A stretch of DNA of 64,000 bases from Algoriphagus locisalis (GTDB taxonomy: Bacteria; Bacteroidota; Bacteroidia; Cytophagales; Cyclobacteriaceae). The notes beneath the pieces are model-generated. The model was given only the letters and a program-made list of their open reading frames with translations. It had not been told where the DNA came from and ran no database searches. Location of the stretch: contig NZ_FPBF01000005.1 in the NCBI RefSeq assembly GCF_900116615.1, forward strand, positions 131,552 to 195,551, written 5' to 3'. Positions within the stretch are counted from its first letter, which is position 1. Each line of letters opens with the position of its first letter. Position numbers and translations under genes: made by a program. Positions 1 through 64,000 of this stretch are shown piece by piece.

Positions 1-22
1 AGTTAAGAGTAACATTCCACAT

Positions 23-145
23 TGTAGGATGTTGAAATTGGCAGACAAGCCCTCCTGTCTCGGGGGTGGAGAATCAAGTAAAAAGCGTAATTCAACCGGA
101 CTATTGCCTAACTTCTCCGTGGAGGTTCGAATCCTTCTCCTACAG
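23..145 (+). tRNA. Class II (Leu-like) tRNA with apparent GTC anticodon and oversized variable arm
   Basis: Folding by eye gives a full cloverleaf. The acceptor stem is 23-29 with 138-144. The D arm is 32-48 with a Leu-like loop containing TTGG. The anticodon stem is 50-54 with 62-66 and has a 7-nt loop 55-61 reading CTGTCTC, so anticodon 57-59 is GTC after the invariant T33. The T arm is 121-137 with loop TTCGAAT. The variable region is about 54 nt instead of 10-20: GGAGAA (68-73) pairs with TTCTCC (113-118) around a ~39-nt loop. The discriminator is G (145) and no full CCA is encoded. A long variable arm is known for Leu, Ser and Tyr tRNAs, whereas GTC belongs to Asp, so the identity is unclear. 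It could be a divergent or recoded tRNA or a decaying copy. All four stems pair well, which argues against simple decay. Confidence 0.72.
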
Positions 146-150
146 CATAT

Positions 151-177
151 AAAGCAGCACTCATGTGCTGCTTTTTT
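151..177 (+). terminator. Intrinsic terminator after the tRNA-like gene
   Basis: A 10-bp perfect stem (151-160 with 165-174) with loop TCAT is followed by a T-run. It sits 5 nt after the tRNA 3' end and ends that transcript before the next gene. Confidence 0.85.
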
Positions 178-225
178 CGTTTAAATTTGTCTTAAATGTC
201 TAATTTAGACAAAACGACCAACTGA

Positions 226-3200
226 ATGAGCGAGGCCCACAAAGACAAGCATTCGAAACACCCTTTTCGAAAGAAAGTAGTGAGGTGGGTGATGTTTACT
301 TTTTTAGCCATACTTTTTCTGGAATTTGTAGTTTATTTTGGTTCCAACCTATTGCTGTCGAGTTGGGCTAGGAGCAAAATCAATGAAGCGGCAAAGGATA
401 TATATCTAGTTGATTTCAATCGGGTAAGGTTTTCCTTGCTCAGACGGGGCGTATTCATGGACGGCATCGTCATGAAGCCAATAGGGGATCGCAAACCCGG
501 GCAAAATCAGGCATTGTTTGATTTGACCTTGGATGAATTGGCTTTGAAAAAACTCTGGTTTGACTTCTCTGAGGGCATCTTGTATGTGGGTGAATTGGAA
601 TTTGATAATCCAAATATCAGTATGGATTTGCCTCCTAAATCCAATCAAACCGAGGGTAAGCAAAATGAAAACGAGAAAGGATCCCCTGTCAAAGCTCTTG
701 AAGAGGAACTAAAGAAGATAATAGATAAGGCTAATTTCACTGGGGTATATATTCGTGAACTGGAAATCGATCATGCCGATTTATTCTTCTTGAATTTCCT
801 AAGCCAAAATTCCTTAAAAGCGGAGAATACCAGGTTGCTTGTAAAGGATATCAACTGGGCGACTAAGGAGGAATGGGAGACTCCCTTTAATGCCAGGGGA
901 TTTGAGTTTGATCTTGACAATGTAAACTTCCCGCTTCCTGATGGTGTGCATTCGATAAAATCTGAGAAGGTTTTTGTGAGTTCATTGGATAACAGGATTT
1001 TAATCAATGGTTTTCAGCTGACCCCAGATAGGACTGCCCAAAGCAAATCTTATTATGATGTGTATTTGAGTGAACTACGAGTTGGAAATGTGGACTTGAA
1101 TGAGGCTTTTATGTCCTCAAATGTTCTTATAGATGAGATAGTTTTAAATGATCCACACTTCAAAGTGGAGCAAAATGCCATCAGTGAGAAGGATAGTACA
1201 GCAAGTGGTGATCTAAACGAATTGATTCAGGGTATTCTCAAGTCTTTTGAGGTTCAGGAATTATCAGTGAATAATGGAAAGTTTTCCACTTATAGTTTGG
1301 CTGATACGCTAAAGAATAGGATTGATATCCAAAAGCTTGACTTTAAGATGATCAATTTTTACCTGGGTGCAGATGAGTCCAGAAAAGTCAATCAATTTTT
1401 CTATGGGGAGGAAGCAGCAATGGATATAGAAAAAGCTGATTTGTACTTATCCGATGAGGTCCACGTAATTTATGCTGATGGAGTAAGTGTGTCCTCTTTC
1501 AAAGACGAAATTATAGTTGAAAATATCAGGGTAGAACCAAGAGAGGATGCTTTGAAAAATGATCTTGCGAAGCACATCATGAGGATTTCACTGCCAAAAC
1601 TCGCCCTGACGAATACTAATTTGAAACGCCTTTACAATGAGGGTGTTTTTACTATTGAGGAGATGCTAATTCAGTCTCCAAAAGTTGAAATCACCGAACT
1701 TAGAAAATCTGAAGAAACTACAGAAAGGGTACCAGTAAAAGAACTTCTAAAGGGGTATATGGATGAGCTGTCCATCGGAAAAATGGACTTGAGAGATGGT
1801 GAAGTTCAGTTTAAAAATGAGATGGGAGTGCGGAGTGACGATATAGGTTTTGAGAAATTCAGCCTGTTATTGGAAAAAGTCTTTTTGCAACCTAATCTGG
1901 ATACAGATGTGAGAAACCAATTCCTTGCCGAAGAGATGGTGCTAAGTCTAGACAAATATAGGTTGAAGCTCAGGGATAATCTACATGAGTTTTTGGCTGA
2001 TAAGGTGTTGATAGATAGCAAGAATTCTTTGGTCGTTGTGAATAATTTTACGCTGAGGCCTGAGAATCCGGATTCTACTCAGGTTATACTTGATAGCTAT
2101 GGCAAGTCTGTGATTCTTGATATTTCCATTCCAGAGTTTCGGGTAGAAGGAATCGACCTGATGTCGGCATATTTGGATGAGAAGTTGGTTATCAAGCGGA
2201 TTCTGGTTCCTTCTCCGGTGGCTAATTTTACCCGGTTCAGGAAGAAAAAAATTGGAAGCATTCCTGTCAATCAGGTAGAATCTCCTGATGAGATCAAAGA
2301 TTTGCTGACTTCTTATTTTTCGACCATACAGATCGATTCGGTTAGTTTCAGTAATGGTCAGGTGCAGTATCAGAATTTTGCAGGGAAAAAGAACCTTTCC
2401 CTCAGCGAAGATAGTCTGTCGCTGAGTTTGAAGGGTTTTTACTTAGAGAAAGGAATGGCAAAAAGTCCTGGACGAACATTTTTTTCGGATGAAATCAACC
2501 TCATTTTAAGGAAATACGATTTTAGCGTGGCTGGAGGGGATTACGACGTGGATACAGATGGGCTTCGTTTTAATTCCCAGTCCAAAACAATTGTTGTAGA
2601 TAATTTGACGCTGAGTCCAAGTAGCACCATCAGGAGTAAAATTGCATTTTCCCTGCGTCTTCCAAGCGTAACGCTAGAAGGGGTGGACATTGAATCTTTT
2701 CTGTTTGAAAATCAGTTGCAGCTCGACAAACTGGCAGTGGATGGAAGCACGATAAATCTGGAAATCAACAGAAATTATCAGCAGGAGGAAAATGAAGAAA
2801 ATTCTATGGAAGACACAGGAAAGACACTTCCAAAGGCAGTGGAGCTGGTTTCAATAGCTAAAATAGAAGCAACAAATTCCAATTTGAGTCTAAATTATAA
2901 GGTGGGAAAGGATGATTTTGAATCTATACAAACGGATTTTGATCTAGGGATAACCGGCTTGAATCTCGACTCGGCAGCCAATGCCAGAAAGGATATTGCC
3001 GGCTTGTTTGATGAGATCAATCTGACCTTGAATGATTTTTCATATACTTTGCCTGATAGTATTCACACCATTAGGTTCTCTAATCTTTTTGTGGATAATT
3101 CAGCCGATGAGACAGTGTTTTCCAATTTTGAAGTAGCTCCTGCTACTATCACCGGCTATCCGGGAAAGCCTATTTTTTCCGCCACCATCGATGAACTGGG

Positions 3201-4587
3201 AGTAAGAAATAATAGCATCCGGGATATACAATCTACTGGGGTATTTGATATCACCCAACTCAGAATGCTGAATCCAAAAATCGATGTTTATCTTGATCAA
3301 TCCAGTAAAACGCCAAGAGAGAACTCTTCCAAAGATTCATTGAAATCGAGCGAAGTGGGGCTGGTGGAGTCTATTTTGCTTCAGGATATTCTGATCAACA
3401 ATGGTGCGATAGCCTTGCATGATAAAGAATCAGGTCTGATTCCAAGAATGGCTTTTAACAAGGTCAACCTTGCATTGCAAGGGCTGGATTTCGATTTCTT
3501 AAATAGCAAAACAAATCTAAATCCTCAGATTTTGTTGGAAAAGGACCTGAGTCTTTCGCTTTCGAATTATCAGGTTTATACAAAAGATAGTCTCAACAAA
3601 TTCAATATTGGAAAAATCAGGTACTTGGGAAATACCTTGATTCTGGATAGTATATATTACCAGCCCGCCATGGGACGCTATGAATATTTGAGGAAAAAGG
3701 GCTACCAGGACAATGCTATGGACGCTTTTGTGGAGAGGGTACAACTTGAAGAGATAGATTTTGATGCCTATTTTCTTAACCAAAGCCTAAAAGCGGATGT
3801 TTTGCGGGTTGATGGGCTAAAATTGGATGTGTTTAGGGATAAAAGAATACCTCAGAAGGAAGGGCTAGTTAAGCCTATGCCTCAGGAATTGATGCAGAAT
3901 GCGCCCTTTGATATGGAATTGGATTCAGTGGTTTTACGAAACGGGTTGATACGGTATCAGGAATTTGCTCCCAAAGCTATGCTACCAGGCGTAATCAGAT
4001 TTGAAGAGCTAAATGCTTCGATTGCTCCCTTTGCCATGAAAAAAAACAGCGAGGAATTTCCGTTAAAATCAAGTATGGTGGAGGCTAGAGCTAAATTGAT
4101 GGGAGATGGGGAAGTAAAGCTAACTGCAGATATGTTTTTTGGGGCACCTTATCCCATGGATGTGAATGTGGAACTGGGTGAGTTTGATCTCACACTCTTG
4201 AATAGCATGCTAGCCAACGGGTTGTTTATAAAAGTCGTAGATGGGCGGGTGACCGATGGAAAGTGGAATTTCCGTATGGATGATGAGGAGGCTATCGGTA
4301 AGATGAACTTCAAATACAAGGATCTGAAGATAGCTTTTCTTGATTCGCTGACATTGGAAAGAGGTCATGGAAAGCTGGGTCTGATCACGTTCCTGGCCAA
4401 TACGTTTACCAGAAGTAACAATCCCCGTAAATTCTTTAACCGTCGTGTGACTTCCGATGTCTATTTTGAGCGGGACAAGTCCAAGTTCATATTTGGAGGC
4501 TGGTGGCGCGCGACTTTCAGTGGGCTTAAGGGCAGTCTGGGATTGGGACAACCAAAGATCCCAAAGAAGGAGGAAGAGGAGGAGTGA
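226..4587 (+). CDS. Large AsmA-like membrane-anchored repeat protein
   Basis: This 1453-residue protein has a short basic cytoplasmic N-terminus, one membrane segment at about residues 20-42, and a very long beta-rich periplasmic part with no cysteine-rich or catalytic motif. A pattern of the form D-x-V-x-L-x-N/D-G-x-(V/I)-x-Y recurs at least five times (for example near residues 345, 525, 705 and 1240), which points to tandem copies of one beta-structured unit. The C-terminal ~250 residues, with paired beta segments and a KLGLITFLANTF stretch, resemble AsmA/DUF748-type proteins, known as envelope bridges or assembly factors between inner and outer membrane. Function here is inferred from architecture only. 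The protein ends in an acidic tail of glutamates. It is a single gene ending at a shared bidirectional terminator. The ATG at 226 is the first in frame and gives a sensible signal-anchor. Confidence 0.75.
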   Translation: MSEAHKDKHSKHPFRKKVVRWVMFTFLAILFLEFVVYFGSNLLLSSWARSKINEAAKDIYLVDFNRVRFSLLRRGVFMDGIVMKPIGDRKPGQNQALFDLTLDELALKKLWFDFSEGILYVGELEFDNPNISMDLPPKSNQTEGKQNENEKGSPVKALEEELKKIIDKANFTGVYIRELEIDHADLFFLNFLSQNSLKAENTRLLVKDINWATKEEWETPFNARGFEFDLDNVNFPLPDGVHSIKSEKVFVSSLDNRILINGFQLTPDRTAQSKSYYDVYLSELRVGNVDLNEAFMSSNVLIDEIVLNDPHFKVEQNAISEKDSTASGDLNELIQGILKSFEVQELSVNNGKFSTYSLADTLKNRIDIQKLDFKMINFYLGADESRKVNQFFYGEEAAMDIEKADLYLSDEVHVIYADGVSVSSFKDEIIVENIRVEPREDALKNDLAKHIMRISLPKLALTNTNLKRLYNEGVFTIEEMLIQSPKVEITELRKSEETTERVPVKELLKGYMDELSIGKMDLRDGEVQFKNEMGVRSDDIGFEKFSLLLEKVFLQPNLDTDVRNQFLAEEMVLSLDKYRLKLRDNLHEFLADKVLIDSKNSLVVVNNFTLRPENPDSTQVILDSYGKSVILDISIPEFRVEGIDLMSAYLDEKLVIKRILVPSPVANFTRFRKKKIGSIPVNQVESPDEIKDLLTSYFSTIQIDSVSFSNGQVQYQNFAGKKNLSLSEDSLSLSLKGFYLEKGMAKSPGRTFFSDEINLILRKYDFSVAGGDYDVDTDGLRFNSQSKTIVVDNLTLSPSSTIRSKIAFSLRLPSVTLEGVDIESFLFENQLQLDKLAVDGSTINLEINRNYQQEENEENSMEDTGKTLPKAVELVSIAKIEATNSNLSLNYKVGKDDFESIQTDFDLGITGLNLDSAANARKDIAGLFDEINLTLNDFSYTLPDSIHTIRFSNLFVDNSADETVFSNFEVAPATITGYPGKPIFSATIDELGVRNNSIRDIQSTGVFDITQLRMLNPKIDVYLDQSSKTPRENSSKDSLKSSEVGLVESILLQDILINNGAIALHDKESGLIPRMAFNKVNLALQGLDFDFLNSKTNLNPQILLEKDLSLSLSNYQVYTKDSLNKFNIGKIRYLGNTLILDSIYYQPAMGRYEYLRKKGYQDNAMDAFVERVQLEEIDFDAYFLNQSLKADVLRVDGLKLDVFRDKRIPQKEGLVKPMPQELMQNAPFDMELDSVVLRNGLIRYQEFAPKAMLPGVIRFEELNASIAPFAMKKNSEEFPLKSSMVEARAKLMGDGEVKLTADMFFGAPYPMDVNVELGEFDLTLLNSMLANGLFIKVVDGRVTDGKWNFRMDDEEAIGKMNFKYKDLKIAFLDSLTLERGHGKLGLITFLANTFTRSNNPRKFFNRRVTSDVYFERDKSKFIFGGWWRATFSGLKGSLGLGQPKIPKKEEEEE

Positions 4588-4692
4588 TCAGTTTTCAGTG
4601 ATCAGTCGCAGTTAGAGCTTGTTTTGATTCCTGCCGAAAAGAGCTAGTAGTTTCATTGTGGCATTCCAGAAACAGATTCTACTGGTAAAATG

Positions 4693-4726
4693 AAAAAAGC
4701 CGATCCAGTAATTGAATCGGCTTTTT
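4693..4726. terminator. Bidirectional terminator between convergent genes
   Basis: Arms AAAAGCCGAT and ATCGGCTTTT form a perfect 10-bp stem with an 11-nt loop. Flanking A and T runs allow it to act for both the AsmA-like gene and the convergent lipoprotein gene. The ~100 nt before it (4588-4690) hold nothing I recognise. Confidence 0.85.
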
Positions 4727-4746
4727 AGATTTTAAAAATTGGAGGT

Positions 4747-6354
4747 TTAGTTCAATTTTCCTTCGGTGTCATCGTAGTCACCTGTGATAGTAACCCCGGC
4801 ACTTTTGTTTACTCGACCATAAATTGTGATGGAGTTACCCGAGCCAACAAATTCAATGCTTGATCCGCCGTTTAGGTTTAAGTCTCCATAAATGACAATA
4901 GAACCGGAAAGTATCAATTTGGAATTGACATTCATCTGGGTATTTCCATTGTATTGTCCAAAAGCAAAAGAGCCATAGATCTCAGTTAAAGAACCACCAT
5001 TTAAATTGAATTGGTTTTTCACTGCAAGAGAACCACAGAATTTGAAATTGCTGTTATTGTTGATGGTATTGAACGAAGCAGCTCCGGAGAATGCTTTAGT
5101 TTCGCCTCCATTGACATTTAGATTGTTGGATCCGCTGTAGGCTGGTAGCCCTTCACATGCGGCAGCTGTAGTGTCTTCCTGTTTGTTGATTTTCAAAATC
5201 TGCAGACCTCCAAAACCAGTTGCCACGAAAACAAACTCCTCTTCATTTCTCACGAAGTTGGAAGAACCATCCAGATCCAATACGCCATATTCTTTAATTG
5301 CTCCGAGATCAGATACGTCTGAAATAGAAATACCTGCTGCGCCATTTGCCATAAATAGCAGATTATTATCCACTGAAACAGCATTGGTGACAATATCACC
5401 TTCAGCTACATCCGTAGGGCGGATAGGAATAGCAAGTTTTTGTACCAGGCTACCATCAACCATTTTATAAATGCCTGCTCCATTAGCTCCTTCGGATACA
5501 AATAGATTTCCGTTTTCTATATCCAAGGTTCTTTTTGCGCCAGCTACATCTAGGGTTAGCGGGATACTGATCACCTCAGAAAGGCTGTTAGGGTCTAAAA
5601 TATGAACTCCAGATGAACCGCTAAGTACCGCTAGTTTATCACTTCCGAATGCTACTGCTCGTAGATCTTCCATTTCAGAAGAATTTCCAGCAGTCTGAGT
5701 AGCATCAAAAAGACCGATTACTCCGTCATTTCCACTGGTGACAGCTGTGTTGGAATTTGTGTTTGCAACATCTGTAGCTACAAAACCAGGAAGAGAAGTG
5801 TACACAAAGTCTGAGGTAAATCTCCCGCCGGACACAGATACAGTGATCAGATTGGCAGGGGAAGTCACATCAGAATTTTCGTCAATATTCACGGCCGCAG
5901 CTAGGTAAAGCTTTCCGTTTTTGTATTCCAAAGCGCTAATGTCAGTGTCACTGAAAGTTGCCTGCTCGGTGATCGTAGGACTATAAGGGTTGCTGATATC
6001 AAAAATATCTACAGCCCCTAGGTAAGTGTCACCTTCCATGTTGTAAGAGACGTAAGCATAATCGCCATCTATATCCACATGTGTAGCACGTAGTGTCTGC
6101 CCCTCTACTTCAGGAGCATCCACTTGGGAAACTAAAATCAATGGAAGATCTGAAGATTCTTCCTGTATTCTTCCTTCAGGAGCAGATGGGTCAATGAGCC
6201 CGATTACCCCGGCATTATCCAGTTTCACACGGGCAGTGAGCGCTTCACTGTCGGAGTTGATTGTAATTGGACCATCGTTGAGAGGATCCGTGGTGTCATT
6301 ACAGGAATAAAGACCTAGCGCAAGTGCTAAGCCAAAGAGCAAATGTTTTTTCAT
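4747..6354 (-). CDS. Surface lipoprotein: LVIVD-like propeller plus beta-helix tail
   Basis: This 535-residue protein has a lipoprotein signal: MKKHLLFGLALALGLYSC, with the lipobox Cys at 18. Residues ~70-390 hold repeated strands of the kind 'D-V-D-I-S-N-P' and 'G-L-Q-I-L-K-I', as in LVIVD-repeat proteins, which form beta-propellers on the surface of many Bacteroidota. Residues ~400-525 switch to short glycine/asparagine-rich turns (NLNVNGG, QFNLNGGSL, DLNLNGGSSI) typical of a right-handed beta-helix or bactofilin-like stack. No catalytic residues were found. It lies upstream (higher coordinates read first) of a bidirectional terminator and next to a T9SS cargo gene with a similar beta-helix. 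The role is likely surface display or adhesion, inferred only from the fold. Confidence 0.75.
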   Translation of the reverse strand: MKKHLLFGLALALGLYSCNDTTDPLNDGPITINSDSEALTARVKLDNAGVIGLIDPSAPEGRIQEESSDLPLILVSQVDAPEVEGQTLRATHVDIDGDYAYVSYNMEGDTYLGAVDIFDISNPYSPTITEQATFSDTDISALEYKNGKLYLAAAVNIDENSDVTSPANLITVSVSGGRFTSDFVYTSLPGFVATDVANTNSNTAVTSGNDGVIGLFDATQTAGNSSEMEDLRAVAFGSDKLAVLSGSSGVHILDPNSLSEVISIPLTLDVAGAKRTLDIENGNLFVSEGANGAGIYKMVDGSLVQKLAIPIRPTDVAEGDIVTNAVSVDNNLLFMANGAAGISISDVSDLGAIKEYGVLDLDGSSNFVRNEEEFVFVATGFGGLQILKINKQEDTTAAACEGLPAYSGSNNLNVNGGETKAFSGAASFNTINNNSNFKFCGSLAVKNQFNLNGGSLTEIYGSFAFGQYNGNTQMNVNSKLILSGSIVIYGDLNLNGGSSIEFVGSGNSITIYGRVNKSAGVTITGDYDDTEGKLN

Positions 6355-6553
6355 AATTTAGTTTACAAGCCCGCTTTTTATATAGAGGGATAAATGAATT
6401 TGAAATACTTAATTTTGGAATTTAATTCCGATGAGCGTACTAATTCAAGCGATACTTCCGAATTAATGATTCATAGCTGGCAAAATTGGTATAAAATTTT
6501 GATTTATATCAATACTTTCCCATTGGAATCATAGATAATTCAAAATAATCGCG

Positions 6554-6582
6554 CAAATGTAGAAATAGTATTGAATTTCCAA
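6554..6582 (-). promoter_or_regulatory. Candidate promoter for the surface lipoprotein
   Basis: On the minus strand TACATTTG (6561-6554) matches the Bacteroidota -7 element TAnnTTTG. A TTG lies 18 nt upstream (6582-6580) as a -33 element. This would leave a ~190-nt leader before the ATG at 6354. The rest of the 314-bp spacer 6355-6668 is AT-rich with no other feature seen. Confidence 0.45.
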
Positions 6583-6668
6583 TTGATTAAGCATCAATAA
6601 TTTGCTTGTTTTTTGAGGAGGAAATGAAATCAGGAATAAATAGCCAGCTTGCTAAGCATTGGAATGAC

Positions 6669-8225
6669 TTAGTTTCTCAGCAATTTGAGTTGTTGGGCAT
6701 TTGCGCCCCAGCGGATGTCGAGTATATATAATCCGGCTTTTTTGCTGAGAAGCCATTCGGAAACTACTAGGGAAATATCTTCTGGAGAAGTGAGCATAGT
6801 TGATTCGCCCTCGCCCAGCATATTTACCAAACGCAAAGAAATCAGCTCGTCCTGATATTGGTTAAGTTGCAGTAGTTCCACGGATATTTCTGAACCTATG
6901 GTGCTTGGGTTGGGGTAGGCTACCCAGACTGACTTGCTGTCTATGGCATCCACTTGGATAGCTCTTGTCCTGCTGTAGCTGTATTTTCCAGAGAAGTCCA
7001 ATTGTTTTAGTCTATAGAAAATATTACCTCCGGTTTTTGGCAGATCAGTGTCTGTAAAGCTGTATTCCACAGGTCCATCCGAATAGCCATTGCCTTCCAC
7101 TCTCCCTATAGTTTCCCATTCTTTGACTGAGTTCACAGCTCGCTCGATCTCGAAGTGGGAGTTTTCCCATTCTTTGGCTGTGGACCAGTCGATTAGGGCA
7201 GAGCGGTGTTGGGGTTGGTAGGTTACGTTGAAGGAGAGGAATTCTACTGGGAGGATGCGGCATCCGCCGTAGTATGATGTACCACTACTGGAAACATTTG
7301 AATTTGGTCCGGGGACTAGTGGGTAAGCTCCAGTAACAGTACCTGCAGGTAACCTCGCATCACAAATTACTAAAGAGCTAGAATTATAGGTTCTAATCCA
7401 GCCCGAATTACCTATTGATAAATTCCCCTGTATTAAAACATCTGCCTCATTATGAGTTTCTAGTTTTGCCTCGCCTGTATTAGGAAGGTTGACATTTGAT
7501 TGAAAAGTAACTAATGATTGATCGTAAATTCTCATTGGACTACTTATTGTAGTTTGACCAGTCACAGTGACATTTGAATTTCCTCTGATATTAACTGAGC
7601 CGGGTCCAGAGCTTGTAATATCTAGGTCTCCTCCAATAGAGATTTTTCCATTGTCGAAAGAATTAATAGCGTAATTGTTTACTGTGAGTTTACCTGTAGT
7701 TTTGAGTTCTCCATTTCCATAGATGTTTAAGGATGTTGATCCTATATTACTAGAGCTTATAGAGTTTGCAGATAAAAGCCCTCTAATTGAAATTGCTGCG
7801 ATTCCAGTTAAGTTAAATTGATTGTTAACTATAAATTGTCCACCAGTATTTACATTAACAATAAGGTTATTTCCACCACTATTATTTATACTGAGATTTC
7901 CCGAAAAAGTTAATGCACCCCCTGAATTCACGGTTACTGAATGAAATAACCCACCTCCTATATTCACATTTCCACTACTGTTTGTGATTGGGTGATTTAT
8001 AACAATTTTAATTTGGCAGTTTGGGCTCCATACAGGCCCAAGTGGAGGAATACCTGAATTATTTTGAGTTCCACACCCATCTGGATTTGTCTTGAACCAC
8101 GCTGATGTGCTATTCCAGTTTGTACTATTGCCTGTAGTTGTATAAGTCTGCCCCCACACCTCTCCACTCCAGAAAATCTGGGCGTAGCAGAAAATTAGAA
8201 AAACGAACAGAAATCTGCTTTTCAT
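6669..8225 (-). CDS. T9SS cargo protein with beta-helix region and C-terminal sorting module
   Basis: This 518-residue secreted protein has a signal peptide ending near residue 26 (VWG-Q). Residues ~80-300 are a run of short G/N/S-rich strands (NINGG-type turns) that suggest a parallel beta-helix. Around residue 330 begins a module opening ILPVEFLSFN, followed by WSTAKEWENSHFEIERA and an FYRLKQLDFSGKYSYS stretch, then VAYPNPS and a final beta domain ending LYILDIRWG...LKLLRN. This is the layout of type A T9SS sorting domains, whose C-terminus is removed during export. The same module ends the giant protein encoded at 8848-21891. Substrate and role are unknown; a surface structural or adhesive role is inferred. 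An internal minus-strand ORF at 7045-7263 is only a shadow. Confidence 0.78.
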   Translation of the reverse strand: MKSRFLFVFLIFCYAQIFWSGEVWGQTYTTTGNSTNWNSTSAWFKTNPDGCGTQNNSGIPPLGPVWSPNCQIKIVINHPITNSSGNVNIGGGLFHSVTVNSGGALTFSGNLSINNSGGNNLIVNVNTGGQFIVNNQFNLTGIAAISIRGLLSANSISSSNIGSTSLNIYGNGELKTTGKLTVNNYAINSFDNGKISIGGDLDITSSGPGSVNIRGNSNVTVTGQTTISSPMRIYDQSLVTFQSNVNLPNTGEAKLETHNEADVLIQGNLSIGNSGWIRTYNSSSLVICDARLPAGTVTGAYPLVPGPNSNVSSSGTSYYGGCRILPVEFLSFNVTYQPQHRSALIDWSTAKEWENSHFEIERAVNSVKEWETIGRVEGNGYSDGPVEYSFTDTDLPKTGGNIFYRLKQLDFSGKYSYSRTRAIQVDAIDSKSVWVAYPNPSTIGSEISVELLQLNQYQDELISLRLVNMLGEGESTMLTSPEDISLVVSEWLLSKKAGLYILDIRWGANAQQLKLLRN

Positions 8226-8317
8226 TGTGGGAGTAAACCTAAGTTTCGAGTAAAATAATTTTTGCTCTTAAAGGGGATAAGCAAAAAGGGTTAATTTGGG
8301 GTGATTATTTTCAAATG

Positions 8318-8325
8318 CAAATATA
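8318..8325 (-). promoter_or_regulatory. Possible -7 element upstream of the T9SS cargo gene
   Basis: TATATTTG on the minus strand fits TAnnTTTG, about 93 nt upstream of the ATG at 8225. No clear -33 TTG is seen at the right distance, so this is weak. Confidence 0.3.
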
Positions 8326-8593
8326 AGACAATCAAATACGATAAATTGTTTCCATTTGGACTTATTTATTGAGAAAAAAATTTTAAAACACTTATTGTGA
8401 GTGTTTTATGAAGGGTTTGATTGTTTTCCTCATTGGGGATGCAACAATGAGTTAATTTTTTCTCTGATTTTACGCTTTTTTGCCAGTAGATCACAATGGC
8501 CTAGACTTAGCTCTGCCACCGGATTTGAGGTTATTAAATGGAGTAGGGGGAAAATGCATGATTTTCATTTTTCGAAATCTAAAAAGGAACTAA

Positions 8594-8625
8594 AAAACCT
8601 GGAAGGGCTAATTCTTCCAGGTTTT
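8594..8625. terminator. Terminator downstream of the giant gene
   Basis: A perfect 12-bp stem (AAAACCTGGAAG with CTTCCAGGTTTT) with an 8-nt loop. Reading on the minus strand it follows the giant gene and the 192-bp repeat, so the repeat would lie inside the 3' untranslated part of that mRNA. Confidence 0.75.
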
Positions 8626-8631
8626 AAATTA

Positions 8632-8823
8632 TGTATATCCGCTTTTCTACCAGTAAGAAGGCAAAAACAGCATAGGATATGTTAAACTTAAGAATTGAGG
8701 CCACTTCAGCCTGTCCCGCCAATGTGGGAGTCTTCGGTCATCCCCGCCTGCTGTCGGGCAGGGGTCTTCAGGCCGGTTGAGCAGAGAAATATTGGTTACT
8801 GGCATCATTCCGTATATCCATAT
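8632..8823 (-). repeat. 192-bp dispersed repeat, copy A
   Basis: This segment recurs in inverted orientation at 44059-44250; by hand alignment the copies differ at about 9 of 192 positions. It is more GC-rich than its surroundings and contains two hairpins (CCCCGCCTGC...GGGCAGGGG and CCCGC...GCGGG). It begins 24 nt after the stop codon of the giant gene in the direction of that gene and ends just before its terminator. No ORF in it looks coding. Confidence 0.85.
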
Positions 8824-8847
8824 TTTAAATTTTCGTTTTTAAGACTG

Positions 8848-11800
8848 TTACCTCCTGAGTATTACCTTGTGATATTCCCGTTTATCTCCCCATGATATTT
8901 CTAGGGTATAGACTCCCGCAGCTTTACCCCATAGCCAGTTAGATAACTGCTCGCTCAGCGTGCCAAGGACCGTTGTTTCTATCACTCCGAATTGACCTGT
9001 AGCTGCTATAATTCTTACAGTAACGGGTTCGTCATTGTAATCGCCTATAGCTATTAATTCCAAATTTAATGGATCTCCTGTGGTTGGATTAGGATAAACC
9101 TTCCAATAGGAATAGCCAGGGATTGGTTCTACCTGAATAGATCTGGTGACACTGAATGTAGAATCTCCATCAAAGTCAAATTGCTTCAGCCTGTAGAAGA
9201 TGTTTCCACCAGACGCAGGGAGATCATTGTCAGTATAATCATACGCCACTTTTGATTCAGAATACCCAGCACCAGCTACTTCACCTATAGTTTCCCATTC
9301 TTTAACATCATTTACAGCTCTTTGTATTTCAAAGCGGTCATTTTCCCACTCTTTGGCTGTAGCCCAAGTCAGGTTGCCTGTTCGTTGGTCAGCTTCATAG
9401 GTAGCATTGAAGTAGAGGTATTCTACCGGAAGGATTCTGAAGTTCGGGTAGCGGATATAAACCACACCCTGGAAGCCATTGCTACCGCCAGTTCTTCCTG
9501 CACCTCCACCTGATCCATAAGTGGTAGCAGGTAAGCCTAGTCCTGTATTATTTCCCCGGCCTCCAGCATAGAACGTGGTTCCTCCTGAGGTATATTGACT
9601 TCCTCCCATTCCCGGCTCATTTACAGTTGCACCTGAAGAGGTGCCGCCTCCGCCTGCTCCATAGTAAATTTCTTCACCTGAGATGACTTGCATGTCTCCG
9701 TTTCCTCCAGTACCAGCTCTTAATTGGGTTGCGTCTCCACTGCCGTTTCCACCTCCTGAAGTAACTCCACCGCCACCTGCACCAGAGCTACCATAGCTTT
9801 GGCCATAGCCATTGCCACCATCATAGCCAGCACCTGCAGAGGCATATCCTCCGGTCGAATCATCTGATCCAGCCGCAGCTCCTCCGCCTCCAGATGCACC
9901 ATCTCTACCTGGGCGTATAGTATTGTCTGAACTGGAAGACCCGCCACCTCCACCACCTGCGGCAGTCAAGCCAGAGAAGGTGTTGCTGCCACCATAAGTA
10001 AAACCTGGACCGGTGAAAGTTGAGCCTGCCCCGTCTCCTCCTTGCATATTCACACCACTAGCGCCTACACCTATTCCTCCAGGAGTGATATTGAACACTG
10101 CTCCTTGTAAGCCTGGTAATCCATTCATGCTAACCCCGGTGAACTCTTGGTAAATCACTTCACCGCCACCGCCGCCGCCAGCTGCTTCGCCATAGCCACC
10201 GCCACCGCCGCCGCCAACTACCAGTACTTCAAATTCATCTAATCCATCCGGTGCTGTCCAAGTCCATGAGGAACAATCCCCTGTGACACGGATCACGGTA
10301 TAGCCTTCCGAGTCAGTATATTGGTAAATATCTCCAGTCCCACTACATGGAGGAGGTGTAGTACAATCATAGGTTACCACAAATTTTCCATTCGGTCCTG
10401 TGGTGCTAACAATAGCCTGTGCGAGTTGATCTGCTTTGGGTTCTGTTTCTGGTACTTGCGTTGCAAAAATATCAGATCCATCAAACACTAAGAAGATCTG
10501 TTGCCCAGCACTAACAGGAATAGTTGCTATGTTAGGGCCTCCATCACCAAATGCCTGAATAGTCACTTCACTTACCCCTGCGCCTACGGAATAAATAGCA
10601 TCTCCATCTGCTTCCAAATATTCCGTGCTACAATTGATACCGAATGGAACAGTATTATTTGCTGGAACTGAGTAAGGACAGGTATCAGCGATTCCTTCGA
10701 TGGAATTTATCGTAAGGATGGTTGTCCCTTCGTTATAATATTCTTCAGAGTCGAAGCTAAACTGACCAGCAGTGTTGACGGTCACTGTAATCGTCTGATC
10801 TGCAATTGCATTGGCGCCGCTTGTGCTGTAGTTTATTTTATAATCTCCCGGAGCAAGTTCAGGACCAAATACAGTAAATGTGGAACTGCCAGGAAGTGAA
10901 GTCGGATTGACCACTTGAATATCCGAAATAGGGTAGGATGGATCATCTACCGTGATGGTGCCTGTGGCAATTTCATCATTACATTCTCCAAATACAGTAA
11001 TGCTGTAGTTAAATACTCCTACTTCTGTCGGAGTTCCAGAAACTGCAATCTCACCTGTTGCGTCGTTAAATTCTGCACTTACTCCTAGCGGTAAGCCATT
11101 CGCCCCTGCGACTCCCTCGTTACTTATATTATCAGCATTAGCTGTGTTATGAATAATATTTACCTGAGGAACACCAAGGCATAAGGTTAGTTCTTGGTAT
11201 GCGGGATCAACGCTGGTTTCAGGCCTCATAGTAACTTCTACCGATGGGGTAGGATCAGAGAAGCAATCCACACCATTTAATGTAGAAACTGTAATTCTGC
11301 GGAATTCTGTGTCCTCATATAATGCAGGTGAATCATAAGTGGCATTAATAGCACCTGAAATTGCTGTCCAAGTTGTGTTAGTAGAATTTCTAAACTGCCA
11401 GATATAGCTAATAGCTCCATCTCCTGATCCGGCATCTGTACTGGTAAATTCAGCAGGATCATCTCCTGAACAAATGGTTTGATCTGCTCCTATGGTTCCT
11501 GCGACTGGTTCGCTTTGTAAAGTAATCGTCACAGGATCACTTGCTTGCCCCTCACAGGATAGGCCATTGACGGTAGAAGTCGTATATCTTCTGTATTGGG
11601 TAGTCTCCGTTAACAGAGGCGGGCTGTAATCAGCTCCTGTTGGATCACCGGGAACATCTACCCAATTAGGGGTAGAAAGATCGGTATTCATTTCCCATCT
11701 ATAGGTGATCACAGCTCCGGCATCCTGTGGACTATATACACTACCAGTTATTGGCTCAGGTGTATCGCCTTCGCAAATCGTTTGATCGCTAGTGATAGTT

Positions 11801-14800
11801 CCTGCTTCAGGGACATCTTTTACCGTTATTAAACCTTCTACCCGTACTTGCTGACAAGAGCCTGTGGTAAAGACTTCGTAAGTGTATTCACCAGCCTCAG
11901 CAGGAAACCCGCTGATTCGCAAATTCACCCCATTCCAAGTAGCTGTTACACCTACTGGCAAACCAGTTACCAAAGGACCAGCTAATCCACCGCCAACAGC
12001 ATACTCAATGTCAATTATCGGAGAATCTTCGCAAACAACTTGGCTATCGTCAGTTCCTGCGTCCGAAGTTAATCTAATAAATGGAGAAAGCGTGCCGAAG
12101 GAGATATCATCCAATGCGAAATCATTGCCACCAAGGGCAGTGTTTAAGTTTACAATTTCAATAATTGCAGTTGTACTGGTTCCCGAACTCCAGCTTGGAT
12201 TGGATCTAAATTCCCTCCAATTATCTAAACTTACCTGTGCTTCACTTGTTGGCTTAGGGGCATTATCTAAATCCAACACAGTTCCCACTAGTTGTCCATT
12301 TATTTTAAATTGTAGCCTTGCTGGTGATGCTTCATTCAAATTCATTGCCCATGCCGAAAAATAATATTCCGTAAATGGTTCAACGGTGACTTCTTGTCTC
12401 CAAATTACTGGTTGTCTTAGTGGACTGCCAATAAGTTTACCTCCATTAACCATCATAAAATTTCTTGGTCCGGTAGCATTATTTGTATGATCTCTACCAT
12501 GGAAATTTGTGTGGTAACCCACATTATCGCTTGGACTCCAGGCACTTTCGTCTATTGCGTAAAGACCCTCAGGCCATAATCCAGTGTCACCATTTACATT
12601 GCCATTTCCAAATCTTCGAAGATATTGAGATACTTGATTTGTTTCATATTCTGTAAAGAAGCTTGGATTATCAGGATCAAATTTTGTGAAGGAGCCATCT
12701 TCGATCAACTCTTCTGCTATGCTTATTGAAGATGTACTAACACATCCATCAGGAGATGTAGCGGTTACTGAGTAGGAACCTGCAATATTAACAGTAATAG
12801 ATGGAGTTGTTTCACCTGTACTCCACTCGAAATCAGTATTTGTTACATTTGAACTGGCTACCAAAAGTACGGCTCCGTCCACGGCACAGTAATCCGTCTG
12901 TAATGTAATTACCGGAGTAGGATCGACTGTGATGGTGAAGGATTCTGAAGGGCCAGGGCAACCATTGACTGTAGGGGTCACGGTAATGGTTGCAGTGATA
13001 GGTCCTGAGCTTGGATTCTCCGTTACAAAGGCAGGAATATTTCCGTTGCCTGAAGCTGCCAACCCAATTTCCGGATGAGTATTTGTCCAATTGTAAACTA
13101 CTCCTGAGACTGCATTGCCGCTAAAATTCACAGCAGTGGTGGATTGACCTGAACAACCGATATCCTGATCCGAAATAGGATCTACTGTTGCCACTGGTCT
13201 CACCAATACATCCACTTCGAAGGTATTTCCAACACATCCATCCGGTGTGGTAGGGGTAACAGTGTAAGTTACCGTCTGATCTACAAGGGAAGTATTGGTC
13301 AGGGTCTGTGAAATATTAGTTTGAGGGTTAGCCTGATCGGACTCTCCGTTTACATTTCCATTTGAAGAAACGATCCATGTATAAGTAGTTCCAGCAGGGA
13401 CCGAACCATCTGTTCCATTCAAAGGGATAACTTCAAAAGTGTCTCCACTACAGATTACCGTTCCGCTAATGTCTGTAATCACAGGGGTAACATTGACATC
13501 TGTAGAATTACTAATTGCTGATACCGCAGTACATCCGCCTGCATTGCTGTAATTGACAGTAACATTCTTTGTACCGCTAGTTAACCAAGTTAGTGTAACG
13601 GTATGGTTGGTGGATCCTAAGCCTCCTGAAGTGATAGTATAGTCAGTTCCAGCAGTTCCGGATACAGTCCAAATGTAATTGGATTGCCCACTTTCTGTGG
13701 CATAAGTGACTGGGGCTCCAATGCAGAGATCGGCAGAAGGAGCTACTGTAAATGTTGGAGTTGGGAGTGGATCAACATCAATAGTATTTGAAACAGCTGT
13801 AGCAGCGGTACAATTATTCGAATTGCTATAATTAACAGTAACATTTTTGGTCCCACTAGACAGCCAAGTCAAGGTTACAGAATTATCAAAAGGACCTATA
13901 CCACCAGTTGTGATCGTATAGTCTGATCCTGCAGTACCAGGCAAACTCCATACATAATTGTCTTGATTAGGTTGGGTTGTATAAGTTACCGAACTGCCTA
14001 CACAGACATCTGTAGAAGGTTGTGTCGTAAATGTAGGTACTGGAAGCGCATTGACAATCGTAGAATTCACAACCGCAGCTACTGCTGTACAAGTATTTGC
14101 ATTGGAATAATTGATAGAAACATTCTTTGTACCGGCTGTCAACCAAGTCAGAGTAACATTATCATCAGACGTACCTATTCCACCTGCTGTAATGGTATAA
14201 TCAGTACCTAAAGTTCCCGGTACAGTCCAGATGTAATTCGTTTGGCCTGTTTCGGTGGAATATGTCACTGATTCACCCACGCAGACCTCAGTAGGAGGGG
14301 CTGCGGTGAACGTTGGTGTTGGAAGGGCGTTAACTATCGTAGAATTCACCACTGCTGCAGCTGGGGTACAATTATCTGAATTAGTATAATTAACAGACAC
14401 ATTTTTGGTGCCGGCAGTTAGCCATCTTAGGGTTACTGAACTACTTGAAGTTCCAATTCCTCCAGCAGTAATGTTATAATCAGTTCCAGCAGTACCCTGT
14501 ACAGTCCAGATGTAATTGGATTGACCTGACTGGGTAGTATAAGTTACCGGAGTGCCTACGCAAACCTCAGCAGGAGGGGAGGATGTAAATGTTGGCTCAG
14601 GAAGCGCATTTACCACTGTGGAGTTGATAGTAGGGGTGGCAGAGGTACAGTTGTTTCCATTGGTATAACTGACCGAAACGTCTTTTGTGCCATCTGTTAG
14701 CCAAGTAAGCGTAACTGTGTTATCTGTTGCTCCAATTCCACCACCCGTAATGTTAAAGTCAATTCCTGCCGTACCAAGTACAGTCCAGCTATAATTGGAT

Positions 14801-17800
14801 TGACCCGATTCGGTAGTGTAGGTCACTGAAGCTCCTACGCAGACCTCAGCCGCAGGAGCTGTGGTGAAGGTTGGTACAGTTAGCGCATTGACAAGGGTTG
14901 AAATACTCGTTGCAGTGGCAGCAGCGCAATTGTTTGAATTGTTATAATTGATAGTTACCTCTTTTGTCCCATCGGTCAACCAGGTAAGTGTCAAAGAATC
15001 GTCATTGGTACTACCTCCCCCTGTAATGGTGTAATCAGATCCCTCAGTTCCTTGTACGGTCCAGACATAATTGGATTGACCCGACTCGGTGGTATAGGTG
15101 ATGGAGGTGCCAACACAAACTTCAGCCGATGGAGTAGGGGTCAAAGTTGGTACAGGCAATTCATTGACCACAAATGCTCCTGATATACTGGAAGTTTGAT
15201 TTGGTCCGCATGCTCCTGAACTTGAAACGACCACGTAATAGAATACAGGAACGCCATCAGCAATAGTTGAAGGAGGAGTGAATGTGTTAGAATCGGTTCC
15301 GACTTGAGTATCAACTCCAGCATTAATTACTCCAGTCGTATTGCTATACCATTGGTATGACAAAGTTCCAGTTCCTGAAGCGCTAACTGATATTGGACTA
15401 AATGGGCCTTCTCCCTCACAAATGGTATCACCACTGAGATCCTCAGAGTCAATAGATGTTAATGGATTGACTATAAATGCTCCTGAAATCGAAGAAGTCA
15501 CGGTTCCACAGCTTGGACTCGTTGCAGTAGCATAGTAATACCTTGGTAAACCATCCGCCACACTTGCGTCGGAAGGAGGAGTGAATGTTGGGTCGGTTGC
15601 TCCAGTAAGTAAAACTCCAGTTGAATTATCAGGAGTAGTATTTTGATACCACTGATAGGTAGCAGCTATACCACCATCGCCGGTCGCAGCTATTTCAAGC
15701 TCAGAGAATGGGCCATCGCCCAGACAAAACTCCTCGTTCTGCGCGGCAGGATCTAAATCAATGTTTATGGCAGTCCCAGATTCAGAAACTATATAAGCAC
15801 CTGTTAGGTCAGAGGCGATCGGTCCACTACATGTGCCTGAGACAACTACATAATAATAAGAAATACCCTCGGGAGTGGATGGTGGAGTAAATGTTGCTGA
15901 AATAGCACCTGATACAGCTGTACCTGGATCTGTACTGATGTCTGAATTATCAGGCTTACGATACCATTGGAAGGACAATCCAGATCCTGTGGCGGTAATG
16001 GTGATCGGGTCAAATCCATCACCAAAACATTCCGTGTCTCCAAGCTGACCCGGATCAATCTCAGGGTCAATAGTAACAGGAGTACTGACTTCAATGGTAT
16101 TCGAAGCTGGAGTTGGAATGGAGCAGCCATTTATATCAGTATAATTGACAGTTACTGTTTTGCTACCAGAACTTAGCCACTGAATGGTAACTGAATTACT
16201 TCCAACTCCACCACCGGTAATAGTATAATCCGAACCTGAAGCGCCGGGAATGTCCCAAACATAATTATTTTGACCGCCTTCGGTAGTATAGGTTACGGCA
16301 TCGTTGAGACAAACAGGATTAGATGGCTCTACTGTAAAACTTGGCGCAGGAAGCGGATCTAGGGTTATGGTATTTGAGGCTGGGGCGATACCTGTACATC
16401 CGTTTGCATCGGTGTAATTCACCGTGACGGTTTTTACACCATTAGTCAACCACTGAACAGTTACTGTATTACTGCTTGTGCTAATTCCTCCCGCTGTAAT
16501 CGTGTAATCAGTACCTGCTGCTCCGGAAATTGTCCAAGAATAGTTGGTTTGTCCTGCTTCGGTGGTATAGGTTACTGCCTCCCCAATACATACTGGGTCG
16601 GATGGCTCGACTGTAAATGTGGGCACAGGAAGAGGGTCAAGTGTGATGGTATTCGAAGCTGATAATGCACTAGCACATCCGTTTGGATTAGTGTAGCTTA
16701 CGGTTACGGTTTTGTCTCCATCGGTTAACCATTCAATGGTAACAGTATTGCTGCTAGTACCCACACTTCCTGATGTGATAGTGTAATCACTGGTTTCAAC
16801 CCCAGAAACTGTCCAGATATAATTTGATTGTCCAGCTTCCGTAGTATAAGTCACCTCATCTCCTATACAAACCGGATTTGCAGGCTCAGCAGTGAAAGTT
16901 GGGACAGGTAGAGGATCAAGATCTATGGTGCTAATTGCCGGAGAGATGCCTTCACAACCGCTTGTGTTTTCATAATTTACTGTAACTGTTTTTTGTCCTT
17001 CAGTTAACCAAATAATGGTAACAGTATTGTCACTACCAGCAGTAACCGTAAAATCGATTCCTTCATCACCAGAAACCGTCCAGTCATAATTTGAAATACC
17101 TGCGCTAGATTGTGTAGTGTAGGTATATTCTTGACCTATACAAACTGCTCCTGAAGGTGCAGAAGTGAAAGTAGGAGAGGGTCTTTCGTTAAGATTGATT
17201 GAGTTTGACGCAGGGCTCGCTCCTGCGCATCCACTGGCATTTTCATAGTTGACAGTGACAGTTTTGGAACCTGTGGTCAACCACTCAATGGATATTGAAT
17301 TAGTACTGAGTCCACCTGTAGCTATAGTATAATCTGTTCCCTGAACTCCAGAAATATTCCAAGTGTAATTTGCCCGTCCCGACTGAGTGGTATAGGTAAC
17401 GATCTCGCCAAGACAATAATCATCAGATGGCTCAACGAGGAAAATTGGTGATGGGAGAGGGCTGACTGTAACAGTACTATTAATATATGCTGCAGCCGAA
17501 CATCCACTGGAATTTGAATAGCTCAGGAATACTTGTTTTGTACCTTGGGTTAACCAAATTAAAGTAAGCGAATTAGCTGTACTTGTTCCACCGGAACTTA
17601 TCGTATAATCGGTTCCTAAAGTTCCTGAAATCTGCCAGTCATAGTTGAATTGCCCTGACTGGGTAGAATAAGTTACCTCTTCTCCTATACAAACTACCCC
17701 TGTTGGTTGAGCAGTAAAGCTTGGGGTTGGTAAGGCATTGATGGTTAAGCTACGGGTAGCGGTGTCGTCTGCACAGCTTCCTGAGCCTGTAACCGTATAG

Positions 17801-20800
17801 GAAATTGTTGTGGTACCACTAGCTAAAGCTGTTACCTGACCTGTGGAACTATTTACGGAAGCCACAGAAGTATTACTTGAAGACCAAGTTCCCCCAAGTG
17901 TTGTGGAGGTGAAGGTAGAGCTCTGCCCAACACAGAGTTCATCAGCGCCACTTAAGGTTCCTGCATCCGCTAGTGGAGTCACCGTGATGGATTGGGTTTC
18001 AAAGTCATCTTCACAGCCTCCTGAGCCAGAAACTGTGTATGTTAAAATGGCTGATCCTGCTGATACACCAGTCACCACACCTGTAGAAGGATCAACCGTA
18101 GCTACAGTTGGATTGCCGGATGACCAAGTACCACCTGTCATTGTGGAGGAGAAAGTGCTGGTTCCTCCTTCGCAGACTTCCGGGTCTCCACTTAAGGTCC
18201 CTGCATCTGGTGGCGAGGTTACGGTAACAAAAATGCTAGTTTGAGGAGCAGGACAGCCTCCACTTGCTGGAAGAGTGTAAAAGATTTCAACGGGGGGACC
18301 AGCAGAAACTCCAGTTACCAAGCCTGTGCTGGAAACTGTGGCAATAGCAGGATCGTCCGATGACCAAGTACCAAAAGAAGTAGTAGAAAACAGCTGGGAA
18401 TCCTCTCCTATACAGATGTCCTGATCTCCACTGATGGTTCCGGGACTAACAGGCTTGCTAACAAAGACCGTTCTAGAAGAGGTGGCTACCGTACAGCCCG
18501 TAATGGTATAGCGAATATTTGCTGCGCCTGCACTTACTCCGGTAATCACTCCTGTATCTGGATCGACTGTAGCAATGCTTTCATCTGAAGAGGACCAGGC
18601 TCCTCCGTCCATGTTGGAAGTAAACGTGGTAGTTCCACCTTCACAAATGGATTGAGGGCCGTTTACAATACCGGCTGTTAAGGTATAGGAAATTCTGATT
18701 CGGCCCGCACCGCCTGCCCCACCTAATACTGAACTTCCGCCATTAAACCTGGATCCACCTCCGCCCCCTCCAGGTGCTTGACCAGGTTGTCCACTAGTAT
18801 TTGAAGAATTGGTTCCAGCTCCGCCATTTCCTCCATCGCTCGCTATTGGTATTGTGCCTGGAGTAATTACCCCACCGTTGGCACCACTTGAAATAGCATA
18901 TCCAGAAGAACCTCCACCACCACTTCCTTGTGTACCCCCGGAGTTAGATTGATTCCCTCCATTTCCACCTAGAAAAGTAACGTCATTACCGGTACCTACA
19001 GCACCTCCGGCACCACCATTTCCTGAATCCCCGACACCAGATCCACCTCTGGCTAACAAGCCTGTGCCAAAAGTGGTGTTTCCTCCATCTATGTTGGAAT
19101 TATTTCCTCCAACACCTACACTGTGGTTAAAAACTTCGCCTGGGCTTACGGTGATGATGGACCGAGAATAGCCACCACCCCCTCCACCTCCGGCTCGGCT
19201 GGTTGAGCCAGTTCTTCTACCTCCTCTTCCACCGCCACCCCAGGCTTCTACAATTATTTCGGTCACTCCGTCAGGAACAGTCCAAATTTGGGGATAGGTT
19301 AATAAAGGGTCGAAATCCAAAGTCTCCACACAGCCACAATCCTCTACGATAATGGTTCCTGTCGCAGCCGCAACCCCGCAAGTACCGAGTAATTCTATGC
19401 TATAAGTGAAGGTTCCCAGCTCAATTGGATTACCTGTAATGCTGATTTCTCCGGTTGAAGAATTAAATGTTGCGCTGACTCCCTCAGGAAGTCCATTGGC
19501 ACCATCCACTCCATCTCCATTTATGCCCGTTACTCCTGTCGTACTATGTGAAAGATCAACCTCGCCTGTGAAAAAGCAAAAAGTTTCTGTGGTAACAGGG
19601 GTAACGGTTTTACCCGGATTGACTGTGATGGTTTTGGTTACCAAAACATTGCTACAAGAACCACCACTTGCAGTTAGTTGCAAGGTTATCACACCAAGAG
19701 CACTGTCGTTTGATCCGGCAGTGTAGGTTGCATTGGCAGGACTATTGGCGTTGGTCCATGTACCGTTACCGTTTAGATTTGTCCAAGTACCACTGGTGGC
19801 AGCACCACCTATACTTCCGCCCATAGGAGCTGAAGTCTCTCCGTCACATATCTCCGCCAAGGCTCCTCCGGCAATAGCCGTTGGGCTGGTGGTAATCGTA
19901 AGGGTTTTTGTAGCAGTGGCTACTCCACAGGCTCCCCCAACTGTCGTTAAGGTTAGGGTGATAGTTCCAGTTTCTGATACTCCGGGAGTGTATGTAGCAG
20001 TTGCAGGATTGGTAGGATTGGTCCAAATACCAGCCCCTCCGCTCCAAATCCCTCCCGAAACAGATCCGCTAACACTTCCACCCATTGCCGGAGTGCTTTG
20101 GCCTTGGCAAATTCCAGCCAGAGCAGGGCCTGCATTTGCTTGGGGAAGTGCATTGACAAGAATTGTTTTTGAAACAGATGTGGTACCACAAGTTCCGCCA
20201 CTTGTGGTAAGTGTAAGCGTAATCAACCCTGATTCCGCGGGCCCAGCCGTATAGGTTGCAGTTGCGGGATTGCTGGCATTAGTCCAGGAACCTGATCCTC
20301 CGCTCCATGTTCCAGATGTGGCCACACCACCGATACTTCCACCCATTTGGGCAGATGTCCCTCCTTGGCATATCGCTGCCAGGGCTCCTCCTGGATTTGC
20401 GGTTGCACCAGGGTTGACTGTTATTGTTTTTGAACTGCTTGTTGTTCCACAAGATCCACCTGATGTTGTCAAGGTTATCGTGGCTGTTCCACTGTAATTT
20501 GCTGGAGGGGTCCACGTTGCATTCAGGGCAGTTGAACTGGGACTGAAAGTTCCTCCGATTCCTCCATCAGACCAAACCCCACCCGTCGCTCCTCCACTAA
20601 CACTTCCACCTAATGGTGCAGAGGTTCCGCGCTGACAAATAGCTGCAAGAGAAGGCCCGATAGTAAGTGTAGGATTAGGATTGACAACGATTGTCTTAGA
20701 ATCGGTTCTGACACAACTTCCTCCGGTGGTGGTCAAGCTTAAAGTTGCTGTACCTGTATATCCTGCCGGAGGAGTCCAAGTCGCATTTAAGTTGGTTGCC

Positions 20801-21891
20801 GATGGGCTGAAAGTACCGCCAGCATTTGAAGACCAAATTCCAGTGGAGGCTGTGCCCCCGACACTGCCACCTAGAGCGGCTGAAGTTCCTCCTTGGCAAA
20901 TAGGGGACATGCTGGTTCCTGCGTTTACAGTACATGTAGTGGGTTTAAGGGCTAGAAGTATTGCGCCAAAGTAAGAGTCAGAATTTCCAGAAAGTTCTAC
21001 ATCTCCATCACCTGTATTTCCAGTGTTAGGATTAGGTGCCCATGCCGCACCAATTGACATATCTAAATTTTCATTTATATCATCATCATAAATTTCAGTT
21101 AACGTCAAGTTTCCCGGACCAGGGGTGTTTGTAATCCACTCTGAATAGCTTCGATCGTTGTTTACGAATCCTAACATTAATAGTGCATTTCCTGGAGTAG
21201 AAGGGGAGATTTGATCAGCTTCTAAATCATCATCATAACCAGTTGTAAGTGACCCTACGGCATCAAAAGGGTCAGAAGTATCAACTCCAGAAAAAGCTAC
21301 AATTCCTCCAATCATATGATCGGTGTCCGGATGTCCGAAAAAAGTGAAATTTGGAGAAATTACGTCCCCTGCATCTGCGATTTTGTATAGGATGGTTTGC
21401 CACCATGTTTCAGTTGTTGGTGACCAACCTCCACTATAATCATTTTCAATTTCTGATCCTGAAAGAATAGTCCACCCTGAAGCTGTTGCATTTTGTAGAC
21501 TGCCAGCACCTCCAAATGCACCTGCTTGCCCTATATTGGCAATCATTATATCTCCCACTGCTAAGCCCGTAGGTCTGTTGATAGTGATGGAATTGTTATT
21601 TACAGAATTTGTGCTTGAACCCCTCAATGCTATCTGCCCCATCCCCTCACTAACAACCCCAATTCCTAAAACTAAAATCAGGATAAACTTGGTAAGGATA
21701 GAATTAAAAACAAATGAGGGATGTGACTGGTTTTTTCTACTTATTATCCCAAAAAAAATACATAGTCCTTCCATCACTTCTAAAGCCTGAACTGAAAACA
21801 GAATGCCGCTTCTAGAGTCAAGTGGGGTGTCATTGTTTATTTTGGGCGTGTTTTTTCTCATAAAACCATAAAAACTGCTATAAACATACAA
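8848..21891 (-). CDS. Giant T9SS-exported surface protein with PKD/Ig-like repeats
   Basis: One unbroken frame of 4347 codons. A signal peptide ends near residue 86 (EGMG-Q), so the true start may be Met11, or Met40 at 21774. Rough order: N-terminal beta domain 87-320; six Ig-like repeats with a CQGGTS motif 320-850; glycine-rich domain 877-1064; Big_2-like repeats 1077-1380; six PKD-like repeats 1384-1937 (pattern PTFT..P...VC.G..VTYTT..GQ.NY.W); three variant repeats 1937-2240; six more PKD-like repeats 2244-2800; a jelly-roll-like domain 3057-3270; Ig-like and HYR-like domains; a second glycine-rich domain 3887-4147; and a T9SS sorting module 4150-4347 (KVYPNPTTGDP...VYTLEISWG). Each repeat carries a conserved Cys pair. 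Such proteins are usually gliding or attachment adhesins (compare SprB). The function is inferred. No frameshift was seen. Confidence 0.85.
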   Translation of the reverse strand: MYVYSSFYGFMRKNTPKINNDTPLDSRSGILFSVQALEVMEGLCIFFGIISRKNQSHPSFVFNSILTKFILILVLGIGVVSEGMGQIALRGSSTNSVNNNSITINRPTGLAVGDIMIANIGQAGAFGGAGSLQNATASGWTILSGSEIENDYSGGWSPTTETWWQTILYKIADAGDVISPNFTFFGHPDTDHMIGGIVAFSGVDTSDPFDAVGSLTTGYDDDLEADQISPSTPGNALLMLGFVNNDRSYSEWITNTPGPGNLTLTEIYDDDINENLDMSIGAAWAPNPNTGNTGDGDVELSGNSDSYFGAILLALKPTTCTVNAGTSMSPICQGGTSAALGGSVGGTASTGIWSSNAGGTFSPSATNLNATWTPPAGYTGTATLSLTTTGGSCVRTDSKTIVVNPNPTLTIGPSLAAICQRGTSAPLGGSVSGGATGGVWSDGGIGGTFSPSSTALNATWTPPANYSGTATITLTTSGGSCGTTSSSKTITVNPGATANPGGALAAICQGGTSAQMGGSIGGVATSGTWSGGSGSWTNASNPATATYTAGPAESGLITLTLTTSGGTCGTTSVSKTILVNALPQANAGPALAGICQGQSTPAMGGSVSGSVSGGIWSGGAGIWTNPTNPATATYTPGVSETGTITLTLTTVGGACGVATATKTLTITTSPTAIAGGALAEICDGETSAPMGGSIGGAATSGTWTNLNGNGTWTNANSPANATYTAGSNDSALGVITLQLTASGGSCSNVLVTKTITVNPGKTVTPVTTETFCFFTGEVDLSHSTTGVTGINGDGVDGANGLPEGVSATFNSSTGEISITGNPIELGTFTYSIELLGTCGVAAATGTIIVEDCGCVETLDFDPLLTYPQIWTVPDGVTEIIVEAWGGGGRGGRRTGSTSRAGGGGGGGYSRSIITVSPGEVFNHSVGVGGNNSNIDGGNTTFGTGLLARGGSGVGDSGNGGAGGAVGTGNDVTFLGGNGGNQSNSGGTQGSGGGGSSGYAISSGANGGVITPGTIPIASDGGNGGAGTNSSNTSGQPGQAPGGGGGGSRFNGGSSVLGGAGGAGRIRISYTLTAGIVNGPQSICEGGTTTFTSNMDGGAWSSSDESIATVDPDTGVITGVSAGAANIRYTITGCTVATSSRTVFVSKPVSPGTISGDQDICIGEDSQLFSTTSFGTWSSDDPAIATVSSTGLVTGVSAGPPVEIFYTLPASGGCPAPQTSIFVTVTSPPDAGTLSGDPEVCEGGTSTFSSTMTGGTWSSGNPTVATVDPSTGVVTGVSAGSAILTYTVSGSGGCEDDFETQSITVTPLADAGTLSGADELCVGQSSTFTSTTLGGTWSSSNTSVASVNSSTGQVTALASGTTTISYTVTGSGSCADDTATRSLTINALPTPSFTAQPTGVVCIGEEVTYSTQSGQFNYDWQISGTLGTDYTISSGGTSTANSLTLIWLTQGTKQVFLSYSNSSGCSAAAYINSTVTVSPLPSPIFLVEPSDDYCLGEIVTYTTQSGRANYTWNISGVQGTDYTIATGGLSTNSISIEWLTTGSKTVTVNYENASGCAGASPASNSINLNERPSPTFTSAPSGAVCIGQEYTYTTQSSAGISNYDWTVSGDEGIDFTVTAGSDNTVTIIWLTEGQKTVTVNYENTSGCEGISPAISTIDLDPLPVPTFTAEPANPVCIGDEVTYTTEAGQSNYIWTVSGVETSDYTITSGSVGTSSNTVTIEWLTDGDKTVTVSYTNPNGCASALSASNTITLDPLPVPTFTVEPSDPVCIGEAVTYTTEAGQTNYSWTISGAAGTDYTITAGGISTSSNTVTVQWLTNGVKTVTVNYTDANGCTGIAPASNTITLDPLPAPSFTVEPSNPVCLNDAVTYTTEGGQNNYVWDIPGASGSDYTITGGGVGSNSVTIQWLSSGSKTVTVNYTDINGCSIPTPASNTIEVSTPVTIDPEIDPGQLGDTECFGDGFDPITITATGSGLSFQWYRKPDNSDISTDPGTAVSGAISATFTPPSTPEGISYYYVVVSGTCSGPIASDLTGAYIVSESGTAINIDLDPAAQNEEFCLGDGPFSELEIAATGDGGIAATYQWYQNTTPDNSTGVLLTGATDPTFTPPSDASVADGLPRYYYATATSPSCGTVTSSISGAFIVNPLTSIDSEDLSGDTICEGEGPFSPISVSASGTGTLSYQWYSNTTGVINAGVDTQVGTDSNTFTPPSTIADGVPVFYYVVVSSSGACGPNQTSSISGAFVVNELPVPTLTPTPSAEVCVGTSITYTTESGQSNYVWTVQGTEGSDYTITGGGSTNDDSLTLTWLTDGTKEVTINYNNSNNCAAATATSISTLVNALTVPTFTTAPAAEVCVGASVTYTTESGQSNYSWTVLGTAGIDFNITGGGIGATDNTVTLTWLTDGTKDVSVSYTNGNNCTSATPTINSTVVNALPEPTFTSSPPAEVCVGTPVTYTTQSGQSNYIWTVQGTAGTDYNITAGGIGTSSSSVTLRWLTAGTKNVSVNYTNSDNCTPAAAVVNSTIVNALPTPTFTAAPPTEVCVGESVTYSTETGQTNYIWTVPGTLGTDYTITAGGIGTSDDNVTLTWLTAGTKNVSINYSNANTCTAVAAVVNSTIVNALPVPTFTTQPSTDVCVGSSVTYTTQPNQDNYVWSLPGTAGSDYTITTGGIGPFDNSVTLTWLSSGTKNVTVNYSNSNNCTAATAVSNTIDVDPLPTPTFTVAPSADLCIGAPVTYATESGQSNYIWTVSGTAGTDYTITSGGLGSTNHTVTLTWLTSGTKNVTVNYSNAGGCTAVSAISNSTDVNVTPVITDISGTVICSGDTFEVIPLNGTDGSVPAGTTYTWIVSSNGNVNGESDQANPQTNISQTLTNTSLVDQTVTYTVTPTTPDGCVGNTFEVDVLVRPVATVDPISDQDIGCSGQSTTAVNFSGNAVSGVVYNWTNTHPEIGLAASGNGNIPAFVTENPSSGPITATITVTPTVNGCPGPSESFTITVDPTPVITLQTDYCAVDGAVLLVASSNVTNTDFEWSTGETTPSITVNIAGSYSVTATSPDGCVSTSSISIAEELIEDGSFTKFDPDNPSFFTEYETNQVSQYLRRFGNGNVNGDTGLWPEGLYAIDESAWSPSDNVGYHTNFHGRDHTNNATGPRNFMMVNGGKLIGSPLRQPVIWRQEVTVEPFTEYYFSAWAMNLNEASPARLQFKINGQLVGTVLDLDNAPKPTSEAQVSLDNWREFRSNPSWSSGTSTTAIIEIVNLNTALGGNDFALDDISFGTLSPFIRLTSDAGTDDSQVVCEDSPIIDIEYAVGGGLAGPLVTGLPVGVTATWNGVNLRISGFPAEAGEYTYEVFTTGSCQQVRVEGLITVKDVPEAGTITSDQTICEGDTPEPITGSVYSPQDAGAVITYRWEMNTDLSTPNWVDVPGDPTGADYSPPLLTETTQYRRYTTSTVNGLSCEGQASDPVTITLQSEPVAGTIGADQTICSGDDPAEFTSTDAGSGDGAISYIWQFRNSTNTTWTAISGAINATYDSPALYEDTEFRRITVSTLNGVDCFSDPTPSVEVTMRPETSVDPAYQELTLCLGVPQVNIIHNTANADNISNEGVAGANGLPLGVSAEFNDATGEIAVSGTPTEVGVFNYSITVFGECNDEIATGTITVDDPSYPISDIQVVNPTSLPGSSTFTVFGPELAPGDYKINYSTSGANAIADQTITVTVNTAGQFSFDSEEYYNEGTTILTINSIEGIADTCPYSVPANNTVPFGINCSTEYLEADGDAIYSVGAGVSEVTIQAFGDGGPNIATIPVSAGQQIFLVFDGSDIFATQVPETEPKADQLAQAIVSTTGPNGKFVVTYDCTTPPPCSGTGDIYQYTDSEGYTVIRVTGDCSSWTWTAPDGLDEFEVLVVGGGGGGGYGEAAGGGGGGEVIYQEFTGVSMNGLPGLQGAVFNITPGGIGVGASGVNMQGGDGAGSTFTGPGFTYGGSNTFSGLTAAGGGGGGSSSSDNTIRPGRDGASGGGGAAAGSDDSTGGYASAGAGYDGGNGYGQSYGSSGAGGGGVTSGGGNGSGDATQLRAGTGGNGDMQVISGEEIYYGAGGGGTSSGATVNEPGMGGSQYTSGGTTFYAGGRGNNTGLGLPATTYGSGGGAGRTGGSNGFQGVVYIRYPNFRILPVEYLYFNATYEADQRTGNLTWATAKEWENDRFEIQRAVNDVKEWETIGEVAGAGYSESKVAYDYTDNDLPASGGNIFYRLKQFDFDGDSTFSVTRSIQVEPIPGYSYWKVYPNPTTGDPLNLELIAIGDYNDEPVTVRIIAATGQFGVIETTVLGTLSEQLSNWLWGKAAGVYTLEISWGDKREYHKVILRR

Positions 21892-22059
21892 AAAAAACCA
21901 TTTTATACTTCAGTAAGCCTGAAGCTATTCTGGGAGATGAAGGGTGTTTTAAAATTATGTTTTGCAAATGGGTGAGAAACAAAAATAATAATAAGGCTTT
22001 TATGGCTATAATTCAAAAAGTCAGGACCTTCCTGCTCAGTTTTAGTCTATGTTGAAGTT

Positions 22060-22440
22060 TCCAAGCCGGCCTTTCAGGCCTGCGGTCACCGCAGGTTTTA
22101 TCAAGTCCCAGTCCTGGCGGACTGGGTTAATAGAAGTCGGCCTTTCAGGCCTTTTACAATTAACGGAATAATATAGGCCTAGTATCTTGCTGCATTACTG
22201 CATTACTCCAAATCCTAGCCCAAATGGTCTGGATTGGCATAAGTCGGCCCCTTGGTCCTAAAGTTGGGTAGCCATCTATGAGTGTAATGAGAAGTATCTA
22301 TTTGGGTATCATTATTTATTCAAGGCTGAAAGCCTGACTCATATCAGCTTAGGGTGCAGCCCTAAGATCAGGGTGCAGCCCTAAGTTCGGGGTCCAGCCC
22401 CGAAAAAACAGGAAATACCCCATGAGGTCTGAAAGACCGT
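22060..22440. repeat. REP-type palindrome array upstream of RAYT
   Basis: Short palindromic units recur here: AAGTCGGCCTTTCAGGCCT-type units (near 22064, 22135 and a variant near 22231), a CCCAGTCCTGGCGGACTGGG hairpin (near 22107), and a composite at 22322-22395 with GGCTGAAAGCC, TTAGGGTGCAGCCCTAA and GGGGTCCAGCCCC hairpins, then GGTCTGAAAGACC (22426-22438). The same set, in the same order, follows the transposase twice. This is the layout of REP/BIME sequences mobilised by RAYT enzymes. The segment 21892-22060 between the giant gene and the array shows nothing else. Confidence 0.8.
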
Positions 22441-22545
22441 ATTCAGTTAGTATTTAATTTTTAATCCCAGAGGATCTGATTAAATTTTTATTAGTTAAAT
22501 TAGTCAGTATTTAACCTACTGATTTTCATTTAATTCCTAGAAATT

Positions 22546-22992
22546 ATGGCACAATCCTTATCTAAAGTTTACCTCCATATTGTTTTTTCTACCAAAAGAC
22601 GGATTCCATATGTAAAGGAGGAATTCAAAGAGGCTATGGAATCTTATTTGGTTAAAGTAGGGAGTGATTTAGGCTCTTTCACCGAATCTATTTATCTGAA
22701 CCCAGACCATTTACATTGGTTGTGTACCTTACCAAGAACGATCGCCATAGCAGAATTTTTGAACAAGGTGAAATCCAATTCATCAAAGATTGGCAAGCTT
22801 GAGGTTTCTCCTCATTTTGCTTGGCAAAATGGCTATGGTGCTTTTTCGGTCAGCCAATCTAAAGTGGAGACAGTGAGAGCGTATATTTTGAATCAACACG
22901 AACATCATCGAAAAGTTACTTTTCAGGAGGAGTTTAGGAAATTTTTAGAGGAGTATAGGATAGAATATGATGAAAAATATGTTTGGGATTGA
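22546..22992 (+). CDS. REP-associated tyrosine transposase (IS200/IS605-like)
   Basis: This 148-residue protein is complete for the Y1-transposase family. It opens KVYLHIVFSTKRR, has the HUH metal motif as HLH in NPDHLHWLC (residues ~61-69), an FAWQNGYGAFSVS block, and the catalytic tyrosine in AYILNQHEHHRK (near residue 114). RAYTs cut and join single-stranded DNA at REP hairpins; unlike true insertion sequences they are usually single-copy and domesticated. It is flanked on both sides by the palindrome arrays described separately, and a 3' fragment of the gene is duplicated at 23375-23488. ATG 22546 is the only sensible start, preceded by an AT-rich 100-nt spacer. It may still be active, since the active-site residues are intact. 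Confidence 0.9.
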   Translation: MAQSLSKVYLHIVFSTKRRIPYVKEEFKEAMESYLVKVGSDLGSFTESIYLNPDHLHWLCTLPRTIAIAEFLNKVKSNSSKIGKLEVSPHFAWQNGYGAFSVSQSKVETVRAYILNQHEHHRKVTFQEEFRKFLEEYRIEYDEKYVWD

Positions 22993-23374
22993 CGAGGATA
23001 AGTCGGCCCTTCAGGCCTATGATCATCTTAGGTTTTGTCAAGTCCCAGTCCTGGTGGACTGGGTTAATAGAAGTCGGCCTTTCAGGCCTTGGATCAGTTC
23101 AGTGTTTGCCAAATCCCAGTCCTGACGGTCTGGGTTGACATAAGTCGGCCCCTTGGGCCTTTTGCAATTAACTGAATAATATAGGCCTAGCATCTTGCAG
23201 CATTACTGCATTACTGCATTACTCCAAATCCTAGCCCAAATGGTCTGGATTGGCATAAGTCGGCCCCTTGGTCCTCAACTTTCTAAGAACGAAAATTTGA
23301 AATTCGATCAAAAGATTTTCATTCAGACTTCCAATTTAACAAGGCTGAAAGCCTGACTTATATCAGCTTAGGGT
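22993..23374. repeat. REP-type palindrome array downstream of RAYT
   Basis: The units seen upstream recur in the same order: GTCGGCCCTTCAGGCC-type (near 23001, 23073), 'CCCAGTCCTG...CTGGG' hairpins (near 23043, 23108), GTCGGCCCCTTGGGCC-type (near 23144, 23258) and GGCTGAAAGCC (23343). A long block (about 23160-23275) is nearly the same as 22153-22258, including an extra copy of GCATTACT. The array stops abruptly inside the AGGGTGCAGCCCT unit, where it joins the RAYT fragment. Confidence 0.8.
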
Positions 23375-23488
23375 GCTTATATCTTAAATCAAAACGAACA
23401 TCACAGGAAAGTTACTTTTCAGGAGGAGTTTAGGAGGTTTTTGGAGGAGTATAGGATAGAATATGATGAAAAATATGTTTGGGATTGA
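23375..23488 (+). pseudogene. 3' fragment of a second RAYT gene
   Basis: Thirty-seven codons plus stop, starting just before the catalytic-tyrosine motif (AYILNQNEHHRK) and running to the same VWD stop as the intact gene at 22546-22992. Only a few substitutions separate them. There is no start codon and the N-terminal three quarters, including the HUH motif, are missing, so it is non-functional. The offset between the copies is 496 bp, so fragment plus following array is a segmental tandem duplicate. Confidence 0.85.
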
Positions 23489-23835
23489 CGAGGATAAGTC
23501 GGCCCTTCAGGCCTATGATCATCTTAGGTTTTATCAAGTCCCAGTCCTGGTGGACTGGGTTAATAGTAGTCGGCCTTTCAGGCCTTGGTTCAGGTCAGTG
23601 TTCGCCAAATCCCAGTCCTGACGGTCTGGGTTTGTATAAGTCGGCCCCTTGGGCCTTAACTCTCTAACTGTAGGACAATTTGAAATAATATCAAAAAATT
23701 TTCATTCTGACTTCTTCAATTTTAATAAGGCTGAAAGCCTGACTTATATCAGCTTAGGGTGCAGCCCTAAGATCAGGGTGCAGCCCCGAGAAAGACAGGA
23801 TTTGAAATTCCCCGTGAGGTCTGAAAGACCGATTT
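23489..23835. repeat. Third REP-type palindrome array
   Basis: Near-identical to the array after the intact RAYT at an offset of 496 bp for the first ~160 bp, then the composite GGCTGAAAGCC / TTAGGGTGCAGCCCTAA / GGGTGCAGCCCC block (23727-23790) and GGTCTGAAAGACC (23818-23830), which closes the cluster exactly as it closes the first array. Confidence 0.8.
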
Positions 23836-23851
23836 AATGGCAATGGATTGC

Positions 23852-23885
23852 AAAAAAAATACCCTAGCCTATCTGGCCAGGGTAT
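23852..23885 (-). terminator. Intrinsic terminator of rho
   Basis: On the minus strand ATACCC (23885-23880) pairs with GGGTAT (23864-23859), with a further GG/CC step inside, and is followed by eight T residues, 26 nt after the rho stop codon. Confidence 0.7.
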
Positions 23886-23910
23886 CTTGTGACAAGTATG
23901 TTGGGTTAGA

Positions 23911-25701
23911 TTACCCGTTCATAGAAATCAAAAACTCTGCATTATCTCTAGTTCCTTTCATTCTCTGTAAAAGGAATTCCATAGATTCCTGAGAGTTCAT
24001 GTCGCTCATCAGTTTACGAAGGATCCAAACACGCTGCATCTCTTCTTTGTCCATCAGTAGATCCTCACGACGAGTACCTGAATTAAGTACATCGATAGCA
24101 GGATAGATTCTTCTGTTGGAAAGCTTACGGTCGAGTGCAAGTTCCATGTTACCGGTTCCTTTGAATTCTTCAAAGATCACCTCATCCATTTTGGAACCTG
24201 TTTCTACCAGAGCTGTAGCGATGATGGTCAATGAACCACCATTTTCCACGTTACGCGCTGCTCCAAAGAAACGCTTTGGCTTGTGAAGTGCATTAGCATC
24301 CACACCACCGGAAAGTATCTTTCCTGAGCTAGGCACCACGGTATTGTGGGCTCTGGCAAGTCTGGTGATGGAATCCAAAAGGATCACTACATCATGACCT
24401 ACTTCCACCATACGCTTGGCTTTTTCCAAAACGATATTGGACACCTTCACGTGTCTGTCGGCAGTTTCATCAAATGTGGAGGATATTACCTCTGCATTTA
24501 CAGAACGAGCCATATCAGTCACTTCTTCAGGACGCTCATCGATCAATAAGATCATCAAGTGAACTTCTGGGTGATTTTTGGTGATGGCATTGGCGATCTG
24601 CTGAAGCAATACGGTTTTACCCGTTTTTGGCTGGGCTACGATCATGCCTCTTTGGCCTTTTCCGATAGGGGCAAATAGATCTACTACTCTGGTAGAGAAT
24701 TTGTCTCCTGAGGTCGAAAGGTTTAATCTCTCTTCAGGGAAAAGAGGGGTGAGGTATTCAAAAGGAACACGATCCCTGATTTCGTCTGTAGTCTTACCAT
24801 TTACGGTCGCGATCTTCAATAGGGCAAAATACTTTTCACCTTCCTTAGGCGGGCGGATAGATCCTTTGATATGATCACCTGTTTTTAGACCGAAAAGTTT
24901 TACCTGACTTGGAGATACATAAATATCATCCGGAGAAGCGAGGTAGTTGTAATCAAGTGAGCGAAGGAAGCCGTAGCCTTCTTGCATCATTTCCAATACG
25001 CCTTCATTTTCTATCACTCCATCGAATTCCCTTGGATTCACTCCTGGACGTCTTCTGTTAGAATGAGGTGTAGTCTCAGCAGCGGGTGCCATTACTTCAT
25101 CTGGAGATTTGAAATTTCTTCTTCTAGGAAGCTCTACTTCCTGCTCAGGTCTTGCCTGTGCAGGTTTAGGAGTAGGCTTGTCCTCTTTAGTTTCAGAAGT
25201 AGTATCCACTTCTTCCACTGCTTTTCTTCTTGGCCTGAATGTCTTTGGCTCTTCAGCGCTGGAATCAGCCTGTGGCTGTGGTTTTCTTTCAGGACGATCG
25301 GATTGTCCTTCCTTTTTAGCTTTCCAATCAGGCTTAGTTTCCTTGTTTCTCGGCTCTGGAGCTTTATTGGATGCTTCGGCTGGTGTTTCTTCTGCCTTAG
25401 GAATAGCTGTTACGTTTTGTCTTTTGAACTTCGGCTTGTATTCTGATTCTTCCGAAGCTTTGGGGGCTGCAGCTGCAGGTTTGGGTGTTTCTGCTGGAGT
25501 TGCTGGAGTTTCGGTTTGCTCTGTAGGGGCAAAAGGCTTCTTTTTTGGCAAGGCTTGCTCTGGGGTGATGGCCTGCTGGTCGAGGATGGCATAGACGAGT
25601 TCGTCTTTCTTAAGTGATTTGCGGTTTTTGACACCTAGCTCCTCAGCGATTTCCTTCAGTTCAGACAGTAACCTGACTCTGAGTTCTTCTATGTTGTACA
25701 T
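23911..25701 (-). CDS. rho: Transcription termination factor Rho
   Basis: Hexameric RNA helicase that ends transcription at unstructured C-rich RNA. The start [12 protein letters not shown] (25701) is chosen because it matches the Rho N-terminal helical domain; the open frame upstream to 25818 lacks family similarity. Residues 1-45 are the Rho N domain. Residues ~50-240 are a long Pro/Ala/Glu/Lys-rich disordered insert. The RNA-binding cold-shock-like domain follows ([15 protein letters not shown], near residue 240), then the ATPase domain with Walker [13 protein letters not shown] (near 358), Walker [15 protein letters not shown], and the Q/R-loop region [20 protein letters not shown]. It has 596 residues against 419 in E. 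coli, the excess being the insert. Bacteroidota Rho proteins are known for such inserts, and in Bacteroides thetaiotaomicron the insert drives phase separation. Confidence 0.96.
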
Positions 25702-25929
25702 AAAGAGGGTATGAAAATAAATAAAATGTAGTAAATGCGGTATTTGAGATCGTGGATGATTTTCTGAGCAAAAAAGATCTGCAGGAAATCTCAAGTCAAA
25801 GTGGGCTGACTTGCTCATTCACGGTGAAGTCACAATATTAAGCCATGACTTTGGATAATACAAATTATTGTTTTGGAATTGTGAAAATGGAAGTATAGAA
25901 TTGAGAATTTATAATGGAGAATTTTTTGA

Positions 25930-25973
25930 GCCACAGAGATATACAGAGGTTTACGCTGAGATGCACAGAGAAT
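25930..25973. repeat. Degenerate ACAGAG-type intergenic repeat
   Basis: The 400-bp spacer 25702-26101 between recO and rho holds spaced copies of CACAGAG/ACAGAG (25932, 25943, 25964) and, nearer recO (26072-26096), a GC-rich CGCCGCGCCGCCGCGAGA run. Similar short-period sequences occur at 26829 and 53484. No credible gene is present; the open frame at 25830-26105 on the minus strand has random-looking composition. Confidence 0.5.
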
Positions 25974-26101
25974 TTGAAATGGAGAATGAGAGAATTGGAG
26001 AATGGAGATTTTTTTAAGGCTCCCACAATCATTTGAGTATTTGAAAAACCTCAAATGTTCAAATTTTTTTCGCTGCGTCGCCGCGCCGCCGCGAGATATT
26101 C

Positions 26102-26791
26102 TCATTCATTGATCTGTCTCAAAATCGCCAACGACTTCCAGTTTCCGGGATTGTCTAAGTGCTGGCTGTAAAAATCCAGAAGATGATCCAGAAGCTTTTG
26201 GCGCAGTGCTTTTCCTACTTTTTGCTGATTGGAAAAAGAGTTAGTCATTAGAGAGGTCAGGTAGTTTTCAGCCAGACTGAGTTCTGTAATTGAAAAAGGC
26301 TGGGAGCGGCTTTCAGCCAAAAAACCTAGCGCCTCCTCTGGTGCGAAACCCAGAAAACTTGCCTTTTCAATCAGAAATACCAGTGGAAACTGCCCTAGAT
26401 GAACTTCCTTGCTGTCTAGATGCTCCACACATTCTTTGAGAAAGTCAAAGAGTGACTCGTTCTGATAATTTTCATAGATGGACTTACTGATGACTTCTGT
26501 TATAAAAAGTGCAATTCCTGTTCGCGTAAAATCAAAAGGAATTAGCTGGTGCGCACTATGGAGTTGGGCTTCTGATATTCTTTGCAATCCTCCATTATCT
26601 TTATCATATACGACAAGGTCCAAAAGAGTTAGCGGCTGATAAAGAGCTATTTTAGATTTATTTCCCTGGGTACGTACCCCATTGACCAGGTAGGATTTAA
26701 GTCCAAGTTCCCGAGTAAATATCTTCACTATGATACTTGTTTCCTTGTATCGAATGGCACTTAGTACTATCCCTTGGGTCTTTTTGAGCAT
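26102..26791 (-). CDS. recO: DNA repair protein RecO
   Basis: RecO loads RecA onto SSB-coated single-stranded DNA together with RecR (RecFOR pathway). The 229-residue length is normal. The N-terminal OB fold starts MLKKTQGIVLSAIRYKETS and continues to VNGVRTQGN, the family hallmark; the helical C-terminal part follows. The usual zinc-binding cysteines of some RecO proteins are not seen, which is common. It reads toward rho with a 400-bp repeat-bearing gap, so it probably has its own transcript. Confidence 0.93.
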   Translation of the reverse strand: MLKKTQGIVLSAIRYKETSIIVKIFTRELGLKSYLVNGVRTQGNKSKIALYQPLTLLDLVVYDKDNGGLQRISEAQLHSAHQLIPFDFTRTGIALFITEVISKSIYENYQNESLFDFLKECVEHLDSKEVHLGQFPLVFLIEKASFLGFAPEEALGFLAESRSQPFSITELSLAENYLTSLMTNSFSNQQKVGKALRQKLLDHLLDFYSQHLDNPGNWKSLAILRQINE

Positions 26792-26828
26792 TTTGTAATG
26801 TTTCCTGTAGCGTTCTGCTGTGTTTCCC

Positions 26829-26868
26829 GCAGATAAACGCAGAAAAGTTCGCAGATTTCACGCAGATA
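26829..26868. repeat. CGCAGAT short-period repeat
   Basis: Four spaced copies of CGCAGA(T) (26829, 26838, 26850, 26861) with spacers of 2-6 nt. It lies in the recO-tdk gap (26792-26967), which shows no gene or clear terminator. Related in style to 25930 and 53484. Confidence 0.5.
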
Positions 26869-26967
26869 TTTCATTTAGATTCTTTAAAGTCTTCTTTAAC
26901 TAGTCAATTTTTCATTTTGACTAACAATCCCAAATCCGACATCCCAAATCTGATATCTAAAATCCTA

Positions 26968-27552
26968 TCACTTTTTATCCTCATAAAAACACTTTCGGCA
27001 CCTTGCTTCATAGCTTTCTTTTTCTCCTAACACTACTTTCTCTTTTGCATCAGAAAGGCGAAATGAAAATGCTGCCAAGTCCCCACATTTCATACAGATC
27101 GCATTCACTTTGGTGACATACTCTGCGATTGCCATCAGCTTAGGCATAGGTTCAAATGGATTTCCTTCAAAATCCATATCCAGTCCGGCGAGAATCACGC
27201 GCTTTCCTTGCCCAGCTAGTTTTCTTGCCACTATGACTATCTGTTCATCGAAAAACTGTACCTCATCTATTCCTACCACATCACAATCTCCACTTAAAAG
27301 GAGAATATCATCTGCGAAGTTGACAGGAGTCGATCTGATGTGGTTTTCATTATGGGAAACGACGTCATTTTCATCGTAGCGCTTATCTATAGCTGGTTTG
27401 AAAATCTCCACTTTTTGCTTCGCAATTCTGGCGCGATTCAGTCGGCGAATTAATTCCTCTGTTTTTCCAGAAAACATGGACCCACAAATCACTTCTATTT
27501 GTCCTTTATTTCCTGATGACTTCCGCCTACCAATTGAAGGTTCTATAAACAT
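26968..27552 (-). CDS. tdk: Thymidine kinase, type II
   Basis: Phosphorylates thymidine to dTMP for salvage. The 194-residue protein has P-loop [14 protein letters not shown] (residues ~24-37), Walker B-like [10 protein letters not shown] (near 93), a lasso region, and a four-cysteine zinc site made by CMKCG (near 153) and CRKC (near 185). All are standard for the TK1-like family. It lies 8 nt after the ferredoxin gene stop, so they may be co-transcribed. The start [10 protein letters not shown] fits the usual short N-terminal tail of this family. Confidence 0.95.
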
Positions 27553-27560
27553 GCCTGATG

Positions 27561-27887
27561 CTATTCGCTATAATTTATATGTGGAAATTTATTGAATTCA
27601 CCCACCCGAACAACAATCTTACCTGAAAGTAGCTCTGCCTGACAGGAAAGTCTTTCCCCTGTTTTCAATCTTCCTTGCTGCAGGAAGTCAAGTTCGGGTT
27701 TGGTGGGAGGGGAGAGGTTTTCTGCTCCGGATTTGAGAATGATTCTGCAAGTGGTACACCTACCTTTTTTCCCACAGGCATGCATCCAGTCAATACCATT
27801 TTCATGAATAATTTCGATAACTTTACGATGAACGCTAGTAGAATTAATCCTCAGATTAAATAGATTTTCTATGACTATTTGAGGCAT
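27561..27887 (-). CDS. 2Fe-2S ferredoxin, adrenodoxin type
   Basis: Small electron carrier of 108 residues from the ATG at 27887 ([11 protein letters not shown]); an upstream ATG at 27914 would overlap the divergent gene and is less likely. Cluster ligands are C-x5-C-x2-C in [12 protein letters not shown] (residues ~37-47) and a distal Cys in [10 protein letters not shown]. Partner unknown; it lies directly before tdk and is divergent from the unknown gene at 27921 with only ~33 nt between the two start codons. Confidence 0.88.
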
Positions 27888-27920
27888 TTGTTCGTTGACT
27901 TTTGTAAACACCACTCTTCA

Positions 27921-29045
27921 ATGACTATTCAAATTAACAGCAATTATTTAGAAAAATACGCCGAAGACTATGCCGCGATTGTTTGCGGTCAGTTTTTCTC
28001 TTCCAAACAATACATGACAGGGCAGGATATCGTGCAGCTCACCAACAGTGCCCAGGTGAATTTCTTTGTCATAAAAAGATTATTTGAGCTTTGGCAGCAG
28101 GAGCTGGAAAAGCTAAAGAGTAATCCTTATTTTGATTACCGTGACATCACAGTCCATGAAGCGCTGACGGAGTTTATGAATGTACTCTCCCGAAGAATCA
28201 AGGTAGAAAAGGAGCAACTTCAGCCATTGCTGGAAACGGCCGTGAAGCAGGCTATTCAGTTGGCAACAGATCCAGTGACCTTTTACCAAAATGAAATATC
28301 CAAGGCTCCCACAGGGAAGATCAATGAGTTCTTAAAGGAAAATAAGAAATACTATAAATGGCATACTGATGTAGTTGCCTTTTTGATAGACAAAGCCGGC
28401 TTTGGACACGATGAAAGCGCTTATCTACGAGCCGTGGCAGCCAACTATCAGGCGATAAAGGAATCCCTGGAATCTGTGAATTTGTTGCTGGCGACTTTCG
28501 GAGATGTCACACCATTTGATTTGGATACTTATATCGTTCAGGAATTTCCAACACCAACCCCTTCGTTTACGGCTGCTTCTGAAGCGGGCAAGGAGCAGGA
28601 ATCCAGAAGCTCATTTTTCGACGAGGTAGAAAATGAAGCTTCAGTTAGAAAACAGGTTGAGCCAGAGCCCCAGCCAGTACAAGAAAGGGAACCTGAGCCG
28701 GTGAAGTCTGTGGAAACTCGCTACACCAATGGAGCTGCGGGAACCCTGGACTCCTACAATTTGAAAGCGAAATTTGAAACGCTCTCCTATAAAGGAATGA
28801 AAGGAATCATGGGAGAGCTATCAGAAAGTCTTGCCATCAACCAGCGGTTTATGTTTACCAAGGAGCTTTTTGACGGGAACGCTGATTTGTTAAAACATGC
28901 GTTGAAATCCATTGATAAATGTGATTCTTTTGATGAAGCGATTGGTTTGGTGAATTCGCGCTATGTGGGTGAGTTAGGCTGGAAACCTGAAACTGAACCG
29001 GTACAGGAGTTTCTTTTGCTGGTTTACAGAAAATTTGAAGTTTAA
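27921..29045 (+). CDS. Conserved hypothetical protein
   Basis: I do not recognise this 374-residue soluble protein. The start at 27921 (MTIQINSNYLEKYAED) is preferred over 27879 because the extra 14 residues overlap the divergent ferredoxin gene start. Residues 1-220 are mostly helical (YFDYRDITVHEALTEFMNVL, YYKWHTDVVAFLIDKAGFG). Residues ~225-275 are a Glu/Pro-rich linker (QPVQEREPEPVKSVE). The last ~90 residues form another helical domain (YKGMKGIMGELSESLAINQR, FDGNADLLKHALKSIDKC), which resembles in style the cytoplasmic helical proteins common to Cytophagales. No signal peptide or membrane segment. It is a single gene ending at a good terminator. Confidence 0.8.
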   Translation: MTIQINSNYLEKYAEDYAAIVCGQFFSSKQYMTGQDIVQLTNSAQVNFFVIKRLFELWQQELEKLKSNPYFDYRDITVHEALTEFMNVLSRRIKVEKEQLQPLLETAVKQAIQLATDPVTFYQNEISKAPTGKINEFLKENKKYYKWHTDVVAFLIDKAGFGHDESAYLRAVAANYQAIKESLESVNLLLATFGDVTPFDLDTYIVQEFPTPTPSFTAASEAGKEQESRSSFFDEVENEASVRKQVEPEPQPVQEREPEPVKSVETRYTNGAAGTLDSYNLKAKFETLSYKGMKGIMGELSESLAINQRFMFTKELFDGNADLLKHALKSIDKCDSFDEAIGLVNSRYVGELGWKPETEPVQEFLLLVYRKFEV

Positions 29046-29067
29046 GAATATTTCGATTTGAAAGACT

Positions 29068-29097
29068 AAAAAGAGCTGATTGTCGGCTCTTTTTTTT
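29068..29097 (+). terminator. Intrinsic terminator after the hypothetical gene
   Basis: GAGCTGA pairs with TCGGCTC around TTG (one G-T pair), extended by an A-run/T-run, followed by eight T residues; 23 nt after the stop at 29045. Confidence 0.75.
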
Positions 29098-29210
29098 GTT
29101 TTATATAATCAAATCTCCTTAATTTATAGGAATTGCTTAATTCACAGATTATCTTGGATAGACAAGTTTATATTTTTAACCTGGATTATGCATTAGGTTT
29201 CGTTATGAAG

Positions 29211-29336
29211 GCACTAATTGCAAAAAAAATCAGGCTGTTTGGAAACTGAGGCATAGCACCGCTATGGTGAAGTTGAAAACAGCAATGTAATGGCTGATTT
29301 TGAAGCAATTAATGGCTGTAATAGAATTGCTAGTGC
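29211..29336. repeat. Nested palindromic element (MITE-like or structured RNA)
   Basis: Five inverted pairs nest inside one another: GCACTA 29211-29216 with TAGTGC 29331-29336; AATTGC 29216-29221 with GCAATT 29305-29310; AATCAG 29228-29233 with CTGATT 29294-29299; GCTGTTT 29234-29240 with AAACAGC 29277-29283; and a perfect CATAGC-ACC-GCTATG hairpin at 29252-29266. It occupies most of the 410-bp gap 29046-29455. No ORF fits. It could be a small non-autonomous mobile element or the template of a structured RNA. Confidence 0.6.
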
Positions 29337-29455
29337 ATATTTCGGGTTTAAGTAAGTAGTTTGCGATCAATGCGTAAGAAACCTCAATACCCAATAGACT
29401 TTTGTTCACAGTTTCCAGGCATTAGTGTCGTGGACAAATTGCCCTTTTTGAATCC

Positions 29456-30031
29456 ATGAAAGGATATCGCACGCTTCGAAATCAAGTTTTAGCTAATCTT
29501 GAGGCAAATTTGCCTAAGACCTTGACTTACCATGCGCTGGAGCATACACTCGATGTCCTAAACGTGTGTAACCAGTATATAAAGCGGGAAAAGATTCCTT
29601 ACAAAGAAAGATACCTACTGAGAGCCGGCGCGATAGTTCACGATATGGGTTTTTTAAAAGGGCCTGCCAATCATGAGGAAGTCGGGGCAGGAATGGCGGA
29701 AATAATCCTGAAAGATTTGGGCGTTGATCAGCCTGATATTGTAGTGATTAGAGGATTGGTCATGGCAACTAAAATCCCGCAAAACCCTCAAAATCACCTT
29801 CAGCGTATTATCTGTGACGCAGACCTGGATTACTTGGGGAGAAAGGATTATCCGGAAATCAGCCAGAAATTGTTTAAAGAACTGAAGAATATGAATGTGA
29901 TTTCTACGGCTCAGCAATGGAAGGATCTACAGATTAATTTTTTGAAAGCGCATCATTTCCATACGCCGTTTGCGATTAAGAATAGAGAACCGAAGAAGCA
30001 ATTCTGGCTGAAAAAACTGTTGGACTCTTAA
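29456..30031 (+). CDS. HD-domain phosphohydrolase
   Basis: A 191-residue soluble HD-superfamily protein. Metal ligands in order: H in LTYHALEHTLDV (residues ~23-31), HD in IVHDMGF (~60-66), further H in NHEEVG, and D in ICDADLDYLG (~120-130). HD proteins hydrolyse nucleotides or cyclic nucleotides; the substrate here cannot be told. Its stop codon overlaps that of the convergent rodA (30028-30031 shares a TTAA), so the genes meet tail to tail. The ATG at 29456 is the first in frame. Confidence 0.85.
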   Translation: MKGYRTLRNQVLANLEANLPKTLTYHALEHTLDVLNVCNQYIKREKIPYKERYLLRAGAIVHDMGFLKGPANHEEVGAGMAEIILKDLGVDQPDIVVIRGLVMATKIPQNPQNHLQRIICDADLDYLGRKDYPEISQKLFKELKNMNVISTAQQWKDLQINFLKAHHFHTPFAIKNREPKKQFWLKKLLDS

Positions 30032-31302
30032 CCCATCCTTCCTAGCTGAAGCGCTCTGGCACTGTCCATTTTGATGAAGATAAACAGCAAAATGGTAAAT
30101 GACCAAAGCGAGGAACCTCCATAACTAAAGAATGGAAGCGGAATTCCCACCACCGGAAATAAACCAATGGTCATGGCAATATTGATCATGAAGTGAAACA
30201 TCAGAATGGAGATCACACAATAGCCATATATTCTGTTAAACCTGTTCTTTTGGCGCTCAGCCATAAATACCAATCGGGTAAGTAACGTGACAAAGAGTGA
30301 AATCACCACCAAGCTGCCTAGCCAGCCAAACTCTTCTCCTAAGGTGCAAAAAATAAAATCTGTATGCTGCTCCGGCACAAAGTCGAACTTCGTCTGCGTG
30401 CCTTGTAAATATCCCTTTCCGGCAAGCCCTCCAGATCCAATGGCGATTTTGGATTGGGTGACATTCCAGCCAACACCCAGCGGGTCGATGTCTGGATTGA
30501 AGAGCACCATTATCCTGTTTTGCTGGTGTTGTGGTAATTTGGACACCGCAAAATCAAGGCTATAAGTGAAGGCAATTAATGCAATGCCGATGACACTGAA
30601 GCCTATAATCTGCTGTGGGGTCTTTTTACCCATTAGGATAAGGATGGCCACTATAATGACGATAGCCCCAGCCAAATAGAGGTTATTTTCTATGCCTAAC
30701 GCAAGTAATGTTATCGTTATCATGCCGAGGCCGAGCACGTAGTATTTTTGCGGCAGCCCCTCTCTATAGAACATGATGAACATGGAGAAATAAACCATGG
30801 CTGTTCCTGTATCCGGCTGAAGAATAATCAAAATTATAGGCAATAAAAGCACACCAAATGCCTGTAATTGATACTTGGTTTTGGATAGATCAAAGGTGGG
30901 CCTTTCCATAAATTTGGCCAAAGCCAGAGCCGTTGCAAATTTTGCAAATTCTCCCGGCTGAATACGAAAGGAGCCAACGCCAATTGTAAGGATTTGCCCA
31001 TTTACTTCCTTTCCAATAAAAGGAGTGAGTAGTAGCAAGACCAGCATGACTAGGTAGATGGGGATTGCCAGATTTTCGAAAAGCCGGTAATCTGCTGCCA
31101 TGATTACAATGATGATGGCAACCGCAGTTCCTATCCAGACAAGTTGGATACCTGAGTTGATTGAGGTGTCGAAGATGCTTTTGTCCACTTGTCCATCATA
31201 TACTGCGGCGTAGATATTAAACCAGCCTATGATGACCAAAGCGAAATAGATCATAACGGTGATCCAATCCACCCGATTTATGTTGATATCCGTCTCGCGC
31301 AT
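30028..31302 (-). CDS. rodA: Rod-shape SEDS glycosyltransferase RodA
   Basis: SEDS-family peptidoglycan polymerase of the elongasome, acting with PBP2 in the inner membrane. 424 residues with about ten membrane segments. SEDS hallmarks are seen: FRIQPGEFAKFATALALAKFM region (residues ~110-130), LLPIILIILQPDTGTAMVY (~155-175, with the conserved D-x-G), LPQHQQNRIMVLFNPDIDPLG, and near the C-terminus GIPLPFFSYGGSS. The ATG overlaps the mrdA stop by one base (TAATG), so it is the last gene of the mre-mrd operon. Confidence 0.96.
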   Translation of the reverse strand: MRETDININRVDWITVMIYFALVIIGWFNIYAAVYDGQVDKSIFDTSINSGIQLVWIGTAVAIIIVIMAADYRLFENLAIPIYLVMLVLLLLTPFIGKEVNGQILTIGVGSFRIQPGEFAKFATALALAKFMERPTFDLSKTKYQLQAFGVLLLPIILIILQPDTGTAMVYFSMFIMFYREGLPQKYYVLGLGMITITLLALGIENNLYLAGAIVIIVAILILMGKKTPQQIIGFSVIGIALIAFTYSLDFAVSKLPQHQQNRIMVLFNPDIDPLGVGWNVTQSKIAIGSGGLAGKGYLQGTQTKFDFVPEQHTDFIFCTLGEEFGWLGSLVVISLFVTLLTRLVFMAERQKNRFNRIYGYCVISILMFHFMINIAMTIGLFPVVGIPLPFFSYGGSSLWSFTILLFIFIKMDSARALQLGRMG

Positions 31303-33104
31303 TAGTAAATGAAATTTCCAGCTAGAACATATTCTTCCAGAGCAGGTCTGGATATGCTGTCTTTCAGGTATTTTTCTATCATCAGGGAAGCGGTACTTGC
31401 CGCAGCTCTACCTCCCCAGCCTGCATTTTCCACATAGACTGCTATAGCGATCTGCGGATTGTCTTTTGGTGCAAAAGCAATAAACACCGAGTGATCCTCC
31501 CCGTGTGGGTTTTGGGCAGTACCGGTCTTTCCTGCGATCTGGATATCCTTCATGATCGCCCGTGTGGCTGTTCCATACAATGCTTCAGCCATCGCGTCCT
31601 GCACCATATCAAAATGATGCGCATCCACCCCCACCATATGTTTAGTCTGGTATTCTGCGGGGATTTTGGTATTGTCTCCGTCAATAGCTCGAATCAAATG
31701 TGGAGTGTAGTAATAGCCTTTATTTGCAAAAATCGCTGCAAGGTTTGCCATTTGAAGTGGGGTGACCAAAAGCTCTCCCTGACCGATGGAAAGGGAGTAA
31801 ATGGTGGAATATTTCCAACGACCTTCTCCATAAACCCTATTGTAATACTTACTTGAAGGAACATCGCCGATTTTTTCATTTGGCATATCTACGCCCAATT
31901 GACCGCCTAGGCCAAACTTCAACACATGATCCCGCCATTCATCTAGGCCGATCTCTGTGTCCTTGTAGGTATTACTGGATACTTCCTGATTGATAATTTG
32001 TCTGAAAGCCTGGTGATAATAAGGATTGCAGGAATTTCTGATCGCTCCAAACAGATTGACAGGAGAGGGGTGATTGTGGCAGGCAACTAGCGATTTATTG
32101 CAGGCAAATGTAGTTTCTGGTGTTAGGATTCCTTCTTGAAGACCAATAAGACTTTGCACGATTTTGAAGATGGATCCCGGAGGATAAGTCGCCATGATCG
32201 GACGGTTAAAAAGCGGCTTTGTTTCTAGCTTATTCAGTTCCGTATAATTTTTCCCAAAATCCGAACCCGTTAGACTATTTGGATCATAGAAAGGAGCAGA
32301 GATCATAGACAGGATTTCACCTGTTTTTGGCTCTATTGCCACCACAGAGCCTGTTTTGCCCATCATCAGCATTTCTCCATATTTCTGGAGTTCCATATCG
32401 ATGGAGGAGTTGATATTATGGCCTGCTACCGAAGCGGTATCGTATTCACCGTCCTTGAATGGCCCCTTATCTATTCCGCGCACATTCACCATTTTGTACT
32501 TCACACCTTTTTGTCCACGGAGTTGATCCTCGTAGAATCGCTCCATACCGCTCAGGCCTACATAGTCTCCCTGCACGTAATACCCAGAACTGTCGCGCTC
32601 CAGCTGTCTGCCGCTGATCTCACCGATATATCCCAGGGCATGTGATGCAATAGGGTTAGGGTAGGAGCGTACAGATCTAGTCATGATAAATAGACCTGGG
32701 TAGTCAATTAGGAAATCTTGGATTCTCGCAAAGTCATTGGTAGATATTTGCTTGATAAAAGTGGAGGGCTTTACCGGCGAATAGTTTCTGGCAGCTTGAT
32801 AAGATTCTATCAATTGCTCTTTGCTGATCTTAAAAAGTTCTAAGAAGCGGGTGGTGTCACCTACCTCAAACTCTTTGGGAACAATCATCAAATCAAAAAT
32901 AGGATTGTTGTAAACCAGCAACTTTCCGTTTCGGTCGTAAACTAACCCACGGTAGGGGTGATCGACTATCCGTTGAATAGCATTCCGCTCAGCTCTTTTC
33001 ATGAAGCTGTCGTCCATCACCTGTATCATAAATAGCTTGGTCAAAAGTACCGCGCCGACTATGAAAACAAAGATTATTATTACTACGGGCCTTTGGTCGT
33101 TCAT
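31302..33104 (-). CDS. mrdA: Penicillin-binding protein 2 (MrdA), elongation transpeptidase
   Basis: Class B PBP that cross-links peptidoglycan for cell elongation. The start is placed at 33104 (MNDQRPVVIIIFVFIVG), which gives a single membrane anchor at residues ~7-27 and 600 residues; the longer frame to 33221 overlaps mreD and has no signal. Transpeptidase motifs: S-x-x-K as SIFK (Ser near 311) in YPPGSIFKIVQ, S-x-N as SCN in IRNSCNPYYHQ, and KTG in AGKTGTAQNPHG (near 525). Start and stop overlap those of mreD and rodA by one base each, indicating translational coupling. Confidence 0.95.
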   Translation of the reverse strand: MNDQRPVVIIIFVFIVGAVLLTKLFMIQVMDDSFMKRAERNAIQRIVDHPYRGLVYDRNGKLLVYNNPIFDLMIVPKEFEVGDTTRFLELFKISKEQLIESYQAARNYSPVKPSTFIKQISTNDFARIQDFLIDYPGLFIMTRSVRSYPNPIASHALGYIGEISGRQLERDSSGYYVQGDYVGLSGMERFYEDQLRGQKGVKYKMVNVRGIDKGPFKDGEYDTASVAGHNINSSIDMELQKYGEMLMMGKTGSVVAIEPKTGEILSMISAPFYDPNSLTGSDFGKNYTELNKLETKPLFNRPIMATYPPGSIFKIVQSLIGLQEGILTPETTFACNKSLVACHNHPSPVNLFGAIRNSCNPYYHQAFRQIINQEVSSNTYKDTEIGLDEWRDHVLKFGLGGQLGVDMPNEKIGDVPSSKYYNRVYGEGRWKYSTIYSLSIGQGELLVTPLQMANLAAIFANKGYYYTPHLIRAIDGDNTKIPAEYQTKHMVGVDAHHFDMVQDAMAEALYGTATRAIMKDIQIAGKTGTAQNPHGEDHSVFIAFAPKDNPQIAIAVYVENAGWGGRAAASTASLMIEKYLKDSISRPALEEYVLAGNFIY

Positions 33105-33625
33105 CAGATTCCTCTCCTGCGTTTGAAGAACAGTAGTTGTACAATTATAGCCAAAATGACTGTAAAAATCGAGGAGAAAAGGCTTTTGTTTAGTACGCCA
33201 AATAATCCCCCTGTCCCCCACTGATCTGCAGTGAAAAACATCAGCGAAAAGGCAAAAACCAAAGGCAATGAGTAGCTAATGTACCAGCCAATTCCCATTT
33301 CCCGTAGGGTCGGGCTGTTGCTGTCATCATAGCCTCCATTAGGGCTGATCGCTTTCAGCCAATAGGTACGAAGAAATGCCAAGAGTGTGGCTGCTGCCGC
33401 ATGCAAGCCGAGTGTATCGTAAAAAACATCAATTAGCAGCCCTAGACCGAAGCTGATCAAAATCAGGGGAAAACTGCGCATGCTGATCGGAAAACTCAAA
33501 ATGGCCAATAGATAAATGAAACAGAAAGCCACACCAAAAAGAGCTACATTTTTCAATAGCAAAATCTGTACTGTACAAAGGCAAATCACCATGAAAATAT
33601 AGGTGATCAGGTTTCTAAAATTCAT
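33104..33625 (-). CDS. mreD: Rod-shape protein MreD
   Basis: Inner-membrane member of the elongasome. 173 residues, five to six hydrophobic segments, with the FGLGLLIDVFYDTLGLHAAAAT stretch that marks MreD (conserved Asp in a membrane helix). Overlaps the mreC stop by 11 nt and mrdA start by one base. Confidence 0.9.
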   Translation of the reverse strand: MNFRNLITYIFMVICLCTVQILLLKNVALFGVAFCFIYLLAILSFPISMRSFPLILISFGLGLLIDVFYDTLGLHAAAATLLAFLRTYWLKAISPNGGYDDSNSPTLREMGIGWYISYSLPLVFAFSLMFFTADQWGTGGLFGVLNKSLFSSIFTVILAIIVQLLFFKRRRGI

Positions 33626-34451
33626 TTTCTATTTCTGATTGCTTTTGCAAAGAATCGATTTCGTTTAATTGACTGTTTTCTACCAAATAGACATAATGTG
33701 CTTTGCTGAAGTCAGCACTTAGCTTAACCACTATGTCCAAGTAGTTTGGGTCTTCTCCTTGATTGACACTTTCTATGATTCCTACCAGAATACCTTCCGG
33801 AAAAACTGCACTGAACCCTGTAGTCACTATGGTGTCCCCAGCGCTTGCAGTCACGTGACGTGGTACATAGAGGAGTTTCGTTTTTTGGGAGTCTTGTCCA
33901 TCCCACTTAGCCGTACCGAAGGAGTCGTTGTTTTTTATTTTGGTCGAGAGGTTCAGTTCCGTATTCAACAGGGAGAATGCTACCGAGTAGTTTTCAGACA
34001 CTGATTTCACGCGTCCGATGACCCCTTGCTCATTGAAAACTCCCATTCCGGGTTTTATACCGTCATTAGAGCCCTTGTTCAGGGTAAGATGGTTTTGCGC
34101 AAAACGCAAAGAATTGCTGATGATTCTAGCCCCTTTGAAATTGTATTGTGCTTCGAATGCAGAATCCAATTCCAATTTTAAGCTATCCGGGCTTGAATTG
34201 ATGGTCTTAAGTTGTTCAAGCAAAGCTGCATTTTGAATCACTAGCGCTTCATTATTTTCCGCTAGGGAAAAGAAATCCACCACATCTGAGCGGGTCTTGA
34301 GAACCGATCCGGTTATTGCATTGGAACTGTTAAAGAAAGCTGCACCCTGAGGGGAATTATTGGAGACGATTAAACTGATCGCCAATACTTCAAGCAAAAC
34401 AAATAAAAGAAAAGACCTTAGGCTATAAAGGAATTGAAGGATGCGTAGCAT
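33615..34451 (-). CDS. mreC: Rod-shape protein MreC
   Basis: Periplasmic scaffold linking MreB to PBP2. 278 residues: one N-terminal membrane helix (residues ~11-30), a coiled coil (~65-95), then two beta barrels including NKGSNDGIKPGMGVFNEQG and VTTGFSAVFPEGILVGI, both conserved in MreC. It follows mreB by 7 nt and overlaps mreD. Confidence 0.94.
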   Translation of the reverse strand: MLRILQFLYSLRSFLLFVLLEVLAISLIVSNNSPQGAAFFNSSNAITGSVLKTRSDVVDFFSLAENNEALVIQNAALLEQLKTINSSPDSLKLELDSAFEAQYNFKGARIISNSLRFAQNHLTLNKGSNDGIKPGMGVFNEQGVIGRVKSVSENYSVAFSLLNTELNLSTKIKNNDSFGTAKWDGQDSQKTKLLYVPRHVTASAGDTIVTTGFSAVFPEGILVGIIESVNQGEDPNYLDIVVKLSADFSKAHYVYLVENSQLNEIDSLQKQSEIENEF

Positions 34452-34458
34452 TCGGGGT

Positions 34459-35487
34459 TTAAGTCATCAATACTGTTCGGAAATTCTGTACGTTTTTCAA
34501 GGCTGTGCCCGTTCCTCTCACTACAGCTCTCAGTGGATCTTCTGCAATGTGGATAGGAAGCTTGGTTTTCTGATGCAGTCTTTTGTCCAGACCTTTCAGT
34601 AGTGCTCCACCACCTGTGAGGTGAATGCCGTTGTCATAAATATCAGCGGAAAGTTCCGGAGGAGAAATCTCCAAAGCCTTCAATACCGCTTCTTCTATTT
34701 TCGAAACTGACTTATCCAAAGAGAAAGCGATCTCAGAGTAAGAAACCTTAATCACCTTAGGAATACCTGTCATCAAATCACGGCCTCTGATCTCATAATC
34801 TTCCGGCGGCTCATCGAGTTCTGTCAAGGCTGATCCAATGGCAATTTTTACTTTTTCAGCAGAACGCTCACCGATCAGCAAGTTGTGCTGACGACGCATG
34901 TAGTCCAGAATATCTTTGGTGAACGTGTCACCGGCTACCCTGATTGACTGGTCTGCCACGATTCCGGAAAGTGCGATCAAGGCAATCTCTGTAGTACCAC
35001 CTCCGATATCCACGATCATGGATCCCATCGGTTTTTCGATGTCGATCCCGATACCGATTGCCGCAGCGATTGGTTCGAAGATCATATATACTTCTTTGGC
35101 TCCAGCATGCTCCGCAGAGTCGCGCACAGCGCGTTTTTCCACCTCTGTAATTCCGGAAGGGATACAGATCACCATGCGGTGGGACTGAGGAAATAAGCCT
35201 TTTTTCTGCCCAGGAATCATTTTGATCAATCCTCTGATCATTTGCTCTGCGGCGTAGAAATCTGCTATCACCCCATCTTTCAATGGGCGGATAGTTTTTA
35301 TATTTTCATGCGTTTTCTCATGCATGTTCATTGCTTCCCTACCTACCGCTAAAACGCGGTTGGTAGTTTTGTCAATTGCGATGATGGAAGGTTCATCTAC
35401 TACAATTTTATCTTTATGAATGATCAGGGTGTTTGCAGTACCGAGGTCAATTGCAATATCACTAGAGAAAAAGTCAAATAATCCCAT
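34459..35487 (-). CDS. mreB: Actin-like cell-shape protein MreB
   Basis: Bacterial actin that guides the elongasome. 342 residues, normal length. ATP-binding motifs: phosphate 1 DLGTANTLI (residues ~11-19), phosphate 2 IVDIGGGTTEIA (~160), adenosine motif HLTGGGALLKGLD (~287). The N-terminus starts with the amphipathic MGLFDFFSS. First gene of mreB-mreC-mreD-mrdA-rodA. A hairpin lies 35 nt upstream of its start. Confidence 0.97.
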   Translation of the reverse strand: MGLFDFFSSDIAIDLGTANTLIIHKDKIVVDEPSIIAIDKTTNRVLAVGREAMNMHEKTHENIKTIRPLKDGVIADFYAAEQMIRGLIKMIPGQKKGLFPQSHRMVICIPSGITEVEKRAVRDSAEHAGAKEVYMIFEPIAAAIGIGIDIEKPMGSMIVDIGGGTTEIALIALSGIVADQSIRVAGDTFTKDILDYMRRQHNLLIGERSAEKVKIAIGSALTELDEPPEDYEIRGRDLMTGIPKVIKVSYSEIAFSLDKSVSKIEEAVLKALEISPPELSADIYDNGIHLTGGGALLKGLDKRLHQKTKLPIHIAEDPLRAVVRGTGTALKNVQNFRTVLMT

Positions 35488-35521
35488 TTTTAGGTATTGA
35501 TTGTATTTACTGGAGTTAAGA

Positions 35522-35555
35522 GTTTAATATACTACGCTAAGTATTCATATTAAAC
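35522..35555 (-). promoter_or_regulatory. Leader hairpin and possible promoter of the mre operon
   Basis: GTTTAATAT (35522-35530) and ATATTAAAC (35547-35555) are perfect 9-nt inverted arms, with a smaller TACT/AGTA pair inside. On the minus strand a TAATTTTG (35572-35565) fits TAnnTTTG, which would start the transcript right at the hairpin's foot. A -33 element is not clear, so the promoter part is weak. The rest of 35556-35700 is AT-rich with no other feature seen. Confidence 0.5.
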
Positions 35556-35710
35556 GGGGGTCGGCAAAATTATTATCTTAATGGGACAAATTTGATAGAA
35601 TCGGGATATTTTTTGGTAACAATATGAAATGATTGTGAGGCAGCTTTAGTTTGGGGAAGTTTTTTCTGTGGAAAGCTAATTGGCGCTAAATCTTGATTTA
35701 TTAGACCTCA

Positions 35711-35741
35711 TTGTTTTTAGTGTAAAATTATTTTACCTTTG
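35711..35741 (+). promoter_or_regulatory. Promoter of rimP-nusA-infB
   Basis: TTG (35711-35713), a 20-nt spacer, then TACCTTTG (35734-35741): a full match to the Bacteroidota housekeeping pattern TTG-N(19-21)-TAnnTTTG. The predicted transcript starts near 35748, which rules out any translation start for rimP at 35680. Confidence 0.75.
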
Positions 35742-35764
35742 CGTCGTATTCGAAAGTTTCTGGA

Positions 35765-35789
35765 GGGGACACCATATGGTCCCCTTTTT
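35765..35789 (+). terminator. Leader hairpin with T-run before rimP (possible attenuator)
   Basis: GGGG (35765-35768) pairs with CCCC (35781-35784), and the palindrome ACCATATGGT fills the space between apart from a two-base AC bulge. Five T residues follow. It lies between the promoter and the rimP start, so it looks like a premature terminator in the leader. Confidence 0.6.
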
Positions 35790-35802
35790 CATTATGCATA
35801 CT

Positions 35803-36279
35803 ATGACTGAATTGAAGCAAGCTATCGAAGAGATTGTAGAGAAGCATCTTCCGGATGAAAATCATTTCGTTGTTGAAGTGAAATTGTCTGAGAGATCAGG
35901 GAAAACCCTCCTCAACATTCTTTTGGATGCTGATGAAGGTGTGACTATACAGGCTTGTGCTAAGCTGAGCAGAGCTGTTTCTGAAGAGCTTGAGGCCAAA
36001 GAAATGATGCCTGAGGCTTATATTCTGGAGGTTTCATCTCCCGGATTGGATTTTCCTTTGAGTAGCAGAAGGCAATTTCAGAAAAATATCAACCGGGAGC
36101 TACTGGTTTCTTTGACTTCGGGAGAAGAGGTTTTGGGTAAGCTTTTGGAGGTATCAGAAGCAGGGATAAAGTTACTGGTGAAAAAGAAAAAGGAAAAGGG
36201 CAAGAAAGCCACTGAAGAGGAGGTTGCTCTTCCTTTCGAAGAGATGAAGAAATCAATTGTACAAGTATCTTTTAAATAA
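35803..36279 (+). CDS. rimP: Ribosome maturation factor RimP
   Basis: Needed for 30S subunit assembly. The start MTELKQAIEEIVEKHL (35803) is chosen because it matches the family N-terminus and lies after the promoter and hairpin; the frame is open back to 35680 but those codons precede the predicted transcript start. 158 residues: N-terminal alpha/beta domain to about residue 85 (YILEVSSPGLDFPL is the family signature) and a C-terminal SH3-like barrel containing a lysine-rich insert (KKKKEKGKKATEEE). First gene of rimP-nusA-infB. Confidence 0.93.
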   Translation: MTELKQAIEEIVEKHLPDENHFVVEVKLSERSGKTLLNILLDADEGVTIQACAKLSRAVSEELEAKEMMPEAYILEVSSPGLDFPLSSRRQFQKNINRELLVSLTSGEEVLGKLLEVSEAGIKLLVKKKKEKGKKATEEEVALPFEEMKKSIVQVSFK

Positions 36280-36284
36280 ATAAA

Positions 36285-37529
36285 ATGGATGCCAAAGTCT
36301 TAATAGAATCCTTCGCTGAATTTGCGAGATCTAAAAATGTGGATCGACCTACAATGATCCGTATCTTGGAAGATGTGTTCAGAGCTATGATTCGCAAGAA
36401 GTTTGAAACTGATGAAAACTTCGATGTGACCATTAACGCTGATCAAGGTGACCTTGAGATATTCCGTATCCGCGAAATCGTCGATGATGATTCTGAGGAT
36501 ATTTGGGATTTAGACAAAATCAGTTTTACGGAAGCCCGAAAGATCGAACCTGATTTTGAAATAGGAGAAGAAGTTTACGAGAAAATTGAATTGGAGGCTT
36601 TTGGAAGACGTGCGGTTCAGATGGCCCGTCAGACATTGATCCAGCGTATCAAAGATCTTGAAAAAGATATTCTTTATAATAAGTATGAGGAACTAGTAGG
36701 TGAGATCGTAAGTGCGGAAGTTTACCAGATCCTGGGAAGAGAGATTCTTCTAATGGATGGGGAGGGCAACGAACTTATCCTGCCTAAAGCAGAGCAAATC
36801 TCTAAAGACCGCTTCAGAAAAGGCGATACCGTGAAGGCTATTGTTCACCGAGTAGATATGTCTAACGGTAACCCAAAGATTATTCTTTCCAGAACTTCTC
36901 CGGTTTTCTTGGAGCGCTTGTTTGAGAACGAAGTTCCTGAAGTTTACGATGGATTGATTACGATCATCAAAATCGTAAGAGAGCCAGGAGAAAGAGCTAA
37001 AGTTGCAGTAGAGTCTTACGATGATCGTATTGATCCTGTAGGAGCTTGTGTGGGAATGAAAGGATCGAGAATTCATGCTGTGGTAAGAGAATTGCAGAAT
37101 GAAAATATCGATGTGATTAATTACACCGAAAACCTGGATTTATATGTCACTCGTGCCTTGAGTCCAGCTAAAGTTTCTTCGATCACTGCGAATGAAGAGA
37201 CAAAAAGACTATCCGTTTTCCTTAAGCCTGACCAGGTTTCCCTGGCCATAGGTAAAGGTGGATATAACATCAAACTTGCCAGCAGATTGGTAGGTTATGA
37301 GATCGACGTATTCCGTGAGTTGAACGAATACGAAGAAGAAGATGTCGATTTGATGGAGTTTGTTGATGAAATCGACGGCTGGATCATAGACGAATTAAAG
37401 AAGACAGGTCTGGATACTGCGAAGAGCGTATTGAGCCTGACTAAAGAGGACCTGACTCGTAGAACAGAGCTTGAAGAAGAAACTGTTGACGAGATATTCA
37501 GGATACTCGGACAAGAATTTGATCAATAA
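36285..37529 (+). CDS. nusA: Transcription termination/antitermination protein NusA
   Basis: Binds RNA polymerase and modulates pausing, termination and antitermination. 414 residues: N-terminal polymerase-binding domain (1-~130), S1 domain (~133-200, beginning YEELVGEIVSAEVYQ), then two KH domains (RIDPVGACVGMKGSRIHAVV and VSLAIGKGGYNIKLASRL near residues 250 and 320), and a short helix-hairpin tail. The length is that of NusA without the duplicated acidic repeats of E. coli. It starts 5 nt after rimP. Confidence 0.97.
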   Translation: MDAKVLIESFAEFARSKNVDRPTMIRILEDVFRAMIRKKFETDENFDVTINADQGDLEIFRIREIVDDDSEDIWDLDKISFTEARKIEPDFEIGEEVYEKIELEAFGRRAVQMARQTLIQRIKDLEKDILYNKYEELVGEIVSAEVYQILGREILLMDGEGNELILPKAEQISKDRFRKGDTVKAIVHRVDMSNGNPKIILSRTSPVFLERLFENEVPEVYDGLITIIKIVREPGERAKVAVESYDDRIDPVGACVGMKGSRIHAVVRELQNENIDVINYTENLDLYVTRALSPAKVSSITANEETKRLSVFLKPDQVSLAIGKGGYNIKLASRLVGYEIDVFRELNEYEEEDVDLMEFVDEIDGWIIDELKKTGLDTAKSVLSLTKEDLTRRTELEEETVDEIFRILGQEFDQ

Positions 37530-37591
37530 AACGGGAAAAAATCCCCGTGTAATACCCTAATTATTTAAGATTTCGAAAGAAGTTTTTGCTT

Positions 37592-40483
37592 ATGTCAGAA
37601 GAAAAAATGATGCGTTTAGGCCAAATAGCCAGAAAACTCAACGTGGGTACGGCAACCATAGTTGAGTCTTTGGCTAAAAAGGGCTATGAGGTGGAGAATA
37701 ATCCTAATTCAAAAATCAACATGAGTCAAGTTGAGATGCTGAATAAGGAGTTCAAATCTTCTGCCCTGGATAAAGAGGAGGCATCGCACCTCTCTATAGG
37801 GAAGCGCCATGAGCCTATCTCAATAGAGCCTGAAACTCCTAAAGAGGAGCCAAAACCAGCGCCAGCGCCAACGCCAGCTCCTGAGCCTAAGGCACAGGAA
37901 GCACCAAAGCCAGCAGCTCCTGCTCCAACTCCAGCCCCTGCTCCAAAAGCAGCGGAGGAACCAAAGCCTACACCTGCGCCATCTTCTGCACCTACTCCGC
38001 CTGCCGATCCGGAGACAGTATCTACCGAAGCCCCGAAATTAGAGGGTATTAAAGTCTTGGGTAAAATTGACTTAAGCAAAAACACGAGTTCTGTTCCTAG
38101 ACATAAACAACAGCACGGCCAGAATAAGCACGGTCAAAAGCATGGAGACTCTAGGAAACCACAGCCAGCTCAGCAAAATAAACCTCAGCCTAAACCCGCT
38201 CAGGAAGATAAAAAGCCGAATGCTCCTCAAGCGCCCCAGGTTAAAAAAGAACAGCCAAAACCTGCTCCACAACAGCCAAGTACACCCGTACCGCCAAAAC
38301 CTGTTGATCAGGTGATCTCTGCAAAAGCAGACTCACTTAAGGGGTTAACTGTTTTAGGTAAAATAGAACTACCTGCAGATCGGCCTAAGAAAAAAGGTGG
38401 GCCAGTGGCTTCTTCGGATGAAAGAGGTAGAGATAAAAAACGTCCGCGCAAGCGTATAGATAAACCAGGAACACCAGGTCAAGGCAATCGCCCAGGTGGT
38501 GGACCAGGTGGACGACCAAATCAGGGCGGTGGAAACCGTCCAGGTGGCAACCAAAGAGGTGGAGCACCAGTGAGAGCTCAAAAAGCAGAGCCAACACAAA
38601 AAGAAATTCAGGATCAAATCAAACAGACGCTAGCTCGACTTCAAGGCAAAAGTGCAGGAGGAGGAAAAGGCAAAAGCCGTAGAGACAAGAAAGCTGAAAG
38701 AGAGAGAGATGTTGATTTCGAAACAGAAGAAACAAAAATCTTAAAAGTAACTGAGTTTATCTCTGCAAATGACTTAGCAGCATTGATGGATCTGTCTGTT
38801 AATCAGATTATCTCTGCGTGTATGTCATTAGGCATGTTCGTTTCTATCAACCAGCGTTTGGATGCAGAAGCGATCACTATCATTGCTGATGAGTTTGGTT
38901 ATGAAGTAGAATTCACCAAATCTATCGAAGATGAAATCGAGGTAGAAGAAGCAGACTCTCCGGAAGAATTACTAGAAAGAGCGCCGATTGTCACCATCAT
39001 GGGTCACGTCGATCACGGTAAGACTTCCTTGCTGGATTACATCCGTATGTCCAAAGTGACAGCAGATGAGGCAGGAGGAATCACCCAGCATATCGGTGCC
39101 TACGATGTAATGACCAAAACCGGTCATAAAATTGCGTTCTTGGATACTCCAGGTCACGAAGCCTTTACAGCGATGAGAGCACGTGGTGCGAAAATTACTG
39201 ATGTTGCGATTATCGTGATTGCGGCAGATGATAGCATCATGCCTCAGACTAAAGAAGCGATCAATCACGCTCAGGTAGCTGGTGTACCGATGATATTTGC
39301 GATCAACAAAATAGATAGACCAAACGCTAACCCAGCCAAGATCAAAGAGGAACTTGCCAACATGAATCTCCTGATTGAGGAATGGGGTGGTAAATATCAG
39401 TCACAGGATATTTCTGCTAAAACAGGTGAAGGTGTTGACGATTTGTTGGAGAAAGTTCTCCTGGAATCTGAAGTATTGGAACTTACTGCCAATCCTGACA
39501 AAAATGCAGCAGGTACAGTGATCGAAGCATCCCTTGATAAGGGACGTGGATATGTATCTACTATCATGGTTCAGGCTGGTACCTTGAGAATCGGGGATAT
39601 TATCCTTGCCGGTCAGCATCACGGTCGTGTGAAAGCAATGTTTGATCACAAAGGAAAGAAGCTGAAAGAAGCTGGACCATCTACTCCTGTTCAGGTTTTA
39701 GGTCTTGGCGGAGCTCCTCAGGCAGGTGATATCATCAAAGTTTATGACACTGAGCGTGAGGCTAGAGATATTGCGAACTCAAGAGAGCAGATCCAGAGAG
39801 AGCAAAGCTTAAGAACTAAGAAGCATATTACATTGGATGAGATCGGTCGTCGTTTGGCTATCGGATCATTTAAAGAATTGAATATCATCATCAAAGGTGA
39901 TGTGGATGGATCAGTGGAAGCACTTTCTGATTCATTATTGAAACTTTCTAAAGATGAAGTGAAAGTTAGCATTATCCACAAAGGTGTGGGTCAGATCTCC
40001 GAATCTGATGTATTGCTGGCTTCTGCTTCAGATGCCATTATCCTTGGATTCCAGGTAAGACCTTCTTCCAATGCTAAGAAATTGGCAGAGCAGGAAGAGA
40101 TCGAAATCAGACATTACTCTATCATCTACGATGCGATCAACCAGATCAAAGATGCTATCGAGGGAATGCTAGAGCCGGAATTTGAAGAGGTGATCACTGG
40201 TAACATCCAGGTTCGTGAAGTATTCAAAATCACTAAAGTCGGAACTGTTGCAGGTTCTTATGTGACAGATGGTTTTATTACCAGAAAGAACAAGATCCGC
40301 GTGATCAGAGACGGTATTGTGATCCACGAAGGCGAAATCGATCAATTGAAGCGATTCAAAGACGATGTAGCTGAAGTGAAAGCTGGTTACGAATGTGGTA
40401 TCTCCATCAAAGGCTTCAACAACATCGAGATTGATGACACCATTGAAGGCTACGAAATGAAAGAGATCAAGCGTAAGAAGTAA
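37592..40483 (+). CDS. infB: Translation initiation factor IF-2
   Basis: GTPase that brings fMet-tRNA to the 30S subunit. The start [16 protein letters not shown] (37592) matches the family; a TTG two codons earlier is not needed. 963 residues. Residues 1-50 are the small IF2 N-terminal helix domain. Residues ~70-350 are low-complexity: first Pro/Ala/Glu-rich, then Lys-rich, then Gly/Pro/Arg/Asn-rich near 295-325. The G domain carries GHVDHGKTS (~471), [15 protein letters not shown], and NKIDRPNA; domains II-IV follow, with the fMet-tRNA-binding C2 domain at the end ([15 protein letters not shown]). Last gene of the operon, ending at a strong terminator. Confidence 0.97.
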
Positions 40484-40510
40484 ATTTCGCTTAGATATTA
40501 CTAATTGAAA

Positions 40511-40535
40511 GGAACAGCATTGCTGTTCCTTTTTT
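40511..40535 (+). terminator. Intrinsic terminator of the rimP-nusA-infB operon
   Basis: GGAACAGC-ATT-GCTGTTCC, a perfect 8-bp stem with a 3-nt loop followed by six T residues, 27 nt after the infB stop. Confidence 0.9.
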
Positions 40536-40546
40536 AATTTTATAGG

Positions 40547-40744
40547 ATGAAGGAAGCTGTTTTAATCCTAGGTTGGATTCTGTTCTATTTTTGTCTAGTC
40601 AGTCTGATAGCCGGTTTGATAAGACCTGTTCTAGTTCTTTGGTTTTTGGATAGGATGAATCGTCTTAAAGTCCTAAAAATTTATGGAATTATTTCCCTTA
40701 TTCTTTTAGCTTTTCTTCTTTTGACAGAATATTATTTTAATTAA
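40547..40744 (+). CDS. Small hydrophobic membrane protein
   Basis: A 65-codon frame starting ATG 11 nt after the infB terminator. It encodes two clear membrane segments (residues ~4-28 and ~45-62) joined by a basic loop (DRMNRLKVLKIYG), giving a likely hairpin topology. No family is recognised. Hydrophobic codon pattern and the good charge distribution support a real gene, but there is no other evidence. Confidence 0.5.
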   Translation: MKEAVLILGWILFYFCLVSLIAGLIRPVLVLWFLDRMNRLKVLKIYGIISLILLAFLLLTEYYFN

Positions 40745-40805
40745 GGAATTATAATAGCGTTTAGTTTCGAATTAGTGATTTTTCATAAAATTATCATTAA
40801 GTAAT

Positions 40806-41414
40806 TTGAGTGAGCGTTGGTTTTACAAATTGAATTTTACTACTTTTCGGATTGTAATAAACCCAGAATTGAAAAACTTCCTTTCCATTTTTCTGCTGCT
40901 CTGCTTTGCGATGTATCATTTTGGATACTATGCATTCTATTTTTCCTATGATCAGCATCTAGAACGCCAGTGGGAGGCGATTATCTATAGTGATAATGCT
41001 CAGGAAATAGAGCAAACGATTGTAGAAATCCCGCTTTCGGCGCCATATATGGCCAATCAGGACGAATTCCAGCCAACCAACACTTCTTTTGAGAAGGATG
41101 GGAAATTTTACCGAGCGATCAAGCAACGTTATCAAAATGACACCTTGCAAGTGGTGGTGGTACCCGATACCGCTCGTGGCGTGTTAGACAATACCGTGAA
41201 AAAGTGGATTTCCTTCCTGACGGATGATGAAATTCCTCAGGACCAAAATGGGAAGACGGTGATTAAGCTGGTCGTTAAAGATTATCTTCAGCCAAATCCA
41301 TTTTTATTTGAAGCGTACACATCGACACCATTTGATCTTTCAATAGGTCAAGTTTTTTTTCAATATGCAAATCCTACTGATGGCATAGAATCACCACCTC
41401 CCCAGTTTTCCTAA
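40806..41414 (+). CDS. Hypothetical membrane-anchored protein
   Basis: I do not recognise this protein. From the first in-frame start, a TTG at 40806, it has 202 residues; no ATG lies near, and ATG at residue 36 would cut the membrane helix. One or two membrane segments at residues ~25-50 (FLSIFLLLCFAMYHFGYY, rich in aromatics) precede a ~150-residue soluble domain with charged and polar composition. It ends in a Pro-rich tail (IESPPPQFS). No cysteine or catalytic motif is seen. It follows the small membrane protein by 61 nt. Confidence 0.65.
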   Translation: MSERWFYKLNFTTFRIVINPELKNFLSIFLLLCFAMYHFGYYAFYFSYDQHLERQWEAIIYSDNAQEIEQTIVEIPLSAPYMANQDEFQPTNTSFEKDGKFYRAIKQRYQNDTLQVVVVPDTARGVLDNTVKKWISFLTDDEIPQDQNGKTVIKLVVKDYLQPNPFLFEAYTSTPFDLSIGQVFFQYANPTDGIESPPPQFS

Positions 41415-41450
41415 TTTATTTCTTTCGATTATTTTCTTTTGCTAATTCTA

Positions 41451-41466
41451 ACTAAATGAATTTAGT
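41451..41466. promoter_or_regulatory. Palindrome upstream of the barrel/haloperoxidase operon
   Basis: ACTAAAT-GA-ATTTAGT is a perfect 7-bp inverted repeat about 90 nt before the ATG at 41555. A second looser inverted pair (CTCTCT ... AGAGAG, about 41487-41520) follows. Possible operator; there is no clear TAnnTTTG match. Confidence 0.3.
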
Positions 41467-41554
41467 AAAAGATAGATCGCGCATTTCTCTCTATGGCCAG
41501 TACAATGAGCTAGAGAGATTATGCTTAATCTATTAGGAATCAATACTAAATACT

Positions 41555-42496
41555 ATGAAAAATTACTTCAGGACGCTGGTTCTCCTAGCAGGAGGACTGG
41601 GGCTGTCCTATATAACTATGGCCCAAACTCCAACAGACGGTTTGATGATGCCAAAAGGTGATATCTGTTTTTTACTCAACTACGAGTACGGACAGTTTGA
41701 TCATTATTGGGAGGGAGAGACTCTCCGAAAAAACGGAACTATTGCAAAGGTGCAGCGGAGAACGGCCTTGGTAATGGCTGCTTACGGGATCTCAAATAAA
41801 TTGGATGCCTATGTAGGTCTTCCGCATGTGAGTACTAATTCTACCACTCCAAACGGTGGCAAATTTGCGGGAGCATCAGGTATTCAGGATTTATCATTGG
41901 GCTTGAAATATGAAGCGCTTCGAAAAAGAGGTGAGAAAGGTGAATGGACAGCATTTGGTTCAGTGGTGTTTTCTACCCCAGTTTCTAATTATCTATCCGA
42001 TTATCAGCCATACAGTATAGGGATTGGAGCTCCACAGATTGCTTGGAGAGCATTAGTAGAATATGAATGGAACAACGGTTTTTATCTCCGAGGGAATGGG
42101 GGATATACCTGGAAAGGCTATACCGAAGCCGAGCGTGAGTACTACTACAATGAGGGGAGTTACTATACCGCATGGATGGATGTGCCAAGTGCCTGGACCT
42201 ATGAAGCGGTCTTGGGGAAATGGTTTATGGATAAATCTTTACGGGTGGAATTGAGCTATAATTCTTCTATTTCGACTTCGGGCGATGATATTCGGGCTTA
42301 TAATGCTCCTCAGCCCACGAATAAAGTGGATATGGATCGAGTGGGAGTATTTGCTCAGTACTTTTTCAAAAAGCCAAAAGGGTTGGGTATCGTAGCATCC
42401 TATAGCCGTGTTATACATGGCAGAAATGCTCCCGAGATGACAGCGATTAGTGCTGGAGTCACCTATCAATTCGGCCTTTTCACTCCTAAAAATTAA
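41555..42496 (+). CDS. Outer-membrane beta-barrel protein, transporter-like
   Basis: 313 residues with a signal peptide ending TMA-Q (residue ~23). The mature protein shows alternating amphipathic strands with aromatic girdles (YGISNKLDAYVGLPHVS, GFYLRGNGGYTWKGY, LRVELSYNSSIST) and ends in a strand with a terminal aromatic near the C-terminus (VTYQFGLFTPKN). This is the layout of 12- to 14-strand barrels such as the MetA/FadL-like transporter families. It lies 4 nt before the haloperoxidase-like gene, so the two are one operon. Its substrate is unknown; pairing suggests it serves the partner enzyme, which is an inference. Confidence 0.75.
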   Translation: MKNYFRTLVLLAGGLGLSYITMAQTPTDGLMMPKGDICFLLNYEYGQFDHYWEGETLRKNGTIAKVQRRTALVMAAYGISNKLDAYVGLPHVSTNSTTPNGGKFAGASGIQDLSLGLKYEALRKRGEKGEWTAFGSVVFSTPVSNYLSDYQPYSIGIGAPQIAWRALVEYEWNNGFYLRGNGGYTWKGYTEAEREYYYNEGSYYTAWMDVPSAWTYEAVLGKWFMDKSLRVELSYNSSISTSGDDIRAYNAPQPTNKVDMDRVGVFAQYFFKKPKGLGIVASYSRVIHGRNAPEMTAISAGVTYQFGLFTPKN

Positions 42497-42500
42497 GAAT

Positions 42501-44042
42501 ATGAAAATATTTCGACTAACAATATTATCCCTACTTACAGGAGCTCTAATGACTGCTTGTAACATGGACTTAGAAACTGAACTGGAATATAAGAGCTATG
42601 AATTTTCAGGAATAGATGAGGATGCGGGTAACTGGAAACCGATATTAATTTCCTCTGGAAGCGAACTTGCCATTGATGCACCTTCTGGAGTAGCATCTGC
42701 TGAGTTTTTGGCAGAAGTGGAAGGAGTAAAATCTACTATTGCTTCAATGTCAGGTGATCAAAGGAAAAATGTAGATCATTGGACAAACAACGCCGTGCTC
42801 CGCTGGAATGAAGTCGCACTCGGATTGATAGCTAAGTATAATTTGATCCCGGGACCAAACGTAGATGAGTCTTATACGCTACCTAATCCAGCCAATCCAG
42901 CTGGTCCACCTGTGTTTCCTTTTTCTCACCCACCTTATGCAAGTAGAGCTTTGGCTTATCTTTCTGTGGCGCAATACGATGGGATGATTTCTGCCTGGCA
43001 TTATAAATTTCAGTTCAAAAGACCTGCTCCTTATCAGGTGGATATGGATATTCCTCATGCCTATGTTTCAAACAATTTGCCTTCTTATCCTTCGGAAGGA
43101 GCAGTTTTAGCTACAGTTTCCAGAAAAATCCTAACAGCTATGTTTCCTTTGGAAGCAGATTATCTGAAAGAGCTGGAAGAGCAGCATTTGGAAAGCCTGA
43201 TTTTGGCTGGTGAGAATGTGCCAAGCGATTTAGAAGCTGGGAAAAAGATCGGTGAAGAAATCGCTGGAATAGCCTTGGCAAGAGCAGCTGATGACGGAAT
43301 GAAATATGCCCAGTCGCCTAAGGCCGTTTCTGATTCCTTGAGACAAGCCGCATTTGATCGCTTTGGCTGGCAGTGGGAAAATCTGGAAAGCCCGGTTCGA
43401 CCGGTTGGATTAACCCCACTTTTTGGAAAAGTGAAAATGTGGAATGTTCAAAATGTAGAAGATACCAGACCTCCTGTTCCACCGGCACCAGGATCAGAGG
43501 CATTTGAGAAAGACATAAAAATACTTCAGGATTATGCGGATAATGTCACACATGAGCGCAGGAGAATCGCCAACTTCTGGCAAGATGGCTTGGGAACCTA
43601 TACGCCTCCAGGGCACTGGAATGACATAGCTGGAGAATATATTCTGAAATATAAATTAAACTCCATTCGCACAGCACGCACATTTGCCTATATGAATATG
43701 GCAATTATGGACGGGGGAATTAGCTGCTGGGATGCGAAGTATTACTACTATTACCCGCGACCTATTCAGATGATCAAGGATTTTGAGACTATTGCAGGTA
43801 CTCCAAATTTTCCTAGCTACACTTCAGGGCATTCAGTCTTTTCAGCAGCAGCTGCTTCTGTTTTGACATATATTTTCCCTCAGGAAGGAGAGATATTCCA
43901 TGAATGGGCAGAAGAAGCGGCCATTTCTCGGGTTTATGGAGGTATTCACTGGACTTTTGATGCCACAGTGGGAACTACCCAAGGTAGAGATGTAGCCCAA
44001 TACACCATCGATGTCGCCAAATCCGACGGCGCAGATGATTAA
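42501..44042 (+). CDS. Vanadium-dependent haloperoxidase/PAP2-family lipoprotein
   Basis: The start at 42501 gives a lipoprotein signal, MKIFRLTILSLLTGALMTAC, with the lipid Cys at residue 20; the frame is open to 42450 but those codons overlap the upstream gene. 513 residues. The three PAP2 motifs are complete: K-x6-RP as KYYYYYPRP (near 412), P-S-Y-T-S-G-H (His near 442), and S-R-x5-H-x3-D as SRVYGGIHWTFD (near 475-486). The N-terminal 250 residues fit the helical bundle of vanadium chloroperoxidases more than small phosphatases. It could oxidise halides with peroxide or act as a phosphatase; the sequence cannot decide. It is operonic with the upstream barrel and followed 16 nt later by repeat copy B. 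Confidence 0.85.
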   Translation: MKIFRLTILSLLTGALMTACNMDLETELEYKSYEFSGIDEDAGNWKPILISSGSELAIDAPSGVASAEFLAEVEGVKSTIASMSGDQRKNVDHWTNNAVLRWNEVALGLIAKYNLIPGPNVDESYTLPNPANPAGPPVFPFSHPPYASRALAYLSVAQYDGMISAWHYKFQFKRPAPYQVDMDIPHAYVSNNLPSYPSEGAVLATVSRKILTAMFPLEADYLKELEEQHLESLILAGENVPSDLEAGKKIGEEIAGIALARAADDGMKYAQSPKAVSDSLRQAAFDRFGWQWENLESPVRPVGLTPLFGKVKMWNVQNVEDTRPPVPPAPGSEAFEKDIKILQDYADNVTHERRRIANFWQDGLGTYTPPGHWNDIAGEYILKYKLNSIRTARTFAYMNMAIMDGGISCWDAKYYYYYPRPIQMIKDFETIAGTPNFPSYTSGHSVFSAAAASVLTYIFPQEGEIFHEWAEEAAISRVYGGIHWTFDATVGTTQGRDVAQYTIDVAKSDGADD

Positions 44043-44058
44043 TATGCTAAATAGAAAA

Positions 44059-44250
44059 ATATGAATATACGGAATGATGCCAGTAACCAATATTTCTCTG
44101 CTCAACAGGCCGGAAGACCCCTGCCCGACAGCAGGCGGGGATGACCGATGACTCCCGCATTGGCGGGACAGGCTGAAGTGGCCTCAATTCTTAAGTTTAA
44201 CATATCCTATGCTGCTTTTGCCTGCTTACTGGCAGAAAGGCGGATATACA
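44059..44250 (+). repeat. 192-bp dispersed repeat, copy B
   Basis: Inverted copy of 8632-8823, about 9 differences in 192 positions by hand. It starts 16 nt after the stop codon of the haloperoxidase-like gene, in the same orientation relative to that gene as copy A has to the giant gene, and ends just before a terminator. It fills nearly all of the gap 44043-44262. Confidence 0.85.
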
Positions 44251-44259
44251 TATAGAAAA

Positions 44260-44298
44260 AAGTCAAAGAGCCTTTGCGGGTTCTTTGACTTCTTTTTT
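44260..44298. terminator. Bidirectional terminator at the cstA 3' end
   Basis: AAGTCAAAGA pairs with TCTTTGACTT around an 11-nt loop, with A-run and T-run on its flanks. It overlaps the last codons of cstA and serves both cstA and the convergent haloperoxidase transcript. Confidence 0.7.
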
Positions 44299-45897
44299 CA
44301 GACTTTTTGTTGCCAAAACCATTAAGGAGATCGCTAAAATAAAGAGCAAGGCCGCAATAATTGAAAGCACATACACTTCATCTTTGAAGTTTTTCCAGGC
44401 AAAAAGTCCTAAGGAAGAAAGTGTAACCGTGAACATGAAAAACATGGGAATGGTCACAAATAGCGCATTGATGTTTTTCTTGATTAGCCAAACAGCGATT
44501 GTCAGTAAAGCAAGAGCTGCAAGTAATTGATTTGCTGAGCCGAAGATTGGCCAAAGTGTGGTGAATTCCCCTGAGAGCAAAAGCAAAATGGAGAATAAGA
44601 CCACGATTCCTGTGGATACGTATCGGTTTTTAGCTAGAAATTGACCCGCTGCCTGTGGCACATCTTCGAAGTATTCCTGCAAAGTGAATCGAGCCAATCG
44701 GGTACATGTATCCAAAGTAGTAAGCGCGAAAGCCGAAACTGTAAGTGCTACAAACCCCACGGCAAATTCTTCTGAAATCCCCAAAGTTGCGATCATTCCG
44801 CCTAACCCTGTGGAGAAAAGTGCCACTGGACCTTCGCCGGAAAGGCGAGTAACATATTCTGATCTGGAAAGAATCACAACTGCTCCCACGGAAATAATTG
44901 CCAAAAACGATTCGATCAACATACCTCCAAAGCCTACCAACTTTGCATCTGATTCCTTATTCAATTGCTTGGAAGTAGTACCAGAAGCCACAAGTGAGTG
45001 GAATCCGCTAATGGCTCCGCAAGCTATGGTCACAAAAAGAACGGGGAAAATATAGCCAAGATTTTCATCGGATACATGGACTTCATTGCTCATTTCTATA
45101 GCAGGATTGGCTATAAACACGCCCAAGACAGCGGCTATGATCAATCCATAAAGCAAGAAACTATTGAGGTAATCACGGGGCTGAAGCAACATGCTCACAG
45201 GAGTCACCGAAGCAAGAAAGGCATAAGCCAAAAGTGCCAAAACCCATATTTTGTAATCCAGCACAAATGGAAGCTTCATTCCGAGATACACAAAGAAATA
45301 CATCAAGATCACTCCTATTACAGTAATGATAATAAATGCTGTCTTCCGGTCACCAACCAATTTATTTACTATTCCGAAGCCTATGGCCAACAAAATAAAG
45401 AGTATTGAAGCTGACGCAACTCCAGGATTGGTGACAAAAGTCTTTGCTATAATATCTGAAAAAACGCCTATTACAAGAATTAGAGTGGAAAAACTGAAGA
45501 TGACAAAGAGTTGTTTCCCTTTCATCCCAATTTGATTTCTGATGATTACTCCAATGGATTTTCCTTCAGTTTTTAGCGAAGTAGCCATGCTTCCCAAATC
45601 ATGTACAGCACCAAAGAATATCCCCCCAACCAAAATCCAGATTACTGCCGGAATCCATCCAAAGGTCACTGCGATGATCGGCCCTACGATTGGCCCTGCT
45701 CCGGCAATCGAAGCAAAATGATGTCCTAAAACCACAATTGGCTTACTGGGCTCATAATCTACCCCGTCTCTATGGGTGTGAGATGGAGCTGGATTTTTAT
45801 CATTTAGGCCAAATTTTCGGTACACATACCTCCCGTAAACCTTGTAGGCGATGAATAATATTACTGCGGAACTGAGGAGAAGAACGGCAAGGTTCAT
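44263..45897 (-). CDS. cstA: Carbon starvation protein CstA-like peptide/pyruvate transporter
   Basis: Inner-membrane transporter of the CstA family, linked to peptide or pyruvate uptake during starvation. 544 residues against ~700 in E. coli, a short form common outside enterics. Around 14-16 membrane segments. Family signature near the N-terminus: KPIVVLGHHFASIAGAGPIV (residues ~53-72), then GGIFFGAVHDLGSMATSL and ISEEFAVGFVALTVSAFALTT. Single gene; no clear promoter was found in the 226-bp gap 45898-46123 on this strand. Confidence 0.92.
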   Translation of the reverse strand: MNLAVLLLSSAVILFIAYKVYGRYVYRKFGLNDKNPAPSHTHRDGVDYEPSKPIVVLGHHFASIAGAGPIVGPIIAVTFGWIPAVIWILVGGIFFGAVHDLGSMATSLKTEGKSIGVIIRNQIGMKGKQLFVIFSFSTLILVIGVFSDIIAKTFVTNPGVASASILFILLAIGFGIVNKLVGDRKTAFIIITVIGVILMYFFVYLGMKLPFVLDYKIWVLALLAYAFLASVTPVSMLLQPRDYLNSFLLYGLIIAAVLGVFIANPAIEMSNEVHVSDENLGYIFPVLFVTIACGAISGFHSLVASGTTSKQLNKESDAKLVGFGGMLIESFLAIISVGAVVILSRSEYVTRLSGEGPVALFSTGLGGMIATLGISEEFAVGFVALTVSAFALTTLDTCTRLARFTLQEYFEDVPQAAGQFLAKNRYVSTGIVVLFSILLLLSGEFTTLWPIFGSANQLLAALALLTIAVWLIKKNINALFVTIPMFFMFTVTLSSLGLFAWKNFKDEVYVLSIIAALLFILAISLMVLATKSLKKEVKEPAKAL

Positions 45898-46058
45898 GTG
45901 TCATTATTTGGGTATATGTATATTTTTCAATGAAAAACCTACTCATTAGTATGCGAATTCAAAATAAGGTAAATATTAATCATTGAAAAAACGATTTTAA
46001 ATAAAGCCCTGTGCGCTCAGATAAAATTGATTTGTCAGGCGATTACAGAGTTGGTTTT

Positions 46059-46085
46059 ATTTAACGGATTTAACGACTAAATTTG
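46059..46085 (+). promoter_or_regulatory. Candidate accD promoter with direct repeats
   Basis: TAAATTTG (46078-46085) fits TAnnTTTG. Immediately upstream ATTTAACG occurs twice with a 9-bp period (46059-46066 and 46068-46075), covering the spacer between -7 and a TTG at 46051-46053 (24 nt, rather long). The repeats could bind a regulator. Confidence 0.4.
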
Positions 46086-46123
46086 TAACCTTTGATTCGT
46101 CAAAAACAACCTAAAAACTCAAT

Positions 46124-46966
46124 ATGGCTTGGTTTAAAAGAACTGACAAAGGCATCAAAACATCTACAGCTGAAAAGAAAGATGCACCTGATGGCCTTTG
46201 GTTTAAGACCCCAAACGGAAATATCATTCATACAAGAGAGCTGAAAAACAACGCTTACGTATGCCCAGATGATGATTTTCATGTAAAAATTGGTTCGAAG
46301 GAATATTTCGAAATTCTTTTTGACAACAATAAATTCAAGGAACTTGATGCCAACATGACATCTGGGGACCCTCTGAAATTCACCGATACCAAACCTTACG
46401 TTTCCCGAATAGAAGCTACGATCAAAAAAACAGAGTTGAATGACGCTGTGAGATCTGCTGTGGGCAAAATGAATGGATTGGACATCGTGATTTCCTGTAT
46501 GGACTTTAATTTCATCGGTGGCTCAATGGGCTCGGTAGTGGGTGAAAAAATCGCTAGAGCTATAGACCATTCGCTGAAAAATAAGATACCATTCTTGATG
46601 ATCTCAAAGTCTGGTGGAGCTAGAATGATGGAAGCTGGGTTTTCTTTAATGCAAATGGCTAAAACATCTGCCAAGCTTGCGTTGTTAGATCAAGCAGGTA
46701 TTCCTTACATTTCTATGCTTACAGATCCGACGACTGGTGGAGTGACCGCTTCTTATGCCATGCTAGGGGATTTCAACATTGCAGAGCCTGAAGCGTTAAT
46801 TGGTTTTGCGGGTCCTCGGGTTATTCGTGAGACGATCGGTAAGGATTTACCTAAAGGTTTCCAAAGTTCTGAGTTTGTGTTGGAGCATGGATTCCTGGAT
46901 TTCATCGTAGATCGTCGTCAGTTGAAAAGCCGATTGACCACCTTACTTAGCCTTTTAAATAATTAA
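46124..46966 (+). CDS. accD: Acetyl-CoA carboxylase carboxyltransferase beta subunit
   Basis: With AccA it moves CO2 from biotin to acetyl-CoA to make malonyl-CoA. 280 residues, usual length. The crotonase-like core is intact: [60 protein letters not shown] and [19 protein letters not shown]. The N-terminal zinc ribbon, four Cys in E. coli, is degraded: the first pair reads LWFKTPNG and the second VCPDDDFH, leaving one Cys. Loss of this site is, to my knowledge, usual in Bacteroidota AccD. Single gene with its own promoter; accA is not in the window. Confidence 0.95.
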
Positions 46967-47016
46967 TAGCGTTAGGACTAAAGGATTTAATTATTCAAGC
47001 CAAATTTGAACAGCGA

Positions 47017-47050
47017 TTTGGTCTGTTTTAGTGATTAATAAATATATTTG
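47017..47050 (+). promoter_or_regulatory. Promoter of nqrF
   Basis: TTTG (47017-47020), 22 nt, then TATATTTG (47043-47050), 48 nt before the nqrF ATG. Good match to the Bacteroidota promoter pattern, and it shows nqrF can be transcribed without an upstream nqr gene. Confidence 0.6.
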
Positions 47051-47097
47051 TGCTCCCGTATTGGGCCAATCCATAAGAAAAATTAAACCAAAATTTC

Positions 47098-48399
47098 ATG
47101 GGTTCAGTAATTATCACATCCATTGTAGCCTTTACAATAATCATACTGCTACTGGTATTTATTCTCCTTTTTGCCCAGTCCAAACTGGTCAATTCGGGTG
47201 ATGTCAACATTGTAATCAATGGTGACGAGAGCTCTCCAATTGTAACTGCAGCGGGAACTACCCTGCTTTCTACACTAGGAGGCCAAAAAATCTTCCTTCC
47301 ATCCGCTTGCGGTGGTGGCGGAACTTGCGCGATGTGTAAGTGTGTGGTCGAAGAAGGTGGAGGAGAAGTCCTTCCTACCGAAGTAGGTCACTTGAGCAGA
47401 GCAGAGCAGCAAAGTAACGTTCGTCTTGCATGTCAGGTGAAAGTGAAAAATGACATGAAGATCCGCGTTCCTGAGGAGATCTTTGGTATCAAGAAGTGGG
47501 AGTGTGAGGTTATCTCTAACTACAACGTTTCTACTTTTATCAAAGAATTCAAAGTGAAACTTCCTGAGGGAGAAACGCTTGACTTCGAAGCTGGTGGATA
47601 TATTCAGATTGACGTTCCTGTGATCACAGTGAACTTCAAAGGGATGGATATCACTCCTCACCCTGATCTAGGTCACCCAGCAGACGTATATCAAAGTGAT
47701 TGGGACAAGTTTGGTCTTTGGGACTTGACGATGAAGAATGACGAAGAGTTGTTCAGAGCTTACTCCATGGCCAATCACCCGGCTGAAGGTAATATTGTAA
47801 TGCTTACGATTCGTATCGCTACTCCACCATGGGATAGAGCTAATAACAAATGGATGGATGTAAATCCAGGTGTTTGTTCCTCGTATGTGTTCTCTAGAGT
47901 TCCAGGCGATAAAGTGACTATTTCTGGTCCTTACGGTGAATTCCATATTAATCCTACCCAACGCGAGATGGTTTACATCGGTGGTGGTGCAGGTATGGCT
48001 CCATTGAGAGCGCAGATTTTCCACCTTTTCCACACCGAGAAGACTGGCAGAAAAGTATCTTACTGGTACGGTGGTAGATCTAAGAAGGAGCTTTTCTATG
48101 TTCCTCAGTTCAGAGACATCGAGAAAGAATTCCCTAATTTCCAGTTTAATATTGGTCTTTCTGAGCCACTTCCAGAAGACAATTGGAAAATCAAGAAAAC
48201 TCCGGAAGATGAAGGTGATGGTTATGTTGGCTTCATTCACCAAGTATTATATGATAACTATCTGAAGGATCACCCTGAGCCAGACGAGGTGGAATACTAC
48301 CTATGTGGCCCTCCTTTGATGAACTCAGCAGTGTTGAAGTTGCTGGATGATCTGGGAATTCCTCAGGAAAACATCCGATTCGATGACTTCGGAGGTTAA
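47098..48399 (+). CDS. nqrF: Na+-translocating NADH:quinone reductase subunit F
   Basis: Entry point of electrons from NADH in the sodium-pumping Na+-NQR complex. 433 residues: one N-terminal membrane helix (~5-27), a 2Fe-2S domain with [16 protein letters not shown] (near 70) and a distal Cys (VRLACQV), an FAD-binding domain with RAYSMAN (~220), and an NADH domain with [13 protein letters not shown] (~293) and [13 protein letters not shown] near the end. It ends FDDFGG as NqrF does. It is longer than the ~408-residue Vibrio protein because of a loop near residues 183-215, which I believe is common in Bacteroidota. Genes nqrA-E are not adjacent, which is unusual. Confidence 0.95.
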
Positions 48400-48411
48400 T
48401 CAAAAACAAAA

Positions 48412-48436
48412 GATCCCGCTTCGGCGGGATTTTTTA
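48412..48436 (+). terminator. Intrinsic terminator of nqrF
   Basis: GATCCCGC-TTCG-GCGGGATT with the stable TTCG tetraloop and a following T-run, 12 nt after the stop. Confidence 0.92.
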
Positions 48437-48482
48437 TTTAAGAGCCTTTTTTGATTATTTTTACCTTAGACTATCACCCCTT

Positions 48483-49634
48483 ATGAATATCCAATCTTAT
48501 TTTGATCCAGTTGCCGAATACCTTTGGCAGAAAAAATATCCAAACAATTCATTCTTTAAGCAAATCCATTTTTTCGGAGAGGAATTCCCAGATCTCAAAG
48601 GAGTACAGATTGCTTTGGTCGGGATCAAAGAAAATCGTGGTCTTGGCAAAATCGAGAGTGCCGACAGAGGAAGTAGTGAGATTCGGGAGAAGCTGTATGA
48701 TTTAAAAAAAGGTTTTGGAGCTTATCGAGTAGCTGATTTAGGTGATTTGATTTCTGGAGAGAAATTAAGTGACACCTATCAAATGATGCAGGAGGTGGGA
48801 GATTACCTGATGAAGCATCAGATTCTCCCAATTTATTTTGGGGGGTCCCATGACTTGGATTATGGGCAATATTTGTCCTACCAGAAAATGAAAAAACTGG
48901 TCAGTTTGTTGACCGTAGATGCCAAATTGGATATGGAAGAAGAAGGTCCGCTTGCAGATCAGCATACGCAGGAGATCATTTTGCATCAGCCTAATTTTCT
49001 ATTTTCCTCAGCCCATTTGGCTTATCAAAGCTTTTTGGTTGATCCTTCGCTGATCAATGTGGTTGAAAAGCTTTATTTTGAACATGTCCGCCTTGGAGAA
49101 TTAAGAAGTGAATTCAAGGAAGTTGAGCCATTGATCAGAAATGCAGATTTATTGAGTTTTGACTTATGTGCCATCCAGTCTGCTGACGCTCCTGGAGCGG
49201 TGAATGCTGAGCCTTTTGGACTGACAGCAGAAGAAGCTTGCCAGATTTGCTGGTTTGCCGGTACCAATGAGAAGTTGAGTTCCATCGGGATTTATGGTTA
49301 TGAGCCTTATTACGACGATGCAGCTAATAAGACTGCCAAAGTTGTTTCAGTTATGATTTGGTATTTCTTGGAAGGATTTTATTCCCGGAAAGATAGTCTT
49401 TCTTTCAAAAGCAGTGATTATACCAAATACACCGTTTCTCTGGACACCAAACCAAATACTTTGGTTTTCTATAAAAGTAAGCGAAGTGGCAAGTGGTGGA
49501 TGGAGATTCCGCATAATGAAACTGAGAAATTTGATCGGGTCAGTACGGTTCCATGTAGCTATGCGGACTATCAGATGGCTCAAAAAGGTGAGATTCCTGA
49601 GCGATGGATCAATGCCCAAATCAAGCTGCTTTAA
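48483..49634 (+). CDS. Ureohydrolase (arginase/formimidoylglutamase) superfamily protein with altered metal site
   Basis: 383 residues with the arginase fold order: GGSHDLDYG (His near 122), TVDAKLDM (near 144-150), and SFDLCAIQSADAPGAVN (near 225). In active family members these read G-G-x-H, D-A-H-x-D and S-x-D-x-D-x-x-x-P. Here the second motif has Lys for His and the third has Cys for the second Asp, so two of six manganese ligands are replaced. The protein may be non-catalytic or use another chemistry. It has a C-terminal extension of ~70 residues (KTSKxxGKWWMEIP-like). Overlaps the cytochrome b5-like gene by one base, so the two are coupled. Confidence 0.8.
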   Translation: MNIQSYFDPVAEYLWQKKYPNNSFFKQIHFFGEEFPDLKGVQIALVGIKENRGLGKIESADRGSSEIREKLYDLKKGFGAYRVADLGDLISGEKLSDTYQMMQEVGDYLMKHQILPIYFGGSHDLDYGQYLSYQKMKKLVSLLTVDAKLDMEEEGPLADQHTQEIILHQPNFLFSSAHLAYQSFLVDPSLINVVEKLYFEHVRLGELRSEFKEVEPLIRNADLLSFDLCAIQSADAPGAVNAEPFGLTAEEACQICWFAGTNEKLSSIGIYGYEPYYDDAANKTAKVVSVMIWYFLEGFYSRKDSLSFKSSDYTKYTVSLDTKPNTLVFYKSKRSGKWWMEIPHNETEKFDRVSTVPCSYADYQMAQKGEIPERWINAQIKLL

Positions 49635-49861
49635 TGAAGCTCTACACTAAACAGCAGCTTGCTTTGCGAAATGGACAGGATAAACCTGAGATTTGGGTAG
49701 CTTATCAAGGTGTAATATATGATGTGAGTAGCTCCAGACTTTGGAAGAAAGGCATGCATTACGAGCATTGGGCAGGGCAGGATCTGACAGAAGAACTGCC
49801 GGATGCACCGCACACCGAAAAAGTATTTGAGAAATTTCAAGCCGTTGGGCAATTAGCATAG
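49634..49861 (+). CDS. Small cytochrome b5-like heme/steroid-binding protein
   Basis: 75 residues from MKLYTKQQLALRNGQ (49634); its ATG overlaps the previous stop as TAATG. The domain matches the compact cytochrome b5-like family: PEIWVAYQGVIYDVSSS, then W-K-x-G-x-H-Y-E-H-W-A-G-x-D-L-T (residues ~36-53) and DAPHTEKVFEKF. Histidines in HYEHW and APH may bind heme or another ligand. No signal peptide, so cytoplasmic. The frame upstream to 49604 is a shadow of the previous gene. It ends exactly before the kinase start. Confidence 0.82.
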   Translation: MKLYTKQQLALRNGQDKPEIWVAYQGVIYDVSSSRLWKKGMHYEHWAGQDLTEELPDAPHTEKVFEKFQAVGQLA

Positions 49862-50704
49862 ATGATTTTAATCGCAGATAGTGGATCCAGCAAAACGGAC
49901 TGGAGAGTAATTCATTCTGATCGTCGAATCAGTCAGCATCGGGGAATTGGGTTTAATCCCTATTACCAGACTTCAGAAGAGATGGCTATTCAAATGCAGG
50001 ATGAATTTTTGATGAAGCTAGAGCCTGAGATCGAAGAAATATACTTCTATGGGGCAGGTTGCTCTTCTCCAGATCGAAAAAGCGAAGTGTCCTCAGCATT
50101 GAAAACTGTTTTTCCAACTGCTAAAATCATTATCGATCATGACCTCGCTGCGGCTGCCAAGTCCACTTGCGGTCATCAACCTGGGATAGCTTGTATCTTA
50201 GGAACCGGTTCAAATAGTTGTGATTACGATGGAGTTCAGATCGTCGATTCCCGTCCTGCACCAGGTTATATTTTTGGTGATGAAGGCGGTGGAGGATATG
50301 TCGGGAGAAAGCTGTTAAAGGATTTTATTAACGATGAGATGCCAGCCGAAATCAAAAAGGAACTCATTGAGAATTTCCATCTTAGCAATACAGTGATTCA
50401 GGAACATGTCTATCAGAAGCCATTTCCTAATCGCTACATGGCTAGCTTCTGCCGGTTTATCACCGAGCACAAGTCCAATCCCTATTGCTATATGCTTTAT
50501 TATAACTCCTTTCAGGATTTCTTTAAGCAGCACGTGATGAAGTATTCAGGTTATACCGAGAAGCCGGTGAATTTTGTAGGATCTATAGCTTTTTATAACT
50601 CTGATATTCTTCGCAAAGCCGCCTCAGATGTGCAGATAAATGTAAATTTGATCATTGAAAGTCCGATTGCTGGCTTGACACTATATCACCAAGAGAAATT
50701 ATGA
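49862..50704 (+). CDS. BadF/BadG-type sugar kinase, likely for MurNAc or GlcNAc
   Basis: 280-residue ASKHA-fold kinase. N-terminal phosphate motif ADSGSSKTDWRV (residues ~5-16) and GIACILGTGSNSCDYDG (~110-126) mark the BadF/BadG/BcrA/N-acetylglucosamine kinase family; GYIFGDEGGGGYVGRKLL (~136-153) follows. It overlaps murQ by four bases (ATGA). In Clostridium a kinase of this type (MurK) makes MurNAc-6-phosphate, the MurQ substrate, so a role in cell-wall sugar recycling is the best inference. GlcNAc is the other likely substrate. Confidence 0.85.
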   Translation: MILIADSGSSKTDWRVIHSDRRISQHRGIGFNPYYQTSEEMAIQMQDEFLMKLEPEIEEIYFYGAGCSSPDRKSEVSSALKTVFPTAKIIIDHDLAAAAKSTCGHQPGIACILGTGSNSCDYDGVQIVDSRPAPGYIFGDEGGGGYVGRKLLKDFINDEMPAEIKKELIENFHLSNTVIQEHVYQKPFPNRYMASFCRFITEHKSNPYCYMLYYNSFQDFFKQHVMKYSGYTEKPVNFVGSIAFYNSDILRKAASDVQINVNLIIESPIAGLTLYHQEKL

Positions 50705-51513
50705 AAGTAACTGAAAGCACTTCTCTTTATGACAATCTGGAGCAGATGGATGTCACTTCTATTCTTCAAAATATCAATAAAGAAGATAAAAAAGTGCCGC
50801 TAGCTGTGGAAAAAGTAATTCCTGAAATCAGCGCTCTGGTCGATGAAATTGTTCCTAGAATGGAGAAGGGTGGAAGATTAATTTATATAGGAGCAGGTAC
50901 TAGTGGCCGACTTGGCGTATTGGATGCTTCAGAATGCCCGCCGACTTATGGGGTTCCTTTTGACTTGGTTCTCGGAATTATTGCAGGGGGAGATACAGCC
51001 ATCAGGAAAGCTGTGGAAAATGCTGAGGATAATCCTGAGCAGGCCTGGAAGGATATTCTGGATTACGGATTTAATGCCAATGACACTGTGATCGGAATTG
51101 CTGCATCTGGGACTACTCCTTACGTTATCGGTGGGGTTAAGACTGCGAGAGAAAATGGCCTTTTAACTGGTAGTATCACTTGTAATCCAGATTCGCCTCT
51201 TTCCAAAGAAGTCGCTCACCCCATAGAAGCAGTAGTTGGGCCGGAGTTTATTACAGGAAGTACGCGAATGAAGTCCGGCACTGCGCAGAAACTTATTCTC
51301 AATATGATCTCCACCACCGTGATGATCAAGCTAGGTAAGGTCAAAGGCAATAAGATGGTCGATATGCAGCTTTCTAATGCGAAGCTGGTAGAGCGAGGTA
51401 CCAAAATGATCATGGAAACTACCGGAGTAGATGAGGAAAAAGCGAAAGAGTTATTGCTCACTCAAGGTTCTGTGCGAAAAGCTACAGAATATTTCTATAA
51501 GTCAAAGAGCTAG
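50701..51513 (+). CDS. murQ: N-acetylmuramic acid 6-phosphate etherase
   Basis: Splits the lactyl ether of MurNAc-6-phosphate to give GlcNAc-6-phosphate in peptidoglycan recycling. 270 residues, one SIS domain. Signature RLIYIGAGTSGRLGVLDASE (residues ~60-79) followed by CPPTYGVP; second motif VIGIAASGTTPYVIGG (~130-145) and the GSTRMKSGTAQKLILNM stretch. Last gene of a run of four with overlapping or touching ends (48483-51513), so probably one operon. A weak hairpin (AAACC-TTCTA-GGTTT near 51522) follows. Confidence 0.95.
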   Translation: MKVTESTSLYDNLEQMDVTSILQNINKEDKKVPLAVEKVIPEISALVDEIVPRMEKGGRLIYIGAGTSGRLGVLDASECPPTYGVPFDLVLGIIAGGDTAIRKAVENAEDNPEQAWKDILDYGFNANDTVIGIAASGTTPYVIGGVKTARENGLLTGSITCNPDSPLSKEVAHPIEAVVGPEFITGSTRMKSGTAQKLILNMISTTVMIKLGKVKGNKMVDMQLSNAKLVERGTKMIMETTGVDEEKAKELLLTQGSVRKATEYFYKSKS

Positions 51514-51615
51514 ATTAAAGAAACCTTCTAGGTTTTCATAATAGAATTTAAGGGATTGTTGGGTTCTAGGGAATTTCGTTAAAAACCTGGAAGGTTTACA
51601 CGGGAGGAATAATTC

Positions 51616-51657
51616 CTAATCAGATGATTAGAAATCTCCAGATTGGTCTTACCTTTG
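51616..51657 (+). promoter_or_regulatory. rluB-type gene promoter with palindromic operator candidate
   Basis: TACCTTTG (51650-51657) matches the -7 element. CTAATCA-GA-TGATTAG (51616-51631) is a perfect 7-bp palindrome overlapping the -33 region. In the leader a GATTAAG (51664-51670) pairs with CTTAATC (51688-51694), and AGCA-GTGA-TGCT lies just before the start codon. The remainder of 51514-51729 shows only a small AAACCT-GGA-AGGTTT hairpin near 51585. Confidence 0.5.
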
Positions 51658-51729
51658 CAGCCCGATTAAGGGGTTGAATTCCAATCGCTTAATCTTCACA
51701 ATTTTATCCAGCAGTGATGCTGCAATTCT

Positions 51730-53058
51730 ATGAAAGATAACAATTCGAAAAAGCCGTTTTTCGGCGAAGGAAAAAAAGATTCCAAACCTTCCAATTCAGG
51801 ACAAAGAGGAGGTTACAAAGGAAAATCTGAAGGATTCAATAAATCCAACCACTCAGGATTTTCAAAGGCTGGCTCAGAAAATAAGTCATTCGGTAAAAAT
51901 GAAGACGACTTTTCTGATTTCAAAAAGAAGCCAAGAACTAATAAGCAATCAGGATTCAAAACCTTAGGAGAGAAGAAGTTCGGTTCTAAATCTAATTTTG
52001 GTCCAAAGAAAGATCAAGGTTCTGATTTCTCAGAAAAGAAAGAATTTGGTGCTGGGAAAAAACAGTTTTTTGCAAAAAAAGAAGAATCAGAGGGGCCAAA
52101 GCCTTATAAAAGAGACTCTAAGTCTGCTAAGCCAACAGCTGCCGAAAAGCCAGATGGCCTTATTTATAAGGGTAGAGGAAAAGATCAAAAGCCAGTTTTT
52201 GCAGCTGGAAGACCAACCTATAAGTCAGATAAAAAAGATTCAAAGGGCTTTGGGAAGAAGCGTTTTGTAGATCAAGATACTAACGTAGAAAGACCTGACT
52301 ATAATTTTGATGCGCTTCCTCAGAAGAAGAAAAAGATGGAGAGTGAGGATAACCTCATTCGACTGAATAAATACATTGCCAATTCCGGGATTTGTAGCCG
52401 AAGAGAAGCAGATTCTTTGATTAGTCAGGGTTTGGTGACTTTGAATGGTGAGGTTTGCACTGAGCTGGGCCGGAAAGTAAAGAAAACTGACCGTGTAGTA
52501 TATCAAGGGAGAAAGATCAATCCTGAGAAACCGGTTTATGTGCTTTTGAATAAGCCAAAGGATTTTATCACCACCACCGAGGATCCTATGGATAGAAAGA
52601 CCGTGATGAATCTAGTGGGTAATGCCTGTGAGGAACGTATTTTTCCTGTAGGTCGATTGGATAGAAATACTACTGGACTTTTATTGTTTACCAATGATGG
52701 CGAATTGGCAGCTAAGCTTTCACATCCTTCCAATGAGATCAAAAAGATCTATCAGGTGACTTTAGATAAGCCGCTTACGAAGAAAGACGAGGAAGACATC
52801 ATTGAAGGTTTGACGCTTGAAGATGGTAAAGCTGATGTAGATGATATGCAAGTGCTGTCTTTAGATAGAACTATCCTTGGTTTGGAGATTCATATCGGTA
52901 GAAACAGAATTGTGCGTAGAATCTTTGCACATTTGGGCTATGAAGTCACTGCGCTGGATAGAGTAGTTTATGCAGGCTTGGATAAAAAAGATTTGAAACG
53001 TGGACATTATCGATTCCTCTCTGAGCAGGAAGTGATTCGACTAAAGTTCTTTATATAA
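51730..53058 (+). CDS. rluB: Ribosomal large-subunit pseudouridine synthase B-like, with Lys/Gly-rich N-terminus
   Basis: RsuA/RluB/RluE-type enzyme that makes pseudouridine in rRNA. 442 residues. Residues 1-~205 are low-complexity and strongly basic (Lys, Gly, Ser, Phe repeated). The S4 RNA-binding domain follows (IRLNKYIANSGICSRREAD, ~213-231), then the catalytic domain with GRLDRNTTGLLLFTNDGELA (catalytic Asp near 310) and IGRNRIVRRIFAHLGYEV. RluB is preferred over RsuA because of the 'GRNRQVRRMF'-like motif. The extension is common in Bacteroidota. Own promoter and terminator. Confidence 0.9.
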   Translation: MKDNNSKKPFFGEGKKDSKPSNSGQRGGYKGKSEGFNKSNHSGFSKAGSENKSFGKNEDDFSDFKKKPRTNKQSGFKTLGEKKFGSKSNFGPKKDQGSDFSEKKEFGAGKKQFFAKKEESEGPKPYKRDSKSAKPTAAEKPDGLIYKGRGKDQKPVFAAGRPTYKSDKKDSKGFGKKRFVDQDTNVERPDYNFDALPQKKKKMESEDNLIRLNKYIANSGICSRREADSLISQGLVTLNGEVCTELGRKVKKTDRVVYQGRKINPEKPVYVLLNKPKDFITTTEDPMDRKTVMNLVGNACEERIFPVGRLDRNTTGLLLFTNDGELAAKLSHPSNEIKKIYQVTLDKPLTKKDEEDIIEGLTLEDGKADVDDMQVLSLDRTILGLEIHIGRNRIVRRIFAHLGYEVTALDRVVYAGLDKKDLKRGHYRFLSEQEVIRLKFFI

Positions 53059-53061
53059 GTA

Positions 53062-53087
53062 AAAGGCTCCCAATCGGGAGCTTTTTT
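53062..53087 (+). terminator. Intrinsic terminator of the rluB-type gene
   Basis: GCTCCC-AATC-GGGAGC with flanking A-run and six T residues, 4 nt after the stop. Its mirror-image use by the convergent thioredoxin gene is possible. Confidence 0.85.
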
Positions 53088-53389
53088 CATACAAACCCTT
53101 TCAACCCTTGAAGCAAATCCCTCTTGGTAATCAACCCACCTTTTCTCCACAGAATTTTACCTTTTTTGAAAAGAATATAATTAGGTATCGAGCGTACCGC
53201 AAATTGTTGGGCTAGTTGGGGGCTTTTATCAATATTGATTTTTAGCAACTTGATTTTACCTAGCTCATTTAGCACCTCATCTATAATAGGATCCATGGTT
53301 TGGCAGGGCCCGCACCAGTCTGCATAGAAATCGACTAATACAGCCTCCTGACTCTTACTTATTATATCTTTTGGGTTTCGCTTTGGCAT
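53087..53389 (-). CDS. Thioredoxin-family protein
   Basis: 100 residues from the ATG at 53389 (MPKRNPKDIISKSQEAVLVD); the longer frame to 53446 is unlikely. Active site YADWCGPCQTMDP (residues ~22-34), the conserved cis-proline region AVRSIPNYILFKKG, and no signal peptide, so it is a cytoplasmic dithiol/disulfide carrier. Some distance from other redox genes. The usual TrxA is ~105-110 residues, so this may be a secondary thioredoxin. Confidence 0.88.
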   Translation of the reverse strand: MPKRNPKDIISKSQEAVLVDFYADWCGPCQTMDPIIDEVLNELGKIKLLKINIDKSPQLAQQFAVRSIPNYILFKKGKILWRKGGLITKRDLLQGLKGFV

Positions 53390-53483
53390 GACTATTCTAG
53401 TTCTGTTAAAAGTTAATCCGATAATTGGTAAAATCCCCTGCGGCAACTACGAAATCTTTAACCCTTAACAATTAACCTTCATT

Positions 53484-53520
53484 CTCTTTGCGCCAACCTC
53501 TATGTGCTTTGCGGTTAAAG
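53484..53520. repeat. Degenerate GCGCAAAG/GCAAAG-type intergenic repeat
   Basis: On the minus strand ACCGCAAAGC and GGCGCAAAGAG occur ~20 nt apart around ATAGAGG. Similar in style to the short-period sequences at 25930 and 26829. Lies between the thioredoxin gene and the terminator of ompH. Confidence 0.35.
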
Positions 53521-53525
53521 CTTAC

Positions 53526-53560
53526 AAAAAAAGCCGCTAACTCGATCTCGAATTAGCGGC
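53526..53560 (-). terminator. Intrinsic terminator after the second ompH gene
   Basis: On the minus strand GCCGCTAA pairs with TTAGCGGC (53560-53553 with 53540-53533), 12-nt loop, then seven T residues. It ends the long bamA/ompH transcript. Confidence 0.85.
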
Positions 53561-53581
53561 CTCCTTGTTTGTTTTGGTTAA

Positions 53582-54133
53582 TTAATTTCCAGCCGGAGCT
53601 GCTGGCGCGGCTGGCATTTCTAGACCTAATTTAGTCAAGACCAACTCAGTGAATTTGTCTTCTTCCTTAGTGTAAAGAAGGATAGGAGCTTGTCCTGCTG
53701 ACTCAGCGAAGATATGCGTGTAGTTGTTTTCAGCGGCTACTGCATTGATCGCGTTGATTACTTTAGTCTGTACTGGGGAAAGAAGCTCACCCAATTTTCT
53801 CTGGTAGCTGATCTGTGAATCATTTTCCATTTTCTGTAAACTTGCCTGAAGGTCAGTCAATTCCTTTTCTTTTGCTGCTCTTGCTTCCTCAGTCATAGTG
53901 CTCATGGCTTGCTGGTAAGTCTGTACTTGTCGCTGAAAATCTTCACCCTTCAACTGCATGGTTGTCTGTAGCTGAGTTTCGTAGTCTTTGATATCAGCAG
54001 CGATTTGCTCCATCTCTGGCATCAAATCCATGATAAATTCTACGTTGGTATAACCAATCTTTACATCTTGAGCCTGAGCTGCGAACCCTACGCAAAGCAA
54101 TGCTACTGCGGAAAGGATAACTTTTACTTTCAT
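53582..54133 (-). CDS. OmpH/Skp family periplasmic chaperone (second copy)
   Basis: 183 residues; signal peptide ends AQA-Q (residue ~21). The mature part starts with a short strand VKIGYTNVEFIMDLMPE, followed by a long coiled-coil hairpin (~45-125, alternating Glu/Gln/Lys), then a beta segment and an Ala/Pro-rich tail (GLEMPAAPAAPAGN). Skp-like chaperones hold unfolded outer-membrane proteins on their way to BamA. It lies 103 nt after the first ompH gene and is the last gene before the terminator. Confidence 0.9.
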   Translation of the reverse strand: MKVKVILSAVALLCVGFAAQAQDVKIGYTNVEFIMDLMPEMEQIAADIKDYETQLQTTMQLKGEDFQRQVQTYQQAMSTMTEEARAAKEKELTDLQASLQKMENDSQISYQRKLGELLSPVQTKVINAINAVAAENNYTHIFAESAGQAPILLYTKEEDKFTELVLTKLGLEMPAAPAAPAGN

Positions 54134-54236
54134 ATGAATTTGTTTTGTTTTTTAATGGCCAAATGAAACCTCGCTCAGTTTCGAATCAGTTAGATTTTGA
54201 TTCTAACATTTGCTCGATTTCATCCTTTCGGTGTTT

Positions 54237-54770
54237 TTATTGTTTGTTGTCTTCTATTCCCAATTCCTCTAAGACGAACTCCGAATAGTCATGCCTTGGA
54301 TCAGTGTAGATAATCGCAGAAGGATCTGCTGCTTTATCAAACAACATTCCAAGGTTGTTTCTTCTTGTCACTCGCTCGATAGCATCGTAGATTTTGGATT
54401 GAAGGGGCTGCATGAGTTCCGCTTGTTTTTGGAAATACTGCCCATCTATACCGAAAACCCTGCTATTGAATTCTTGGGATTCTTTTTGTTTCAATTTTAT
54501 GTCTTCCAGCCGTTGCTGGTACATTTCTTCTGTGAGGAGCACCTCCTCTGCTTTTAATTGGACAGTAAGTTCTTTGATCTGTTTATCCAAATTTTGTGCC
54601 TCTTTCTTCCATTCTGAGCTGATGTTCTCTAGCTCCTGTTGGATAATTGCATAATCTGGATGCTTGTTTAGAATGTATTCCGAATCAATGTATCCAATCT
54701 TTTGAGCCGCTAAAGGTGCTGCCTGTAGCACAAGGAGCAGCAAAAATACAATTTTCAGTGATTTATTCAT
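54237..54770 (-). CDS. OmpH/Skp family periplasmic chaperone (first copy)
   Basis: 177 residues; signal peptide ends PLAA-Q. The strand KIGYIDSEYILNKHPDY and a coiled coil at ~40-115 match the family and its downstream paralogue. It lacks the Ala/Pro tail. It follows bamA by 92 nt; the bamA-ompH-ompH order is typical for Bacteroidota and may give two client ranges. Confidence 0.9.
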   Translation of the reverse strand: MNKSLKIVFLLLLVLQAAPLAAQKIGYIDSEYILNKHPDYAIIQQELENISSEWKKEAQNLDKQIKELTVQLKAEEVLLTEEMYQQRLEDIKLKQKESQEFNSRVFGIDGQYFQKQAELMQPLQSKIYDAIERVTRRNNLGMLFDKAADPSAIIYTDPRHDYSEFVLEELGIEDNKQ

Positions 54771-54862
54771 GGGTTTGGGAAATTAACAATGGCCAAATTA
54801 TAGTGCATTCTTAGAATGTCAATTTTTGCATAAATTAACTATTCCCCTCTCCAAATCCATGC

Positions 54863-57559
54863 TTATCGAATTTGCTGTCCTATGGTAAAGTGGAATTGTG
54901 AGCCACTTCTTTGAGTCGAGCCAGGAATGGCGTCAAATCCATATCCCCAGTCTATTCCTAATAGACCAAATGCCGGCATAAAGATTCTAGCTCCCATACC
55001 TGCAGATTTCTTTAGATCATATGGGTTGAAGTCTTTATAAGAGCCCCAGTTGTTCCCTGCCTCTGCAAAACCAAGAACAAAGATGGTAGCCGAAGGATTT
55101 GGTGAGATTAGATACCTAACCTCCATCACATATTTATTATATACTACTCCACCATAAGGCTCAGCTCCTTCTTGTCCCCTGGTATCTCTACCTGGAGTGA
55201 GAGACTGGTTTTCATATCCACGTAGTCCGATTATCTCCTGACCCAAGGCAAAGTTGTTCATAGTCATGCCATCTCCCCCTAGCACGAATCTTTCCAGAGG
55301 AATGATTCCTAGCTTACTGCCATAGGAACCCAAGAAGCCCATGTGAGCTCTGGCACTAGCCACTAATTTATTTGAGCCAAATAAAGGGGTGTAAACGGAC
55401 GCATCAAACATCCACTTGTGGTATTCCAGCCACTTATACTTTTCCTGATCAGTTGACTCTTCAGTTATATTCTTGTTCAAAGAAGTATAGGGTGGGGTGA
55501 AAGCTGCAGATAAGGTGACATTCGACCCGAATCTTGGATAAGTAGGATTGTCAATATTGACTCTAGAAACTGTAGTATTCCAAGTAAGACTATTAGAGGT
55601 TCCCGTTGGATAGCTTAGGCCGAATGAGGTGCCAAACTCATCAAACTCATAGATCTGGAATTGCAAGGAGTTACTGAAATAAAAGTTATCATCCGGCCAA
55701 GTTACCCGCTTGGACAAACCTAATGTGGCTCCTGTAATTTTAAAAAAGCCTAATTCATCCCCAAAGCTATTTTGGTTGTAGAAATCTACCTGACGCTGTA
55801 CAGAGTGGTTGAATGAGAAACTTAATGCATTTGGTTTTTTGCCACCAAACCATGGTTCTGTCAAGGATACTGAGTAGTTCTGGAATGACCTACCGTTTGC
55901 CTGCACACGTAAAGAAAGCTTTTGGCCATCGCCCACAGGTAGTGGATCCCACTTCGAGAAGTCCTTAATATTCTTCAGTGAGAAGTTGTTGAACGAAAGC
56001 CCCACTGTACCTACGAATCCGTAGAATCCTCCCCAACCACCGGAAAGCTCAATCTGATCATTGGGCCTTTCTTCAAGTTCGAAAGTAATGTCCACCGTCG
56101 CTGCTTCAAAGTTTGGTCTTAAGTCCGGATTGATTTTCTCAGGGTCAAAATAACCCAATGTGGAGAGTTCACGAATGGTACGAACTAAGAGCTCTCTGTT
56201 GAATTTTTGACCTGGGAGAATACGGATCTCACGCATGACTACGTGGTCAGATGTACGCTCATTCCCTTTGATATTGACAGAGTTTACGGTCACTTGAGGG
56301 CCTTCAAAGATCCTCATTTCCATATCGATGGAGTCTTCGAATACATTCACCTCAACTGGATCAATGGAGAAGAAGAGGTACCCATCATTTTGATACAAAG
56401 AACTTACGTCATCTCCTCTAGCTGGGTCGTAGTTTAACCGCTTGTCCAGTTGTTCTTTGTTGTAAACATCACCTTTTTGTATGCCCAGTTTTGCAAGGAG
56501 CACTTGGTCAGGGTGAATAAAGTTACCGTTGAATGTGATATTTCTGTAATAGTATTTTTTGCCTTCTTCTAGCGCAATATCAATGTTGATTTTATCCTCG
56601 CCAAAGTTGTAAACGGAGTCTGCCACGATTTTGGCATCGCGATAACCTCTACTTTGGTAAAAGTTGATCACATTATCTTTATCATTCCTATACTCTTTTG
56701 GAATGTACTTGGATCCGTTAAAGAAATTAAGTTTGAAGTTCTTGTTGATGTATTCTTTTACATCTTCATGAGATGCAGAATCTGTGTATAAAACTGTGTT
56801 CTTTATATCCTCAGCACTGGCATCGGTCAGTCTAGAATATCCGTCTTTAAAGACACTAACTCTTGCGTGCTCTTTGGTTTTCTTCAGCTTCTTCTTGAGC
56901 TTGGTATCATTCAGTTCTTCATTGCCATAAAATTCGATTTCGTTGATTCTTACTTTCGAATTTTGCTCCACATCAAAGATTAATTTTACGGAATTCGGAA
57001 GGGTAGTATCTCTTTCTTGCTTGATTTTCACATCCGCATTCATGAAACCTTTATCCAAGTAATATTTTTCAATATTCCTTTTGGCATTGTTCAGTACGTC
57101 ATCACGCACTACACGTCCTCGGATGTTTACTTTGTCTCGAAGTTCACTTTCTTGGGTTTTATTCATCCCTGTGAACTCTACTCTGGAGAATCTAGGACGC
57201 TCCGTCAAATCAAGGAGTAAGTAGATATCATCACCCTCAATTTTAGTCACCAGGATTTTCACATCTCCGATGATCCCTTGTCCCCATAGCTTTTTCAGAG
57301 CATTGGATATAGCATCTCCCGGCACCTCTATTTTGTCATCTACTTTCAATCCAGATAAGGAAAGAATGGCGATTTCATCCAAGGTGGTAAGACCCACAGC
57401 TTTTATTTCTGCGATTCTATAGGTTTGAGGCTTTACGTAGTTCAGCTCCAAAATATCGATTGGCTTGCTTGTGGCATAGCGACTTTGACCCAAACGTATT
57501 TGCGCCATTGCTGAACTTGCCCAAACCAGACAAAACAGAATCAGTAAACTTTTTTTCAT
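54863..57559 (-). CDS. bamA: Outer-membrane protein assembly factor BamA
   Basis: Core of the BAM complex, which folds beta-barrels into the outer membrane. 898 residues: signal peptide MKKSLLILFCLVWASSAMAQ, then five POTRA domains to about residue 480 (strand-turn-helix units such as VEFTGMNKTQESELRDKV and VNIKGNERTSDHVVMREI), then a 16-strand barrel. The L6 loop motif VRGF appears as LRGY in EIIGLRGYENQS. The protein ends FHFTIGQQIR, so the usual terminal aromatic residue is replaced by an extra Ile-Arg. Starts 7 nt after uppS. Confidence 0.96.
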   Translation of the reverse strand: MKKSLLILFCLVWASSAMAQIRLGQSRYATSKPIDILELNYVKPQTYRIAEIKAVGLTTLDEIAILSLSGLKVDDKIEVPGDAISNALKKLWGQGIIGDVKILVTKIEGDDIYLLLDLTERPRFSRVEFTGMNKTQESELRDKVNIRGRVVRDDVLNNAKRNIEKYYLDKGFMNADVKIKQERDTTLPNSVKLIFDVEQNSKVRINEIEFYGNEELNDTKLKKKLKKTKEHARVSVFKDGYSRLTDASAEDIKNTVLYTDSASHEDVKEYINKNFKLNFFNGSKYIPKEYRNDKDNVINFYQSRGYRDAKIVADSVYNFGEDKINIDIALEEGKKYYYRNITFNGNFIHPDQVLLAKLGIQKGDVYNKEQLDKRLNYDPARGDDVSSLYQNDGYLFFSIDPVEVNVFEDSIDMEMRIFEGPQVTVNSVNIKGNERTSDHVVMREIRILPGQKFNRELLVRTIRELSTLGYFDPEKINPDLRPNFEAATVDITFELEERPNDQIELSGGWGGFYGFVGTVGLSFNNFSLKNIKDFSKWDPLPVGDGQKLSLRVQANGRSFQNYSVSLTEPWFGGKKPNALSFSFNHSVQRQVDFYNQNSFGDELGFFKITGATLGLSKRVTWPDDNFYFSNSLQFQIYEFDEFGTSFGLSYPTGTSNSLTWNTTVSRVNIDNPTYPRFGSNVTLSAAFTPPYTSLNKNITEESTDQEKYKWLEYHKWMFDASVYTPLFGSNKLVASARAHMGFLGSYGSKLGIIPLERFVLGGDGMTMNNFALGQEIIGLRGYENQSLTPGRDTRGQEGAEPYGGVVYNKYVMEVRYLISPNPSATIFVLGFAEAGNNWGSYKDFNPYDLKKSAGMGARIFMPAFGLLGIDWGYGFDAIPGSTQRSGSQFHFTIGQQIR

Positions 57560-57566
57560 TAATTAC

Positions 57567-58304
57567 TTAAGATTTAACTTGCTCACCCGTTTTGCCAAAT
57601 CTCCTTTCCCGTGATTGGAAGTCGGAGACCGCAGCAAATAGATGCTCTCTTCTAAAATCCGGCCATAGTACAGGAGTGAAATACAACTCCGTGTAGGCCA
57701 ATTGCCAAAGTAGAAAATTGCTAATTCGGTACTCTCCACTAGTTCTGATCATTAATTCAGGATCAGGATAGGCGGTAGTTTCCAAATGTTCGGCCATTAC
57801 TTTTTGGGTAATGTCGGCGACATTCAATTTTCCTTCTGAGACTTTTTGAGCAATGTGTTTAGCTGCATGAGTGAGCTCCCAGTGACCGCTGTAGCTGAGG
57901 GCTAAGATCACTTTGAGACCCGTATTTTTTGAGGTGATTTCCTTCACTCTCATCAGTGTTTTATGTGCTGATGGGGGTAGGCTATCTACATCTCCAATAC
58001 TTTCTAATTTGAAGTTGCCATTCATCAGCATAGGAATCTCATCAGACATGGTCTTCACCAGCAGCTCCATCAATCCATCGACTTCAGCTTTTGGTCTAGA
58101 CCAATTTTCAGTGGAGAAAGAGAATAAGGTCAGGTATTTTACGCCTAAACTATCTGCTCCTTCTATAGCTTCCTTTACTGCCTTGGTGGCATTTTTGTGC
58201 CCAAATATCCGCATAGCCCCTTTTTTCGTGGCCCAGCGTCCATTGCCGTCCATGATAATAGCAATATGCTTTGGGATGTTGTTGTTGTCAGATACTTCCT
58301 TCAT
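57567..58304 (-). CDS. uppS: Isoprenyl transferase (undecaprenyl diphosphate synthase)
   Basis: Cis-prenyltransferase making the C55 lipid carrier for peptidoglycan and O-antigen. The start is placed at 58304 (MKEVSDNNNIPKHIAIIMDG), giving 245 residues, the family norm; the frame is open to 58403 but that would overlap the upstream gene. Motifs: HIAIIMDGNGRWATKKG (catalytic Asp), GHKNATKAVKEAIEG, LTLFSFSTENWSRP, and PELMIRTSGEYRISNFLLWQ with LYFTPVLWPDF. Lies between the porG-like gene and bamA. Confidence 0.95.
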   Translation of the reverse strand: MKEVSDNNNIPKHIAIIMDGNGRWATKKGAMRIFGHKNATKAVKEAIEGADSLGVKYLTLFSFSTENWSRPKAEVDGLMELLVKTMSDEIPMLMNGNFKLESIGDVDSLPPSAHKTLMRVKEITSKNTGLKVILALSYSGHWELTHAAKHIAQKVSEGKLNVADITQKVMAEHLETTAYPDPELMIRTSGEYRISNFLLWQLAYTELYFTPVLWPDFRREHLFAAVSDFQSRERRFGKTGEQVKS

Positions 58305-58387
58305 TCCAGCCGTCTCCGGTTCCTTACTTTTTTGGAGGTACAAAAATGCCATTTCTTTTCCAAATATTAGCCCTAGGGCTCGATTTA

Positions 58388-59137
58388 TTAATATGCGTAG
58401 CATTTGGTAGTCGTGATAGTATAGCTAATTGTTACGCCTAAGAAGTAGTACCAATCCTTGTCATAGGCATTACCAAAATTGATTCCGAAGGGACCGTCAG
58501 GATTATTGGGATCCTGAAATCTTGGAATTACCGGCTCTGTACTATCTATTTTGTCTAAGTAATCTGTAAAGGTAGGACGGAAGCCTAATTCAGCTGCCAA
58601 AGTCCATCTATCATCTAGTTGGTACTTGATTCCTCCTCCGAAAGGGATAACCAAGGTTCCAACGTTATACTTTGTAGAAACATTAAAGGCATAGGTATTA
58701 CCCTTCGCAAAAGCGTAAGTATAGCCTATCCCAAAGAATGCGTATGGAGAAAAGCGGAACTCTGAATTCCTTGTCAAGTAGTCTAGGAAATTAAATTCCA
58801 TAACTGCCGAAGCCTCTATTATTCCAGCTCTAAACCTCCCATCTCTGACCTGAGCCAAACGATCTATTGGTTTGATACTATCTGCCGCATTCAGAAAAGC
58901 TGCACTACCGGCTACTCTCAATGACCACACATTGTCAAAATTTCTCTTGCCAAACAACGTGCCTTGAAGTCCTAATTGACCGGGGTCGATTTTCCGAATG
59001 ATATCGCCGCTGTAAGCAGCTACTCCAATCCCGCCGCCTATATCGTATTTCTGCGCTTTGATTTCTCCGGTAATCCCGAGAAAAAGCATGGAAATGATAA
59101 GTAAGTAGTTGAAAATCTGAAAATTGACCTTTTTCAA
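58388..59137 (-). CDS. porG: PorG-like outer-membrane protein (DUF6089), T9SS component
   Basis: I place the start at a TTG (59137), which yields a clean signal peptide (KKVNFQIFNYLLIISMLFLG ... EIKA-Q); ATG starts at 59179 or 59215 would add a long odd N-terminus. The mature part of ~210 residues is a small barrel: YDIGGGIGVAAYSGDI, FRFSPYAFFGIGYTYAFAKG, IPFGGGIKYQL, DRWTLAAELGFRPTFTDYLD, and a terminal strand. PorG of Porphyromonas gingivalis (DUF6089) contacts the T9SS PorK/PorN ring and is encoded next to uppS, bamA and ompH genes, as here. That order and the barrel support the call. Confidence 0.75.
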   Translation of the reverse strand: MKKVNFQIFNYLLIISMLFLGITGEIKAQKYDIGGGIGVAAYSGDIIRKIDPGQLGLQGTLFGKRNFDNVWSLRVAGSAAFLNAADSIKPIDRLAQVRDGRFRAGIIEASAVMEFNFLDYLTRNSEFRFSPYAFFGIGYTYAFAKGNTYAFNVSTKYNVGTLVIPFGGGIKYQLDDRWTLAAELGFRPTFTDYLDKIDSTEPVIPRFQDPNNPDGPFGINFGNAYDKDWYYFLGVTISYTITTTKCYAY

Positions 59138-59241
59138 GACGCTGCAAGATATGAAGTACCTAACGTTTAAAAAACGCATCTCAGTATTTAGCGGGTTAAT
59201 AATTGTTAAGCTCAAATCGGCTAAGTCTTAAGGACATTGAA

Positions 59242-60117
59242 TCAATTTCTCATGTCAAATCCCCAGTTGAGCTTTTGTCTTAGTGTGTCAAAGAAATTAT
59301 AATGAGGCAACTTTACCAATTTTGCAGAAAACTTTTCCTTCTTCACACTTAGCTTTACTTCAGAGGAAATTGACGTAGATCGTGAGTCCAAAGATATTAA
59401 GAATTTTTCTGCCCTGCCTTCTATTTCAAAACTGATCTCACTTTCATCTGATACTATGATGGGGCGTACGTTCAGGTTATGCGGGCTTACTGGGGTAATT
59501 ACAAGGTTTTTAGCTTCTGGTGATATTAAAGGCCCACCACAACTTAAGGAATAACCAGTAGAACCTGTAGGAGTAGAGACAATCAGCCCATCCGCCCAAT
59601 AACTGTTCAGGTACTTGCCATCAATATACGTATGGACCGTAATCATGGATGAGGTATCCCGTTTGTGAATTGTGAATTCATTTAGCCCGAAATTTAAGCC
59701 ATTGAATAACTTTCGATGGCTCTGTAGAGAAATCAATGTTCTGCTTTCCAACTGGTAATTTTCAGTAGCTAAATCTGTTATGGCATCTGCAATTTTCTCT
59801 TTGGCTACAGTGGCTAGAAAGCCAAGCCTTCCGGTGTTCAATCCTAAAATGGGAACTTCAAGATCACCTACCAAGGTCACGGCATCCAGTAAAGTGCCAT
59901 CTCCACCAATGGAAATCACAAAATCCATAGCTGCCATGTCTTCCCTGCTTTCCAGCATCCAATAATTCAGCGCCTTATTGCCATGCATGCGAAGCTGCCG
60001 ATCAAATTGCTCAGTGGCGAATATTTCGAATTGATGCTTGGTGAGTTCCTGGAAAAGTGACTGAACGTCTGAAAACAGTTCTGCTTTCAGTGCTAAGCCA
60101 TGAAGTGCGACTTTCAT
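59242..60117 (-). CDS. nadK: NAD kinase
   Basis: Makes NADP+ from NAD+. 291 residues. Motifs: GGDGTLLDAVTLV (residues ~73-85), the NE/D region GLNEFTIHKRD, TPTGSTGYSLSCGGPL (~180-195) and PHNLNVRPIIVSD. All expected residues are present. It follows the CBS-domain gene by 3 nt, and the porG-like gene lies ~100 nt downstream. Confidence 0.96.
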   Translation of the reverse strand: MKVALHGLALKAELFSDVQSLFQELTKHQFEIFATEQFDRQLRMHGNKALNYWMLESREDMAAMDFVISIGGDGTLLDAVTLVGDLEVPILGLNTGRLGFLATVAKEKIADAITDLATENYQLESRTLISLQSHRKLFNGLNFGLNEFTIHKRDTSSMITVHTYIDGKYLNSYWADGLIVSTPTGSTGYSLSCGGPLISPEAKNLVITPVSPHNLNVRPIIVSDESEISFEIEGRAEKFLISLDSRSTSISSEVKLSVKKEKFSAKLVKLPHYNFFDTLRQKLNWGFDMRN

Positions 60118-60120
60118 GTA

Positions 60121-60786
60121 CTAAATATCTAAAAATCTTAACAAGTTACCGATTCTATCCTCTTCGCTGCTTACTCCGGATTCCTCCTGATAATGATCGA
60201 TGATCTTATACCCAAAGCGCTCAAGTGTGGCTTTGATATGTCGAAGTTCGGTTTGATCGAGTTTTAAAGTGAGTTTGATCTTACTATCATCCAAAGGATC
60301 AGTGGTGATAAATGAGCTGAGTACCTTTGTATTCTCAGATTCGATGATTCTTGCAATTTCCGATAAACTATAATCAGTCATACTCATGGATAGAATCACT
60401 ACACTTCCCTGAGATTTGATAGAGAGGCTATCTGCAAAGGCGGAAATAGAATCCTCCATCGTCACTATACCTAGGTAATTTGAATCCCTGTCCAAAACGG
60501 CTACAATATTTGAGTTTTGCTCAGAGCTGACGCGGAGTACGTCATAAATATGCTTGTCGGAATAGACCCAGCAATGCGGATTGGCAGGAGCCACATCTGC
60601 GATTAATGTTTCTGGGTTATTTATTTCAAAAATCGTTTCTTCTTTGATGAGGCCCAGAAAACTTCCCTGATCGATAATTGGAAGTACATCAGTTCTGATT
60701 TCTTCCATCCAGGCCAGAGCCATTCCGGTTTTGTCAGAAAGCTTCAAGGGGGGAATCAGATTATTGATGTATTCGTAGGCGTGCAT
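60121..60786 (-). CDS. CBS-pair domain protein with ACT-like tail (AcuB-like)
   Basis: 221 residues. Two CBS motifs: residues ~12-65 (GMALAWMEEIRTDVLPIIDQ) and ~75-130 (IYDVLRVSSEQNSNIVAVLD, YLGIVTMEDSISAF). The C-terminal ~85 residues look like an ACT-type fold (VVILSMSMTDYSLSEIARII ... IKLTLKL). Such proteins sense adenine nucleotides. Lies 3 nt before nadK, so it may tune NAD(P) or energy metabolism; this is inference. No membrane segment. Confidence 0.85.
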   Translation of the reverse strand: MHAYEYINNLIPPLKLSDKTGMALAWMEEIRTDVLPIIDQGSFLGLIKEETIFEINNPETLIADVAPANPHCWVYSDKHIYDVLRVSSEQNSNIVAVLDRDSNYLGIVTMEDSISAFADSLSIKSQGSVVILSMSMTDYSLSEIARIIESENTKVLSSFITTDPLDDSKIKLTLKLDQTELRHIKATLERFGYKIIDHYQEESGVSSEEDRIGNLLRFLDI

Positions 60787-60879
60787 AGAAGAAAGATAGG
60801 GAATGAAATTAGATTATTAAAACGCGAGCGCAGCTAATCTTGTTCATTTTGGATGAAATAAGCCGAGGTTTCTCCTGTT

Positions 60880-62079
60880 TTACAGAAAGAAATTATTGTA
60901 AATAATCCCGAGGATGACACCTCCGGCTATGATTAATGGAGAAGATATTTTGGTAAACTGAAGCAATACATAGGTACCTAGGATAAATACAATATTCAAC
61001 CCATTTGCTTCTAGAGGCTCAAATAGTAGGTAGGCCGCGGCGATTAGCATTCCGCAGGAAACAGCATTTATTCCCTCCAATGCAGCGCGTACCGGACGAT
61101 ATTTTTTCAGCTGATCCCAAAATCTGATGACAAAGAAAATAAGGAAAATCCCTGGAAGGAAAATCCCTGCTGCCGCAATAAATCCTCCCATAAAGAAACC
61201 TGCTGTCCCGAATTCCCGCATAGATAGCGCTCCTACATAAGAAGAAATACTAAATGTGGGTCCAGGAATCCCCTGGGAGATTGCATATCCGGTAAGAAAT
61301 TCCTCTGAACTCAAAAAATGTTTGAAGTCCACAAACTCTGTGTATAAATAAGGTACGAGCACTTGCCCCCCGCCGAAGATCAAGCTTCCGTTACGATAGA
61401 AATTCTCAAAAAGAATTATGGGTTGATATTTGGTGACAGCTCCTAGTCCCGCAGCTAAAATTAGTACTCCGCCCCAGAGGTAGAAGTTTGCCCATTCGAT
61501 TTTCAGTGGAGCTTCTTTCTCCAGCTTGGGTTGTTGCTTGTACTTTATTGAGGTACTTAGTCCACCAATAATTAGCAATACAGGGAAGATGTAAGGTGAA
61601 CTATAGAAAAATGAAACGAATGCGGATATTAATACCAACACCATTGCCTCCGTAGTCTTGATCGTTTTACCGATTATTTTTTGCGCAGCGAAAATGATAA
61701 ACCCGATAGCCATAGGCTGAATAAACCTTGCGAAATCCAATGCCCCAGGCGTATTTTCTTGGAGGAAATAAATGAGCATTGCCGCAAAAATCATAAGAAG
61801 GGTGGCGGGCAGAATCCAAACTAAAAGGGCAAGATAGGCTAAATTTGGTCCTCCCACCCGGTATGCGATCGCGCAAACCAATTGCGTAGAAGATGGACCA
61901 GGGAGCATATTGCAAAGTGCATTAAGCTCCCAAAGCTCATCTTCCAGAATGTAGGCTCTCCTTTTCACCATACGCTCAAGCAACATAGCAAGGAAAGCCT
62001 GTGGGCCTCCAAAGGCGGTAAGAGAAAGCGTGATGGTGTCTTTCAGAAATAGATAATATCGGACTTTCTTTACCGACAT
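60880..62079 (-). CDS. chrA: Chromate transporter (long-chain CHR family)
   Basis: Inner-membrane anion transporter; family members export chromate. 399 residues with two homologous halves. First half: FGGPQAFLAMLLERMV, then CNMLPGPSSTQLVCAIAYR (residues ~55-75). Second half: FGGGQVLVPYLYTEFV (~235-250) and YAISQGIPGPTFSISSYVG. About 11-12 membrane segments. It follows the oxygenase gene by 3 nt. Chromate as the substrate is an assumption; sulfate-like anions are possible. Confidence 0.9.
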   Translation of the reverse strand: MSVKKVRYYLFLKDTITLSLTAFGGPQAFLAMLLERMVKRRAYILEDELWELNALCNMLPGPSSTQLVCAIAYRVGGPNLAYLALLVWILPATLLMIFAAMLIYFLQENTPGALDFARFIQPMAIGFIIFAAQKIIGKTIKTTEAMVLVLISAFVSFFYSSPYIFPVLLIIGGLSTSIKYKQQPKLEKEAPLKIEWANFYLWGGVLILAAGLGAVTKYQPIILFENFYRNGSLIFGGGQVLVPYLYTEFVDFKHFLSSEEFLTGYAISQGIPGPTFSISSYVGALSMREFGTAGFFMGGFIAAAGIFLPGIFLIFFVIRFWDQLKKYRPVRAALEGINAVSCGMLIAAAYLLFEPLEANGLNIVFILGTYVLLQFTKISSPLIIAGGVILGIIYNNFFL

Positions 62080-62082
62080 CCC

Positions 62083-63060
62083 TTATTTTCTCAGCCCTAG
62101 TTCGCGCAGTCGTTCTTCTAAGAATTCTCCGGCAGTAGCATCTTCAAATTGTTTTGGATGATCTGCATCTACGCAGCTCTCCAGGCAGGTAAGGTCCATT
62201 TCCGAGCGGGGATGCATAAAGAATGGTATGGAATATCGACTGGTATTCATTTTCTCCCGGGGCGGATTCACTACCCGGTGTATGGTTGACTTCAATTTTT
62301 TATTAGTCAGCCTCTCCAGCATGTCTCCTACATTTACTACCAATTGGTCTGGTAGCGCAGTGATCGGAATCCATTTGCCATCCATACGCTTCACCTGAAG
62401 CCCATCTGCACTTGCTCCCATCAATAAGGTGATCAGGTTTATATCCCCATGTTCCGCAGCTCTTACAGCGTCAGCAGGTACTTCATCAGGGTTTTCAATT
62501 GGGAAATAATGGATTTGTCTCAAAATAGAATTTCCATATGCTACTTTATCCTCAAAGTAATTTTCATCCAATTCCAGTGAAAGTGCAATTGCTTGAAGCA
62601 TTGATTTCCCTGCGCTTTCAAGTGTGCGATACGCTTCATTTGCATCATTTTGGAACTCAGGAAGCTCAGAAGGCCAGATGTTTGGCGGATATTCTGATTT
62701 TACTGAATCTGTATCAGGAATTCGGCTGAGTTCTTGCCCCACATGATAAAATTCCTTTAAATCTCCGGTATTTCTGCCTTTGGCATGTTCTTTTCCCTTA
62801 CCGGTATAGCCTCTTTGAAATCCAATTTCAGGTTTCTCGTACTTGGCTTTAATGTCGTCTGGAAGTTTGAAGAAATCTTTGATAGATCCATAAAGTCTAT
62901 CTTGCAGGTCTTGGGATAAGCCATGGTTTTTAATCGCCACAAAACCAATGTTTTGGTAGGCCTCACCAAGCTTCTGTACAAATGCCGCCTTTTGTGCTGG
63001 GTTGCCCGAGGTAAAATCGGCTAAATCTAAACTTGGGATCTCATCAAATAGGATTTCCAT
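62083..63060 (-). CDS. Isopenicillin N synthase-family 2-oxoglutarate/Fe(II) oxygenase
   Basis: 325 residues. N-terminal DIOX_N region with IPSLDLADFTSGN and YQNIGFVAIKNHGL, then the double-stranded beta-helix core. Iron ligands: H-x-D in AAEHGDINLITLLMG (residues ~200-214) and His in STIHRVVNPP; the 2-oxoglutarate Arg/Ser pair is RYSIPFF. The family includes IPNS and plant-type dioxygenases, so the substrate cannot be called. First gene of a minus-strand run with chrA. An upstream ATG at 63060 fits well. Confidence 0.88.
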   Translation of the reverse strand: MEILFDEIPSLDLADFTSGNPAQKAAFVQKLGEAYQNIGFVAIKNHGLSQDLQDRLYGSIKDFFKLPDDIKAKYEKPEIGFQRGYTGKGKEHAKGRNTGDLKEFYHVGQELSRIPDTDSVKSEYPPNIWPSELPEFQNDANEAYRTLESAGKSMLQAIALSLELDENYFEDKVAYGNSILRQIHYFPIENPDEVPADAVRAAEHGDINLITLLMGASADGLQVKRMDGKWIPITALPDQLVVNVGDMLERLTNKKLKSTIHRVVNPPREKMNTSRYSIPFFMHPRSEMDLTCLESCVDADHPKQFEDATAGEFLEERLRELGLRK

Positions 63061-63134
63061 TTGGGTATGTATTATAGTTCAACGTCTAATTTATCTTTAA
63101 AATTAAATATCTTTAATCTCAATTTACGCGCTGT

Positions 63135-63902
63135 ATGAATAAATTCCTGACTTTACTCACATTCATTTGTCTTTTTGCAGCCTGTTCTTCCGAGAAAGAG
63201 AGAGTTAATGAAGCAGTAGTTGATTTGCCACAAAGTCAAGGAGCTGAAGCGGCTCCTGCTCCTCAAGTGAAATTCTTTCAATATGAAGATCAGGCTGCCT
63301 ATCCGGATGCCATTCTTGAATTATATACCCCTTTGGGAAACCAGATTTTCAAGCCAGGCAAAGTTCCATTCGAATTTAATGTCAAAAACTTCCCTTTTGA
63401 TTTAAATGAAACGCAGGAATTTAAGCTTTTCAATATTCTAAATGGCGGAGATCCAGTTGGATTTTATTCTCCCATTTTCCAAAGAGAGCTCAGCGAGGGT
63501 AGCTACCGGGTAGTGGCATATCTGGTCGATGAGGAAGGGTTTGCATTGAAAAATTTCGGGAATTACGTGGATAGAGATTTTCAGGTAGGTGATTCCAGGC
63601 CTTTTCCCTATTCAGCTGAGCCTTATTTGGTGTTGAATTACCCTAGGTCCGACCAGGAATATGAGGTCGGGACTGAGGTGGTTATTGATTTTTTGGTGAT
63701 CGGTGGGGATATGAAATTAGATGCTCTCAAGGTTTCTATTCAGCTAAATGACTTCACCTATGAAATTGATCACATGGCGCCTGTAAGGATAGAAAATCTA
63801 TCGGCAGGTACTTATCAGGTGAAAGTACGTTTACTTCGCGCGGATGGAAAAGAGCTGGATGGGCCATTTTCAAGTGTGAGTAAAGACATCATTGTTCGCT
63901 AA
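63135..63902 (+). CDS. Lipoprotein with two Ig/beta-sandwich-like domains
   Basis: 255 residues; signal MNKFLTLLTFICLFAACSS with lipobox Cys at residue 17. A short acidic/Pro linker (~20-48) precedes two similar ~95-residue beta domains: one with LYTPLGNQIFKPGKVPFEFN (near residue 60) and LSEGSYRVVAYLVDEEG, the second with LNYPRSDQEYEVGTEVVIDF and LSAGTYQVKVRLLRADG. The duplicated pattern is like extracellular copper or PMT-type Ig-like domains. No function assigned. Divergent from the oxygenase gene; a poor TATCTTTA near 63103 may be its -7 element. Confidence 0.8.
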   Translation: MNKFLTLLTFICLFAACSSEKERVNEAVVDLPQSQGAEAAPAPQVKFFQYEDQAAYPDAILELYTPLGNQIFKPGKVPFEFNVKNFPFDLNETQEFKLFNILNGGDPVGFYSPIFQRELSEGSYRVVAYLVDEEGFALKNFGNYVDRDFQVGDSRPFPYSAEPYLVLNYPRSDQEYEVGTEVVIDFLVIGGDMKLDALKVSIQLNDFTYEIDHMAPVRIENLSAGTYQVKVRLLRADGKELDGPFSSVSKDIIVR

Positions 63903-63941
63903 CATGCTTATCTTTGGAACTTCAATTTCAAAGATTTTAAG

Positions 63942-64000
63942 ATGCTTTTAGTTAATCAAATTCGAGAAAACTACGCCGGTGTTCTGGCCGGACTTCAAAA
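63942..64000 (+). CDS. serS: Serine-tRNA ligase, 5' end only
   Basis: Only 19 codons plus one extra base lie in the window, starting MLLVNQIRENYAGVLAGLQ. SerS proteins open with M-L-x-x-N-x-I-R-E-N, part of the coiled-coil tRNA-binding arm, so this is probably serS. The frame runs off the right edge; product and length cannot be checked here. Confidence 0.6.
   Translation, partial: MLLVNQIRENYAGVLAGLQ

Follow-up and report, generated by a model that had tools for sequence, protein, structure and literature searches.

tRNA-shaped RNAs widespread in Bacteroidota and their phages: a family with an aspartate-type loop, an elaborated extra arm and frequent Lrp/AsnC linkage

We report a real, selected and widespread RNA family that combines a tRNA fold with an elaborated extra arm, frequently neighbours an Lrp/AsnC regulator gene and is carried by phages. 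It was recognised in a 64,000-nt stretch of the Algoriphagus locisalis genome (the window, by which we mean this whole stretch), and the most fitting description is that of a class II tRNA derivative turned to a different use. We lean, with modest confidence, towards a tRNA-derived, probably aspartylated and non-decoding small-RNA family of Bacteroidota and their phages, whose charging and function we infer, and whose most likely role would be that of an Lrp-controlled regulator or sensor. Neither Rfam 15 nor a standard tRNA finder picks up this tRNA-shaped gene, which most sampled genomes of the order carry. Should the RNA be charged yet not serve the ribosome, bacteria would have in it, besides tmRNA, a rare case of an aminoacylated RNA with a different function.

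The element in the window

A class II tRNA cloverleaf occupies positions 23-146 of the window, and a strong terminator follows (Table 1). The loop is Asp-like (CUGUCUC), the extra arm measures 54 nt and the discriminator base is G73. An earlier note on this DNA had proposed a class II tRNA with a GTC anticodon and a variable arm of about 54 nt, and this was borne out both by the sequence and by comparison with 55 relatives. Its reading of a Leu-like D arm, a G discriminator, a U1-A72 end and an extra arm about three times the usual size also held, and the terminator hairpin with its T run is present. All seven pairs of the acceptor stem form, and the anticodon and T stems each hold one wobble pair. 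A second copy starts 551 nt upstream in the same genome (contig positions 131023-131148; the window spans 131552-195551); the four tRNA arms of the two copies are identical and the extra arm differs.

Table 1. Features of the element in the window, and related genes at viral loci.
Feature	Position	Strand	Remarks
Acceptor stem, 5' side, TGTAGGA	23..29	+	7/7 pairs with 138-144; U1-A72
D arm, TTG ... GG ... CAA	32..48	+	stem 32-34/46-48; Leu-like by eye
Anticodon arm	50..66	+	stem 50-54/62-66 with one U.G pair; loop 55-61 CTGTCTC; GTC 57-59
Extra (variable) arm	67..120	+	54 nt; internal limits approximate
V1, basal stem of extra arm	68-71/115-118	+	reaches 73/113 in the window copy
Conserved internal loop of extra arm	about 77-84 opposite 108-111	+	consensus AUAAA/CUAA
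V2, apical hairpin of extra arm	about 85-107	+	length very variable across the family
T arm, loop TTCGAAT	121..137	+	stem 121-125/133-137 with one G.U pair
Acceptor stem, 3' side, TCCTACA	138..144	+	partner of 23-29
Discriminator G73 and C74	145..146	+	GC in 60/60 elements
Intrinsic terminator	151..177	+	hairpin 151-160/165-174, then T run; read from sequence
Elongated tRNA-like genes, anticodon arm unrecognised	L266:5064-5185, 5269-5412; L210:6142-6262, 7682-7830	-	
Elongated tRNA-like gene, anticodon arm unrecognised	L215:4907-5050	+	

The single-sequence folding energy of the window copy is ordinary (z -0.30, equalled or bettered by 72 of 200 shuffles), and its minimum free energy structure lacks the D stem. 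The case for this fold rests on comparison.

Standard tools pass the element by. ARAGORN called no tRNA in the window, nor in 20 fetched loci (19 from relatives and one from the own genome); cmscan against Rfam 15 gave no match at E<=1 over positions 1-3000 of the window; and the element is absent from the 39 RF00005 matches of its genome at E<=0.001. When four loci were scanned against Rfam, the five matches obtained were all under gathering scores and none was a tRNA. An assignment to tmRNA or another Rfam family was rejected, as there was no ARAGORN tmRNA call and no Rfam match in the window.

Distribution in Bacteroidota

By BLAST, 48 of 58 genomes had a match, and a covariance model built from 26 copies (R1) found the element in 140 of the 194 genomes sampled from the order, covering 71 of 93 genera (E<=1e-15). 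Matches of at least 75 bits occurred in 44 of 247 genomes of a class-wide sample, where shorter matches (up to about 61 bits) were collectively taken as ordinary class II tRNAs. A phylum sample gave R1 matches in 23 of 198 genomes. The E<=1e-15 cut, used for both the order and the phylum sample, lets in one 77-nt, 69-bit match (genome G047) that is perhaps not an element. The own genome is counted in these samples. R1 also matches genes at viral loci that ARAGORN calls tRNA-Leu, with up to 55.6 bits. In the order sample, many genomes have two to six copies, often in tandem.

A pattern scan of bacterial contigs returned at least 118 loci, whose hosts we take, by record label or genus, to be all Bacteroidota; among the matches listed they are mostly Cytophagales, with Chitinophagia, Saprospiria and one metagenome-assembled genome labelled Flavobacteriales also represented. 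R1 was run on 100 of these loci, and the alignment retains 150 of 153 matches. A plasmid search gave no match. The earlier note had named absence from all close relatives, with broken stems in any that have the gene, as an outcome that would refute it; the element proved to be widespread with its stems retained.

Some genomes without a match and some decayed copies were seen. No match was found in genomes of about 1.0-1.6 Mb (families f8, f14 and f21) among the order-sample negatives listed. Three streamlined relatives carry a decayed upstream copy (L026:1111-1217 and matching stretches in L027 and L029) in which the acceptor and T arm are retained, the rest is AT-rich and G73 has become A; the stretch in L029 has a compensatory change. 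The copy at L026:1111-1217 was removed before the loop counts and the 60-element counts given below. At L032:4709-4835, in a one-contig genome of the same genus, the T stem and the 3' side of the acceptor are altered.

Compensatory changes and the fold of the extra arm

The proposed structure was assessed in 55 diverse copies, delimited mostly by R1 and aligned by sequence alone. Across these relatives 95.7% of cells were paired, against 85.1% after shuffling, and sliding the structure by 1 to 3 columns gave at most 60.3%. Changes on both sides of a pair were found in 19 of 29 pairs (11.5 in shuffled alignments) and in 182 cells (41 when shuffled), and none of 500 shuffles matched the real alignment on any of these measures. 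The earlier note had advised a search of related genomes for compensatory stem changes, and such double-sided changes occur in all seven helices, the extra arm included. In the acceptor stem every cell was paired (100%) and five of seven pairs were double-changed; in the D stem the figures were 98.2% and two of three pairs; the anticodon and T stems were paired in 99.3% and 98.9% of cells. Pairing is less regular in the extra arm's two short stems (76.4 and 77.8% of cells), and two V1 pairs show double changes in 23 and 27 sequences. RNAalifold, run de novo, recovered the same cloverleaf and placed the second extra-arm stem in a slightly shifted register with many double changes. From its base, the extra arm consists of V1, a short second stem, the AUAAA/CUAA internal loop and V2, which in many families contains an added GGGUUGACCAC segment. 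Comparison at this depth shows that the class II cloverleaf is under selection and that the extra arm has a conserved fold of its own.

Could the element be a relic or a chance fold, as the earlier note had considered? The modest z-score and the decayed copies in the streamlined relatives would fit such a reading, but the compensatory changes seen throughout the order refute it, the breadth of occurrence also speaks against it, and we give it practically no credence. A relic is ruled out by the order-wide conservation with compensatory changes, together with the promoter and terminator enrichment of the bacterial copies described below.

The anticodon stem itself varies (CCCGC/GCGGG, CCGCC/GGCGG, CCCTT/AAGGG, CCTCC/GGAGG) around constant bases 35, 36 and 38. 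These variants fix a 7-nt loop, and an ordinary tRNA-Leu or tRNA-Ser with a shifted anticodon, the outcome named in the earlier note as fatal to its reading, was ruled out on that account; no covariance alignment moved the anticodon.

Aspartate identity determinants without decoding features

Base frequencies were taken from 60 elements found by BLAST or the covariance model rather than by the loop pattern, although query and model did contain the loop. The exact pattern used on viral and bacterial contigs spans most of the anticodon arm, so that a loop table of 243 elements is biased. Among the 60, U35, C36, C38, G73, C74, U1-A72 and G2-C71 are each found in 60/60 and G34 in 57/60, base 37 is a pyrimidine (U or C) in 57/60, and base 33 is G in 11/60. 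The window copy has U33 but U37. Ordinary tRNAs of the own genome have U33 and a purine at 37 in 27/27 each (27 distinct ones examined out of the 39 RF00005 matches), and ordinary viral tRNAs have U33 in 234/236 and a purine at 37 in 234/236. A search for a normal tRNA-Asp(GTC) elsewhere in the genome found two genes with the loop CTGTCAC, from which the element's loop differs solely at base 37.

The identity determinants of bacterial tRNA-Asp are G73, G34, U35, C36 and C38, with G2-C71 as a minor one, and G1-C72, which positions the end, is strictly conserved (PMC9976931). All of these are retained in the element save G1-C72, which is replaced by U1-A72 in all 60. The same source gives G73, U1-A72 and G2-C71 as acceptor determinants of GlnRS (PMC9976931), and G73 with a long arm is a SerRS signature (PMC7609411). 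The counts show a loss of decoding features at positions 33 and 37 in these genes alongside retention of the main AspRS determinants. Since the Asp loop and G73 make up the main AspRS determinant set, the GTC anticodon is probably there for AspRS rather than for the ribosome. Base 37 is nearly fixed as U, for which AspRS identity gives no explanation. Filing the element as a tRNA-Asp fails on the missing G1-C72 and on the decoding features, and no Rfam family claims it.

A specialised translating tRNA, which would read Asp codons in particular settings or insert a different amino acid at them, could account for the complete cloverleaf, the GTC anticodon and the presence of some copies in phage tRNA clusters. 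The pyrimidine at 37, the frequent G33 and the presence of ordinary tRNA-Asp speak against it, and we hold it to be very unlikely; decoding of Asp codons, one of three readings offered earlier, is accordingly improbable. Of those three, a putative non-translational role is the best supported.

As to maturation, 22 of 24 own tRNA genes examined, out of the 39 RF00005 matches, end in N73-C74 without an encoded CCA, and two encode CCA. The element likewise ends at C74, here as GC, so its 3' end is likely to be handled by ordinary tRNA processing.

Transcription signals and the Lrp/AsnC neighbour

TAnnTTTG is the Bacteroidota -7 promoter motif. Among 195 distinct bacterial upstream stretches, 117 have it within 90 nt of the element, where 15.1 would be expected; on the other side, 68 of 137 bacterial elements are followed by a terminator-like hairpin (9.9 expected). 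For phage elements the corresponding figures are 5/50 (2.1 expected) and 1/54 (0.4 expected). Shortly before the window copy, TAnnTTTG does not occur in perfect form; the upstream copy (copy 1) has TATATTTG at this place.

Clustering of neighbouring genes singled out an Lrp/AsnC regulator gene as the one partner shared by loci of many genera. It adjoins 42 of 146 bacterial loci (40/139 after merging identical places), is divergent from the element in 42/42, and lies 122-342 nt away wherever the gene is complete (that of L077 is cut by the contig end). PF01037 and an HTH domain were present in 5/5 of the homologues scanned. Such a neighbour was found at 17 of 27 analysed loci of the class sample, and hosts of the arrangement include Flavihumibacter, Segetibacter, Fulvivirga, Chryseolinea and Splendidivirga. 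No Lrp neighbour was seen in 104 of the 146 stretches, many of which are short; the own locus and the named Algoriphagus loci are among them, and 55 of the 104 have at least 700 nt upstream with neither Lrp nor Algoriphagus-type neighbours. In the own genome the closest Lrp homologue (64%) is encoded on a different contig, next to what is presumably sufB.

In the window, the element lies between a pseudouridine synthase gene upstream and a 1453-aa gene without a Pfam match downstream. A general link to these flanking genes was rejected, as they were found at 35 and 39 of 146 loci, respectively.

The neighbourhoods also bear on the idea that the charged RNA feeds a non-ribosomal ligase (in cell wall, lipid or peptide tailoring) instead of acting as a sensor. 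The non-decoding loop, the charging determinants and the 3' end resembling that of a tRNA speak for such an aminoacyl donor; however, the most recurrent cross-genus neighbour is a regulator, and none of the 40 largest neighbour clusters, most of them unannotated, pointed to a ligase. We regard a donor role as unlikely.

Copies in phages

The loop pattern matched 78 IMG/VR contigs, of which 77 are full-length R1 matches, with 55 distinct sequences; the copy in L262 runs off its contig, and that in L260 starts in a non-matching acceptor. The window copy had no match among INPHARED phages. With phage copies as queries, matches covered a small part of the query and many fell at annotated tRNAs (among the best 20 rows for each query); one of them, the 636-kb metagenomic phage record LR756504.1, was confirmed by R1 as a true element at 100.5 bits. 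This copy, which the loop pattern had not picked, retains the CTGTCTC loop on another stem (TCTCC/GGAGA). Carriers include phages whose element has no neighbouring tRNA as well as this 636-kb giant; some copies sit inside tRNA clusters, and an ordinary tRNA-Asp was found in 8 of the 78 viral stretches, whose lengths vary.

Phage carriage might suggest a decoy, whose tRNA-Asp-like loop would absorb anticodon nucleases or modification enzymes and so shield translation in stress or infection. The match of the loop to that of host tRNA-Asp at every base except 37, the copies in phage tRNA clusters and the common occurrence of several copies per genome agree with this. A decoy needs neither a fixed G73/C74 nor an elaborate extra arm, however, the Lrp/AsnC linkage counts against it, and 32 of the 78 viral loci have no other tRNA in stretches of varying length; the odds seem to us rather poor.

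Relation to known RNAs

Like bacterial class II tRNAs such as tRNA-Leu, the element has a Leu-like D arm, a 7-bp acceptor, a T arm and a long variable arm. It differs from tRNA-Leu in having G73 in place of A73, an Asp-like loop with odd bases at 33 and 37, and an extra arm that is about three times larger and contains a conserved internal loop and hairpin. With tRNA-Asp(GTC) it shares G34, U35, C36, C38, G73 and G2-C71, and it departs from it by U1-A72, a pyrimidine at 37, the class II extra arm and the Leu-like D arm.

Among stand-alone tRNA-like RNAs that take no part in ordinary decoding, tmRNA has a reading frame but no anticodon arm, and YrlA RNAs lack a full cloverleaf and bind the Ro protein. 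The element resembles both in standing alone outside ordinary decoding and, going by these features, is set apart by its full cloverleaf with an anticodon arm; it scores against no Rfam family at E<=1. The gcvA/gcvB pair, in which the genes of a transcription factor and of a small RNA point away from each other, offers a precedent for the genomic arrangement. The Lrp loci of the element have the same divergence, but here the RNA is tRNA-shaped, the regulator belongs to Lrp/AsnC and the control is putative. Allo-tRNAs and selC* tRNA-Cys are non-canonical tRNAs with a long variable arm and longer acceptor and anticodon stems (PMC7609411). They share the long arm with the element, whose stems are of only 7 and 5 bp. 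A literature search found no title or abstract describing this tRNA-like RNA, in a search that mostly left subscription papers outside and so does not establish absence from print.

Proposed role

The reading we favour, a probably aspartylated RNA that does not decode, can be laid out as follows. The transcript would be trimmed and CCA-tailed in the manner of a tRNA, and AspRS would aspartylate it. Charged or uncharged, the RNA may then act away from the ribosome through the extra arm, which would be its effector domain. Its likeliest role would be that of an Lrp-controlled regulator or sensor linked to aspartate or asparagine status; phages may carry the element to supply or override the same activity. 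Several observations count against this proposal: the U1-A72 pair, the SerRS- and GlnRS-like features, the large share of loci without an Lrp neighbour, the scarcity of promoters and terminators at phage copies, the imperfect promoter motif of the window copy, the lack of a palindrome excess in bacterial GACCAC copies and the nearly fixed U37. The Lrp/AsnC linkage and the spread among phages make concrete functions testable.

Possible pairing between extra arms

In phage copies, the stretch that follows GACCAC has palindromes of more than chance length (6.44 against 3.95 in shuffled sequences; reached by 0 of 400 shuffles) over 18 regions, which include two non-elements (L266:5269 and L230:5474), both under the mean. 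The palindromes vary (GCGCGC, GCATGC, GTGCAC, GCCGGCCGGC), self-complementarity is often retained, and they reach at least 6 nt in 11 of the 18. Bacterial GACCAC copies have no such excess (3.65 against 3.93). When whole arms were tested, phage copies gave 7.0 against 6.1 and bacterial copies 6.9 against 5.8, the latter mean falling to about 5.9, with no excess, once an N run scored 104 is removed. The apical loop holds GAGCTC in many Algoriphagus copy-1-type genes and TGATCA in L103. In phage and Algoriphagus copy-1-type genes the apical loop may thus pair with a second molecule as a kissing loop, a proposal that concerns some lineages only.

A more far-reaching version, which we advance tentatively and consider doubtful as a whole, would make the element a new class of regulatory RNA: a charged, non-decoding mimic of aspartyl-tRNA with an extra-arm domain and, in some lineages, a palindromic kissing loop, placed under amino-acid-sensing Lrp/AsnC regulators and carried by phages that take over the circuit.

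Further observations at viral loci

At L213:6069-6211 and related viral loci, the gene for a 170-aa protein without a PHROGs match stands before the element, and genes for thymidylate synthase, terminase and PhoH come after it; the 12-kb stretch contains no further tRNA. Homologues of the 170-aa protein are found close to the element in 26 viral loci. A hairpin-like insertion in the D loop is present in the viral copies L203, L205, L230, L232, L236, L238, L244, L269 and L275. Phage tRNA clusters also contain further elongated tRNA-like genes of 121-149 nt (Table 1), with a Leu-like D arm, a T arm, A73 and no recognisable anticodon arm.
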